Under the pieces are notes generated by a model, which was not told the DNA's origin, made no database searches, and saw only the letters and a program-made list of their open reading frames with translations. This document shows, in pieces, positions 1 to 64,000 of a stretch of 64,000 bases of DNA (its first letter is position 1; each line of letters starts with the position of its first letter). The position numbers and the translations under genes are program-made. Source of the DNA: Platanthera guangdongensis. Its lineage: Eukaryota; Streptophyta; Magnoliopsida; Asparagales; Orchidaceae. The stretch is taken from positions 59,029,885 through 59,093,884 of the forward strand of contig CM077161.1 of assembly GCA_039583875.1 (NCBI GenBank). Reading direction: 5' to 3'.

Positions 1-340
1 GACAGAAATTTGAATAATTGAAATTTTATTATCCAAAAAAGATATCATTTACAAAGGTATGACCTCCCTTTTATAGAATGGAGGAGATATGAGAGAGTAC
101 AAACAAACAATGTGGCACTAAACTTGTACAGGGCTGAGCGGCTAGATTTAAAGAGACCACACATGTCGCGCGGTTAGACAGATGGGTAAACCGCTCGACA
201 ACTCCAGCGGGATAAGAACAAGCCGCAATAGGAGACCGCTAGACCGCCCTGTCTCTAGGCTGCTGAGTGAGACCGCTAGACCGCTCGGTCACCAAACCGC
301 CAGACAAGACCGCAAGGCTGCCCGGTCTAATACTTCAACA
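1..340 (-). repeat. 3' LTR of copia B (truncated by window edge)
   Basis: It matches 27088-27427 almost base for base and ends on the plus strand in ttcaaca, the complement of the canonical TG start. A purine-rich tract on the minus strand abuts it at 341. The LTR is rich in CCGCTAGACCG-like short repeats. Confidence 0.9.
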
Positions 341-356
341 CTCCCCCTCAAGCTGG
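341..356 (-). other. Polypurine tract of copia B
   Basis: Read on the minus strand this is a G-rich purine run (GAGGGGGAG) directly next to the TG of the 3' LTR. That is where plus-strand DNA synthesis of a copia element is primed. Confidence 0.75.
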
Positions 357-3300
357 AGCATAGATATCAATCATGCCCAGCTTGTCACAAATGTGGAAGA
401 AGGAAGTATAGACCGATTTTGTGAAGATATCCGCCAATTCCTTGTCAGAGGTGACAGACGGTGTACAAATCTGTTTCTTCAAAATTTCCTCACGTATAAA
501 GTGGCAGTCAACCTCTATATGCTTTGTTCTCTCATGGAAGACCGGATTTTTGGATATGTATATAGCAGCCTTGTTGTCACAGAACATAGGAAGAGGATAG
601 TCATAGACCTCTCCTAGGTCAAGCACGAGAGCCCGCAACCACTTTAACTCACACGTGGTTGACGTCATACTCCAGTATTCGGCTTCTGCACTGGATCTGG
701 AGACAACAGACTATTTCTTGCTCTTCCAGCTCACAAGGTTTCCTCCAACAAACGTACAAAAACCTGATGTGGACTTATGATCGCATTTATCATCTGCATA
801 GCTTGAATCTGAGTAGGCTTCAACCCTCAGATGCCCATTCTTCTGAAAGATTAGCCCTTTGCCCGGTGCTGCTTTGCCATACTCTAAAATCTTCAAGGCA
901 GACTGAAGATGGCACTCTCTTTGAGCTTGCATAAACTGACTGACCTTGCCTATAGCATAGGAGATGTCGGGTCTGGTCACTGTGAGATAGATGAGTTTGC
1001 CCACCAACCGTCTGTACCTTGTGACATCAGATAGAAGAGGCGAGTCATCCGTCCACGTTTTGTCTTCTCCAATAGCCATGGGAAACCGAGCCGGTTTGGC
1101 ACCTGTCAATCCTGCCTCGTGTAGAAGATCAAGGGCATACTTCCGTTGGGAGAGAACCAACGAGTCAGGCTTCCGAGAGATTTCTATCCCCAAAAAGTAT
1201 TTCGAGGAGCCCATATCCTTCGTGACCAGGTGTTGACGGAGGTGTTTCTTCATCAAGTCCACCCCAGCTTGGTCATTGCTGGTAAGAAGAATATCATCCA
1301 CATACACTGCCAAAACTACCAGTCCCGAGGCCGTTTTGCGAATGAATAAAGAGTGATCGGCCAAACTCCTTGTAAAGCCGATGACAGCCACAATACCACT
1401 GAACTTGTCGAACCACGCTCGAGGGCTCTGCTTTAGGCCATAAATGGCCTTCTTCAAACGGCATACGCGTGTCTCCCCCTGAGCAACATACCCAGGAGGT
1501 TGCTCCATGTAGACGTCCTCCTGAAGATCGCCATAGAGAAAGGAATTCTTGACATCAAGCTGGGAAATAGCTCAATCCCGGTTAACAGCCACAGAGAGAA
1601 GAACCCGGATGGTGCTGAGGCGAGCAACCGGAGAGAAAGTGTCAAAGTAATCAACGTCGTAAGTCTGAGTGAAGCCTTTGGCCACCAGCCGGGCCTTGTA
1701 GTGATCCACAGTGTCGTCGGGGCAAAATTTCACAATAGAGACCCAGCGACAGCCAACCACGTTAGTACCCACTGGAGGAGGAACAAGGGTCCAGGTACCC
1801 CGTACAGTAAGAGTAGCCATCTCCTCATCCATGGCAGATTTCCAATGAGGGATAGCAAGAGCCTCCTGGTAGGTGCGGGGAGTAGAAGCAGCGGAGATAG
1901 CCAAGGCAAAACACCGGCGAGAAGGAGAAAGCCGATCATAGGAAACAACTGCCGCAAGCGGGTGTTGAGTACACGCCTGCACCCCTTTGCGAAGAGCAAT
2001 GGGAAGATCCAGGTCGATGGGAGCCTCAGCGACCGGAGCGTCCATGGCGGAGAAGGCTGTCCCGGGACTAGAGAGAGACGGCTGTGGAGAAGAGGGATGA
2101 GGGGTAGGGGGGTGAGATGGACAGGGAAGGAGATGGAGGAGGTGTGGAAGGAATGAAGAGAGGTGGTGGAGAGGCAGAGACATCAGGAGGAAGAGAGGAG
2201 TCAGGAGAGAAGTAGGAAGCATTCTCGAAGAATGTCACGTCTGCGGAGACAAATTGTTTGCGCAAAACGGGGTCAAAACAGCAGTAGCCTTTTTGAGTGG
2301 TAGAGTACCCCAAAAAGACACACTTGGTGGAACGGGGGGAAAGCTTAGCGCGGGTAGCAGATGGAGCGTGAACAAAAGCCGTACACCCAAAGACACGGAG
2401 AGGGAGAGGAAAAGGTTCCTTGCGGGGGTATAGAATGGAGAAGGGGGTCTGGCCGTGGAGAACTGTGGAGGGAAGACGATTGATGAGATAGCAGGCGAGG
2501 AGCACAACGTAGCCCCAGCAGGAGCGGGGTACTTACATTTGTGTCATGAGAGTGCGAGTGACATCAAGGAGATGATGATTTTTACGCTCCGTCACCCCAT
2601 TCTGCTGGGAGGTGTAAACACAGGTGGTTTGATGACGAAGACCATGTTGCTGAAAGAAAGAGGAGAATTCATGGCTAAGATATTCCTTAGCATTGTCAGA
2701 GCGTAAAACTTTAATAGAAATATCAAATTGAGTCTTAATCATAAAATAAAAGGATTGCAAGAAAGAAAAGAGTTCAGAGCGATCTTTTAATAGATACACC
2801 CAGGTACATCGAGAAAAATCATCTATAAAAGTGACAAAGTAGGAACTACCCCGACCAACGATGAGGGTAGGAGCAGGACCCCATACATCAGAATGAATGA
2901 GATCAAATGGGCGAGAGGAGCCACGGCCTTGCTTCGGTGGGAAGGAGGAGCGATGATGTTTGCCAAGCTGACACGCATCACAGTTGAGCGGAGGACTGGT
3001 CGGAGGTAAGTGGGGCAGAAGCTGTCAAAGAAGCCGAGGAGGAGGATGTCCAAGGTGAAGATGCCATTGATGCAGATCTGTAGAGGAGGAGTAGGCGGAC
3101 AGAGCGGAAACATCGTCGAGGAAATAGGGTCTGCCGCTCTCAGTCCCAGCAGCAATCGTCCGCTGGGTCCTCGGGTCCTGAAAAAAACAAGAAGTCGGAG
3201 TGAATAAGACGGAGCACTGAAGTTGCCGGCATAAAGTAGTAACAGATAATAAATTGCACGGGAACTTCGGGACATAAAGAGTGTCATCCAAGCGAAGCGA

Positions 3301-3479
3301 CGGGGTGAGTTAAACCATGCCCGTCCCATGAACCGGGGACGGTGAACCATCCGCCACACGAATAGGGGGCAATCAGTCATGCATCTCAAGACGGGAGAAG
3401 CAATGAGGGTTGCCAGTCATATGATTTGTAGCACCGGAGTCAATCAGCCATTTACCTTGGGTAACGACGTGGGCACTAC
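348..3479 (-). pseudogene. Broken copia pol of element B (PR-INT-RT-RNaseH)
   Basis: Protease is recognised by WLIDSGATNHMTGN at about 3410-3465. The pre-integrase segment has LHQWHLHLGH near 3025-3070. The integrase core runs about 2530-3000 with DACQLGKH, FIDDFSR and NGVTERKN. The integrase C-terminal part with FLGYS is at about 2250-2330. Reverse transcriptase spans about 1010-1800 with the catalytic YVDDILL intact, and RNase H runs 348-760 with ADIFTKS. The frame is broken by a TGA at 1572-1574 (a Trp position), a TAG at 711-713 (a Gln position), stops at about 2530 and 3025, and a frameshift in the 2100-2200 linker. The last codon lies 8 bases from the 3' LTR. It cannot make an intact polyprotein. 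Confidence 0.9.
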
Positions 3480-4379
3480 CTGAAGTCGTGGCCACAGAGG
3501 CAGACGGTCGAGAGGAGGCGGAGGCCGAAGGAGCATCACTGGAAGGGCGAAGATGAGGATGTTTCTGCCAGCAGCGGTCAACAGAATGGCCGGTACGACC
3601 ACAGTGAGAGCAGAGGAACCTAGATGAACTCCGCCCGCCTGAGTGGCTGCGGCCACTAGGGCCCCCCCTCTGAGCTTGGTGAGCATAGGAGTCCTGGGAA
3701 GGGGGGAGGCCAACAGAGGCCGCTGGAGCACCGAATTAACAGCGTCAATGCGAGCCGCGGTGGCATCCAAAGTAGGAGATTCCGACTCACCCAAGATCTG
3801 CTGGCGTATCATATCATAGGAATCAGGAAGACGGAGAAGATAACAAACAACCAGGAGTTCCTGGAAGTGTTTGTGTTGGGCGGCCAAGTCCGCGGAGAAG
3901 GGGCGATTCTGGAGTATCTCTGCGCCAAGAGCCTTAACTTGCTGGTAAGCGGCAGCAGGAGACATTGAGGGGCGGGCAAAGAGTTCCGCATAAAGAGTAT
4001 AAATGCGGGACGTCTGCCCCCCCCCCCCCTTCGAATAGAGAGCAGCTAGGTGAAGCCAGGCGGCCTTGACCGTCTCATCATGGCGAATGACAGGAAGGCA
4101 CTCATCAGAGAGGCTGTTGGCCAGCCAAGTGCGGACAATGGCATCACTCGCATCCCAGTCATCAAATTCTGGAGAGTTACGAGGAGGAGGGTCATCGGTG
4201 AGGCGATGACGCTTGTGCTGAGAGCGAAGAAGAAAGGTGAAAGAAACGCTCCAATCAGGATAATTGGAGCCAACAAGCTTAGAAAGCGTGCCAAGGTTGC
4301 CCGAAGGAGTAGGAGGAGCAGGAGTTGCAGGAGCGGTGGATGTAGAGATAACGGGAGTGGAGAGACCGGAAGTGGTCAT
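3480..4379 (-). pseudogene. Copia gag of element B
   Basis: The likely start is the ATG at 4377-4379, because everything upstream in the open frame past 4418 belongs to the LTR of element A. The product has the copia gag architecture: a Thr/Pro-rich start, LVGSNYPDWS, WLANSLSDECL and AAWLHLAALY. A CCHC zinc knuckle (CSHCGRTGHSVDRC) lies at about 3570-3610 in a different frame, so a frameshift falls near the C-run at 3660-3670. A run of 12 C at 4017-4028 inserts glycines in the middle of gag. Gag would coat the element RNA in cytoplasmic particles. Confidence 0.85.
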
Positions 4380-4418
4380 AGAGAAGGCAGGAAACCAAGC
4401 GAGAAGAAGATAGACCGT

Positions 4419-5096
4419 TGTACAACCCCGTGTCCAGCGAGCAAGGCCACCAGGGTCTAGGCAGATCGGGCTGAGAACAATAGGCGAGCTCGGCAGTAAA
4501 GGGGGCGAGCCCGAGCTCGGCATCCGTCGACCAGAGATCGACGATCGGCGACCCCGAGTTCGGAATATGCCGAGCGAGACACAACTCGCGTCCGCGCAGT
4601 GGAGCTCGGCAGCAGTAGGCGAGCAGAACATGCCGAGGTGGTCAAAGCTGCCCAGCTCGCCTGCATGTATGAGGTACTTTTTACTGTTTTGCCCCCGCTG
4701 GTCTGCCCATAGCCCTTCAAAACAGCGGAGTTTGGCCGTTGGCAGACTCAACCAAGGGTTTTCTGGTAATTTCAGGTCAGTTCTTTTGGTTATTGGCAGT
4801 CCAGATTTTAAAAACTATAAATAGGACCCAAGGGGTACCCCAGAAAGGAGGTTCTTCCCTGTGCTCTCCTGCTCCAATCTTCAAGTGCTTTCTGAGGGTA
4901 CCTTAGTTCGGCTTCTGGCTAAGGAGGGGAAGCGCTCTGAGATCTTTCGGGTTTGTGGTGGGACCTCCCCCGCCGAGCCCTTGGGTCTGTGTCACCTCGT
5001 CTTCTTTGTTGTTTTGCTTGCAGGATCGAAGTAGGCGCGAGACCACCCCTTCCCCACGGGCGAACTCCACGAGAGATCGAGGAATCGGTTTCAACA
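4419..5096 (+). repeat. 5' LTR of Tat element A
   Basis: It starts TGTACAACC, ends TTTCAACA and matches 25954-26631 with few differences. A TATA box (TATAAATAG) lies at 4816-4824, so transcription should start roughly at 4845-4855. The U3 is full of GAGCTCGGC-like motifs. Confidence 0.93.
4816..4824 (+). promoter_or_regulatory. TATA box of the element A LTR promoter
   Basis: TATAAATAG preceded by an A-rich stretch lies 280 bases before the LTR end. The same motif sits at the equivalent place in the 3' LTR (about 26351-26359). Confidence 0.7.
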
Positions 5097-5118
5097 TTTT
5101 GGTGCGGTGAGCGTGGAC
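5097..5118 (+). other. Primer binding site region of element A
   Basis: The sequence TTTTGGTGCGGTGAGCGTGG follows the LTR directly, where a tRNA 3' end pairs to prime minus-strand synthesis. It does not fit initiator Met tRNA, and I cannot name the tRNA with confidence. A run of 19 C follows at 5188-5206 in the leader. Confidence 0.5.
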
Positions 5119-5225
5119 AGTGTTCAGTGCAGAAAAGCTTCAGCGAGTTCAATGACAGGAGGACAAGGGTTTGACAGGCAGAACTCGCCCCCCCCCCCCC
5201 CCCCCCGCCTCTCGCAACGGTGGGG

Positions 5226-6506
5226 ATGTTGGAAGACTTCAGGAACGAGGTGTTGGGCCTCGTCAAGTTCGCACTCGGCGCGCAGGCCGAGTGCTCGACT
5301 CCGGCAGCCCAGATCGCTGCCGCCCCCTCTTTGGGCGAGGACGCTCCTGGCCGGCAAGCTGGGAAGGAGGTGGCCGAGGAAGGCCGGGGGTGCGAGCTCC
5401 CAGGGCGCGAGCTCTTCCCCGGCTCTGCAGGCCGAGGCCGGTTCGGCGAGCTGGGCTTGCGAGACTCGCCAGCTCACCCAGTGGGGGGAGGCAGTCCTTT
5501 CAGCAAGTTGGTCTCCTCAGCTCCAGTCCCAGATGGGTTTAGTGAACCCGAGATATCTTACTACACCGGGAAGGGAGACCCGGTCCAGCATGTCCAATGG
5601 TTCGAGGAAGTGGTCTCCATCCGTCAGATGTCAGACGGATTCAAATGCCGACTCTTCGCTATCACCCTCCGGGAGAATGCAAGGGAGTGGTTCCACCAGC
5701 TCCCGGCCAGCTCCATCTACTGCTTCGAGGACCTGTGCCGAGGGTTCATGCTGAGAATCACCGCCTCGAAGAGGAGGAAGAAGGAGTCTGAGTCCTTGTT
5801 CCACATTAAGCAGGGGGTGAACGAGACGTTGGGGAGCTATGTGGACCGATTCCAGGAGGAAGTTACTCAAGTCCAGGAGATGTCGGGCCATAGTCTGATG
5901 ATGGCTTTTACCCTGGGCCTGCAGCAGGGTTTCTTCCGAATGGAGCTGAATAGAGTTCCCCCCCCCCCTCTCCTACGAGGAGTTGATGGAGAGGGCGGCA
6001 AGAGAAGTCGACGGGGAAGCGTCGAACCCGGAGTTTGCAAGGAAGCTGGCCAGGTGGGCCACGGAGGAAGATAAGGAGTCGAGAGGAGGAAAGGCGCAGG
6101 AGGAAAGAAGAGGGGAGCCTAGGCAGAGGGAGCAAATGCAGCTCCAGTGGCAGCAGCAGCCGAGGTGGGGGCATCAGGAGCCCGACCGTCGGCTGGGCTG
6201 GAGACCTGAGTGGCAGGGGCAGGGCCACAGAGAGGATACTACGGAAGGGGTCACCACTAGGGGAGGCAAGATTAGTTCCACCCTCCGGGCTGGAGGCAGG
6301 GCCAGAGGCCCCGGCTCCCCGACCAGGAGGAGGCCATGGCCATAGCCTTGGGAGCAAGGAGGGAGATCATGAGGAGGAGGAGAATGGAGGTCAGTGTGGA
6401 GCTGCCCTATTGCGACTTCCATCAGGAAGAGGGGCATGCCACAGCGACCTACCCGAAGTTCCTTGAGATGATAGGGAATCGGGAACAACAGCGGCAGCAG
6501 CAATAG
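5226..6506 (+). pseudogene. gag of Tat element A (frameshifted)
   Basis: An ATG at 5226 opens a Tat-type gag. The conserved core includes YYTGKGDPVQHVQWFEE, a stretch around REWFHQLP and NETLGSYVDRFQEE (about 5560-5860). A run of 11 C at 5958-5968 shifts the frame; the protein continues in another frame (EEDKES and onward). The C-terminal knuckle-like motif near 6400-6450 reads YCDFHQEEGHATATY, where Tat relatives usually have a final Cys. That residue is Tyr here, so zinc binding is probably lost. The reading ends at a TAG at 6504-6506. Gag packages the element RNA. Confidence 0.85.
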
Positions 6507-6521
6507 GGAGGACGGCAAGAA

Positions 6522-7189
6522 GTGAGGATCGAGGAGGTCCTGCCTCGGGCGGAGGAGGATCGGTGCAAAGACCGGGTGGATGTTGGAACCCGAGGGGGGA
6601 TCGGAGTGATCCACGGGGGAGTAGGGGTCGAGGCCTCCCGCAAGGCAAGCCTCCACACCATTTATCGGCGAAGCGTCGCCTCCACATCCCAAACCCCACC
6701 CTCGGAGGAGAGGATCACTTTCTCCAGGAGCGATATGCCGGACCACGAGGACCCATTCTGCGATGCGCTGGTCATGAAGGCAGCCATTGAGAACTTCACT
6801 GTCTCTCGGATCCTTGTGGACAACGGGAGCTCCGTCAACGTCGTCTTCAAAAAGGCGTTTGACGCAATGAAAGTGGAGGCTAAGAGGGTGCTGGCCTCAG
6901 ACGGGCCCTTGTTCGGGTTTTCAAGAGAAAGGAAGGAAGTAGAGGGAGGGGTTGGTCTCCATGTCACCTTGGGGGGGGGCAGTCCCGAAACTGCAAGTTC
7001 GTCATTGTGCATGCCCCCAGCAGCTACAGCGCCATCTTCGGGAGGCCCCTTATCAGCGCCTTCTGCTGCGTCCCCTCTTCTTTCCATCAGTGCTTGAATT
7101 TCAATGCTGCGGGGGTCCAGGTCAGGGTCAGGGGGGACCCAAAGGTGGCGCGGGACTGTTATGTCACTGCGTTGAACACCATCTCCTAG
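6522..7189 (+). pseudogene. Aspartic protease region of Tat element A
   Basis: The active-site motif reads ILVDNGSSVNVVF at about 6810-6850, matching the Tat-type D-G/N-G-S-S signature rather than DTG or DSG. The downstream conserved segment with SSYSAIFGRP and ARDCYVTALN (7007-7189) is in a different frame, and the shift maps to the G-run near 6971-6979. The protease would cleave the Gag-Pol polyprotein. A stop at 7187-7189 separates it from reverse transcriptase. Confidence 0.85.
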
Positions 7190-7207
7190 CAGGAGGGAGC
7201 CGAGGAG

Positions 7208-8463
7208 ATGGGGCGAAGGATAGAGGAGGTCGAGCAGGAAGCAGGAGGGAAGGAGCTGGAAGTGAAGGACTGTGCAGAAGAGGCGGCAGGAGGAGATCTG
7301 GAGGAGGTGGCCGAAGTGAGGATCGTGGGAGGAGAGATGGAGGTGGAGGTCCCCGTTCCAGAGGAAGGGGATTCTAAGGGATGGGGGGAGAAATCTAGGC
7401 AGGAGGCAGCAGAAGAAGTGGTGGAGCTGGAGGTGCTCACCCGAGGAGGCAGGATGGAGAAGATCCGCGTCAGTAGGGGGCTGACCCCGGAGGACCAAGG
7501 CAGGATGCTGGAGTGCATCCAGAATAACGTGGACATCTTCGCCTGGAACGCCGCGGATATGCCGGGGGTTGACGCGGATGTGGCTTGCCATTGCCTCAAC
7601 CTGGACCCGGGAGCACGCCCCATTCAGCAGAAGAAGAGGTCCACTGCGGACAAGCTGGCGGAGCCCATCAGGGAGGAGGTGGCAAAACTCCTCAAGGCCG
7701 GCTTCGTGTCTGAGATTCAGTACCCCGGCTGGGTCTCCAACGTGGTTATGGTTAAAAAAGCAGACGGTCGATGGAGGATGTGTATCGATTTTTCCTTACT
7801 TAATAAAGCTTGTCCTAAGGACTATTATCCTTTGCCTCGAATCGATGCACTGGTTGACTCAGCCGTCGGTTATTCTGTAATGAGTTTTTTAGATGCTTTT
7901 TCAGGTTATCATCAGATCAGGATGCACCCCCCAGACATCAAGGATGTCTCGTTCATCACAGGGGATGGATGCTACTGTACAAGATGATGCCCTTCGGGCT
8001 GAAGAATGCTGGGGCAACCTACCAGAAAATGATGGATAGGGTCTTCAAGGAGCAGAGGGGGAGGAATTTGGAGGTGTATGTAGATGACATCGTGATCAAA
8101 AGTCGAGATGTGGACTCCCACCTCCGGGACCTGGAAGAGACTTTCACCACCCTACACCAATACAAGATGCAGTTGAATCCCCTGAAATGTGTCTTCGGGG
8201 CCAGCAGGGGAAAGTTCTTGGGGCACCTCCTCACCCCCGCGGGGGTCGAGCCCAATCCAGATAAGGTCAGGGCTATCTTGGAGCTGGGGTCCCCACGGAA
8301 TGCAAAGGAGGTCCAACGGCTGACGGGTAAGATAGCAGGGCTGAGTCGCTTCCTTTCTCGGGCAGGGGAGAAGTGCTCCCCCTTCTTCAAAATGCTAAGG
8401 GGTGGTCAGAGGTTCGAATGGACCAAGGAGTGCGAGGAGGTGTTCCAGGCCCTCAAAGTGTAG
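7208..8463 (+). pseudogene. Reverse transcriptase of Tat element A
   Basis: After an acidic Glu-rich linker (7208-7420) the RT begins with the Tat-specific spacing AWNAADMPGVD. The fingers contain GWVSNVVMVKK and MCIDFSLLNKACPKD, and the palm FLDAFSGYHQIRMHPPD. A frameshift at 7970-7985 precedes MPFGLKNAGATYQ. The catalytic YVDDIVIKS is intact at about 8075-8100. The connection region follows (LTPAGVEPNPDK, LTGKIAGLSRFL). A TAG at 8461-8463 ends the frame. The coding G+C content is clearly higher than in the chromoviruses of this window. Confidence 0.92.
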
Positions 8464-9122
8464 TTGACACAGGCTCCGCTGCTCCAAGGGCCGAAGGAGG
8501 GGGAGGACCTGTTCTTATATCTGGGGGTCGGAGCGGAGGCCTTGAGCTCGGTTTTAGTTCGTGAAGAGGGGAAGAGGCAGCTCCCTATTTATTACGTGAG
8601 TCGGGTCCTGGGGAAGGTCGAGCTCCGGTATCCGATTTTGGAGAAACTAGCCTTCGCCCTTATCATCTCGGCTCGGAGGCTGCGACCTTACTTCCAAGCA
8701 CACTCAATCCGAGTGGTGACCGACCATCCTCTCCACAACATCTTCGAGGGGGTGGAGCATTCAGGCAGGCTGGCTAAGTGGTCAGTAGAGCTGAGCGAGT
8801 TCGACGTCTCCTTTGTTTCGAGGCTCTCGATCAAAGCTCAGGCGATGGCCGACTTCTTGGCCGACTACGTCGTTGAAGTGGCGGAGGAAGAACTCACCCG
8901 CCCAACTCCTTGGAAGGTGAGGGTGGATGGTGCCTCGGGAAGGCATTCCCTGGGAGTAGGGGTAATCCTGGAAAGCCCTCAGGGGACTCGAATTGAGCAG
9001 ACGGTGGTGGTGCACTTTCCCATTACCAACAACCAGGCCGAGTACGAGGCCGTGATAGCAGGGCTACGCCTGGCCAGGGAGCTGGGGGTGTCAGATGTGG
9101 AGGTCCTTACTGACTCCATGTA
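8464..9122 (+). pseudogene. RNase H plus archaeal-type RNase H of element A
   Basis: The first half is the standard Ty3 RNase H (LSSVLVREEGKRQ, YPILEKLAFALI, VVTDHPLHNIF). The second half, from about 8908, is the additional archaeal-like RNase H diagnostic of the Tat clade: WKVRVDGASG, then FPITNNQAEYEAVIAGLRLA and VLTDSM with the catalytic D, E and D visible. A one-base deletion at about 9121 creates the TAG, and the reading resumes as ASQINGEFE. The second domain is thought to supplement removal of RNA from the RNA-DNA hybrid. Confidence 0.9.
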
Positions 9123-10613
9123 GTGGCTTCCCAGATCAACGGGGAGTTCGAGGCAAGGGAGCCCACCCTGCGATCGTACTTGGCCAAGGTGAAGGGGGTC
9201 ATTGGCACTTTTCAAACTTTCACCATCCGACACGTGCCCAGGGAAGAGAATGAACAAGCCGATCAGCTAGCAAAGCATGGTCCCCAGGTGGGGGGCACCA
9301 TCACCGACCTATTTCGCCCCTCCATCGAAGAAGGAGAGCTCATGGAAATCGATCAACAAGCTTCGTGGATGAATCCAGTTGTGATTTTCCTCTCCACGGG
9401 AGAGTATCCGGAGGGGGTAGATAAGAAGAAACTGAGGCACAAGTCAGCTTATTACCTCCTCCAGGACGGGCAGCTATACAGGAAGACCCTCTCAGGGATG
9501 CTAGCCTGCTGCGTGACCGAGGGAGAAGTACGAAGGATCTTGGAGGAAGTCCACTCCGGGGAATGTGGGAGTCACTCCGGGAGTCGGACCCTGGAAGGGA
9601 GGATAGTCAGGCAAGGGTATTTCTGGCCCACCCTGGGCCGAGACGCCGCAGAGTTCACAAGAAGATGTCATAAGTGCCAGCTGTTTGCCCCTCTCCAGCT
9701 ACAGCCAGCCCAGCGACTCAGAAGTATCACGGCCCCATGTCCCTTCGCAATTTGGGGAATGGATTTGGTTGGACCATTCCCCCAAGCCAGCGGTCAGAGA
9801 AGGTTCCTCCTAGTAATGATTGACTACTTATCAAAGTGAATGGAGCTGAAGGCGCTGGCCAAGGTGACCTCCCAGGTGATCAGGAACTTTGTTTGGGGGG
9901 AGATAATCTGTCGCCATGGGCTGCCCCAGGCCATCGTCACGGACAATGGGCCCCAGTTCTCCAGTGTCTTATTCACCAGCTTCTGCGAGCAGCTTGGAAT
10001 CGACCTCAGGTTCTCCTCGGTCCATCACCCCAGGAGCAACGGGCAGGTGGAGGCCGCAAACAAGATCATCAACCTCCTCAAGAAGAAGGTGGAGAATTTG
10101 AAGGGGAGCTGGGTGGAGCATCTTCCCGCAGTTCTTTGGGCCCTAAGGACCACCCCCAACACGGCTACGGGAGAGACCCCCTTCAAACTCTCCCATGGAT
10201 GTGAGGCAGTGCTCCCCGTAGATTTCGAAGTCCAAACACCGCGAGTCGTTGCGGAAAAAGAAGGCCGTGAGGAATGGCAAGCGGAGAATGAGGAGGAACT
10301 GAGGCACTCCCTTGACATGGTGGAAGAGATGAGGGACCTTTCCGCTATCCGGCAGGAGGAGGTGAAAAGAAGAATGGTCAAGTACTTTGACAAGCATGTC
10401 AGGGTCAAGCAGTTCGTGGAAGGGGAGTTGGTGCTGAAGAGGGTGGATGTAGCAGGGAGGTCAGCATCCGTAGGGAAGCTCAATCCCAGCTGGGAGGGAC
10501 CATTCATTGTAAAGGAAGCCTTGAGGTCAGGGGGATATCGACTCCAAAATGTAGAGGGCGAGACCCTGAGTCTCACCTGGAATGGTGACGACCTAAAACG
10601 ATTTTTCCCCTGA
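9123..10613 (+). pseudogene. Integrase of Tat element A
   Basis: The zinc-binding N-terminus (HSGECGSHSG, then CHKC) lies near 9555-9685. The catalytic core has GMDLVGPFP, TDNGPQFSS and NGQVEAANK (D, D and E). One nonsense codon, the TGA at 9837-9839 after DYLSK, falls where relatives have Trp. The C-terminal domain ends with FEGELV-like and NPSWEGPFIV motifs and the stop at 10611-10613. There is no chromodomain, as expected for Tat. Integrase joins the cDNA to nuclear DNA. Confidence 0.92.
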
Positions 10614-10700
10614 AGCATGTAAGCCACGCTTTGATTATAATAAATTTCTTCAACTCTCTAATATTATCATAGCTAGCCTGCATAGAGGAATGTAATGTAT

Positions 10701-11715
10701 TTTGGACCCCGAGAAGATCCCGCTGCCAGGCTCTCATCTAGCTGGCAGGGCCGGAAGTCACTCGGTGTCATCCTTAGCCTCGAGCAGATCCCGTTGTCAG
10801 ACTCTCACCTAGCTGACAGGGCCGGATGTCACTTGATGGAATGTGTTTGGACCCTGAGAAGATCCCGATGTCAGGCTCTCATCTAGCTGGCAGGGCCGGA
10901 AGTCACTCGGTGTCATCCTTAGCCTCGAGCAGATCCCGCTGTCAGGATCCCACCTAGCTGACAGGGCCGGATGTCACTCGATGGAATGTATTTGGACCCC
11001 GAGAAGATCCCGCTGTCAGGCTCTCATCTAGCTAGCAGGGCCGGAAGTCACTCGGTGTCATCCTCAGCCTCGAGCAGATCCCGCTGTCAGGCTCCCACCT
11101 AGCTGACAGGGCCGGATATCACTCGATGGAATGTGTTTGGACCCCGAGAAGATCCCGCTGCCAGGCTCTCATCTAGCTGGCAGGGCCGGAAGTCACTCGG
11201 TGTCATCCTTAGCCTCGAGCAGATCCCGCTATCAGGCTCTCACCTAGCTGACAGGGCTGGATATCACTCGATGGAATGTGTTTGGACCCCGAGAAGATCC
11301 CGCTGCCAGGCTCTCATCTAGCTGGCAGGGCCGAAAGTCACTCGATGTCATATTTAGCCTCGAGCAGATCCCGCTGTCAGGCTCCCACCTAGCTGACATG
11401 GCCGGATGTCACTTGATGGAATGTGTTTGGACCCCGAGAAGATCCCGCTGTCAGGCTCTCATCTAGCTGGCAGGGCCGGAAGTCACTCGGTGTCATCCTT
11501 AGCCTCGAGCAGATCCCGCTGTCAGGCTCCCGCCTAGCTGACAGGGCCGGATATCAAGGTAGAGCATGTGTCTGGACCCCGAGAAGATCCCGCTGCCAGG
11601 CTCTCACCTAGCTGGCAGGGCCGGAAGTCACTCGGTGTCATCCTTAGCCTCGAGCAGATCCCGTTGTCAGGCTCACCTAGCTGACAGGGTCGGAGGTCAC
11701 TCGATGGTGTCGGCC
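10701..11715 (+). repeat. Seven 145-base tandem repeats in the 3' region of element A
   Basis: Copies start near 10701, 10846, 10991, 11136, 11281, 11426 and 11571. Each unit is a dimer of two related halves of about 72 bases. The A half has arms CTGCCAG and CTGGCAG, the B half CTGTCAG and CTGACAG, separated by a loop of about 12 bases (GCTCTCATCTAG type). The phrases TAGCCTCGAGCAGATCCCG and GGACCCCGAGAAGATCCCG alternate. Tandem arrays between pol and the 3' LTR are typical of the Tat lineage. Short open frames in this array only follow the repeat period. Confidence 0.93.
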
Positions 11716-12267
11716 TCGAAATCGTCAGATAAAGATCAAAGTCTCAGTGCCAGGGAGCAAGGAGGAAAGGGATCTGTCAAGGCGAGCTCGGGCTCGGCAA
11801 ATCCAGCTCGACATGATCAAAAAGGCACGCCGGGCTGGAGGACTCTGCATGAGCGAGTATGGACTCGTCATTCCCGGCTCGGCATTGGCAAGTAGGTCGC
11901 AGACCCGGGCCTCGCCAAAGGAGGGCGAGCCAGGCCGGGGCACCTCACCCCTTTGCCCGTTTGACTTGGAAAATTTTCCTTTTTTCGGGCTCAACCTGGA
12001 TGGCTCGCGTGCGAGTTATGGTCGCGAAGGGAAGCGCATCCACTCGCAGGCGCGCTCTCATAACTACTCTACTCGTGGAACCTGTCTCGGCGAGGTCGCA
12101 TAGGGAAGCGCTCGCATATATTCAGAGCACAACAAACAGAGTAAAGAGAAGAAAAGGAAGTGGCATGGGTATGATCAAAAACTTTCATTAATTGTTTACA
12201 AAACGTAATTACAGGGGGGCTCGCCTCGGCGAGTGAACAAAAAAGGAAAAAAAAAGAAAACTACAGG
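11716..12267. other. Spacer between tandem array and antisense gene of A
   Basis: I see no credible coding region here. It should contain the 3' end of the antisense transcript, which reads leftward from 12268. An A/T-rich stretch near 12180-12210 and A-rich runs at 12238-12262 lie where that transcript could be polyadenylated, but no signal is certain. Confidence 0.5.
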
Positions 12268-13165
12268 CTACCCTCGGGCCTCGCCCCCTCCGCCGGACTG
12301 GTCCTCTCCGTCGCCCGAAGGATCCTGGAAGCTTTTCCCGAACATCGCGTCCAGGCTGTCTTCCTTCTCGCTGGGCGGCGTTGCCGGGAATAGGCTCGGC
12401 ATCAGGCCCCGAGCCGAGATCCCCTCGCACCCCTCCACCAGCACCCCAGAATCCTTCATCATCTGGAGGGTGCACTCGGTAGCTTGGATGGAGTTGATCT
12501 GCAATCTCTCGACGAGGTCGGCCTCGCCAAAGATCCGCGGGCTCTTGTAGGGAAGGGTGGGGTCGATGTCGTGAGGCGGGAAGATGATCTCCTCCTGGCG
12601 ACGGACCTCACTGAGGAGGTGCTGATTCTCCCCCTTCAGCTTCGTGTTCGCGCCCTCCAGCTCGGCAAGGTGTGCGCGCAGCTGGCCGATCTCCTCCCCT
12701 GCTCAGCATTGCGAGCCTGAAGCTCCCCCGCAGCCTTGGCATCCGCGGCCAAGAGTGCACGCACCAGGCTGACCTCCTCCCCCAGCTCGGCATTGCGAGC
12801 CTGAAGTTCCCCAGCGGCCTTGGCATCCTGGTAAAGAGTCCATTTAGCAGCAGCACAAAATATCCTAAGTAAAAAAGAAGAACAGCGTGTGACACTTACC
12901 AGCCCGCCGGCGGCTTGGGCGAGTAGACCCTCCGCTATGCCGAGCTGCCTCGCCTGATCGGTGACCTTATCCTTGGCAAGGTCGTGAGCCTGCTCAGCCT
13001 TTTCGAGTTGGTGGATGAGGGCAAAGCTGCGGCGTGCCAGCATGTGATGCAACTCTAGGGTCCGCAGGTGGGACTGAAGGCCCTCATGGCCGAGCTGCCG
13101 GAGGGTCATCCTTTTGTAGGCCTCGGCATCCTCCCGGCCATATAGGCCAAAGCCGAGGGCGTAGG
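12268..13165 (-). pseudogene. Antisense gene 2 of element A, 3' exons (coiled coil)
   Basis: This is the downstream part of the gene that starts at 24353 on the minus strand. It was separated from the upstream part by element C. The protein is helical and Glu/Ala/Leu-rich, with motifs GLYGREDAEAYKR, LIHQLEKAEQAHDLAKDK and two direct copies of DAKAAGELQARNAE, so a coiled coil is likely. A GT-AG intron (12828-12899) interrupts it. A frameshift near 12700-12710 leads to the last exon frame, which ends at 12268 with an acidic Gly-rich tail. Function is unknown. Antisense ORFs of this sort are known in Tat/Grande-type elements. Confidence 0.7.
12828..12899 (-). other. Intron in antisense gene 2
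   Basis: On the minus strand the donor is CTG|GTAAGTG (intron starts at 12899) and the acceptor TTTACCAG|GAT (intron ends at 12828). It is 72 bases long, a multiple of three, has a T-rich interior, and lies between two coiled-coil segments. Confidence 0.65.
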
Positions 13166-13199
13166 TGTAACAACCCAAAGTTCTGAAACAGGCAAATTT

Positions 13200-13770
13200 G
13201 GTTGACACGGCCTGGGACACGGGCGTGTCCCAGGGCGTGTCAGGTGACACGGCCTGCGACACGGGCGTGTCGCAGGGCGTGTCGGGTTGTGTCGACGATT
13301 GGGCTTTATCTCGATGATTTTTTTTTGGTCTCGACGATTCGTCGAGAGAGGCACACGGCCCAGGACACGGGCGTGTCCAAGGCCGTGTCGCATTCTCGAC
13401 GATTCTTGCTCGACGATCGTCGAGTGTCGAGAAGTGCGTGTCGAGTGTTGAACACGGCCTGTGACACGGGCGTGTCACAGGGAGTGTCAAATCAGGCGAC
13501 GAACTCAGCCCGCCGAGGATTTCGACAGGGCGTGTCTTTGTGCCGTGTCTAGGCACACGGCCTGGGCACGGGCGTGTCACAGGCCGTGTGAAGTCTCGGG
13601 ATGATTTGGGATTTTTTTTCACCCAGGTACACGGCCACAGACACGGGCGTGTCTGAAGGCGTGTTGGTGACACGGCCAATGACACGGGCGTGTCCCGTGG
13701 GCGTGTCACTGGTTTGGATAAGTCGGTTGACCACCGCTTGAGGCACACGGCCGTGTTCGAAGCCGTGTCG
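13200..13770. repeat. Palindrome island in the U3 of the C 5' LTR
   Basis: There are seven or more copies of a hairpin unit centred on ACACGGGCGTGT, plus palindromes of the type CTCGACGATCGTCGAG (about 13408-13424). Units at 13211-13234, 13253-13276 and 13458-13481 have perfect 11-base arms. The arms differ between units but remain complementary: CCTGGGACACG, CCTGCGACACG and CCTGTGACACG each pair with their own partner. The same island is repeated in the 3' LTR (20588-21170). Confidence 0.85.
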
Positions 13771-14362
13771 GGTCAAAATGTGTGTTTTTGGCAGAATCGT
13801 GGCCGTCCATTCCTTCAGTCTGCATCCAAGGGCTGAAAGCTCTTCTTCTTTTTCCTTAAGGGCCGAAGTCAGAGAATTATTTCTCATTCTCTTTGGCCTT
13901 AACCTTTCTTCAAGTGAAGAGAGAGAGAGAGAGAAAGGAGGAGGAAGAAGAGAAAGGGGGCTGCTGTTGGTGGTGCTGCGGTTTACCGGCGAGAGATCCG
14001 AAGCCAGCGTTGCGGAGGGAACGCTCTTGCGAGTCTTGCAAGCAAGCTTTCAAGCCATGGCACCGAAGCGATCGTCAAGGGTAACGACTTTTCTTCCTAG
14101 CCATGTGAAGGCTTCTGTTTTGGCATATCTTTTGATTCCCCCACCAAGAGGTGGCTGCTTTTGGGAGTCGTTTGGGTGGATGCTTGAAATCCCCTTTGTA
14201 TTGCATATAGATCCGGAAATGGAGTACGGAATAGGCATGCTGTGTGAAGCCCATCTGGACAGGTTGGTCTGGATTGGTGATGTTGCATACGAACCGGAGA
14301 AGACTCCGTGCTAAACGTGTAGTGTTAAGGAGTCTACGGGTTATACCTGCGAAAAGGAGTAG

Positions 14363-14660
14363 CAGGAAGTACTGGGGTGGTAGCCCAGGAAAATAGCCTT
14401 GTGCTGATGTTGGGTCCAACCTGTGGATGAGGCACAGGAAGTACTGGTGGGACCAGGAAAGGCCCTTTTTGTGATGCTTGATGTCATAGGGTGTCCACCT
14501 GTGGAGCGAGTCACAGGAAGTACTGGTGTGCCCAGGAAAGACCCCTGACATTTGTAATCTGCGGTGTCCACCTGTGACGGGAATTACAGGAAGTACTGGT
14601 GCGCCCAGGAAAGACCCGCTGTTGCTGTGAGGAAATGGGTATAGTGAATTACCCAGGATT
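14363..14660 (+). repeat. Four imperfect tandem repeats in the C LTR
   Basis: The phrase CAGGAAGTACTGG recurs at about 14363, 14435, 14514 and 14587, each followed by GCCCAGGAAA-like sequence and preceded by CCACCTGTG-like sequence. The spacing is 72-79 bases. The 3' LTR has the same set from about 21762. It creates long but meaningless minus-strand frames. Confidence 0.75.
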
Positions 14661-15635
14661 GAATGCCAGGAACAGGATTGGTGAGACCGACCCGTGCCTT
14701 TGATATAGCCATGAGTACGCTGTACTCGGAGAAGGCAAGGCGATTTGAGCAACGGGGGGTGGAGGATCCGACCTGCGCTATGTCCGTCTGACGTGAGACC
14801 AAAAAGTGTGGTCTGTTGGAGCGCATAGCAAGAGTCTTCGGCCTGCGCGCCATGACACAAAGGGGGGCTACGGGCCATCCCGGTGTCCGAGGACTAACTC
14901 CGGCTGCACGCCATGGAGTAAATGCTCAAGAGATTTACCGTTGGGTGATAACCCTGATACGGTGGTGGGCAAGAGGTTGCCAGAACACCAAGAATGTGCC
15001 CTGAGTGCACGGATCGTTGGGCCGGGTGGCGAACGGTTGTGATGGCTTGTGTGCGTGAAAGCACTTGTTGATGATATAGCTTGCCATACTTGTGATATGA
15101 TATGCCTGCAGGGAAAATACCGCTGCCCCGAGAGAAGGGGTAGGGTCGTTATAATTTGGTCAGCTGAACGCTGACCGTTGCTTTTGTTTGCCACCGGTGG
15201 GTGGATTGTTCCTTGCACAGGTACTGGAGAGCCGAGCGGGATGCATAGAGGTTGATGCTCCTGCTGGTGTTGCTGCTGCTGCTGCTGCTGCTAGCCCTCG
15301 AAGGCTATTGCGTTCTTTTGTATGTTTTCTTTTAGTGTGGTCGGCCTGCGCGCCAATCTGTTTTAGGCCACTGATTGAAAGCCCTGTAAGGCCATAAGGC
15401 CAACTCTTTTGACATGGTGTAAGACATTCCTATATGTATATAAAATGTGGCATTTTATGTTTGGACATTCATGAGGAGTTCAAGTAGTTTAGGCTTCCGC
15501 TAGAATGCTTGTGATAGGTGCGATTGCGCTACTCTGGTATCATCATGTACCTTCACCGACTGTTTTGTGGTATATCCTGTGGGGCCCCGGCCGGACCTTC
15601 TAGAATATATCATATGAACGGATGGGGTTGTTACA

Positions 15636-15854
15636 TTTTTGGTATCGGTTGTCTTGGTCTTTCCCTCTCGAAGTCGTGGCCGCCTTCTTTTGTGGGGTGG
15701 CGCGCACGTGGTTGTGCACACCAAAGTCTACGAATGAACTCCTGAATGTCCATGATAGGAATGCATTTTTGTATGTTTGAGGAACCTGCGTGTTCCTATT
15801 TTGTGTTGTTTGCTTGGGTACGACCGCTAATGTGTGTGTCTTGTCCACCTTTAG
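15636..15854 (+). other. Primer binding site and leader of C
   Basis: TTTTTGGTATCGG follows the LTR. TGGTATC matches the initiator-Met tRNA primer site, then diverges. Further on, a short hairpin (GGAAC 15781-15785, GTTCC 15792-15796, loop CTGCGT) is conserved in the E leader. The leader contains several ATGs but none in frame with gag, and it ends CACCTTTAG immediately before the gag frame. Confidence 0.65.
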
Positions 15855-16977
15855 GTGACACGAAGTGGAGCTGGGCCGTCTGAGCCCCAGCGTTCTGATG
15901 AAAGTACGACACCAGCTGCGGTGCCTACACCTGCACCGTCTGCGGAACATGTCCGTTTAGTTGCGGAGGCCTTATTTACCATGATCCAAGGTCAGCCACT
16001 TAGGCAAGAACAAGAGGCTGTGAGGCCAGAACAGGTGGTGGCAAGGCCTGAACCTGTCATGGAAGTGGTTCCTCGAGCGGCTGAGAAGCAGCTAACACGG
16101 TTTATGAGTTTCCATCCGCCTATGTTCTCGGGAGCGGGAACCCCGACGCAGGCTGAGGATTGGTTATCGCGCGTCAAGCGAGTGATGACGGCGATAGGAA
16201 CGGCGGAACATCAGAAAGTTACCTTAGCCACCTTCTTGCTTGAAGGAGAAGCGCGTTTATGGTGGGATGAGATGGAGTTGCATCATTTGGCGGGTCGTCC
16301 GTTAACCCAAGTGTCGATGGAAGAATTCTCCCGGCTCTTCCTTGCGAAGCACCTTCCTGTGGCTCAACGAATAGCCATGGAAAATGAATTCCAACGGTTG
16401 ACTCAAGGTGATGGCAGTGTTGACGCGTACCTGCATGAGTTTACTCGCTTGGGGCGGTATGCGGGTTCGATTTTTGCTGATGAGCAGAGGAAGACTAATC
16501 GGTTCTATGAAGGACTGAGGGACGAGTTGAGGTTCCTTGTGTCCAGTTCTGTGAACCAAGGTTTTCAAGCGTTGGTTGACACTGCGACCGCGTTGGAAAA
16601 GGATATGAAGAGGGTGCAAGGGAAGAGAGCGTTGGTGATGACGCAACCGGAGTGGAAGGCGCCCCGCTCTGGAAAATCATTTTACAAGAAGAGATGGGGT
16701 AAGAGGTCCAAGCCGAGTGGACAAGCTCCTTCATCAGTTGCAACGGGAGCAACATCAGGGGCAACCTCCAAGCCAGAAACTCGTACCTGCTTCAATTGTG
16801 GTAGGATGGGGCACATTGCGCGAGATTGCCGGATGCCGCCAAAGAGTGAAAAGAAGGCGGGAGCATCTTATGCGGAGAAAGGAAAAGCGGTGGTTGAGTC
16901 TTCTGCCTCGCAAGCGCAACCCCGGGTCTACAATCTTGGCCTGCAGGAGGCCATCAAGCAGAGTGACGTGGTCACAG
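15855..16977 (+). CDS. gag of chromovirus C
   Basis: The open frame begins with GTG (encoding the start of VTRSGAGPS) directly after an in-frame TAG. The first in-frame ATG is 42 codons further on, although the skipped residues are conserved in E. The retrotransposon gag core follows (FSGAGTPTQAEDWLSRVKRV, LWWDEMELHH, YLHEFTRLGRYA, RFYEGLRDELR). One CCHC knuckle (CFNCGRMGHIARDC) lies at about 16792-16834. The frame ends at a good 5' splice site (CACAG|GTATGAG); the unspliced frame would stop at 17022-17024. Gag forms the particle and binds RNA. Confidence 0.88.
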
Positions 16978-17068
16978 GTATGAGTTTAGTTTTGCTTATG
17001 CTAATGTTTGTATGCTTAGCTTAGTACCCCTATGTTTGTGGTTTGTGTGTGTGACATGTTTGTCATAG
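16978..17068 (+). other. Putative gag-pol intron of C (91 bases)
   Basis: The donor is CACAG|GTATGAG and the acceptor TTTGTCATAG|GCTTTG. Removal joins gag to protease in frame with phase 1: the last G of exon one plus GC gives a Gly codon. Stops lie in the gag frame inside the interval. Equivalent intervals occur in D, E and F at the same point. Confidence 0.7.
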
Positions 17069-20000
17069 GCTTTGTGATGATTCGGGACACGCTGGCGCGA
17101 GCACTGTTTGATACAGGGGCATCGCATTCTTTTCTGTCGAGTGAGTTTCTTACGCGGCTTGGGATACCCAGTCGTGCAAAGACAGATAGCGTCAGAGTGG
17201 TGTTGCCGAATGGATGTTGGATGCTTGCGGATCAAGCTTGCGATGTGGCGGTTCAGTTGGGAAGTCGGGATTTTTGTTTAACCGCATTTGTTTTGCCAAT
17301 TTCGGAATTCGATGTGATTTTTGGGATGGATTGGCTTGCGGAGCAGCATGCTATGATCGATTGTCAGTCCAAAGAAATCACGTTGGGCCAGAATACCGAA
17401 CAGGAGACCAAGTTCGCGGGTATGCGAGGAGTGAGCGGGACGTTGATGTCTGCACTCCAGGTAGTCAAAGCTGTTCGGAAGGGTGCGGAGTGTTACTTTG
17501 CACTAATTCAGGCTGTTGAGCCTAAGGCCACTTTGTGCGAGGTTCCGATTGTGGCAGAATTTGCTGATATGTTTCCCGCAGATCTCCCTGGGCTACCACC
17601 CCAGCGGGAGATTGACTTCACAATTGAGCTGGTGCCAGGTGCGAAACCAGTGGCCCGTTCGCCATATCGCGTTGCGCCTAAAGAGATGGCTGAGTTGAAG
17701 GTTCAACTACAAGAAATGTTAGAGCAAGGCTATATCCGCCCAAGTATGTCACCTTGGAGCGCGCCTGTGCTTTTTGTAAAGAAGAAAGATGGTGGGTTAC
17801 GGTTGTGTATTGATTACCGTGAATTGAATAAGCTGACCGAGAAAAATAAGTATCCGATCCCTCGGATTGATGAATTATTTGATCAGCTAGTTGGCTCTAC
17901 CGTCTATTCGAAGTTGGACCTGAAGTCTGGTTATTACCAGTTACGAATTCGGGAAGGTGACATTCCCAAAACCGCATTTGGAACGCGTTATGGGCACTAT
18001 GAGTTTACAGTCATGCCCTTTGGATTGTGTAATGCGCCTTCGGTGTTTATGGATTTGATGCACCGTATTTTCCATGAGTACCTGGATCTGTTTGTGATCG
18101 TGTTCATTGATGATATCCTGGTGTACTCGAAGTCCAAAGCTGAGCATGAAATTCATCTGCGGTTGGTGTTGAACACGTTGAGGCAAAATCAGCTCTATGC
18201 CAAGTTCTCGAAGTGCGAGTTTTGGCTATCGTCAGTGGCATTTTTGGGCCATGTGGTGAGTGGAGCGGGCATTGCAGTGGATCCAGCGAAGATAAAAGCC
18301 ATACAAGAATGGCCAATATTGTCTTCCGTGGCCGAGGTCAGGAGTTTCCTTGGACTTGCGGGCTACTATAGAAGATTTGTTGAAAACTTCTCGCAGATCG
18401 CTTTGCCGCTAACCACACTGACGCGAAAAGATCAGAAGTTCGTTTGGACGCCAGAGTGCGCACGAGCTTTTGAAGAGCTGAAGGTTCGGTTGACCACGGC
18501 GCCGGTGTTGTCTTCGCCATGTGGAACCGATGGGTTTGTACTATATAGTGATGCCTCAGGGAGCGGCTTAGGCTACGTTCTTCTGCAGAGCGGAAAGGTG
18601 ATTGCTTATGGCTCACGCCAGCTGAAGGTGCACGAGCGAAACTATCCCGTCCATGATTTGGAATTAGCAGCGGTGATTTTTGCACTGAAGCTGTGGCGAC
18701 ACTACCTTTATGGCGTAAAGGTGGAGATCTATACTGATCATAAGAGCCTAAAGTATCTATTGGAGCAGAAAGAGTTGAACATGCGACAACGAAGATGGTT
18801 GGAGTTTCTTGGGGACTACACTTTCGAGATTCACTATACACCCGGGAAGGGAAATGTTGTCGCGGATGCCTTGAGTCGGCGAGTTCCGGCTAGAGCAAAT
18901 TGGTTACAAAGGCATGATGAACGTCTTATCCAGGAATTGGAGGCATGGGAGATCTATTGTGTTGATAAGAATTCCACTGCCACTGCATGTTTGAACTGGA
19001 CCGAGGTGCAATGTGACCTTGCGGACCGAGTTCGACGGGCAACGGAGTTGGATGAAGATCTCTTGCGCTATGTGAATGAAGGGCCAGAAGGCAAATTCAC
19101 CTGGCATGACGGTCTTTTGCGAAAAGAGGACCGGTTGTGCGTCCCAAATGTGGGGAAACTGAGGGAAGAATTGATGTATGAAGCGCATTATACGAAGTAT
19201 TCCGTTCACCCCTGGAGCACAAAGATGTTTAACGATATGAAAAAGCTTTTCTGGTGGCCACGGCTTAAGAAAGATGTTGCCCTGTATGTAGCCAAATGCC
19301 AAACATGTGCGATGGTGAAGGCGGAATGCCAAAAGCCGGGTGGTTATTTGAAGTCACTACCGATCCCATTGTGGAAATTTGATGATATTTCCATGGATTT
19401 TGTGCATGGATTGCCAAGATCGCAGCGAGGAAACGATTCCATTTGGGTGATAGTTGACCGGCTAACAAAAGTAGCACATTTTCTCCCGAACAGGCGGGAT
19501 GATTCGGTTGAAAGTTTGGCAAAGTTATATGTTGATCAAATTGTGCGTCTTCACGGTGTTCCTCGGAGCATCGTAAGTGATCGAGATGGGCGATTCACGT
19601 CAAATGATTGGAGGCTAGTTCACCGACTGTTGGGCACGAAGTTGACTTTCAGTACGGCCTTTCATCCCCAAACAGATGGCCAAACTGAACGTACCAACAG
19701 AACAATGGAGGACATGCTCTGAATGTGCGCCCTTGACTTCGGAAAGAGATGGGAAGATCATCTCTATATGGTCGAGTTTGCATATAATAACAGCTACCAA
19801 GCAAGCATTGGGATGGTACCATATGAAGCCCTCTACGGAAGGAAGTGTCGTACTCCCTTAGCTTGGGTAGAAGCGGGTGAAGCCCGGGTTGTTAAACCAA
19901 ATGAGGTGGATGAAGCAAACTCAACCATTCGGACTATTCGAGAGAGATTGCTGATTGCTCAAGATCGACAAGCGAAGTACTACAACGCCAAGCACCGGAA

Positions 20001-20433
20001 CGTCGAATTTGCGGTTGGCGATTGGGTCTACTTGAAGATCAAGCCATTCAAAGGTGTCTCCAGGATTCGACGATTGAAAAAGTTGAGTCCAAGGTATTTG
20101 GGTCCTTTTGAAGTGGTTGAGCGAATTGGCGAAGCGGCTTATCGACTAGCTCTGTCGGCAGACTTGGGTGGGTTACATGATGTCTTTCACATCTCGGTGC
20201 TTCGGAAGGCCGTGAAAGATCCAACTCAAGTGATCGTGGATGATCGTGTGCCGGTGGAGTATGGGCTAACGACGAGAGTTAGACCCATTCGGATCGAAGA
20301 TCGAGCCGAGAAACAGTTGCGGAACAAGACGGTCGGTATGGTGAAAGTCCGGTGGGACAACTGCGGCCGTGAAGAGTTGACATGGGAGCGCGAGCAGACC
20401 ATGCGAGCAGAGTTCCCTGAATTGTTTCTATAA
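17069..20433 (+). pseudogene. pol of chromovirus C (one nonsense codon)
   Basis: Protease has [13 protein letters not shown] (about 17100-17140). RT carries [29 protein letters not shown] and the catalytic [10 protein letters not shown] (about 18098-18128). RNase H carries [14 protein letters not shown] and [11 protein letters not shown]. Integrase has [42 protein letters not shown] and DGQTERTNR. The tail (VRWDNCGREELTWERE) is chromodomain-like and may direct integration. The single obvious lesion is a TGA at 19720-19722 where E has Arg, consistent with CGA to TGA deamination. An ATG at 17032 opens the unspliced frame. Confidence 0.93.
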
Positions 20434-20538
20434 TTTGGAGCGAGAATATTGTAACATAAATAGTTTATATGTTGTTACATTTTTCTTGCTGCTTTTTGTT
20501 ACTTTCCTGTCTCTGAATTTCGAGGACGAAATTTCTTG

Positions 20539-20552
20539 TAGGAGGGGAGGAT
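20539..20552 (+). other. Polypurine tract of C
   Basis: GTAGGAGGGGAGGAT lies directly before the TG of the 3' LTR at 20553. Plus-strand priming occurs here. The preceding TTTCGAGGACGAAATTT is a short inverted repeat of a kind common before the PPT of chromoviruses. Confidence 0.8.
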
Positions 20553-23037
20553 TGTAACAGCCCAAAGTTCTGAAACAGGCAAATTTGGATGACACGGCCT
20601 GGGACACGGGCGTGTCCCAGGGCGTGTCAGGTGACACGGCCTGCGACACGGGCGTGTCGCAGGGCGTGTCGGGTTGTGTCGACGATTGGGCTTTGTCTCG
20701 ACGATTTTTTTTTGGTCTCGACGATTCGTCGAGAGAGGCACACGGCCCAGGACACGGGCGTGTCCAAGGCCGTGTCGCATTCTCGATGATTCTTGCTCGA
20801 CGATCGTCGAGTGTCGAGAAGTGCGTGTCGAGTGTTGAACACGGCCTGTGACACGGGCGTGTCACAGGGCGTGTCAAATCAGGCGACGAACTCAGCCCGC
20901 CGAGGATTTCGACAGGGCGTGTCTTTGTGCCGTGTCTAGGCACACGGCCTGGGCACGAGCGTGTCACAGGCCATGTGAAGTCTCGGGATGATTTGGGATT
21001 TTTTTTCACCCAGGTACACGGCCACAGACACGGGCGTGTCTGAAGGCGTGTTGGTGACACAGCCAATGACACGGGCGTGTCCCGTGGGCGTGTCACTGGT
21101 TTGGATAAGTCGGTTGACCACCGCTTGAGGCACACGGCCAGGCACACGGCCGTGTTCGAAGCCGTGTCGGGTCAAAATGTGTGTTTTTGGCAGAATCGTG
21201 GCCGTCCATTCCTTCAGTCTGCATCCAAGGGCTGAAAGCTCTTCTTCTTTTTCCTTAAGGGCCGAAGTCAGAGAATTATTTCTCATTCTCTTTGGCCTTA
21301 ACCTTTCTTCAAGTGAAGAGAGAGAGAGAGAGAAAGGAGGAGGAAGAAGAGAAAGGGGGCTGCTGTTGGTGGTGCTGCGGTTTACCGGCGAGAGATCCGA
21401 AGCCAGCGTTGCGGAGGGAACGCTCTTACGAGTCTTGCAAGCAAGCTTTCAAGCCATGGCACCGAAGCGATCGTCAAGGGTAACGACTTTTCTTCCTAGC
21501 CATGTGAAGGCTTCTGTTTTGGCATATCTTTTGATTCCCCCACCAAGAGGTGGCTGCTTTTGGGAGTCGTTTGGGTGGATGCTTGAAATCCCCTTTGTAT
21601 TGCATATAGATCCGGAAATGGAGTACGGAATAGGCATGCTGTGTGAAGCCCATCTGGACAGGTTGGTCTGGATTGGTGATGTTGCATACGAACCGGAGAA
21701 GACTCCGTGCTAAACGTGTATTGTTAAGGAGTCTACGGGTTATACCTGCGAAAAGGAGTAGCAGGAAGTACTGGGGTGGTAGCCCAGGAAAATAGCCTTG
21801 TGCTGATGTTGGGTCCAACCTGTGGATGAGGCACAGGAAGTACTGGTGGGACCAGGAAAGGCCCTTTTTGTGATGCTTGATGTCATAGGGTGTCCACCTG
21901 TGGAGCGAGTCACAGGAAGTACTGGTGTGCCCAGGAAAGACCCCTGACATTTGTAATCTGCGGTGTCCACCTGTGACGGGAATTACAGGAAGTACTGGTG
22001 CGCCCAGGAAAGACCCGTTGTTGCTGTGAGGAAATGGGTATAGTGAATTACCCAGGCTTGAATGCCAGGAACAGGATTGGTGAGACCGACCCGTGCCTTT
22101 GATATAGCCATGAGTACGGTGTACTCGGAGAAGGCAAGGCGATTTGAGCAACGGGGGGTGGAGGATCCGACCTGCGCTATGTCCGTCTGACGTGAGACCA
22201 AAAAGTGCGGTCTGTTGGAGCGCATAGCAAGAGTCTTCGGCCTGCGCGCCATGACACAAAGGGGGGCTACGGGCCATCCCGGTGTCCGAGGACTAACTCC
22301 GGCTGCACGCCATGGAGTAAATGCTCAAGAGATTTACCGTTGGGTGATAACCCTGATACGGTGGTGGGCAAGAGGTTGCCAGAACACCAAGAATGTGCCC
22401 TGAGTGCACGGATCGTTGGGCTGGGTGGCGAACGGTTGTGATGGCTTGTGTGCGTGAAAGCACTTGTTGATGATATAGCTTGCCATACTTGTGATATGAT
22501 ATGCCTGCAGGGAAAATACCGCTGCCCCGAGAGAAGGGGTAGGGTCGTTATAATTTGGTCAGCTGAACGCTGACCGTTGCTTTTGTTTGCCACCGGTGGG
22601 TGGATTGTTCCTTGCACAGGTACTGGAGAGCCGAGCGGGACGCATAGAGGTTGATGCTCCTGCTGGTGTTGCTGCTGCTGCTGCTGCTACTGCTAGCCCT
22701 CGAAGGCTATTGCGTTCTTTTGTATGTTTTCTTTTAGTGTGGCCGGCCTGCGCGCCAATCTGTTTTAGGCCACTGATTGAAAGCCCTGTAAGGCCATAAA
22801 GCCAACTCTTTTGACATGGTGTAAGACATTCCTATATGTATATAAAATGTGGCATTTTATGTTTGGACATTCATGAGGAGTTCAAGTAGTTTAGGCTTCC
22901 GCTAGAATGCTTGTGATAGGTGCGATTGCGCTACTCTGGTATCATCTTGTACCTTCACCGACTGTTTTGTGGTATATCCTGTGGGGCCCCGGCCGGACCT
23001 TCTAGAATATATCATATGAACGGATGGGGTTGTTACA
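20553..23037 (+). repeat. 3' LTR of chromovirus C
   Basis: It is 2485 bases and matches 13166-15635. Differences are scattered transitions, plus a 12-base duplication (about 21138-21149, CAGGCACACGGC) inside the palindrome island and small GCT repeat changes near 22670-22690. It ends TTGTTACA before the target copy gtagg. Confidence 0.94.
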
Positions 23038-23042
23038 GTAGG

Positions 23043-24353
23043 CGTGACCGGTGGCAGGCTCACGGTCGTGCCAGGAGGGGTGCAGAGTGGAGACGGAGAC
23101 TCGATGAGCGAGCTCGTCCCACTACAGTATGGGCTCGCCCGCCGAGTCCTTCCAACGCGCGCCGAAGTTGAAGAGGGGGTGTTGCTTCGGCGGCGCGCGC
23201 TCGCAGGCAGCCCTCTTCACCGATGGAGGAGGGGAGATCGCCGTCATGGAAGAGGGGCCCTCGCCACCTTTCCACCCCTTACTGGTTATCTCCTTCAGCG
23301 GGCTCTCCGGCGACGCGTCGGGAGGGGTCACCGCCGAACTGATGTACTTGGGGCTGGGCTGTTGTTGTTGTTGCCCCCGCGGAGCTAGCAGGGCTCTCTG
23401 CATCTTCTTCATTTGTCGATGGTCGAATGACGGGTTCGATCCCGCGTCCTCAGGTCGCCTCTTGCTGGAAGAGGGTTGCGAGAGGGCCGCCTCATCTCGG
23501 CAGGCCGCCGCCGCCTTCTCGCGAGCAAGAGGGTCGGTACGGAGCCCCGGATCCGCGAACGGCGGGTTCACGGGGAGTATTCGCTCCCCTGCAGGAAAAC
23601 ACTCCGAAAAAGTTAGGAATTTAGCAATGATATGGCGAGTTCGGTGGGCAGGCGAACTCGGCAAGATGAGGAGGGAAGCATACCTTCGCCGGGCAGAACG
23701 GGGGGGAGCGCGTCGAGGCCCCTCCGCAGGAAGGCGACCTCGAAATCTTTATGGAGGAAGTATTTGTGGAGCTCGGCGTCGTTGCCGGACACGGCCGGCG
23801 GGCGGTACACCTCCTCGCCCTTCTGCTGAGGCGAGTAGGGGATGTTGCCGAGATCGCCCTTGATGAAGGCGATCTTGGTCATCCAGGTGTGGTGCTTGTT
23901 CGCGATCTCGCGAACTTTGATTAGCGAGCCGCCGAAGTAGGCGACCCCATCCGGCATCGCCTTGTAGGAGAAGAGCTTCCTGAACACCGTCAGATTGAAC
24001 TCGATCCTCTCCCGCCGGAGGTAACTCGCGAATGCCACCATCATCGCGATGGCGTTGGAATTCAGCTGCGCAGGCACGGCCCCGTAATATTTTAAGATTT
24101 GTCGGATCTCCGGCCACAGGGGGAGGCGTAACCCCACCTCGAAATGTGAAAGGGGGAAGGCGAGCTCGTCCTCATAAAAGGTATTGATGGCCTCCCCCTG
24201 TTTCGGCCTGCGAGCCTCAAAGCCCGGCGGCACGCGCTCCGCCTCAAACTCAGCGAGCTCCTCCTCGCTAGTGTGCCCCTCGAAGAATTAATAGTCTGTG
24301 AAGTGCTGAGAGCACTTGGAGCGGCCGTCGGCATCTGGATTCGCCTTGCCCAT
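23043..24353 (-). pseudogene. Antisense gene 2 of element A, 5' exons (Transposase_28-like)
   Basis: The minus-strand start is the ATG at 24351-24353 (MGKANPDADGRSK), about 105 bases after a TATA box. Residues from about 24180 to 23690 match what Pfam calls a putative gypsy-type transposon domain (DELAFPLSHFEVGLRLPLWP, ILKYYGAVPAQLNSN, FRKLFSYKA). A TAA near 24290 and a TAG at about 23122-23124 break the frame. An intron (23589-23683) is visible. Exon two is Pro/Ser-rich with a Gln run. Element C sits at its 3' side, after which the gene continues at 13165. The role is unknown; such antisense proteins accompany Tat elements. Confidence 0.75.
23589..23683 (-). other. Intron in antisense gene 2 (95 bases)
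   Basis: On the minus strand the donor is GGCGAAG|GTATGC (from 23683) and the acceptor TTTTCCTGCAG|GGGAGC (to 23589). The acceptor has a pyrimidine-rich lead. It separates the Transposase_28-like exon from the low-complexity exon. Confidence 0.65.
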
Positions 24354-24454
24354 GTTCATAGAGGCAGAGGTAGAGCGCGAGCAGGAAACGAAAAAGTATA
24401 GGGAGAAGGAAAAAAGCAATAAAGGCACAGTACGGGGCAGGTGGGGGGGGGGGG

Positions 24455-24463
24455 CTATTTATA
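24455..24463 (-). promoter_or_regulatory. Antisense TATA box for antisense gene 2
   Basis: On the minus strand CCTATAAATAGCC, followed by a run of 12 C (24443-24454 on plus is G12), lies about 105 bases upstream of the ATG at 24353. A GATTGG (CCAAT-type) motif lies about 30 bases further upstream. The layout is that of a plant core promoter pointing opposite to the host element. Confidence 0.6.
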
Positions 24464-24469
24464 GGAAAA

Positions 24470-24833
24470 GAAATTTGGGGCAGGCTGTCCAATCAACACA
24501 GCTCGCCGCCCTAGCTCGCCACCCCAGCTCGCCGCCCCGGCTCGCCGACTTCCGGCGCATCCCCACCAAGGCTAAGTCGAACATTGCAGCATTTTATTTA
24601 AGTAACATGATCAAGAATATTCTAAGAGTTATTTATTACAGAAATAAAGTTCAGGATTTAAAAAGCAGGGCGCGCAAGTAGGGAGGGCATCGGGATGCGA
24701 GTGCCGGTCGGCTCGGCAAAGGAGCCGCTCACTTACCTACCCCGGCCTCGCGACCCCCGCCCCCCAGGCTGCCGCGCGCGGAGCAGCTCGCGGATCCTTC
24801 CGGAATTCCTCTACGCAACCGAGATACCGTCAT
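24470..24833. other. Spacer between the two antisense genes of A
   Basis: I see no coding sequence. An A/T-rich patch (about 24590-24670) lies downstream of antisense gene 1 and could contain its polyadenylation site. The remainder is GC-rich and repeats GCTCGCCG-type words. Confidence 0.45.
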
Positions 24834-25775
24834 CTATCTCGTCCAGGAGCCGGGAGGGGATATCAGCTCGCCAGCTTGGCCACGGCGCACCTCGTCAGCA
24901 AGACGCGCGCAGTCGCGCTGCAGCGTCTCGTTGACCCCCTGCACCTCGCGCAGCCCACACACCAGCTTTTTGAGGAGCTTGACCTCCCTCCTCATCAACT
25001 CGCCTTGATCAACCTCAGGACCCAGGTAAGAGTCCAGCGAGCTCGGGGAAGGGAGGGGAGAATAGTGGGCTGCTCGCGAGGATTCCTCGGCAGCCGATTG
25101 ACTGGGAAGAGCTGTGAAGACAGGAGTTAGCAAAAAGAGGCAGAAAAAACTCATGAAACAAGGAGTCAAGCAGGACTTACCAGACGAGCTCGGCATCTCA
25201 AGGGAGGTGTGAGGAGGTATGAACCTCAGATCCTTCCCGCGACCTGGGTCGCGAGCCCCAGGCGAGATGAGCTCGAATCCCGGGGTGGGAATGGTCCCCA
25301 GACCAGCCCCCGCGGCCATGTCAGTTTGGTGAGGAGGTGGGCAGCCCACCGGCGAATTCGGCCTCTGCGAGCTCACAGGCAGGATCCCAAAGAGAAGAGG
25401 CGGGTCCCGGGGATGGTTGTCCGGTGCCAAGAATCGCGAGTTGGCGAGCGTGGTCTCGCCTCGCGGTGTGGGCTCTCGCGGCGCGACGCCCTCGCCATCT
25501 GGTTGACCGTCCAGGTCGTCGCCAACTACGACAACCTCACTGTCCTTCTCAAGAATAGTTCGGGTGGAAGAGCCGGTCTCGCGAGCCAGGGTGGCCCTCA
25601 GGTCGTTGAAAATGGGCTCAGCCGCCTCAGGGAATGGGTTTGACTTCTTGGAACAGGGCTCGGCAGAATCGGTTTGGGGAGCTTTCGCGGGGACCACCGT
25701 CAGAGCGGCAACGCGAGCTGCGGAGGCCTGGCGGGCTCGGTCTATGCGCTCTTGGATCTCCTTAGGAAGACGTAT
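24834..25775 (-). pseudogene. Antisense gene 1 of element A
   Basis: A long minus-strand frame starts near RLPKEIQERIDRARQAS at 25775. The codon there is ATA, probably a decayed ATG. It continues through an acidic, Pro-rich middle (VVVVGDDLDGQPDGEG) to a C-terminal coiled-coil-like end (MRREVKLLKKLVCGLREVQ, RDCARLADEVRRGQ). A 69-base intron lies at 25112-25180, and a TATA-like run lies about 55-60 bases upstream. I do not recognise the product. Its position and orientation parallel antisense ORFs reported in Grande/Tat elements. Confidence 0.6.
25112..25180 (-). other. Intron in antisense gene 1 (69 bases)
   Basis: On the minus strand the donor is GTCTG|GTAAGTCC (from 25180) and the acceptor CTGTCTTCACAG|CTC (to 25112). 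The interior is T-rich. Its length is a multiple of three without stops, so the frame is open with or without splicing. Confidence 0.65.
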
Positions 25776-25828
25776 CTTGGCAGGGCAGCAGAGGGAATGG
25801 CAAGAGCCAAACAGGTGGGCAGGTGCAC

Positions 25829-25838
25829 ATATATATAG
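25829..25838 (-). promoter_or_regulatory. Antisense TATA box for antisense gene 1
   Basis: GCTATATATATGTG on the minus strand lies about 55-60 bases upstream of the first conserved codon of antisense gene 1, just inside the 3' LTR of A. It would drive transcription away from the LTR into the element. Confidence 0.55.
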
Positions 25839-25938
25839 CCAAAGGTGGCCCCCACCAGAAGATTCCCTCCAACTCGCTAACCAGCGCTCGCCGCACACTT
25901 GGGGTTGGATGTTTCTTTCCGAGCTTTGACAAGCTCTA

Positions 25939-25953
25939 AAAGAGCGGGGATTG
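25939..25953 (+). other. Polypurine tract of Tat element A
   Basis: AAAAGAGCGGGGATTG runs up to the TG of the 3' LTR at 25954 and would prime plus-strand synthesis. Confidence 0.75.
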
Positions 25954-26631
25954 TGTACAACCCCGTGTCCGGCGAGCAAGGTCACCAGGGTCTAGGCAGA
26001 TCGGGCTGAGAACAATAGGCGAGCTCGGCAGTAAAGGGGGCGAGCCCGAGCTCGGCATCCGTCGACCAGAGATCGACGATCGGCGACCCCGAGTTCGGCA
26101 TATGCCGAGCGAGACACAACTCGCATCCTCGCAGTGGAGCTCGGCAGCAGTAGGCGAGCAGAACATGCTGAGGTGGTCAAAGCTCCCCAGCTCGCCTGGA
26201 TGTATGAGGTACTTTTTACTGTTTTTCCCCCGCTTGTCTGCCCATAGCCCTTCAAAACAGCGGAGTTTGGCTGTTGGCAGACCCAACCAAGGGTTTTCTG
26301 GTAATTTCAGGTCAGTTCTTTTTGTTATTGGCAGTCCAGATTTTAAAAACTATAAATAGGACCCAAGGGGTACCCAAGAAAGGAGGTTCTTCCCTGTGAT
26401 CTCCTGCTCCAATCTTCAAGTGCTTTATGAGGGTACCTTAGTTCGGCTTCTGGCTAAGGAGGGGAAGCGCTCTGAGATCTTCCGGGTTTGTGGTGGGACC
26501 TCCCCTGCCGAGCCCTTGGGTCTGTGTCACCTCGTCTTCTTTGTTGTTTTGCTTGCAGGATCGAAGTAGGTGCTAGACCACCCCTTCCCCAAGGGCGAAC
26601 TCCACGAGAGATCGAGGAATCGGTTTCAACA
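25954..26631 (+). repeat. 3' LTR of Tat element A
   Basis: It is 678 bases, the same length as the 5' LTR, and starts TGTACAACC and ends TTTCAACA. The TATA box is conserved. It is followed by accac, a degenerate match to accgt before the 5' LTR. Confidence 0.93.
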
Positions 26632-27042
26632 ACCACAGGGAGAGAAAAATAGAGAGCAAGCCGCACGACCTAAGGAGAAGGCCGGGACGCGAGAAAGAAA
26701 CCGCAACGAACAAGTATGAAACCGCAGCGGGCTGATGAGAAGAAGCTGTAGCGGCACGGTGTAAGGACATCAGCGGCCAGGAAGCAGACCAAAGTGCAGG
26801 GAAGAGGTCGCGCGAACTGAAAGATTCCAAGCGAACAGAAGAGAAGAGTAAGCAACGAAACCAAGCCGCGAAGACAGGCCGCGGAAAGGAGAAACAGGCC
26901 GTGAGAACAGGTCGCGGGAAGGGGCAAGCCGCGCAAACAAGGGCAGTGGGTAGAAGAGAAACCAAGCCGTAAAAACAGTCCGCGGAGAAGAAAGAAGAAG
27001 CCGCGAGATCAGAGAGAGCGTAGTCAGGTGGAAAGGACCGAG
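26632..27042 (-). other. Leader of copia B
   Basis: On the minus strand this lies between the primer binding site of B and the insertion point of A. It is a pyrimidine-rich untranslated leader with repeated GCGGCTTG/CTTCTC-like words and no credible coding region. Confidence 0.6.
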
Positions 27043-27054
27043 TCCTCTGATACC
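27043..27054 (-). other. Primer binding site of copia B (initiator Met)
   Basis: On the minus strand TGGTATCAGAGG lies immediately after the ACA end of the 5' LTR. It is complementary to the 3' end of initiator Met tRNA, as usual for plant copia elements. Confidence 0.88.
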
Positions 27055-27427
27055 ATGTAAACGTAGTGAATACGCAGCTAAGAAATGGACAGAAATTTGA
27101 ATAATTGAAATTTTATTATCCAAAAAATATATCATTTACAAAGGTATGACCTCACTTTTATAGAATGGTGGAGATATGAGAGAGTACAAACAAACAATGT
27201 GGGACTAAACATGTACAGGGCTGAGCGGCTAGATTTAAAGAGACCGCACAGGCCGCGCGGTTAGACAGATGGGTAAACCGCTCGAAAACTCTAGCTGGAT
27301 AAGAATAAGCCGCAATAGGAGACCGCTAGACCGCCCGGTCTCCAGGCTGCTAAGTGAGACCGCCAGACCGCTCGGTCACCAAACCGCCAGACAAGACCGC
27401 AAGGCCGCCCGGTCTAATACTTCAACG
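27055..27427 (-). repeat. 5' LTR of copia B
   Basis: It is 373 bases on the minus strand and equivalent to the left LTR (1-340 plus the missing 33 bases). The outer terminal base at 27427 is g where the left LTR has a. The insertion target would be the LTR of F (27428 onward); the partner duplication lies outside the window. Confidence 0.88.
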
Positions 27428-27715
27428 CCCAGGTACGGGCTGGGTATTGCTGTGGCCGCCACCATTTAATCCCAGGTACGGGCTGGGTTTGTGGTGGTTT
27501 TGTGCTGACACAGTGAAATTTTTTTTTGTTGGAACTGCTTTGTTTGGGGGACTGTTTTTGGTCACCAACTCAGGTCCATGATGTTTTACTACTGCCGTTA
27601 CTCACAAATTAGGATTGTTAGGTGTTTCTTCCTGGTTGAATGCAACATATTGTGGCAGGTTTTCTTGTCTTTTGCCTTGTAGCCTCTCCAGGATTTGGGC
27701 AGGGCTCGTTGTTGT
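27428..27715 (+). repeat. 5' LTR of F, left remnant
   Basis: This lies between B and E. It contains two copies of CCCAGGTACGGGCTGGGT (27428 and 27473 areas) and ends with the target copy gttgt (27711-27715). Content and position fit the middle of the F LTR, but homology to D is weaker here than in the right remnant. Confidence 0.6.
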
Positions 27716-30004
27716 TGTAACACTCCCTATCCGTCGCATAGCATATAGCAGTAGGTCCGGCCGGGGCCCGACGCCATATACCACAGACAAACCGGGTGGT
27801 TACTCATGGAAACCATCCAACCAATCCAACGTCCTATACAGAGCATTCTAGCGGAAGCAGTTTATATAAGTTGCCATAAAGAACCCAGCACAAAGAGAAC
27901 GAATGTCCACTAATATACCAAATAGGAATGTAGTACATACACAAGTACTGGTCTTAAGGTCTTACAAAATTGTTTACTTAATATTACATGATTTACAAAC
28001 CACGGCACGCAGGCCGGTCATACATGAATAAAAGTAGTAAACACTCCAATTAGGCCTTCGAGGGCCGGCTTCGTAATTTGGGCTTTAGCCCGCTATTGAC
28101 CGCTTGGTCCAGCAGCACCTGCAAGCAACAAAACCACCGCACGGTGGCAAACAAAGCAACGGTCAGCAATGCTCACTAAATTATAACGATCCCGCCCTCA
28201 ACTCGGGGCGGCGATGCTCCTTCCCTGCATTTTATTAGCATAAGCGAGCAATGTATAAATATTCATTTCATCACAAGCGTAGGCTCACACGGCCACACAC
28301 CCCGTGCACTCAGGGCACATTCTCGGTGAACACAGTCTAAGTCTGTCGACTCACCACCGTCCCTTTGGACGGCCAAATAATGAGCAATTTGTCTTCCCGG
28401 CATGGGTCACGGTAATTAAAACCATAGACCGCCGAAGACCCTCATCTATGCCAACGGCAAGTGTCACGTAACCTTAGGTCTCTTTAACCCGAATGACATA
28501 GAACGGGTACGGTTCCATCTAACTCGTGCTCATATCGCAGCGGTAATTTAAACCATATACGCACGTCAAACTTCTCCCGAGTCCCGTTTTCATCACAATT
28601 CACATAACCCGGTTATGTTCAAGTTGGCTCTCAGGCCACCAAGTTGGCAAGATCACGCATCCGCCCAGTTTTCTGGGTGCACCTTTGGGTTAATCCCCAA
28701 GGCTCGCTATTGCAATCTACCATGTAGAAAACCAGAAAAAAAAAACAATCACACTGAGTCTTTTCCGGCATTTATGCAATGCAACATCACCGATCCGGAC
28801 CAACATGTCCGGGTAGGCTTCACACATCATGCCTATGTCCGTTCTCGAATACGGACTCTAAACAACGGGGACTTTACATATCTACCCGAAGGAACGCCTC
28901 CAACTCACCGCAAACTCGTGAGAGCGGGCTTCCTATGCAAAGAAGGAGAGCTTCACATGCTCAAGAAGAGAATCGTTACACTAGCCTTCTTCCTTAGCGC
29001 CATGGAAAAGTAAGCAGATGAAAAGCACCGCACTCTCTTTGCCTCCGTAGATCCGAAGTCGGCTCGTGATTTGGAGCTTCGAAGCTCCTCTAATGGCCGG
29101 ATCAAGCTTCTTCTTCCTCCTTTGCTCTCACCTCTCTCTTGACTTAGAAAGAGAACCACTCAAGTAAAAGTGAGGGTTTCAAAGGCCCAATCCCGGGTAT
29201 ATCCCAGTAGGAACAACCCCCAACCGTCGGATCCCAAAATAAGGAAACGAATGGCTACGTTTCGTAGCTGAAAAGTAAAACCTGGGCTGAACATGGCCTG
29301 GCACACGCCCGTGTCTAGGGCCATGTCCCTCATTCGCCGTCAAAATCGACGCACCTGGAATAACACACGGGCATCCAACACGCTCGTGTTCGACCTGACA
29401 TGCCCGTGTTCCAACTGACACGGCCATGTGGTCGGTCGTGTGCCTCCATCGACACAGCCCAAAAACAACCCGAGACTCACACGGGTATTGGACACGCCCG
29501 TGTCCTAACCCGTGTCTACTCGAACACTCCTGGGCGCCAGGCCATGTTCACTGTCTCGACACTTCGTCGAGCGAAGTTCATCGACTGCCTAACACGACCT
29601 TGGACACGCCCGTGTCCTAGGCCGTGTGCCTTGTCTCGACACTTCGTCGAGCGAAAATCGTTGACTTCCCTGACCGATCATCGACACGGGCTCGACACGC
29701 CCTGATACACGCCCGTGTCTTAGGCCGTGTGCCCCATCTCGACACTTCGTCGAGCAAAATTCGTTGACACCCCGGGCCGATCGTCGACACGGGGTCGACA
29801 CGCCCTGAAACACGCCCGTGTCTCAGGCCGTGTTCTATGCTCGACGATCGTCGACTCCAAAATCGTCGACCTCTCGACCAAATCGTCGACTCCAGCTTGA
29901 CACGCCCTGGGACACGCCAGTGTCCCAGGCCGTGTGCCTACTGCCAGATTCCAAATATGGCCCAAAACGTCCCCCGTCGCTCTTTTGAGTTTCGGGGCGT
30001 TACA
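27716..30004 (-). repeat. 3' LTR of E
   Basis: It is 2289 bases. On plus it begins TGTAACACTCCC and ends GGGGCGTTACA. The U3 start lies at the right end and carries a palindrome island at about 29290-29935. Reading frames through the island are products of the repeats. Confidence 0.92.
29290..29935. repeat. Palindrome island in the E 3' LTR
   Basis: There are repeated hairpins built as GGCC/CCTG-variable-ACACGCCCGTGT-variable-CAGG, interspersed with TCGACACTTCGTCGAG and TCGACGATCGTCGA palindromes. The equivalent island in the 5' LTR is at about 51230-51850. It lies at the start of U3 in the sense of E. Confidence 0.8.
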
Positions 30005-30019
30005 ACTCTCCCCCTCTTA
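30005..30019 (-). other. Polypurine tract of E
   Basis: On the minus strand AAGAGGGGGAGAGT abuts the TG of the 3' LTR. An inverted repeat (TTTCGTCCACGAAATT) lies just upstream, as in C. Confidence 0.8.
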
Positions 30020-30067
30020 AACGAATTTCGTCCACGAAATTATATAAAGGAAAGACAAGTACCAAAA

Positions 30068-31582
30068 TTAAATTGTACCTGAGCGGAACAACTCTGGATA
30101 CTCGTCAAGCATAGTCTGCTCTCGTTCCCAAGAGAGCTCCTCTCGACCGCAATTGTCCCATCGGACCTTGACCATCCTGATCTCTTTATTGCGTAGCCGC
30201 TTGACCTCTGAGTCCTCAATCTGTAAGGGCTTGACTTTTATCGTCAGCCCACTATCCACCGGCACTTGATCAACTGCGATCACTTGCGAATGCTCTTGCA
30301 CCGCCTTCCGTAGCACCGAAATATGGAATATATCATGCAAACCACTTAGCTCCACAGAGAGCTTCAACCGATAGGCTGCTTCACCAACCCGCTCCAAAAC
30401 CTCAAACGGCCCAAGGTACCTCGGGCTTAGCTTTTTCAATCGCTGCACCCGCAAGACACCCGAACGGCTTGATCTTTAAGTACACATAGTCGCCCACATC
30501 GAACTCCACGTTCCTGTGCTTGGCATTATAGTACTTCGCTTGCCGGTCCTGAGCGATAAGCAACCTCTACCGAATGGTACGCACCAACGAAGTAGCATCC
30601 TCCACTTCTAATCGCTTATACAACTTTGACTCACCCGTTTCTAGCCAATACAACGGCGTGCGACATTTTCTACCATATAGGGCCTCGAAGGGCGCCATTT
30701 GAATACTCGCTTGGTAGTTATTGTTGTACGCGAACTCCACCAAATAAAGATGGTCTTCCCATTGCTTTCCAAAATCCAAGACACACATGCGAAGCATGTC
30801 TTCCATAGTTCTATTGACCCTCTCGGTCTGCCCATCTGTTTGCGGATGGAAGGCTGTGCTGAATTTTAGCTTTGTTCCCAACATTTGCTGCACAAGCCTC
30901 CAATCATTGGACGTGAACCGCCCATCTCGGTCACTCAAGATGCTGTGGGGCACACCATGAAGCCGTACAATGTTATCCACATACAGTTTTGCCAACTTCT
31001 CCACCGGATCATCCTTCCTATGTGGAATGAAATGCGACACCTTCGTTAGCCGATCTACGACCACCCAAATGGCGTCGTTCCCCTTTTGCGACCTTGGCAA
31101 ACTGTGCACAAAGCCATAGAGATGTCGTCGAATTTCCACTCCGGAATAGGCAAGGACTTAAGAAATCCTCCCGGCTTTTGGCATTCCGCTTTCACCAAGG
31201 CGCAAGTTTGGCACTTCGCCACGTAGAGCGCCACATCTTTCTTCAAACCCGGCCACCAAAACAGTTTCCTTACATCACGGTACATCTTCGTGCTCCCCGG
31301 GTGAATCGAGTACTTGGTATGGTGTGCCTCGTACAACAATTCCCCCCGCAAAATGCCCACACTTGGGACGCACAGACGACCGTCTTTCCAAAGTAATCTG
31401 TCCTCCACAACGAATTGGGAATTTGACCCATCCAGAGCCTCTACCATGAACAGCTTCATATGGACATCCATAACCAAAGCCTGTCGAATCCGATCAGCCA
31501 GGTCATATTGAACTTCAGTCCAATTCAGTACTGTTTCAGCACTTGCTTGCTTATCTACACAAACAATCTCCAACGCCTCCAA
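30068..31582 (-). pseudogene. pol of E, integrase and chromodomain-like part
   Basis: This continues the E pol frame from 46344 after D is removed. It begins around LEALEIVCVDKQAS, then the zinc-binding part (HHTKYSIHPGSTKM, CQTCALVKAEC) and the integrase core ([30 protein letters not shown]). It ends with LGPFEVLERVGEAAYRL and the chromodomain-like tail VRWDNCGREELSWERE. Frameshifts near 31125 and 30450 and a stop near 30567 break it. Confidence 0.9.
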
Positions 31583-34242
31583 TGTCACAACCCGCATTTC
31601 CTCAACGAGTACCTCGTATCAGAGCAAGAGAAACTACGGGTTATGATGCCACGTCGTGCAGGGGATAACTACACACGCTCAGGCAACCCTTGACGCTTAC
31701 TTTATGAGTTGAAATTCAACAGTTCAATGTAAGAAAACTTTTGGATTTAATGGCTGTATCCCTCGGCCTTAGATATCAAAAACTGTTTTTGTACGCGGCG
31801 GAAATACTTTGTTTATTTATGACGATCTCCTATATGTAGTCTATAGTGATACTACTATAAGAAACCATCTTTGTTTACGTCATTTGGAAATTAAGTCTTT
31901 GGTAACCAAAACATGTTATGCATGGATACAATAATAGGTTTGGTTTAGCTTCAAAATACCTAATGCAACCTACCATAAATTCTTCCCAAGAGCAAGAAGA
32001 CATCATCCAAATGAGTCACATTAGCAGTCTATTATTCATATATCACAAGTAACGTAAGCCACCAATGGGCGCCAACAAGCTGACACGAACCCATTGGGGC
32101 ACATGTATGTCTGTACAACAAAGAAAAGAACTACCTCGCTAAGCAAGCTCGGCTAGCTCCCAAGAAACGCCTCCAACAAACCTAGCCGCTCAACCGGCTA
32201 CAACCTGCACCTGAGGCATTCAAGAAAGAATACCTCGGCAATCCTCAAAGATACAATAAAAATAAGAGCAGCTTGATTATACAATATCATGAAGGGGCTT
32301 ACCGACCCCGTAGCAAGGTTCCATCTAAGTAAAATGAGTGAATAAAACAAGTGGAAAACGCACCAAAACACATGCCAAACGCACCAAGTGCGTACAAGTT
32401 TCATCAAGTCCTGCTCAACCCGCAGGAGCAAAAGGCAAAACACATGCCCATTCCATCAACCGTAGTACAAGAAACAACTAAACGAGTGAAACATAAGCAG
32501 CGGTTACATGCGATTCAGCAATGGTCTTTTGGTGGCAGACCTAAAGTGGAACGCACCGAAAACAAACCAGCCCAAATCGGGGCAAAATGGTGCTCTACAC
32601 CACAAACCAAACCCGGTGGCCACAAAGGCATAACCCACACCACCCCTTACCAAATCTGCACACACACACTTCTGCCATGGTTCACATTTCGCCTCGCCAA
32701 ACTCACCATAAACGAACCGAACAGTAACCCCACAAGCAAATCTCACCATAACCACAAAGGTATAACCGTATCACTTTCCCTTCCTTTATCCTCACACATG
32801 ACGACAAATTGCCAACGTAGAGTTTGATGAACTTCATCACATGAAAGAGTTTGATTAAGCTAAGTACATAAATCACATGTTTGGAACAAGAATCACATGC
32901 TTTTGATCAAAGAAGAATCACATGATATAGTTTGATTCACTTACGTACATGAATCACATGTTTGGAACAAGAAAGCATCACATGTTGTTGATTAATTAGA
33001 AAGGCTACATGAACAAAAGAACTACATGAATTAACCTAGCATAGATTTGATAACGAAACAAACTAAGCATGGAAGATCAAAGTCATTCAACATAGGGAAA
33101 TTTAAGAGCATAATAAGGCTAGTGAGGAAGAACCCCAAAACAAGAAAAACAAGCTCATGAAACTTGAAAGAGAAACTAGCTATTTTGCACAATCGAAAAC
33201 AAGAAGAAGATTGGCAAGGGTGAAGAACACCGCTTGCCTGAACCGAGATGATGCCGCGACGGCTGCTCCTCTCTTTCCTTGCCTTGCTTGAGCCTTTCTC
33301 CCTTAAGAATGAAGAAGAAGATGAAGACAAGGTGAAGTGAGGAGGAGAACCTCTATTTCGGCCTTATTTTCTCCAGAACAAAGCTGGACCGTTAAATGCA
33401 GAATCAAGGAAATGAACGGCACAAAAAAACTGGAAAAAGTCGATTTTCGGGCCGGTCACGCCCTGTGTCACGCCCGTGACACAGGGCGTGTACCGTAAGC
33501 GGCGCAGAAAGTCGGCAAATCCAAGTTTATCCACACGGTACACGGCCGGGTACACGCCCGTGACGGGTCGGTCACGCCCGTGACCTAGGGCGTGTAGCCC
33601 GTGTCTCGACACCTTGTCGACACAAAGTGTCGACACTCGACACAGCTGGACACGCCCTGTGACACGCCCGTGTCACAGGCCGTGTCCCCTCTCTCGACAC
33701 CCGACACTCGACACTCAATACGCGACACTCGACACTCGACACTCGACACTGCGGGACACGGCCCGTGACACGCCCGTGTCATGCGGCGTGTACCCCATTC
33801 GTCGAGCTCAACTCGACACAAGAAAATCGTCGAGTCAAGGAGGTCACGCCCAGGTCACTCCCTGGGTCACGCCCCGACACGCCCGTGTCGGGGGGGGGGG
33901 GGGGGGGGGGCGTGTCACGCACAAAAATGACTATTTTTCCCTGTTGTGAAAAATATTTCTGTGTCGTCCTAGACCATTTTTGCCTTAAGAACTTTTTACC
34001 CTTTTTTTGTTTCCTGTACCAGCAACTCATTTTGAGCGAAATTTCCCGGGCGCGAAAAAGTGCAAGCATTCCCTAAGAGGCCTCACCGAGTCCCCATCTG
34101 GACTCCAGTTTGCTGGGGAATCGTGCAACTTGGCTACCAAAACAGCCACTCGAAAGCCCACGGGAAAAACCATGCTCGAACAACGGTCAAAGCCAACGTA
34201 ACGCCCATCAAGCGTACGCAATCAAAAATCCGGGGTGTTACA
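31583..34242 (-). repeat. 3' LTR of D
   Basis: It is 2660 bases. On plus it starts TGTCACAACCCGC and ends GGGGTGTTACA. The palindrome island is at about 33450-33915, ending in a 21-base G run (33890-33910). The uninterrupted copy of the G target is at about 32289 (AAGGGGCTTACC). Frames here, such as that at 32351-32827, are conserved only because the LTR is duplicated. Confidence 0.92.
33450..33915. repeat. Palindrome island in the D 3' LTR
   Basis: It includes a perfect 12-base inverted repeat (CCCTGTGTCACG at 33461 against CGTGACACAGGG to 33486), another with arms CCTGTGACACG and CGTGTCACAGG (33656-33679), runs of CGACACT (about 33690-33750), and a terminal G21. The 5' LTR counterpart (45560-46010) has only 10 G at 45997-46006. 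Confidence 0.85.
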
Positions 34243-34256
34243 ATCACTCCCCCTAA
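34243..34256 (-). other. Polypurine tract of D
   Basis: On the minus strand TTAGGGGGAGTGAT abuts the TG of the 3' LTR. The inverted repeat TTTCGAGGCGAAACTTT lies just upstream. Confidence 0.8.
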
Positions 34257-34364
34257 CAAAAAGTTTCGCCTCGAAACTTTTCAATCATTTTGATCTCAAG
34301 CAAAATATGGTAACAAACCAAAAACAACAATGCAACAAAAACACCAATCCACATACCAACTTAT

Positions 34365-37300
34365 TTATGGGAACAAATGAGGGTGAGCCGCCCTCATCGT
34401 TGACTCGAGCTCCCACGTCGCGCTTTCCACATTCTGATTTTTCCATAGCACCTTGACCATAGGAATCTTCTTTTTCTGCAACACGCGATCTTGGGAGTCC
34501 AATATCCGGATGGGCATCTCCACATAAGAAAGGTTTGGCGCCAATTGCGGCACCACATCCAACACTTGCGTGTCATGTCGCACACACTTGCGAAGTTGGC
34601 TAACATGAAACACGTCGTGAACACCAGGAAAGTTCACGGGTAATTCGACTTTCTACGTGGATGCACCAACTCGCGCAAGAATCTTGAAGGGACCCACAAA
34701 TCTTGGGTCTAATTTGCGCTCTTTTCCAAACCTTTTAATCCCAACCATTGGGGAGACTTTCAAGAAAACGGAATCCCCCACCGCAAACTCTAATTCCGAC
34801 CTTCGTCGGTTGGCGTACTTTTCATAACGCTCTTGGGCGATTCGGAGCTTCTCCCGAATAAGTCATACGGCAACTTCCATGTCCTCGAGCGCCTCTGGGC
34901 CCAACAAAGGCCGCTCTCCAACCTCAGTCCAAAAGAGGGGAGTCTGACATCGACGCCTATATAAAGCTTCGAACGGAGCCATTTGCAAGCTTTCTTGATA
35001 GTTATTATTATATGCGAATTCCATAAGCCGCAAACGTTCATCCCATGCTCCGCCATACTCAAGAATATAGCATCGAATCATATCTTCGACAATTTGATTT
35101 ACTCGTTCTGTTTGGCCATTCGTCTGAGGGTGGTAAGTAGTGGAATACCGCAAATCCGTCCCCAAACCCTCTTGTAGACTCTTCCAGAAACGAGACGTAA
35201 AGCGGGAATCCCTGTCTGATATGATATTGACTGGCACACCATGCAGTCGGATGATCTCGTTCAAATAGAGCTCCGCTATTATCTTCATCGGGTAGTTGAC
35301 CTTAAATGGTATGAAATGAGCACACTTGGTCAATCTATCCACGATCACCCACACGGAGTCATGTCCTCGTGGAGATCTTGGTAGGCCTGTAATAAAATCC
35401 ATTGAGATGCTTTCCCACTTCCATGTTGGAATCTCGAATGGTGTCAACTTGCCACCAGGCCTCCCATGATCAGCTTTCACCCGCTTGCAGGTATGACATT
35501 CAGATACAAATCGCGCTATATCTCTTTTCATTCCACCAGACAATTTGTTTCAAATCACGGTACATTTTGGTTGAGCCTGGATGGTAGGCTATACTTGAGC
35601 CATGTGCTTCTCGACACACCTTCTCGCGAATGTCTCCAACTGCGGGAATACAAAATCGACCATGATACTTTAACGTGCCCTCCTCATCAACAGAAAAATC
35701 CGGTAATTCCCCCTTTTCTGTCCGAAGCAATAGATGTAAAAGGTCCGGATCATCCTTTTGATGTTGTCTTGCAAGCACCAGCCATGAAGGTTCTTCTACC
35801 ATAGACTGACTCTGGGGGTTATATTTGCCCACGAAAATATCCATCAATAGAAATTCCTCCACAAGACGGTCGACTGAAAGATGAAATAATTTCCCCGTCT
35901 TCCGACTCAATGCATCGGCCACAACATTCGCTTTCCCCGGATGATACAGAATGTCCATATCATAATCAGCTACATATTCAAGCCATCGTCGTTGACGCAG
36001 ATTCAATTCCTTTTGCGTGAAGACATACTTTAAACTTTTATGATCCGTAAAGATTTTGCACTGTGCACCATACAATAAGTGTCTCCACAACTTCAACGCA
36101 AAGATCACCGCTGCGAACTCCAAATCATGCGTTGGGTAGTTCTTTTCATGACTTTTCAACTGCCGAGACCCATACGCAATCACCTTTTTGTCTTGCATTA
36201 ATACACATCCAAGTCCAACGTGCGACGCATCCACAAAAACGTCATAATCTATCCCTTCTGTCGGCAAGATCAACACAGGAGCGGTACATAACCTGTTCTT
36301 GAGTTCAAGTAATGAGGCCTCACACTTGTCATTCCACTCAAACGCCACATTATTCTGGGTTAAGCGAGTCAAAGGTGCAGCCAACGTCGCAAAACCTTCG
36401 ACAAATCTGTGATAATAGCTGGCCAATCCCAAGAAGCTTCGAATCTCCTTGGGTGTCTCCGGTCTTCTCCATTCCATGACTGTAGCAATCTTTTCAGGAT
36501 CCACTGAAATTCCATGTTGATTAATGACATGACCCAGAAAAGCAACTTGAGGCAACCAAAACTCGCATTTGCTTAGTTTGGCGAATAACCGTTGGTCTCG
36601 CAAAGTGGCCAATACCAAACGCAGATGCTGTTCATGCTCCTCAGCACTGCGGGAGTAGACAAGAACGTCATCAATAAAAACCACCACAAATTTATCCAAG
36701 TAGTCCTTGAACACCCTGTTCATCATATCCATGAAGGCTGATGGTGCGTTGGTCAAACCAAACGACATCACCAGAAATTCAAAATGACCATGTCGTGATC
36801 GAAATGCAGTCCGTGGAATATCAAACTCCCGGACCTTGAGCTGATGATAGCCCGAGCGGAGATCAATCTTCGAAAATACTGAACTGCCACGCAGTTGATC
36901 AAACAAATCATCAATTCTTGGCAGTGGGTACTTGTTTTTAATCATCACCTTGTTCAACTCCCGGTAATCGATGCAAAGCCGCATCGACCCATCTTTCTTC
37001 TTTACAAATAACACCGGTGCACCCCAAGGTGATGAACTCGGCCTGATAAACCCTTTTGCCAATAAATCATCCAGCTGGGTACGCATCTCTGATAGCTCAC
37101 GCGGGGCCATTCTGTACGGCGCTTTCGCAATAGGCCGCGTACCCGGTTCTAAATCAATAACGAACTCGACATCACGATCAGGGGGAAGACCAGGAAGATC
37201 AGTAGGAAAAACATCTGGGAATTCACGCACAACAGGAATCTCCTCCAAACGCGGCAAAACAGCACTAGTCCCCACAACTGCGACTAGACAAGCAAAACAG

Positions 37301-37718
37301 TCGGAAACAAACAACGTCCGAACACATACCGCCGAAATCCCTGGCGTATCCTGGCATGAATCACCATAAACACTTCCCGGCTGACCATTGTCCTTGATAA
37401 AATCCAAGCGCTTCCCTTTGCACTGGATGACGGCGTCATAGCGGGATAACCAATCCATGCCCAGAATGACGTCAAAATCCTCCAACTCGATCACCTTGAA
37501 ATCAGCCTTCGCTAAGAAATCCCCCAACAAAATGGAACAATCAAGAAGACCCCAGTCTGCCACCACAGAAGCACCGGAAGGGAACTTCACCAAAAAGGCA
37601 GTCCCCACTCGATCTGGTGTCAAATGATACCGATCCAGAAAGGTTCGAGCCACAAATGAATGGGTCGCTACAGAATCAAAGAGAACACGCGCCCAACGGT
37701 TCTTTACCTTAAAGTTTC
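34365..37718 (-). pseudogene. pol of chromovirus D
   Basis: Protease has [15 protein letters not shown], where the usual D-S-G has become D-S-V, so the active site is damaged. RT carries [19 protein letters not shown] and the catalytic [10 protein letters not shown]. RNase H carries [11 protein letters not shown] and [12 protein letters not shown] one-base frameshift near 35545 enters the integrase ([41 protein letters not shown]). A stop near 34863 and lesions near 34655 precede the chromodomain-like end (PMVKVLWKNQNVESATWELE). Confidence 0.92.
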
Positions 37719-37795
37719 CTATAAGGGTACATATGTAGCTAAAAACTACGCATAAGAGGCAGAAACAAAACGTGAACCAGATGAATGAACCGAAC
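37719..37795 (-). other. Putative gag-pol intron of D (77 bases)
   Basis: On the minus strand the donor is ATCTCAG|GTTCGG (from 37795) and the acceptor CCCTTATAG|GAAAC (to 37719). Splicing gives a phase 1 Gly codon joining the gag end QVIS to protease. The donor is weaker than in C and F at positions +4 to +6. Confidence 0.65.
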
Positions 37796-39014
37796 CTGAG
37801 ATAACCTGGGGTGACATCTGTGCTTCCTCTGAGGAGATCACATTTAGCTTCCCTTTTCCTTTGTACAAACGCGGAGGCGGAGGCAAAGCCTGGAGTGGCA
37901 TTGGCTGCAGCACGGGTTGGTTTTGTGGGCACCTTGCCTTCAGATGTCCCTGTTTGCCACACTGGAAGCACACCTTGTCCTTGACCCAGCAGCGGCTCAT
38001 ATCATGACCTCTCCCCCCACAAGCTGTACACTCCAAGTCTCTGGTTGGCGCACTCTGAATGGCGTGCACCTGCTCCTTCTTTTGCATCCCCAACCGCTTG
38101 AAACATTTCTCAAATGGGTGGCCTGACCGGCCACAGAAGCTACACGTCTCCTTCATCTTCTTCCTTACATCTGAGTCTTGGGAGCTTTTCCCTCCCATCA
38201 GCTTCCTCTTATCCTTCCTCATCAGTTGTCCTCTTTGTTTTTCATTTTCGATAGCTTCAACCTTCAACGCAGCCTCCACCACAGTGGTGTAACTCGTCGC
38301 TCCATAAGCACTTGCGAACTGCTGCACGTCGCTGCGGAGTCCGCTAAGAAATCTCTTTACGCGGTCAGCTTCCGTCGTCACCAAGCTCGGAGCGAACCGA
38401 CTTAACTTGCTAAACTCAATTTCATACTCACTAACTGTGAGTTTCCTCTGCTTCAGCTACAAGAAATCATTCATCAGGCGGTCCCTTTCAACTGACGGCA
38501 GAAACTTGTGTCGTAACATGTCTTTAAAAGTTTCCCACGAACATCCCGCCCCTAGGCCTTCCTTTTCTCGCAACCACCAACCTTTCGCCAACCCTTTGAG
38601 TTGATAGGCGGCAAGCATCACCTTCTGGTCCTCAGTAACGCCAGAATAACCAAACATTTCTTCTAACGTGATCACCCAATCATCCAAGAGCACAAAGTCC
38701 GCTTTTCCATCATAAGTCGGTGGTCCAAGTCGCTGAAACTGCGAGATGAAAGTCATCGCAGGAGGAACCACAACTGGGGTTATCACTGCCACAGAAGGAG
38801 TAGAAATGGTGGGGCCTCGGACCGTCTCTTGCCCTCTTGGTGCCAGTCCAGACATCGCTGAGGACATAGCTTGGAGATGGGACTGCACCTCCTGCACCTG
38901 CCTCGTCAACGCTTCATTACTTTGGCGTAAACTATCCATCAGGGCATTATTCTGCGCGCCCGAAGACTCGCCCTCGGATTGGGGAGTTTGCCTTGTCACT
39001 GGACGCTTCGACAT
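37796..39014 (-). pseudogene. gag of chromovirus D (triple zinc knuckle)
   Basis: The start is the ATG at 39012-39014 (MSKRPVTRQTPQSEGESSG), which directly follows TTTATAG. The core has MTFISQFQRLGPPTYDGKAD, LLDDWVITLEEMF and KGWWLREKEGL. A TAG at 38457-38459 interrupts (Gln to stop by comparison). After it the frame continues to three CCHC knuckles: [28 protein letters not shown] and [14 protein letters not shown]. Three knuckles is more than C or E carry (one each). Confidence 0.88.
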
Positions 39015-39332
39015 CCTATAAACACGTTCACTCTTATCAAGCTCAAACCCAACAAAACACACAACGGCTATGTACAGACCCTACATATATAAATATGAAT
39101 ATCAACTGCTAACTTGCTCTGGGAGTTTGAGAATGATGGTATGCCTAACCTAAAGATGACGTGCCTAACCCATGAATGTATGACTTTATTTGACCCAAAA
39201 CCATGAGTGTACAGGTGTCATCATGTACATCTTTAGCTTGGCATGTTGTGCTCATGCAATGTTATGTTATGCGTGCTGTGCGATGCAATCTAGAAAAGCC
39301 TTAATGCATGCCATGAGCGGTCGTACGCATCA

Positions 39333-39504
39333 CAATGCTATGCATCCTATACTACATAGCATTGCATGCTACGAAGAAAAGAAAACGTGCTAGTCGCATC
39401 CATGTGATAAGGTTATGCATCACATACTACATAACCCGCACATGTTGCCCCTATGGTGGATCCATATACAACCACATATTATGCATCTCATACTACATAA
39501 TATG
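39333..39504 (-). other. Triple hairpin in the leader of D
   Basis: There are three hairpins with 12-base loops, between primer binding site and gag. Arms: 39475-39483/39496-39504 (CATATTATG/CATAATATG), 39411-39417/39430-39436 (GGTTATG/CATAACC, with outer CATGTG/CACATG), and 39333-39342/39355-39364 (CAATGCTATG/CATAGCATTG). Loops in the sense of D read TAGTATNNGATG. F has the same three in the same order. Confidence 0.85.
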
Positions 39505-39643
39505 CCCCGTATACTTCTTGTCATGCCATGAGTGTAGTGTGCGTGCGTCGGCCAAGACATACTAATGGCACCTCGGTGTGTGTATGATATGATGCTTACA
39601 ACCAAACAAGAAAGTTTGCCCGACCAATTGTCAAGCAAACCTT

Positions 39644-39655
39644 CCTCTGATACCA
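39644..39655 (-). other. Primer binding site of D (initiator Met)
   Basis: TGGTATCAGAGG on the minus strand lies two bases after the LTR end at 39658. Confidence 0.88.
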
Positions 39656-40371
39656 ACTGTCACAACCCGCATTTCCTCAATGAGTACCTCGTATCAGAGC
39701 AAGAGGAACTACGGGTTATGATGCCACATCGTGCAGGGGATAACTGCACATGCTCAGGCAACCCTTGACGCTTACTTTATGAGTTGAAATTCAACAGTTC
39801 AATGTAAGAAAACCTTTGGATTTAATGGCCGTATCCCTCGGCCTTAGATATCAAAAACTGTTTTTGTACGCGGCGGAAATACTTTGTTTATTTATGACGA
39901 TCTCCTATATGCAGTCTATAGTGATACTACTATAAGAAACCATCTTTGTTTACATCATTTGGAAATTAAGTGTTTGGTAACCAAAACATGTTATGCATGG
40001 ATACAATAATAGGTTTGGTTTAGCTTCAAAATACCTAATGCAACCTACCATAAATTCTTCCCAAGAGCAAGAAGACATCATCCAAATGAGTCACATTAGC
40101 AGTCTATTATTCATATATCACAAGTAACGTAAGCCACCAATGGGTGCCAACAAGCTGACACGAACCCATTGGGGCACATGTATGTATGTACAACAAAGAA
40201 AAGAACTACCTTGCTAAGCAAGCTCGGCTAGCTCCCAAGAAACGCCTCCAACAAACCTAGCCGCTCAACCGGCTACAACCTGCACCTGAGGCATTCAATA
40301 AAGAATACCTCAGCAATCCTCGAAGATACAATAAAAAGAAGAGCAGCTTGATTATACAATATCATGAAGGG

Positions 40372-41673
40372 TGTTGGAACCCCAGTTTGGATTTGGGCAA
40401 GGAACACTATTAGGAATATTAGATTGACCCACCATGTATAGTCATGGGTCATAGGATTAGTTCCAGGACAGGTCATTCAGAAGGACTCTCCAGCATTGCA
40501 GAAAAGAAGTCCAAGAAATACAGTTAAGACAAAGGCAGAAAATCAGATCGACGATCGTCGAATGCAGTTCGACGAACGATGAAAGCTCAGGTCGATGAAT
40601 GATGACAGAAGCTGAGTTCGACGAAACGTCGAACTCAGGTCGACGATTGGTGGACAACACTTGCTCAACTCGACGGCATAGAAACTGAGCTCGACGAACT
40701 GTAAGCTCCGGTCGACGAACGTAGGCAAGATATTCAGCTCGACGATTCTAGCTGAGTTCGACAAATGTCGAACTCAGGTCGACGATCGCTGAACTCGACG
40801 AATGCTCAGGTCGACGATTTCTGTGGAATCAGTAACAGTTGGCAGAATCAATTATGGATTAATTACAGTCATTATTCTCAGAGAATATAGCCGTTCAAAC
40901 GGACAGTTGCAGAGGAATTAAGTGAGGATCAATTTCCAAAGCATCTTCACTCTCGGGAATGTTTCTTCCGCCATAATATCTACAGATTTCAAATACAGGG
41001 AAGAGATAGAGCAAACAGACAGAGATAACATAGAGAAAGAAAGACACAGAAAAGGGCAAATATCTCTACAGTAACTAGTAGCCCAGGCCAGAGAACAACT
41101 TCATCAAGAAGAAGAAGAACAACCAATCATTATCAAGAGTCTTCTTCTTCTCCATCACTGTAGGACAACTTCAAGGACAACAAATCTTTATCTGTCAGAA
41201 GTTCCTGAAGGATACTCCGGTCCAGGCCTAAAGATTGAAGGCCTATCACCCTGAAGCAGAGCTCCAGTTTTTCCCTGAACCATTCTACATCTCAGGGGGA
41301 GCAAATCTGCAAACATCATCATATCCACTTGAATCTTCTCTCTGATTGTTGACAGAGAAGATAATATCACTCTCTCACCCCCTCCTGTATAAAGGGTTGT
41401 CATCTCCCTTCAAAAGTGATTCCTGGTTGCAAGTCGCCTTCCAAAAGACTTGAGGGTTTGGTTTTTGGGGACCTGATCAAAACCCATTGGTGACAGGGCA
41501 CCTGATCAAAAACCTGAGTGGATTCCTACCAGGGTGGTAGAAGAGTGGACTACCCAAATTTGGGGAACCACTATAAAAATCCTTGTGTCTTCTGTGTTGC
41601 TTGATTTCTCTCTGCTTTCCTTATTTTATATTTGTGCTGTGATAATCTGCTTAGTTAAGACCTATCTCCTTCA
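40372..41673 (+). repeat. 5' LTR of G
   Basis: It starts TGTTGGAACCCC and ends TATCTCCTTCA. A cluster of CGACGA-type inverted repeats occupies about 40545-40830 near the start of U3. Sequence near 41540-41580 (TTGGGGAACCACTATAAAA) is shared with H and, inverted, with J. Confidence 0.93.
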
Positions 41674-41675
41674 AT

Positions 41676-41687
41676 TGGTATCAGAGC
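41676..41687 (+). other. Primer binding site of G (initiator Met)
   Basis: TGGTATCAGAGC lies two bases after the LTR. A second similar phrase, TTGGTATCAAAGCGAGG, occurs at about 41796, suggesting a partial duplication of the site and leader. Confidence 0.9.
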
Positions 41688-41910
41688 AGGTCACGGGTTC
41701 AAGACCGAGTGAGCGCTATTAAATCCTGATTTTTCCCTTCTACCTGTGTGGGTCCGGCGGGTCCGGCGGGTCACGGGTTCTATCTCTTTCAATTGGTATC
41801 AAAGCGAGGTTGGTTAAAATACCAGACCTTGAGAGGTTGATTGGTTGCACAGGCTAACACCTGAACCAAAAGATCCTTTGATAGATCTTAACTATCTTTT
41901 GAGTTTTATC

Positions 41911-42777
41911 ATGGCACAACTTGATGATTTTTCAAGCACCAGACTGCCCATGTGTAATCTAGATATGCTTGCACTATGGAAGACAAGGATTCAATTTTAT
42001 ATGGACTCCATTGATGAAAACATCTTTAAATCTATTTTGTCAGGTCCAACTCAATCTCAGTCAACATCAAGAATAAATGTTGATGACCAGAAAAAGCTGA
42101 AGGTTGCTGATGCACAAGCCATGAACATTCTAGCACAATCAATATCTGATGACATTTTTGGAGAACTTGCTGAATGTTCATCTGCAAAAGAAATATGGGA
42201 CTCCATCATAGCAATGGCTGTTGGATCAGCAAAAGGGAAAATATTTGAAGCTGAATCCTGGAGTGATGAAGAAGAAGCAAGAGCAATAGAATTTTGCCTA
42301 ATGGCAATAGATGCTTCTCGCAGCAGCTATGCTGAAGAATTTGAAGAATCAGAGTGTGAATCTGATGAAGAAGATCAGGTGATCTCTACCCTTGACCTTT
42401 CATCAGGTATAAATCTTCAGAAAATCTTAGTTCAAAATAATTCGTCGAACGGAGATCGACGAAATCAATCCTATTCGTCGAACTCAGATCGACGATCTCT
42501 GAACAAAGATTTTGTTTTGAACTGTTCAGGAATCTGTGCTCGACGAAATAAATATCATTCGTCGAACATAGATCGACAAAAATGGATCACAGAAAACAAT
42601 TATTATCATTCTGTGAATAGAGATCGACGATCTCAATATCACTCGTCGAACTCAGCTCGACGAAAGTATTCTCATTCGTCGAACTCAGAATTTCAAAACA
42701 ACGATTTTTATTATTTTATTTCTGATTATTTTAAAAGAGAACCAGGACCCAAGGTTATCTGGGTCCAGAACTCCTAA
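41911..42777 (+). CDS. Shortened copia gag of element G
   Basis: The first ATG is at 41911 (MAQLDDFSS); 288 codons. The N-terminal part is a copia gag (LWKTRIQFYMDSIDENIFKS, LKVADAQAMNILAQSISDDI, SSAKEIWDSIIAM). It then jumps to an acidic segment (ESWSDEEEARAIEFCLMAI) normally much further along in gag, so a central part is missing. The C-terminal 90 residues contain repeated SSNSDRR-like peptides encoded by TCGTCGAAC...GATCGACGA inverted repeats, the same motif as in its LTRs. No zinc knuckle remains. Confidence 0.8.
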   Translation: MAQLDDFSSTRLPMCNLDMLALWKTRIQFYMDSIDENIFKSILSGPTQSQSTSRINVDDQKKLKVADAQAMNILAQSISDDIFGELAECSSAKEIWDSIIAMAVGSAKGKIFEAESWSDEEEARAIEFCLMAIDASRSSYAEEFEESECESDEEDQVISTLDLSSGINLQKILVQNNSSNGDRRNQSYSSNSDRRSLNKDFVLNCSGICARRNKYHSSNIDRQKWITENNYYHSVNRDRRSQYHSSNSARRKYSHSSNSEFQNNDFYYFISDYFKREPGPKVIWVQNS

Positions 42778-43079
42778 CATCTCCTTGCAGGAAAAGAATT
42801 CAGTCCAGCAAATTTACAGGACATCAGTGGCTATCAGATTTGGGCAAAGAAATGTAAACAGGGGGAGATTGGTTGAATAATGGTTATGCAAAATAGGGGG
42901 AGATGCCTCTAAATGAAGGAGCAGAAATTCTAGCAACAGCAGCAATAACAAATTATAATGCTGCAGATTTGGGCAAGGATCATCAACAGCAACAGCAGAT
43001 TTTCTTGATTCAGATTTAGGGAAATTGTATTTAATTGCCTTGTATTTTACTTATATTTATGTAAATAGTGTCCTTACCC

Positions 43080-43093
43080 AAATAGGGGGAGAT
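43080..43093 (+). other. Polypurine tract of G
   Basis: AAATAGGGGGAGAT lies directly before the 3' LTR TG at 43094. A similar AGGGGGAGAT run at about 42893-42902 is a possible internal copy. Confidence 0.85.
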
Positions 43094-44395
43094 TGTTGGA
43101 ACCCCAGTTTGGATTTGGGCAAGGAACACTATTAGGAATATTAGATTGACCCACCATGTATAGTCATGGGTCATAGGATTAGTTCCAGGACAGGTCATTC
43201 AGAAGGACTCTCCAGCATTGCAGAAAAGAAGTCCAAGAAATGCAGTTAAGACAAAGGCAGAAAATCAGATCGACGATCGTCGAATGCAGTTCGACGAACG
43301 ATGAAAGCTCAGGTCGATGAATGATGACAGAATCTGAGTTCGACGAAACGTCGAACTCAGGTCGACGATTGGTGGACAACACTTGCTCAGCTCGACGACA
43401 TAGAAAGTGAGCTCGACGAACTGTAAGCTTCGGTCGACGAACGCAGGCAAGATATTCAGCTCGACGATTCTAGCTGAGTTCGACAAATGTCGAACTCAGG
43501 TCGACGATCGCTGAACTCGACGAATGCTCAGGTCGACGATTTCTGTGGAATCAGTAACAGTTGGCAGAATCAATTATGGATTAATTACAGTCATTATTCT
43601 CAGAGAATATAGCCATTCAAACGGACAGTTACAGAGGAATTAAGTGAGGATCAATTTCCAAAGCATCTTCACTCTCGGGAATGTTTCTTCCGCCATAATA
43701 TCTACAGATTTCAAATAAAGGGAAGAGACACAGCAAACAGACAGAGATAACATAGAGAAAGAAAGACACAGAAAAGGGCAAATATCTCTACAGTAACTAG
43801 TAGCCCAGGCCAGAGAACAACTTCATCAAGAAGAAGAAGAACAACCAATCACTATCAAGAGTCTTCTTCTTCTCCATCACTGTAGGACAACTTCAAGGAC
43901 AACAAATCTCTATCTGTCAGAAGTTCCTGAAGGATACTCCGGTCCAGGCCTAAAGATTGAAGGCCTATCACCCTGAAGCAGAGCTCAAATTTTTCCCTGA
44001 ACCATTCTACATCTCAGGGGGAGCAAATCTGCTAACATCATCATATCCACTTGAATCTTCTCTCTGATTGTTGACAGAGAAGATAATATCACTCTCTCAC
44101 CTCCTCCTGTATAAAGGGTTGTCATCTCCCTTCAAAAGTGATTCCTGGTTGCAAGTCTCCTTCCAAAAGACTTGAGGGTTTGGTTTTTGGGGACTTGATC
44201 AAAACCCATTGGTGACAGGGCACCTGATCAAAAACCTGAGTGGATTCCTACCAGGGTGGTAGAAGAGTGGACTACCCAGATTTGGGGAACCACTATAAAA
44301 ATCCTTGTATCTTCTGTGTTGCTTGATTTCTCTCTGCTTTCCTTATTTTATATTTTTGTTGTGATAATCTGCTTAGTTAAGACCTATCTCTTTCA
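43094..44395 (+). repeat. 3' LTR of G
   Basis: It is 1302 bases, matches 40372-41673 with scattered single-base differences and ends CTCTTTCA. The CGACGA island is at about 43265-43545. Confidence 0.94.
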
Positions 44396-46338
44396 AAGGG
44401 GCTTACCGACCCCGTAGCAAGGTTCCATCTAAGTAAAATGAGTGAATAAAACAAGTGGAAAATGCACCAAAACACATGCCAAACGCACCAAGTGCGTACA
44501 AGTTTCATCAAGTCCTGCTCAACCCGCAGGAGCAAAAGGCAAAACGCATGCCCATTCCATCAACCGTAGTACAAGAAACAACTAAACGAGTGAAACATAA
44601 GCAGCGGTTACATGAGATTCAGCAAGGGTCTTTTGGTGGCAGCCCTAAAGTGGAATGCACCAAAAACAAACCAACCCAAATCGGGGCAAAATGGTGGTCT
44701 ACACCACAAACCAAACCCGGTGGCCACAAAGGCATAACCCACACCACCCCTTACCAAATCCGCACACACACACTTCTGCCATGGTTCACATTTCGCCTTG
44801 CCAAACTCACCATAAACGAACCGAACCGTAACCCCACAAGCAAATCTCACCATAACCACAAAGGTATAACCGTACCACTTTCCCTTTATCCTCACACATG
44901 ACGACAAATTGCCAACGTAGAGTTTGATGAACTTAATCACATGAAAGAGTTAGATTAAGCTAAGTACATAAATCACATGTTTGGAACAAGAATCACATGC
45001 TTTTGATCAAAGAAGAATCACATGATATAGTTTGATTCACTTACGTACATGAATCACATGTTTGGAACAAGAAAGCATCACATGTTGTTGATTAATTAGA
45101 AAGGCTACATGAACATGAACAAAAGAACTACATGAATTAACCTAGCATAGATTTGATAACGAAACAAACTAAGCATGGAAGATCAAAGTCATTCAGCATA
45201 GGGAAATTTAAGAGCATAATAAGGCTAGTGAGGAAGAACCCCAAAACAAGAAAAACAAGCTCATGAAACTTGAAAGAGAAACTAGCTATTTTGCACAATC
45301 GAAAACAAGAAAGAAGATTGGCAAGGGTGAAGAACACCGCTTGCCTGAACCGAGATGATGCCGCGATGGCTGCTCCTCTCTTTCCTTACCTTGCTTGAGC
45401 CTTTCTCCCTTGAGAATGAAGAAGAAGATGAAGAGAAGGTGAAGTGAGGAGGAGAACCTCTGTTTCGGCCTTATTTTCTCCAAAACAAAGCTGGACCGTT
45501 AAATGCAGAATCAAGGAAATGAACGGCACAAAAAAACTGGAAAAAGTCGATTTTCGGGCCGGTCACGCCCTGTGTCACGCCCGTGACACAGGGTGTGTAC
45601 CATAAGCGGCGCAGAAAGTCGGCAAATCGAAGTTTATCCACACGGTACATGGCCGGGTACACGCCCGTGATGGGTCGGTCACGCCCGTGACCTAGGGCGT
45701 GTAGCCCGTGTCTCGACACCTTGTCGACACAAAGTGTCGACACTCGACACAGCTGGACACGCCCTGTGACACGCCCGTGTCACAGGCCGTGTCCCCTCTC
45801 TCGACACCCGACACTCGACACTCAATACGCGACACTCGACACTCGACACTCGACACTGCGGGACACGGCCCGTGACACGTCCGTGTCATGGGGCGTGTAC
45901 CCCATTCGTCGAGCTCAACTCGACACAAGAAAATCGTCGAGTCAAGGAGGTCACGCCCAGGTCACGCCCTGGGTCACGCCCCGACACGCCCGTGTCGGGG
46001 GGGGGGCGTGTCACGCACAAAAATGACTATTTTTCCCTGTTGTGAAAAATGTTTTTGTGTCGTCCTACACCATTTTTGCCTTAAGAACTTTTTACCCTTT
46101 TTTTGTTTCCTGTACCAGCAACTCATTTTGAGCGACATTTTCCGGGCGCGAAAAAGTGCAAGCATTCCCTAAGAGGCCTCACCGAGTCCCCATCTGGACT
46201 CCGGTTTGCTGGGGAATCGTGCAACTCGGCTACCAAAACAGCCACTCGCAAGCCCACGGGAAAAACCATGCTCGAACAACGGTCAAAGCCAACGTAACGC
46301 CCATCAAGCGTACGCAATCAAAAATCTGGGGTGTTATA

Positions 46339-48204
46339 TCCAACTCCCGAACCAGCCGCTCATCATGCATCGAGAGCCAATTGGCTTGAGCTGGGGCCCA
46401 GCGACTCAACGCGTCCGCAACCGCATTACCCTTACCAGTCACGTAGTGGATCTTGAATGTATAGTCCCCCAGGAACTCCATTCATCTACGCTGCCGCATA
46501 TTCAGATCCTTCTAATCAATCAGATACTTCAGGCTCTTGTGATCGGTGTAGATATCAATCTTCATACCATACAAATAATGCCTCCACAGCTTCAAGGCAA
46601 AAATCACGGCCACTAACTCCAAGTCATGGACCGGATAGTTCCTCTCGTGCACTTTCAGTTGTCTCGAGCCATAAGCTATCACACTTCCGTGTTGCAGTAG
46701 CACGCAACCCAAACCGCTGCCCGAAGCATCGCTATAAATCTCATAACCTTCGGTCCCACATGGCGAACTCATCACAGGCGCCGTGGTCAACCGACATTTC
46801 CACTCTTCAAAAGATCGCACGCACTCCGGCGTCCAAACGAACTTCTGCTCCTTCCTCATCAAAGTAGTGAGAGGTAACGCTATCCGCGAGAAGTTCTCTA
46901 CGAAGCGCCTATAATAGCCGGCAAGCCCCAGAAAGCTCCGGACTTCCGCTACCGTAGAAAGCTCAGGCCACTCCCGTATTGCAACAATCTTCGCCGGATC
47001 CACCGCAATACCTTCCCCACTCACTATATGACCGAGGAACGCCACAGAGGACAACCAAAACTCACACTTCGAGAACTTGGCGTACAGCCGATTCCTCCTT
47101 AGCATCTCCAAAACCAAATGAAGATGCTTGAAGTGATCTTCCTCACTCTGTGAGTACACCAAAATATAGTCGATGAAGACGATCACAAAATGGTCCAAGT
47201 ACTCGCTGAAGTCCTGTTCATCAAATCCATGAACACTGACGGCACATTGGTCAGCACAAACGGCATGACCGTAAACTCGTAATGCCCGTATCTCGTACTG
47301 AATGTTGTCTTCGGGATATCACTCTCCCTTATTCGCAGCTGATAGTACCCGGACTTGAGATCCAACTTTGAGTACACCGTCGACCCGACCAACTGATCAA
47401 AAAGGTCATCGATTCGGGGAATCGGGTACTTGTTCTTTTCCGTCAACTTGTTGAGCTCCCGATAATCGATACATAGCCTCAAGCTTCCGTCCTTCTTCTT
47501 AACAAAGAGGACCGGCATGGTCCAAGGCGAAGAACTTGGGCGCACATACCCTTGCTCCAACAACTCTTGCAGTTGAACCTTCAGCTCCGCCATTTCCTTA
47601 GGCGCTAGCCGATATGGAGATCGTGACACAGGCTTTACACCTGGCACTAGCTCAATCGTGAAATCTATCTACCGCTGAGGCGGGGCTCCAGGAAGATCTA
47701 CAGGGAACACATCAGGGTACTCTGATACCACTGAAATACAATCCAACGTGGGCTTCGGCTTTGCAACCTCCACTAGTGTAAAGAACAGTTCTGCACCGGC
47801 ACGAACCGCCTTCACCACCTGAAGAGCAGACATCAATGTCTTGCTCGACCACTTCAAGCCCGTAAAAGTCGTCTCATGACTTGCTCCCAACTTGACTTCC
47901 TTGCGACCGCAGTCAATATAGGCCTGCTGCTCCGAGAGCCAGTCCATGCCAAATATAACGTTGAACTCCACCAACGGAAGTAACGATGCCTGCAGATCGA
48001 ACTCTTGATTCCCAATGCGAATCTTAACACCGCAGATTCTATCTGCGTGCATCGAACACCCATTGGGCAACAACACATCCAACTTATCCTTCGCCATCGA
48101 AGAAGGGACTCCGATGCGTGATATAAATCCTTCGGACAAGAAGGAGTGTGAAGCTCCCGTATCGAAGAGTGCTCTTGCCGGATTTTCACAAATCAAAACA
48201 AATA
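46339..48204 (-). pseudogene. pol of E, protease, RT and RNase H part
   Basis: Protease has [13 protein letters not shown] (about 48130-48175). A TAG at about 47669 replaces Glu before [12 protein letters not shown] carries [19 protein letters not shown] and [11 protein letters not shown] small deletion near 47200-47215 shifts the frame. The catalytic motif reads FIDYIL, with Tyr (47166-47168) in place of the second Asp, which abolishes polymerase activity. RNase H follows ([25 protein letters not shown]) with stops near 46512 and 46484. D cuts the frame at 46338; it resumes at 31582. Confidence 0.92.
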
Positions 48205-48279
48205 CTAAACAAGCTCTGTAAGGTAACATGTGCATAACAAGTATTTAGAGAAATTAACTTGGTATAAATTAAACCGTAC
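48205..48279 (-). other. Putative gag-pol intron of E (75 bases)
   Basis: On the minus strand the donor is GACAT|GTACGG (from 48279) and the acceptor TTGTTTAG|TATTTG (to 48205), joining gag to protease in frame at phase 1. The last exon base is T where C has G. An alternative upstream acceptor, CTTACAG at about 48214-48220, would leave a stop in frame. Confidence 0.55.
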
Positions 48280-49423
48280 ATGTCACCACATCCGCCTGTT
48301 TGATGGCCTCCTGTTGGCCAAGACTGTATACCCTCAGTTGGGCCGGAGCATAATGGGACGCGGTTGACTCCACCACCTTGCCCTTCTCTTCGTAAGTTCC
48401 TCCAGGCTTCCTTTCATACTTGGGACGTCCGCTCCAACAGTCACGGGCAAAGTGCCCCGGCTTTACACAAGTAAAACACGCGCCCGAGGTCCGACTCGTA
48501 GTTACCCCAGAAGCACCAGAAGGAGCTGGACCCGAAGTCTTATGCTTCTTAAAGAATCTTTGATAGCCAGACTTTGAAGTAGTCGGCACTTTGAACCCAG
48601 ATTTCTTCTCACCAACGTTCTTCTTTGCTTGAGCATTCTTCATGTCCTTCTCCAAGGATCGGGCCGTGTTGACCAAGGTCAAGAAACCCTGCGTCATCGG
48701 CCCCGAGAGTAGTAATCTCAACTCGTCTCTCAACCCTTCGTAGAATCGATTCGTCTTGCGCTCCTCATCCGCAATGGTGGAGCTAGAATATCGACCCAAA
48801 CGAGTAAACTCATGGAGATATTCATCCATGCTATTGTCTCCTTGAACCAACTTCAGGAACTCATTTTCCAACGCTATCCTCTGCGCTGAAGGGAGGTATC
48901 TAGCCAAGAACAATCTCGAGAACTCCTCCATCGAGACATCAACAAGTTTCCTACCTCTCAATAGATGTAGCTCCAATCCTTCCCACCAAATTCTCGTTTC
49001 ACCGTCCAAAAGGAACGTAGCAATCGTGGTCATTTGCCACTCCTCCGTCTCCGTTGCTGTCAGGACTCTCTTCACCCTGGAGAGCCAGTCTTCAGCTTGA
49101 TATGGGGTTCCCAACCCCGAGAATACCAGAGGATTAAAGCTCATGACATACTTGAGCTGTCTCTCAGTTTCCCTCCTTGGCACCACCGGTTCCTCTACCA
49201 CCTGCTCCACTCTTCGCTGCTCAGCCGCTTACAGCGGTACCTGCTCCATCGCAGGAGCGGGCTGCTGCGTTTGCCTTGCAGGCTGCGCATTAATCATGGC
49301 CCACACTGCTTCGGCCACCAATCGTATGGTCTCAGCCAATAGAGGTGTTGCAGGAGCTTCATTAGGTGCACTGCTAGCCTCAGAAACTCGACGTTTCGAC
49401 GGCCCAGCACCACTTCTGGTCAC
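48280..49423 (-). pseudogene. gag of chromovirus E
   Basis: It has the same beginning as C: GTG ACC AGA AGT (49423) directly after TATAG, with no ATG. The core includes YQAEDWLSRVKRVLTA, IWWEGLELHLL, YLHEFTRLGRYS and NRFYEGLRDELR. A stop at about 49229 interrupts after EQVPL. One zinc knuckle reads CFTCVKPGHFARDC. The C-terminus YSLGQQEAIKQADVVT matches C, just before the intron. Confidence 0.88.
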
Positions 49424-49649
49424 CTATAGTGGTATAAAACACCGTTAAGCGACTAAATAAAATCGCAAACAGCAATTATAGGAACACGCAGGTTCCCCAA
49501 ACACGTGTATTTTCATTCCTAAGTGGACATTCATGGGTTCTTTTACTGTTATAACGATGACGCACACACATGTGCTCACCACCCCTTAAAAAGAATTTGT
49601 CCACGAATTCATTTTAAGCCCGACCAAAACCAGTAGTCTAATACCAAAT
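49424..49649 (-). other. Leader and primer binding site of E
   Basis: The primer site on the minus strand reads TTTGGTATTAGA next to the LTR (initiator Met type with C to T). The GGAAC/GTTCC hairpin (49481-49496) is shared with C. No in-frame ATG precedes gag. Confidence 0.65.
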
Positions 49650-51917
49650 TGTAACACCCCCTATCCGTCGCATAGCATATAGCAGTAGGTCCGGCCGGGG
49701 CCCGACACCATATACCACAGATAGACCGGGTGGTTACTCATGGAAACCATCCAACCAATCCAACGTCCTACACAGAGCATTCTAGCGGAAGCAGTTTATA
49801 TAAGTTGCAATAAAGAACCCAGCAAAAAGAGCACGAATGTCCACTAATATACCAAATAGGAATGTAGTACATACTCAAGTACTGGCCTTAAGGCCTTACA
49901 AAATTGTTTACTTAATATTACATGACTTACAAACCACGGCACGCAGGCCGGTCATACATGAATAAAAGCAGTAAACACTCCAATTAGGCCTTCGAGGGCC
50001 GGCTTCGCAATTTGGGCTTTAGCCCGCTATTGACCGCTTGGTCCAGTAGCACCTGCAAGCAACAAAACCACCGCACTGTGGCAAACAAAGCAACGGTCAG
50101 CAATGCTGACCAAATTATAACGATCCCGCCCTCAACTCGGGGCGGCGATGCTCCTTCCCTGCATTTTATTAGCATAAGCGAGCAATGTATAAATATTCAT
50201 TTCATCACAAGCGTAGGCTCACACGGCTACACACCTCATGCACTCAGGGCACATTCTCGGTGAACATAGTTTAAGTCTGTCGACTCACCACCGTCTCTTT
50301 GGACGGCCAAATAATGAGCAATTTGTCTTCCCGGAATGGGTCACGGTAATTAAAACCATAGACCTCCGAAGACCCTCTTCTATGCCAACGGCAAGTGCCA
50401 TGTAACCTTAGGTCTCTTTAACCCGAGCGACATAGAACGGGTACGGTTCCATCTAACCCGTGCTCACATCGCAGCGGTAATTTAAACCATATGCGCAGGT
50501 CAAACTTCTCCCGAGTCCCCTTTTCATCACAATTCACATAATACGGTTATGTTCAAGTTGGCTCTCAGGCCACCAAGTTGGCAAGATCACGCATCCGCCC
50601 AGTTTTCCGGGTGCACCTTTGGGTTAATCCCCAAGGCTCCCTGTTGCAATCTACCACGTAGAAAACCCGAAAAACAAACAATCGCACGGAGTCTTCTCTG
50701 GCATTTATGCAATGCAACATCACCGATCCGGACCAACATGTCCGGGTAGGCTTCACATATCATGCCTATGTCCGTTCTCGAATACGGACTCTAAACAACG
50801 GGGACTTTACATATCTACCCGAAGGAACGCCTCCAACTCATCGCAAACTCGCGAGAGCGGGCTTCCTATGCAAAGAGGGAGAGCTTCACATGCTCAAGAA
50901 GAGAATCGTTACACTAGTGTTCTTCCTTGGCGCCATGGAAAAGTAAGCGGATGAAAAGCACCGCACTCTCTTTGCCTCCGTAGATCCGAAGTCGGCTCGC
51001 AATTTGGAGCTTCGAAGCTCCTCCAATGGCCGGATGTAGCTTCTTCTTCCTCCTTTGCTCTCACCTCTCTCTTGACTTAGAAAGAGAACCACTCAAGTAA
51101 AAGTGAGGGTTTCAAAGGCCCAATCCCGGGTATATCCCAGTAGGAACTACCCCCAATCGTCGGATCCCAAAATAAGGAAACGAATGGCTACGATTCGTAG
51201 CTGAAAAGTAAAACCTGGGCCGAACACATCCTGGCACACGTCCGTGTCCAGGGCCATGTCCCTCATTCGCCATCAAAATCGATGTACCTAGAACAACACA
51301 CGGGCATCCAACACGCCCGTGTTCGACCTGACATGCCCGTGTTCCAACTAACACGGTCGTGTGGTCGGCCGTGTGCCTCCATCGACACAGCCCAAAAACA
51401 ACCCAAGACTCACACGGGTATTGGACACGCCCGTGTCCTAACCCGTGTCTACTCGAACATGCATGGGAGCCAGGCCGTGTTCACTATCTCGACAGTTCGT
51501 CGAGCGAAGTCTGTCGACTGCCTGACACGGCCTTGGACACGCCCGTGTCCTAGGCCGTGTGCCTTGTCTCGACACTTCGTCGAGCGAAAATCGTCGACAC
51601 GTGCTCGACACGCCCTGAGACACGCCCGTGTCTTAGGCCGTGTACCCCGTCTCGACACTTCGTCGAGCGAAATTCGTCGACACCCCGGGCCGATCGTCGA
51701 CACGGGCTCGACACGCCCTGAGACACGACCGTGTCTCGGGCCGTGTTCTCTGCTCGACGATCGTCGACTCAAAAATCGTCGACCTCTCGACCAAATGGTC
51801 GACTCCAACCTGACACGCCCTGGGACATGCCCGTGTCCCAGGTCGTGTGCCTACTGCCAGATTCCAAATCTGGCCCAAAACATCCCCCGTCGCTCTTTTG
51901 AGTTTCGGGGCATTATA
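49650..51917 (-). repeat. 5' LTR of E
   Basis: It is 2268 bases and matches 27716-30004 with more differences than the C or G pairs, so E is older than they are. The palindrome island is at 51230-51850. The terminus TTATA shows C to T from TTACA. Confidence 0.92.
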
Positions 51918-52780
51918 GTTGTTACCTGGTACTTGGTGTACTTTTGCTTACTTTGGGCAGTGTTTGTTTTTACTGTTATATTTACTTACTCTCTTTTGTT
52001 CCATTTTGATATAATGCTCTAATTCAGAATCTCTTGTTTTACTTGCTGAGGTATTCTTTTCTTCTCTGAATGCCTCAGGTACTGATTAGTAGCCAAGTAG
52101 ACGGCTAGATTTGTTGTGGTGTTGCGGGTGATCCCTTGAGTGGTAGGGATTTTTCTCTTGGTTTTGTGAGGTAGTTTTTATGCTTTACTTACAGACATAC
52201 ATGCTCGCCAGTGGGTTCGTGTCAGGTTATTGACGCCCACTGGTGGTTTATTACTTATGATACTAGATATGTTTCTTTTACTGTTACTTTTATAGAGATA
52301 GTCTATTTGCTCTTGGGAAGATTTATGCTAGGTTGCTAGTTATTTTGAAACCTAAAAATACTATAAAAAGTAAATCTCATGATCAGCATGTGTATGAAAC
52401 TCATAAACTACTTTCCAAGCAACGTAAAAAGACCGTTTTCTTACTTATAATATAAAATAAATCTAGAGTCTTGCATAGTATAAGTTGACCTCGGGGGTCA
52501 CTTATGCACTCTCTTATGATGTCAAAAATAATTAAAGCATTTTCCGCTGCGTATAAGTATAGTTTTTAAACTGTGGACTAGGTGATCCACTGAGCCGAGG
52601 GATACGGCCTTTAAAAATATAACTGATTTTCTAATCATTAAACTTATAAAATTTTTATAGTCTAGTTAGATGGTGTTCGCATGAGCGTCGACAGTTATCC
52701 CCTGCTCGACGTGGCATCACAATGCGTGTTTTCTCCTACTCTAATACTTCTTTATTTCGGAGAAAATGCGGGTTGTGACA
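51918..52780 (+). repeat. 5' LTR of F, right remnant
   Basis: It begins with the target copy gttgt and ends ATGCGGGTTGTGACA. It aligns with the D LTR over GGCCGTATCCCTCGG, GATGCCACGTCGTGCAGGGG-like and GTTCGTGTCAG phrases (reverse complement). Many substitutions relative to D mark an older family member. Confidence 0.85.
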
Positions 52781-52782
52781 GT

Positions 52783-52794
52783 TGGTATCAGAGG
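52783..52794 (+). other. Primer binding site of F (initiator Met)
   Basis: TGGTATCAGAGG lies two bases after the LTR end at 52780, the same spacing as in D. Confidence 0.88.
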
Positions 52795-52938
52795 GAAGTT
52801 ACTTGACAATTTGTCAGGCAACCTTTCCTTGTAGGTATTAGATGTTTAGCATCATATCATACACACACCGATATGTCATCAGCACATCTTGGCTGAAGCA
52901 CGAACACTACACTCATAGCATAACTGAAGTATACGGGG

Positions 52939-53112
52939 CATATTATGTAGTATGGGATGCATAATATGTGTCTGTATATGGATCCACCATATGGGTAACA
53001 TGTGAGGGTTATGTAGTATGGGATGCATAACCTCACCACATGAATGCGACTAGCACGTTTTTTTTCGTTGCATGAGAATGTTATGTAGTATGGGATGCAT
53101 AACATTTTCATG
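52939..53112 (+). other. Triple hairpin in the leader of F
   Basis: Arms are 52939-52947/52960-52968 (9 bp), 53002-53013/53026-53036 (11 bp with one bulged G) and 53071-53085/53098-53112 (15 bp with one G-U). Each encloses the identical 12-base loop TAGTATGGGATG. The stems differ in sequence (ATATTATG, GGTTATG and AATGTTATG next to the loop) and appear in the same order as in D. Confidence 0.88.
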
Positions 53113-53465
53113 CGTACGCCACTCATGATATGCATTAGGGCCTTTTTTAGAATGCATAGCACAATCATGCGTAGCATAACATTGCATTAGCACAACGTGT
53201 CAAGCTAAAGATTTGCAGGATGACATATGTACACACATGGTTTTAAATCAGAAAAATAATATAAACTCATGCATTCCCGATCTAGGCACAAGAGTTAGTT
53301 GATGGTGGTTAACCATCCTAGGTTAGGAATAGCATCACTTTTGTTAAACAAATAAAATCCCAAAGCATGTATAGCAGTTAAAAGTTCATATTTATGTATT
53401 GTCTGTACTGGTAGTTTGTTCCAACTGTTGAACTAGGTTTTGACCTCAGTTTTTATGGTTTTAGG

Positions 53466-54688
53466 ATGGCGAGACGTCCTTCGACTAGGTCGACTCCCCT
53501 ATCTGAGGGTGAGTCCTCAGGAGCGCAGAGTGATGCGGTGATCGAGAGCCTGCGATAGAGCAACGATTCCTTGACCAGGCAGTTGGTGGAGATGCAGGCC
53601 CAGATCCAGTCTCTGGTGGTAGTTGTGGCGGGACAGACTCAGGGAGTGCAAGACCCAGCAGGGGGGTTAGCTGCTCCTCCCCCTCCTGCTCCCCTGGACC
53701 TCCAGTGGTGGTGTCAGCAGAGATGGCCTTTATTTCTCAGTTTCAGAGACTTAGCCCTCCTACATATGATGGCAAGGCAGATTTCATGGTCATAGATGAT
53801 TGGCAGATCTCCATGGAGGAGATGTTCTCGTACTCCGGTGTTGTAGATGATCAAAGAGTGATGATAGCCGCCTATCAGCTAAAGGGTTTGGCTAAGAGGT
53901 GGTGGCTTAGGGAAAAGGAGAGCTTGGTGACTGGTTGCTCTTGGGGATTATTCAAGGAGATGTTGTTGAGGAAGTTCTTGCCTTCGGTCGAGCGTGACAG
54001 ACTAATAAATGACTTCCTTCACCTGAAGCATAGGCAACTCACGGTCAGTGAGTATGAGATAGAGTTCAGCAAGTTGAGCTGGTTTGCTCCTGGGTTGGTG
54101 AGTGTTGAAGCTGATCGAGTCAAGCGGTTCCTTGGTGATTTGAGGAGCGAGGTTCAGCAGTTGGCCAGTGTATATGGATCAGAGACTTATGCAGGCGTAA
54201 TGGAGGCTGCTCTGAAAGTGGAGGCAATTGAGACCGCAAAGAACAAAAGCCAGCAAATGAGGAAGGACAAGAGTAAGTCTGCTGAAGAGAAGAACCCCCA
54301 GGTACTCGATGCTGCTTCGGGAAAGAGGAGCAAGGTAGTGTGTAGCTTCTGTGGCCGGTCAGGCCACCCTGTTGAGAGGTGTTTCAAGAAGGCGGGAGCT
54401 CAAAAGAAGGAGCAAGTTCATGCTATTCAAGGTGCTCCTAGGAAGGATGTTTCCTGTTCTGTTTGCAAGCGACCCGGGCATGATGCTTCCCAGTGCTAGT
54501 CAAAGGATAAAGTCTGCTATCAGTGTGGCCAGAAGGGCCATATTAAGACAAGGTGTCCTCAGGCCCAACCTGTTCTTCAAGTAGTTCACTTCAGGCTTTA
54601 CCTCCTCCTCAGCGTGTGGATAAGGGCAAAGGAAAGCTGAACGTGATCTCTTCCGAGGAGGCTCAAACTTCGACTCAGGTCATCTCAG
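53466..54688 (+). pseudogene. gag of chromovirus F (triple zinc knuckle)
   Basis: The ATG at 53466 (MARRPSTRSTPLSEGESSG) follows TTTTAG. Lesions are TAG at 53556-53558 (Gln in D), a frameshift around 53690-53705, TAG at about 54497-54499 (Trp in D) and a frameshift near 54575. The core is MAFISQFQRLSPPTYDGKAD, DDWQISMEEMF and RWWLREKESL. Knuckles are CSFCGRSGHPVERC, CSVCKRPGHDASQC and CYQCGQKGHIKTRC. The gag end ISSEEAQTSTQVIS precedes the intron. Confidence 0.88.
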
Positions 54689-54781
54689 GTTAGTCGTTTT
54701 CCTAGCCTGAAAGTTTTATTTGCTAGAATGGTTATAGTTTTGTTTTGGTAGTTCATTAGTTGTTTATATATACTCCTATAG
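54689..54781 (+). other. Putative gag-pol intron of F (93 bases)
   Basis: The donor is ATCTCAG|GTTAGT and the acceptor TACTCCTATAG|GGAAAT, with a T-rich interior that contains stops. The join is phase 1 and gives a Gly codon, then KFKVKNR leading into protease, as in D. Confidence 0.72.
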
Positions 54782-57700
54782 GGAAATTTAAGGTGAAGAA
54801 CCGCTGTGCGCGTGTTCTGTTTGACTCCGGTGCTACCCACTCGTTTGTGGCTAGAGCTTTTGTAGAGCGATATCAATTGATTCTAGATCAAGTTCGTGAT
54901 ACCTTCCGCGTCAAGTTCCCTTCTGGTGAATCTGTGTTGTCAGATTTGGGCATTCTGGATTGCCCTATTTTGTTGGGGGACTTTCTTGCGAAGGCAGACT
55001 TAAAGATGATTGATCTAGAGGACTTCGATGTTATTCTGGGCATGGACTGGTTGTCTAAGTATGATACGGTTATTCAATGCAAAGGGAAGCGCTTGGACTT
55101 CATCAAGGACAGCGGTCAGCCTGGAAGTGTGTATGTTGATCCGTGCCAGGATTCTCCTATCATTTCTGCGGTATGTGCTCAGAAGCTGTTTCATTCTGAT
55201 TGTTTTGCTTGTTTAGTCTCGGTGGTTGGGACTGCTGTCAGTGTACCGCGCTTGGAGGAGATTCCTGTTGTACGTGGTTTCTCTGATGTTTTTCCTTATG
55301 ACCTTCCTGGTCTTCCCCCCGAGCGGGATGTTGAGTTTGTGATTGATTTGGAACCGGGTACGCGTCCTATTGCTAAGGCGCCGTATCGGATGGCCCCTCG
55401 TGAGTTGGAGGAGTTGCGAGTCCGGTTGGACGAGTTGCTGGCAAAAGGTTTTATCAGGCCGAGTTCGTCGCCTTGGGGTGCTCCTGTTCTATTTTTGAAG
55501 AAGAAGGATGGGTCGATGAGACTGTGCATCGATTATAGGGAGCTGAACAAAGTCACCATTAAGAACAGGTACCCTCTGCCGAGGATCGATGACTTATTTG
55601 ATCAGTTGCGTGGTAGCATGGTGTTTTCCAAGATCGATCTTCGTTCTGGCTATCATCAGCTCAGGATCCGTGAGGCAGATATTCCACGGACTGCGTTTAG
55701 ATCGAGGCATGGACACTTCGAGTTTCTAGTGATGTCGTTTGGTTTGACCAACGCACCATCAGCTTTCATGGATATGATGAACCGGGTGTTCAAGTACTTT
55801 CTAGACAAGTTCATTGTGGTATTCATCGATGATGTATTGATCTACTCTCGCAGTGCTGAGGAGCATGAGCAGCATCTGCGCTTGGTTCTATCAGAGTTGA
55901 GGAACCACAAGTTATTCGCCAAGCTGAGCAAGTGTGAATTTTGGTTGCCTCAGGTCTCGTTTCTGGGCCACGTGGTGAATAAGGATGGGATCTCGGTTGA
56001 CCCGGAAAAGATCGCAGCAGTGATGGATTGGAGTAGGTCGGGCACGCCCAAGGAGATTAGAAGCTTCCTAGGGTTGGCCGGCTACTACAGGAGGTTCGTG
56101 GATGGTTTCTCTACCATGGCTGCACCTTTGACCAGATTGACTCAGAAGAACACGGCCTTTGTTTGGAGCGAGAAGTGCGAAGGAGCCTTCCTGGAACTAA
56201 AGAACAGATTGTGCACTGCTCCCGTTCTGACCCTACCTACTGAGGGCATGGAGTATAATCTGTACGTGGATGCTTCGCATGTTGGCCTGGGTTGTGTTTT
56301 GATGCAGGCTTGGAAAGTGACTACGTATGGGTCAAGGCAACTAAAGACTCATGAGATAAATTACCCTACACATGACCTTGAGTTTGCAGCGGTGATTTAT
56401 GCGCTAAAGCTGTGGAGACATCTACTTTATGGTGCTCAGTGCAAGATCTTCACAGATCATAAAAGTCTAAGGTACGTGTTCACTCAGAAGGAGTTGAATC
56501 TGTGCCAACGGCGGTGGATAGAGTATGTGGCCGATTATGATGTGGATATACAGTATCACCCGGGCAAGGCCAATGTGGTGGCCGATGCCCTGAGCCGGAA
56601 GACGGGGAAGATCTTTAATCTCACCGCCGATCGTTTAGTGGAGGAGTTCCTCCTGATGGATATCTCTGTGGGGCGCTGTGACATGCAGAGCAGTTTGGCA
56701 GTGGCAGAGCCGTCTTGGATTTCACTTACCAGGTTGCACCAGAAGGATGATCCGGATCTTCTGCACTTATACCTCAAGACTGAGAGAGGGGAGTTGCCGG
56801 ATTTTACTATCGATGATGCGGGTACTTTGAAGTACCGCGGCAGGTTTTGCATCCCCGCTGTTGGAGACATCAGGGGTATGATTTGTAGAGAGGCTCATGG
56901 ATCCAGTGTTGCCTACCATCTAGGATCTACAAAGATGTATCATGAATTAAAGCAGATTGCCTGGTGGTATGGGATGAAGGGTGATATAGCCCGATTTATT
57001 GCTGAGTGCCACACTTGTAAGCGTGTGAAGGCCGATCATGCAAGGCCTAGTGGCAAGTTCACTCCGTTGGAGATCCCTACTTGGAAGTGGGAAAATATTT
57101 CTATGGACTTCATTACGGGCTTGACGAGATCTCCAAGGGGATTTGATTCTGTTTGGGTTATAGTGGATAGATTGACGAAGTGTGCTCACTTCGTGCCGTA
57201 CAAGATTGACAATCTGATGAAAAAGATAGCGGAGCTGTATCTGAATGAAGTCATCAGATTGCACGGTGTGCCAGTTAGCATCATTTCGGATCGAGACTCC
57301 CATTTTACATCTCTCTTCTGGAGGAGCCTGCAGGAGGGTTTGGGTACAGATTTGAGGTATTCTATAGCTTACCACCCACAGACCAATGGTCAGACTGAGC
57401 GGGTGAACCAGATAGTTGAGGATATGATCAGGTGCTACATCTTGGACTACGGTGGAGCGTGGGATGAGCGTTTGCGGCTTATGGAATTTGTATACAACAA
57501 CAGTTACCAGGCGAGCTTGCAAATGGCTCCATTTGAAGCTTTGTAGGGGAGGCGCTGCAGAACTCCCCTGTTTTGGACCGAGGTCGGTGAGAGGCCTATG
57601 TTGGGTCCGGATGCGCTCGAGGAAATCGAAGTCGCAGTGAAGCTTATTCGGGAAAAGCTTCGTATAGCTCAGGAGAGATATGAGAGGAACGCCAACCGGC

Positions 57701-58140
57701 GTAGGTCTGACCTGGAGTTTTCTGTAGAGGACCTTGTGTTTCTTAAGGTTTCCCCGATGGTTGGTGTTAAGAGGTTCGGTAAGAACCGGAAATTGGATCC
57801 GAGGTATGTGGGCCCGTTTAAGATTGTTGAGCGGATTGGCGTGTCAGCATATAGATTGGATTTGCCAGCAAATTTCTTAGATGTTCATAATGTGTTTCAT
57901 GTAAGACAATTACGGAAGTGTGTCCGAAGCAGTGTGCAAGTCTTGGATGTTGTGCCCCAATTGGAGCCTAATCTTTCATATGTTGAGGTGTCGGTCCGCA
58001 TCTTGGATACTCAAGATCGGGTACTGCGGACAAAGTCTATCCCGATGGTGAAAGTTCTATGGAAGAATCAGGATTTGGAAAGCGCGACATGGGAGCTAGA
58101 GTCGGCTATGAGGGAGGCTCAACCTCATCTGTTCCCCTGA
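54782..58140 (+). pseudogene. pol of chromovirus F
   Basis: Protease [15 protein letters not shown] has the active site intact. RT carries [19 protein letters not shown] and the catalytic [10 protein letters not shown]. RNase H carries [13 protein letters not shown] and [11 protein letters not shown]. Integrase carries [32 protein letters not shown] and [13 protein letters not shown] at about 57544-57546 replaces Tyr in EALYGRR. The rest (57547-58140) is open through ERYERNANRRRS to the chromodomain-like end VKVLWKNQDLESATWELE. Despite its age the pol frame is well preserved. Confidence 0.92.
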
Positions 58141-58236
58141 TTTGATTGGTATGTTTCTTTTTTGTAGCTCTTGTTTTGTTACTTTCCTTCTATAGTAGAA
58201 GTTGTGTGCATAAAGTTTGAAAGTGAAGGTTAGATC
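58141..58236 (+). other. 3' untranslated remnant of F
   Basis: This is 96 bases after the pol stop without a polypurine tract. In D the equivalent distance to the tract is about 110 bases, so F is cut just before it. Confidence 0.5.
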
Positions 58237-58990
58237 TGAAATACTCTAGACGGGGGGTGAATAGAGTACTGTGGTCTCTTACAAAATCTTTACAACTTTT
58301 GTTGTAATCCTAGGTGAACAGGTTAGCAAACAAAGTAATAAGCACAGCAACCTAACAAATCATAGAACACAGTCAAAAACAAAAGAAAAGGTGCAACCAG
58401 ACGACACAAGAAATTATAGTGGTTCCCCAACCTGGGTACATCCACTCTTCTACCACCTTGGTAGGAATCCACTCAGATTTTTGATCAGGTGCCTGACACC
58501 AATGAGCTTTTGTTCAGGTGCTCAAAAACCAAAACCTCAAGTCTTTTGTTAGGATACTTGCAACCAGGAATACTTTTGAAGGGAATTAAAACCTTGTATA
58601 GAGGATGAAAAAGGTGATGGTGTCTTCTCTTTCTCAATAACAACTGAGAAGACTAGTGGATTGATTTCAGCAGATTGCTCCCCCTGAGATCTTGAATGGA
58701 TCAGGAAATCTGGAGCTCTGCTTCAGGGTGACAGGTCTTCAAGAACTTGATTGCCTTGACCAGAGATTGCTTCAGGAACTTCTTCGACAGATAGAGTTAT
58801 TGTTGTCCTTCTGAAGTTGTCCTGTAGGGTTGAAAGAAGAAGACTCTTGATAGAGATTGTATGTTCTTCTTCTTCTTGATGATGATGTTCTCTGGCCTAG
58901 GCTGATTGCAGTGTGTGAAACTTGTTGGGTACATTGGTATAAATGTACCTGATTTGAAGAAGCCTCACCCAACTCAATGATATACATCAA
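58237..58990 (-). repeat. Inverted copia LTR fragment J
   Basis: On the minus strand this matches the R-U5 part of G and H LTRs in order: CCTGGTTGCAAGT, AAAGACTTGAGG, GTGGATTCCTACC, GGTGGTAGAAGAGTGG, GGGGAACCACTATAA and TATTCACCCCCC, ending TATTTCA at 58237. There is no primer site to its left, so it is a 3' LTR or solo fragment of a minus-strand element. The right boundary is uncertain (about 58990). It has no coding content. Confidence 0.7.
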
Positions 58991-59068
58991 AATGTATTTG
59001 ATGTATTTTGAGTTACATGTGCAGGTTAAGTATTTGCAGGAAATGATGAAAAAGTTTCTAAGTCCATG

Positions 59069-59960
59069 TGTCGACACCCAGAGGGAAAGTGTCGACACTT
59101 AAGAAGACTTGTGTCGACACCCAGGCAAGCAGTGTCGACACTTTGAGTCATTGTGTCGACACCAGGGATGCTGAGTCGACACCAGACAGAAAGTGTCGAC
59201 ACAAGGAGCTGTGTCGACACTCAGTGAAGAAGAATGCAGTAAAGCTGTGTCGACACTTAGCAGCAGTGTCGACACCTAGAAGAACTGTGTCTACACCAGA
59301 AAGTGTCGACACTTGGAGCTGTGTCGACACTCAGCAAAAGTCAGCAGAGAATAAGTATAAGTATCGACACCCAGCACAATGTGTCGACACTCAACAGAAG
59401 AGTCAGCACTTGAAGTAAGTGTCGACACCAAGAAGAATGTGTCGATACTCAACAGAAGAGTCAACACTTGAAGAAAGTGTCGACGCAAGGAGCTGTGTCG
59501 ACACTTAGTGAAGAACAGCAAGATCAACAAATTATTCTAAGTACAAGTGTCGACACTATGGGAATGTGTCGACACTCAGCTGAAGTTTCAACAAGAAGAA
59601 GAAAGTGTCGACACCCAGAGCAATGTGTCGACACTCAACAAGTATCAACAGTGAAGACATGTGTCAACACTAAGAAGCAGTGTCGACACTTGACAGATAC
59701 AACACATGAAGATGTGTCGACACAAAGGTGTAGTGTCGACACTTAGAAGAATTCAACAAAATTTTGAAGAACAAGTACTTGTGTCGACACTCAATTTCAG
59801 TGTCGACACATGAAGAAGAAACTGTGTCAAGACATAGAATCAACAACACAAGGAGTTGTGTCGACACATTGTAGACTAGTGTCGACACTTAGACAACATG
59901 TGTCGACACTTGGTCTATAAGTGTCGACACTTAAAGACAGAAAGTCTCGACACTTTCAGA
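59069..59960 (+). repeat. Phased GTGTCGACAC palindrome array in the H U3
   Basis: There are roughly 25-30 perfect copies of the 10-base palindrome GTGTCGACAC and about ten with one mismatch, separated by purine-rich spacers in one orientation. In the first part, TCGA centres fall at 59071, 59092, 59114, 59135, 59156, 59176, 59196 and 59214, a period of about 20-21 bases. Spacing is looser later. Confidence 0.9.
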
Positions 59961-60087
59961 CAGTTAGAGAACTTTCAAGAACTGACTGGATGACTTGACA
60001 GCTGCCGTTCCAACCGGTCTACAGCACCTGTCAGAGATGTCAGAATTCAGTTATGGACCGGACCAGCTGGTTACCATGAAGAAGGCC

Positions 60088-60096
60088 TATAAATAG
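60088..60096 (+). promoter_or_regulatory. TATA box of the H LTR
   Basis: CCTATAAATAGGC lies about 130 bases downstream of the palindrome array and about 890 bases before the LTR end. Confidence 0.75.
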
Positions 60097-60544
60097 GCTC
60101 ATACAGTCTACAGAAATAAGTTGTTGGACAGATTGAAAGTGGTTGTTAAAAAAAAGGAGTTGTTCAAATCATTGATCAACAAAGAAGATCTAGCTATTCC
60201 TTGAAGATTCAAGTGCAGATCTAAGAAGTTGGAGAGAGAGAGCTCCATCCAAGAAATCAGCCATTGGAACTAGGCTGAGAAGACGGGTTCAGATTTATTC
60301 TGAATTCTAAGTGGCAGAGGTCAAGGATCAACTGCAGAAGGAGTCAGGCTTATTGAGTTCTACTTTCAAGAAGCTTTGAAGAAAGCTAAGTCAGATTGAT
60401 TCCAGCTGAGTTCTTCCAAGAACTCATCAAGAAACTCACAACTCCCCTCTCTTGTCTTTGGGTTGTTGAGTTAACAATTGTATAAGCATTTTTATCTTGT
60501 AGGATCCTTTGGATCTGAGTTTTTGTAAGCCTGTAATTATAAAG

Positions 60545-60690
60545 GCTGAGTGTAGGGCTTTGGGAGCCTAAGTGTAGGAGATTGGAATCTCTGAGTGTAG
60601 GCCTTGGTGGCTGAGTGTAGGCCTTTGTGGCTGAGTGTAGGCCTTTGTGGCTGAGTGTAGGCTTTGTGGAAAAGCTGAGTTGTAGGGCCT
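60545..60690 (+). repeat. Short tandem repeats in the H LTR
   Basis: GGCTGAGTGTAGGCCTTTGT-like units of about 20 bases recur four to six times, becoming degenerate on both sides. Confidence 0.8.
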
Positions 60691-60988
60691 TAGGCCTGAG
60701 GTGTATGAACCAGTTTCGGTTCTGAGATAGTGAAGGAGTTTGGCCGAATCTAGTACACTGCTAGATAGGCGAATGGGGAAAGTGGATGTACCCAAAGCTT
60801 GGGGAACCACTATAAAACTCTGTGTCTGCTGTGATTGTGATTTGCTGTGTGTGCTGTGTGATTGCTGTGCAAAAAGTAGATTAGATTCTGTGTTTAAAAC
60901 TGATTGCTGCCATTAAAGTTTTAAAAAGAGTTTGGTCACCTATTCACCCCCCCCCCCATCAAGGTGTTTAGGTACTATATATTTCAAG

Positions 60989-61000
60989 TGGTATCAGAGG
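60989..61000 (+). other. Primer binding site of H (initiator Met)
   Basis: TGGTATCAGAGG lies two bases after the LTR end. Only about seven more bases of H remain before element I starts. Confidence 0.85.
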
Positions 61001-61007
61001 GAGGTTC

Positions 61008-62161
61008 TGTTGGGTTTCTCTATGGGGTTGGCACAACACTTGTGCACGCAGCGGAAAAGTAAAACATCAAGAAAAACCCAAAGGGATGTGGATCGGGCCA
61101 TAAACAGTTGAATCAAGAAGTTAGCAAAACTAGGTAAAAATTACCTCGGCGGCGTTGAGTCACAACTCAACGGAGAAGCTCCAAACTTTGTCTGCTAGCT
61201 AGTGGCGAGTTCTACGTGGAATAGTATCCACGTTTCTGCAGAAGTCCACACGAGTGGGAGAACGCCGAACTTTCCGTCGCACGGAAGATCGGGAAGGAGA
61301 AGACCGCACCTCGGCTATTCCACGGACTGCTAGGTCCGTGCCAGGAAGAGCAGCACCAGCGACAGTCGCCGGAGGAGAGGTGGCAGTGGAGCGAACGCAG
61401 CGGCGGAACAGTTTCCGGCGGCGGGATCGGGATCGGGATCGGCGAAGCGAAATGCGGAACTCCTTCCGTCGGATTCGATTCGCACAGAAGAGACAGATAG
61501 CCCCGCTTCCCGAAACCCTAAGTGTTATATTTATACTTAAAGTATAAAATAAACTCAGGAAAATCGCTATCCGCAGACCACCCAGAACTAGGGTTCAAAA
61601 TCGGCGAGAATGAACCTGTGAGAATCGGCGACAATCGGCGAGAATCACTGAGCAAGTTCGGTGAGAATCATTCGGCGAGTATCACATTGGATCGGCGAGA
61701 ATCTGAGTACAATACTCGACGATTCTCGCCGATCGTCGAGCCACGCTCGACGACACATAATGATACTCGACGATCGTCGAGTCGCGGTCGACGACAATTG
61801 TCAAGGTAGTCGGTCGTCGAGAATCAACAATTGATTCTCGACGATTCTCGTCGATCGGCGAGAATCATCAAGGTGATTCTCGTCGATCGGCGGGAATCAG
61901 AAGACTATTCTCGACTAATGTCTTTGACCCTCGGACGACGAACCTAACCAGCCCTTCAAGGCAACCTTTGCCCAACCCGATGATCCTATAAGGCAACACT
62001 TTGCCCATAACCCTATTCAGGTCGGTGATTGGTAACCTTTACCTACACAGTCAGTCATCCAACTTCTCCACATCTCTTATGTGCGACCCTGCAGGCTCAT
62101 ATTGCGTTGGCAGTGAGATTAGATGTTTGACCACTTCCAGATCATCATGGTAACTCCAACA
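61008..62161 (-). repeat. 3' LTR of copia element I
   Basis: On plus it starts TGTTGGGTTTC and ends AACTCCAACA, giving TG...CA on the minus strand. A purine tract (AAGTGGGAGTC on minus) abuts it. A TATA-like stretch (GTATAAATATAAC on minus) lies at about 61524-61536, and a CGACGA/GGCGAGAATC palindrome cluster at 61600-61920 lies upstream of it in U3. Confidence 0.85.
61600..61920. repeat. CGACGA / CGGCGAGAATC repeat island in the I LTR
   Basis: It contains multiple copies of ATCGGCGAGAATC and palindromes such as CTCGACGATCGTCGAG (about 61760-61780). This places the same palindrome class seen in C, D, E and G into the U3 of a further copia lineage. Confidence 0.8.
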
Positions 62162-62174
62162 GACTCCCACTTGA
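62162..62174 (-). other. Polypurine tract of element I
   Basis: On the minus strand CAAGTGGGAGTC directly precedes the TG of the 3' LTR. Confidence 0.75.
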
Positions 62175-63131
62175 TCTCGAAAGTATCAAACCAAAAACCT
62201 CACAAACAATGAGCGGCATCTAGCAATGCATCATTGCTCCCCAAGCAATAAGAGTTAATAACTCATAAGCCTTTATGACCAATGTATCAGCGTTGTCTTT
62301 GTCCCTTTGTCCCTTACATCCGAAAAGAACTAGAGGCATGGACCATGTCACCCTCGTAATAGCTCAATCCAAGTTTCTTGATCCAGGACGGACTTCCAGA
62401 GAATGGTGAGTCCAATATCACATATTGACTCAACCAAGCATGGCCATGCATTTCTCAGTCCAGATCCATCAAGGGGCCCATGGATGCAACTCCTGTCATA
62501 CAGGAAGACAAATCCCATATCTGCTCACACACAAACACCCAAATGATTCGTAACATGCCCAACGACCACCCTTATCATCAACCTTTCTCAAGGAAGACTT
62601 TAGATGGCATCAAAGCACGCTCTTCCTCACTTGATGAATGCTGTGACTTCAGGTCAAAGGACCACAACACCATTGTCAATTGAGACCTACTCGTGACACT
62701 ATTGGATGACAATCCACAGAGTAGTCTCAGGTTGGGTCTGTCCAGTACAACTTGTTCACTAACAAGTACCCACGTGATGACTTGATATCACAATATCATG
62801 ACCTGTGAGAACCAGTCATCAGTCAACACACGTGCTAGTCTTCATGTACCATCATCACCCTTAGCTTCTATGATGATACTCGACCAGGGACCTTTAAGAA
62901 TGAAGCTTCAAATAAATCATGGGCTCTCACATTCAAGTCACGTACTTGATGTCCCATGGAAGCAAACATTCTAAGGGTATTTATTATGTTAACATTTAAC
63001 TATCATATATAGGAAAAACTCATAATAAAAGAATTTGCCATTAATTATAAAAGAAAAACTAGGTACACAGTTCATCATATGAACAAACAGCCAACAAAAT
63101 ACAAGATTACATGCAACCCACAAGATTCTCG
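62175..63131 (-). other. Long 3' untranslated region of element I
   Basis: About 950 bases separate the pol stop from the polypurine tract, with no credible ORF. Copia elements often end pol close to the tract, so this is a long spacer. No repeats stand out. Confidence 0.65.
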
Positions 63132-64000
63132 CTAGAGTTGATCATTTAGGTATCGTATACCCATCGATCTAGTATGACCATCATGCTTTCTCTGCGCGAG
63201 AGGCTTTGTCAGCGGATCCGCAATATTTTCCTCAGTCTGCACTCTGCAAATGTTTACATCTCCTCGTTCGACAATCTCACGAATAAGATGAAAACGCCGG
63301 AGTATGTGCTTGGAGCGCTGATGAGATCTAGGTTCCTTAGATTGTGCAATTGCACCATTGTTATCACAGTAGAGAACTATGGGACCAACAATGCTAGGAA
63401 CTACATCAAGCTCGCCGATGAATTTCCTAATCCATACAGCCTCCTTCGCCGCATTAGCTGCTGCGATATACTCAGCCTCTGTTGTAGAATCAGCAACTGT
63501 CTCTTGCTTGGAACTCTTCCAGCTTACAGCTCCTCCATTCAGGCAAAACACAAAACCTGACTGAGACTTGGAGTCGTCTCGATCAGTTTGGAAGCTAGCA
63601 TCCGTGTAACCACTTACAACGAGCTCTTCCTCTCCACCATACACCAAGAACACGTCCTTAGTCCTTCTCAAGTACTTCAGGATATTCTTGACTGCAATCC
63701 AGTGACACTCACCGGGGTCTGACTGATACCTGCTAGTCATGCTCAAAGCAAAGGAGACATCGGGTCGAGTACATAACATCGCGTACATGATTGATCCAAT
63801 TACCGAAGCATATGGAGTCAACTTCATGCGGTCCTTATCTTCACAAGACTTTGGACACTGGTCCTTAGAGAGATTCAAACCATGAGACATGGGCAAAAAT
63901 CCTTTCTTGGACTCAAGCATGTTGAACCGCTTCAACACCTTTTCGATGTACGTACTCTGGGTCAAACCCAGCAACTTCTTCGATCTATCTCTATAGATCT
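63132..64000 (-). CDS. pol of element I, RT end and RNase H (partial)
   Basis: This is an open minus-strand frame from the window edge to the TAG at 63132-63134. It contains the RT C-terminus (YIEKVLKRFNML, SIMYAMLCTRPDVSFAL, HWIAVKNILKYLRRTKD) and RNase H (SGYTDASFQTDRDD, SGFVFCLNGGAVSWKSSKQ, STTEAEYIAAANAAKEAVW, LYCDNNGAI and ADPLTKPL). No lesion is visible in this part, so element I may be comparatively young. The wording matches TAR/Angela-type elements. Confidence 0.9.
   Translation of the reverse strand, partial: IYRDRSKKLLGLTQSTYIEKVLKRFNMLESKKGFLPMSHGLNLSKDQCPKSCEDKDRMKLTPYASVIGSIMYAMLCTRPDVSFALSMTSRYQSDPGECHWIAVKNILKYLRRTKDVFLVYGGEEELVVSGYTDASFQTDRDDSKSQSGFVFCLNGGAVSWKSSKQETVADSTTEAEYIAAANAAKEAVWIRKFIGELDVVPSIVGPIVLYCDNNGAIAQSKEPRSHQRSKHILRRFHLIREIVERGDVNICRVQTEENIADPLTKPLAQRKHDGHTRSMGIRYLNDQL

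Follow-up and report, generated by a model that had tools for sequence, protein, structure and literature searches.

In the portions of the cited papers drawn on here, the packaging signal of CaMV sits atop a leader stem-loop and is bound by the coat protein, and RTBV has a putative purine-rich packaging signal in its leader (PMC5902531). A purine loop of MMTV is bound by Gag (PMC8096270), and the zinc fingers of the HIV-1 nucleocapsid take exposed guanosines; replacement of the HIV-1 GGAG loop abolished nucleocapsid binding and hardly affected packaging (PMC7395439), so that loop binding need not mean packaging. For the repeated loops of coronavirus SL5, a packaging signal has been proposed (PMC10927501). 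The clades of plant chromoviruses in REXdb include Tekay, Reina, Galadriel and CRM (PMC6317226); the words 'leader', 'zinc' and 'CCHC' are absent from the main text of that paper. A trio of same-loop hairpins in the leader of a plant retrotransposon was not found in the literature searched, which comprised titles and the openings of abstracts and covered few subscription papers.

We describe here such a trio in two related Ty3/gypsy elements, D on the minus strand and F on the plus strand of the window (the whole stretch of 64,000 nucleotides that was analysed). Both have gag, pol and a chromodomain-like C-terminal region. Gag or zinc-knuckle matches were obtained with Pfam for both, and the Pfam Chromo matches (E 7e-4 for F, 3e-5 for D) are below the curated cut-off and in the expected C-terminal place.

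Hairpins in the leaders of D and F

The first-pass annotation of the window had reported three hairpins with one loop between the primer site and gag of each element, and these are real and were placed correctly (Table 1). The 12-base loop TAGTATGGGATG is identical in all three hairpins of F. With one mismatch allowed, there are eight matches in the window against 2.1 expected (maximum of six in 100 shuffles), and the six perfect matches are exactly the D trio and the F trio. The ends of the 12-mer pair with one another (T1.G12 and A2-T11), which leaves an exposed 8-nt loop, GTATNNGA. All six hairpins fold when taken alone, and the leaders of F and D fold better than shuffled sequences (z -3.5 and -3.1, respectively, with 0 of 20 shuffles as good in each case). 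Stems of 9, 11 and 15 bp had been proposed; the first of these stands, with a predicted basal helix in addition to the nine pairs, but the other two are refined, H2 to eight contiguous pairs (one of them G.U), an internal loop and six outer pairs, and H3 of F to the length given in Table 1. In a shorter piece, H2 takes an alternative fold with a longer stem and a bulge. Between F and D, H3 differs by T-A to C-G at one pair and by G.T to C-G at another.

The domain lies in the leader about 160 nt past the primer site and upstream of a three-knuckle gag, with nearly fixed spacing of the hairpins. Sequence resembling a primer site is present in D, in F and in 39 of the 40 loci L018-L057, and that of F we take to be of the initiator-Met tRNA type. 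A model of the trio scores D and F in the window with E-values no higher than 1.7e-39; after these comes a match at E 0.017 that overlaps F on the other strand, whereas the Rfam covariance models gave no match in the window at the gathering threshold and none in the F leader at E <=1. Elsewhere in the window, a tandem array with a unit of 145 nt occupies 10556-11725, just past an ORF ending at 10613, and overlapping 300-nt windows of this array are 61-95% like the reference copy.

Table 1. Positions of the leader and gag features of elements F and D in the window
Element	Feature	Position	Strand	Details
F	Primer-binding site	52783..52794	+	TGGTATCAGAGG; sequence read
F	Conserved leader domain	52850..53250	+	Pairwise identity, 15 copies; peak 52950-53050
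F	Hairpin 1 (H1)	52939..52968	+	9 bp; 12-nt loop 52948-52959
F	Palindrome, H1-H2 spacer	52979..52986	+	TGGATCCA; candidate dimer-start site
F	Hairpin 2 (H2)	52999..53042	+	Outer helix CATGTG/CACATG; loop 53014-53025
F	Hairpin 3 (H3)	53070..53113	+	16 pairs including one G.U; loop 53086-53097
F	TAG directly before gag start	53462..53464	+	Acceptor-like; ATG 53466-53468
F	Three CCHC zinc knuckles of Gag	54341..54556	+
D	Primer-binding site	39644..39655	-
D	Hairpin 1	39475..39504	-	Loop 39484-39495, TAGTATGAGATG
D	Palindrome	39457..39464	-	TGGATCCA
D	Hairpin 2	39410..39437	-	Inner 8 pairs; loop 39418-39429, TAGTATGTGATG
D	Hairpin 3	39327..39369	-	Loop 39343-39354, TAGTATAGGATG
D	TAG directly before gag start	39016..39018	-	ATG 39012-39014
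D	Three CCHC zinc knuckles of Gag	37929..38144	-

Copies, conservation and covariation

The genome of 4,245,561,818 bases contains 24,828 occurrences of TAGTATGGGATG, against 719 of the reversed control word; with three loops to a leader and 73% of loops exact, this corresponds by a rough reckoning to a family that probably numbers some ten thousand leaders. Copies were sampled by the loop, by a flank and by likeness to the gag of D, so that distant subfamilies are under-sampled. Among the first 100 places listed, the loop word itself gave 20 clusters (L018-L037): 19 of them form trios that follow a primer site at a distance of about 165-170 nt, and the remaining one is a lone match with neither trio nor primer site. 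An exact 19-nt flank, present at 2,352 places, gave 60 copies (L038-L097) taken from the 100 matches listed, every one on contig C1, and all three hairpins are present in 55 of them, allowing up to six mismatches per 20-nt core. The five without a full trio are L038, L039, L046, L063 and L079. By eye, the leader of L038 breaks into pol-like sequence and that of L046 into unrelated sequence; the leader of L039 is peppered with short insertions, several of them T-rich, through either assembly error or odd decay. Among the 30 best of 150 places scored for likeness to the D gag (L098-L127), the trio is present in 25 and H3 is damaged in one (L120); L100, L104, L111 and L124 have no recognisable primer site or leader landmarks. 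The annotation had allowed for a trio that other family members do not share; it recurs in them at the frequencies just given for the flank- and gag-picked copies. Alignment A1 omits L029 and L031, which nearly duplicate L028 and L030; L032, which has the trio yet too diverged a flank, stands outside the counts of loops, pairing, TAG and ATG-stop or palindrome given below.

A first look at the genome gave 39,387 candidates with a gag region of the D type and 109,230 with one of the B type, 150 of each being scored. Protein search with the D gag region yielded eight relatives, of which seven come from Platanthera zijinensis and a single one from P. guangdongensis; identity in the aligned portion is 61-80%. 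A search of IMG/VR with a piece of the reverse transcriptase found no relative. Matches to a 20-place pattern in five IMG/VR and four GTDB stretches, one in each, were taken as chance and not as relatives; the two of these stretches whose ORFs were listed (L001 and L005) carry unrelated genes. In the literature the loop 12-mer turned up a single paper, on HIV methylation, and this too was taken to match by chance.

Over 105 pairs of copies the mean divergence is 0.073 in the trio block, as against 0.280 in gag, 0.256 in the LTR end and 0.277 in the 3' leader. Among 15 representatives, hand-chosen from 42 copies, identity is 0.86-0.95 in the leader domain and 0.53-0.85 in windows from gag on, with a peak of 0.94-0.95 at H1-H2 and a value of 0.63 just before gag. 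An ungapped stretch of 140 nt (52926-53065 in F, 39378-39517 in D) is 92% identical between the two elements; their pol genes, over 746 aligned codons, reach 87% in the best 140-nt window with a mean of 75%, and are identical at 83 of 169 four-fold sites. The leaders of 85 deep pairs (gag divergence >0.25) differ by 2.7-13.5%, and within the block of such pairs the difference is 8.8% in spacers, 8.2% in stems and 5.3% in loops. Since the spacers are nearly as conserved as the stems, the conserved unit is the whole block, in which the hairpins are not singled out. Leader distance tracks gag distance (rho 0.73), which, with no deep pair below 2.7%, points to slow evolution rather than recent exchange of leaders. 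Across diverged subfamilies the trio block has evolved at about a quarter of the rate of gag, and the free drift of loops and stems that the annotation had named as evidence to the contrary was not seen.

The stems had also been described as differing in sequence yet staying complementary, and this extends to the wider sample: in 73 distinct trios, 1988 of 2044 cells are paired (97.3%), against at most 61% in controls with slid partners. Covariation is confined to H3, and H1 and H2 vary so little that none comes from them. At H3 pair 5 the 73 trios have TA in 51, CG in 17, TG in three and CA in two, and at H3 pair 10 they have GT in 32, CG in 23, AT in 16 and no pair in two, so that each position (TA/TG/CG and GT/AT/CG) is paired in 71 of 73. 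Changes without compensation are seen at H1 pair 5, which fails to pair in 11 of 73 (TxC in ten, TxT in one), and at H3 pair 4, which is CxA in ten of 73. In a 35-row alignment, two-sided changes fall in four of 45 pairs, all in H3; the cells with two-sided changes number 29, compared with 11.3 for shuffles, none of 500 of which attains 29, but neither the four pairs with such changes (reached by 108 of 500 shuffles) nor the 16 extra pair types (275 of 500) stand above the shuffles of that alignment. The covariation term of RNAalifold is small, at -1.55 of -55.16 kcal/mol. G.U is frequent at kept positions (69 of 73 at H2 pair 8, 32 at H3 pair 10 and 40 at H3 pair 11), and, as such pairs would read A.C on the opposite strand and be mismatched in DNA, they argue for an RNA of the sense strand and against a DNA cruciform. 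From the aligned copies we consider it very probable that the leader contains a selected sense-strand RNA structure.

The 165 loops counted comprise 120 of TAGTATGGGATG and 29 of TAGTATGAGATG, and the 8-nt consensus is GTATGNGA, in which N is mostly G or A. Position 8 is other than G in 39 of the 165 (A in 33, T in six) and every other position varies in none to four; the loop differences reported for D are thus present, but the larger sample frees essentially the eighth base only. A change of the eighth base tends to hit just one of a copy's three loops, a weak hint. On the opposite strand each of the three Gs of the run falls in CHH context; deamination alone would then not be expected to pick the middle one. 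An ATG followed immediately by a stop, the minimal form of a uORF, is present in 157 of the 165 hairpins, and upstream of gag there are 32 ATGs in F and 29 in D. The TAT that follows TAG is unchanged in all 165 loops, and TAG itself is altered seven times. The loop TAG-T-ATG of F (52948-52959) is arranged like its gag start, TAG-G-ATG (53462-53468), through coincidence or as a possible decoy. A kissing-loop dimerisation hairpin was considered and rejected, there being no palindrome of 6 or 8 in any of the 165 loops, and so was the idea that the loop has a partner elsewhere in the pieces of D and F, where just one 6-mer each turned up. The 8-nt spacer palindrome TGGATCCA between H1 and H2 is present in 51 of 55 flank-anchored copies.

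Gag and the gag start

The annotation had suggested that the trio goes together with a three-knuckle gag. Of this, the presence of the trio in 25 of 30 gag-picked copies is in favour, but the knuckles are complete in only 21 of the 36 trio copies from L018-L057, with one or two knuckles in 11 and none in four, these pieces being partly decayed; the association is good, if incomplete. Residues within the knuckles vary between subfamilies, while the loop stays constant.

The start of gag was located in 71 of 75 trio copies, and TAG is present there in 69, of which 63 were found by script (one or two bases before the ATG) and six by eye, with the ATG dead or outside the counted frame; L060 and L095 are without it. 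By comparison, YAG stands one base before 364 of 2247 upstream ATGs, many of which are the hairpin loops themselves. The 63 copies found by script fall into nine groups, built from these TAG-bearing copies only, whose likeness to one another in the 60 nt preceding TAG is below 70%. By simple count, 23 of 32 copies have a YTNAY word 26-30 nt upstream of the ATG.

The gag frame of the B-type chromovirus, which has a single knuckle, opens directly behind CACCTTTAG, at the junction CACCTTTAG|GTGACACG; an in-frame stop precedes it and an ATG is lacking in all 11 of 11 copies, namely B (15825-15880 of the window, plus strand, with gag at 15855) and ten close copies (L128-L137, 96-98%). Splicing from a start exon further upstream may be required for this gag. 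By eye, element E (minus strand, near 49.4 kb) reads TATAG/GTGACC at the corresponding place. The conserved TAG of the trio copies and the ATG-less start of the B type suggest, as sequence patterns, splicing to the gag start. Reinitiation from stop to start at the pre-gag TAG is disfavoured, as an ATG frame ends there in only five of 29 copies (L018, L023, L043, L045 and L047). No 5' splice donor above threshold was found from the primer site to H1 in 15 copies, using a weight matrix and a threshold of our own; three copies have a donor close to gag, some 520 nt past the primer site. A search with one exact D-type pattern allowing a gap of 0-30 nt, run without a positive control, gave 0 copies of a spliced junction. 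With neither a good donor nor a spliced-junction copy, we put the intron forward tentatively. It is unlikely, if conceivable, that the trio lies in a retained intron, the gag mRNA being spliced to the TAG and the unspliced RNA packaged through loops read by the three-knuckle Gag. If true, some 30 upstream AUGs and the trio would be removed together, and plants would have an equivalent of the switch between splicing and packaging in retroviruses.

Readings of the block and comparison with known systems

We give an even chance to the trio block being a packaging-type leader domain, and hold the question of whether packaging or Gag binding would be the main job of this domain to be similarly balanced. 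The trio would form the core of an RNA domain of about 200-400 nt in the leader of the genomic (unspliced) RNA, and this domain would act in cis as a packaging signal. The zinc knuckles of Gag would read the exposed purines of the loops, with three copies providing avidity, and the palindrome TGGATCCA of the H1-H2 spacer would start dimerisation. A near-invariant, repeated loop would be a concrete RNA ligand for a Gag with three zinc knuckles. The annotation had offered a packaging, dimerisation or Gag-binding element as a candidate, which accords with a retained sense-strand structure in the leader of a family with three-knuckle gag (25 of 30 copies), except that the loops would make poor dimerisation sites.

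The loops could instead be read by a host RNA-binding protein, for the export, stability or localisation of the genomic RNA. We regard this as unlikely, albeit with some points to commend it: the 8-nt loop is fixed, occurs three times and stays constant though knuckle residues differ among subfamilies, and the plant element BARE divides its RNAs among distinct pools according to the portion of the paper drawn on (PMC3735527). The other chromovirus lineage of the window (B and its ten close copies) is, however, without the trio, so that a partner specific to the element fits better than a general host factor. A somewhat lower probability attaches to translation control, by which the apical AUG-UAG of the hairpins and about 30 upstream AUGs would stall or shunt ribosomes and so regulate Gag. 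The start-stop motif in 157 of 165 hairpins and the 32 and 29 upstream ATGs of F and D would suit such control, as would the short uORFs and stem-loops that pararetrovirus leaders use for shunting in the part of the source drawn on (PMC5902531). The remainder of the loop, however, is not needed for start and stop and is at least as fixed (TAT changed in none of 165, TAG in seven), and splicing at the acceptor-like TAG of the gag start would strip the upstream AUGs away. In the known ribosome shunt, moreover, the uORF is before the base of the stem and not at its apex, a position different from that of the AUG-UAG here. We think it improbable that the block serves chiefly as a structure for dimerisation or for tRNA and strand transfer with little sequence-specific recognition by protein; TGGATCCA in 51 of 55 copies and the adjoining primer site would agree with this, but the fixed loop would go unexplained and has no palindrome of 6 or 8 nt. 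A block without function, alike through recent duplication of hairpins or recent leader exchange, is very improbable, for although the three hairpins have a 20-nt core in common and probably arose by duplication, and retroelements recombine and could exchange leaders, leader and gag distances go together (rho 0.73), no deep pair is below 2.7% and H3 has compensated changes.

Kinship of a packaging-type leader domain with known systems was assessed through Rfam, with no match, and the remaining likenesses are by description, as far as the portions of the papers cited extend. D and F resemble the chromoviruses of REXdb in gag, pol and their chromodomain-like C-terminal region (PMC6317226). They are like Ty1/Ty3 and BARE in that LTR retrotransposons have 5' signals for dimerisation and packaging, but Ty1 uses a pseudoknot and palindromes, and a same-loop trio is not described in the parts drawn on (PMC4974528, PMC3735527). 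The Psi of HIV-1 and MMTV is likewise structured leader RNA with exposed purines, read in HIV-1 by a zinc-finger Gag (PMC7395439, PMC8096270); unlike retroviral Psi, the domain of D and F, a candidate Gag-binding site, matches no Rfam family. Coronavirus SL5 resembles the trio in that two or three hairpins near the 5' end share a loop motif (UUYYGU), although the virus is unrelated, the loop is another and a four-way junction holds the start codon (PMC10927501). CaMV and RTBV are, like D and F, reverse-transcribing elements of plants with a uORF-bearing leader and a signal exposed on a leader stem-loop (PMC5902531), but the caulimovirus primer site is near the end of the leader, unlike that of D and F, and a single site tops one very large stem-loop where D and F have three hairpins with the same loop.
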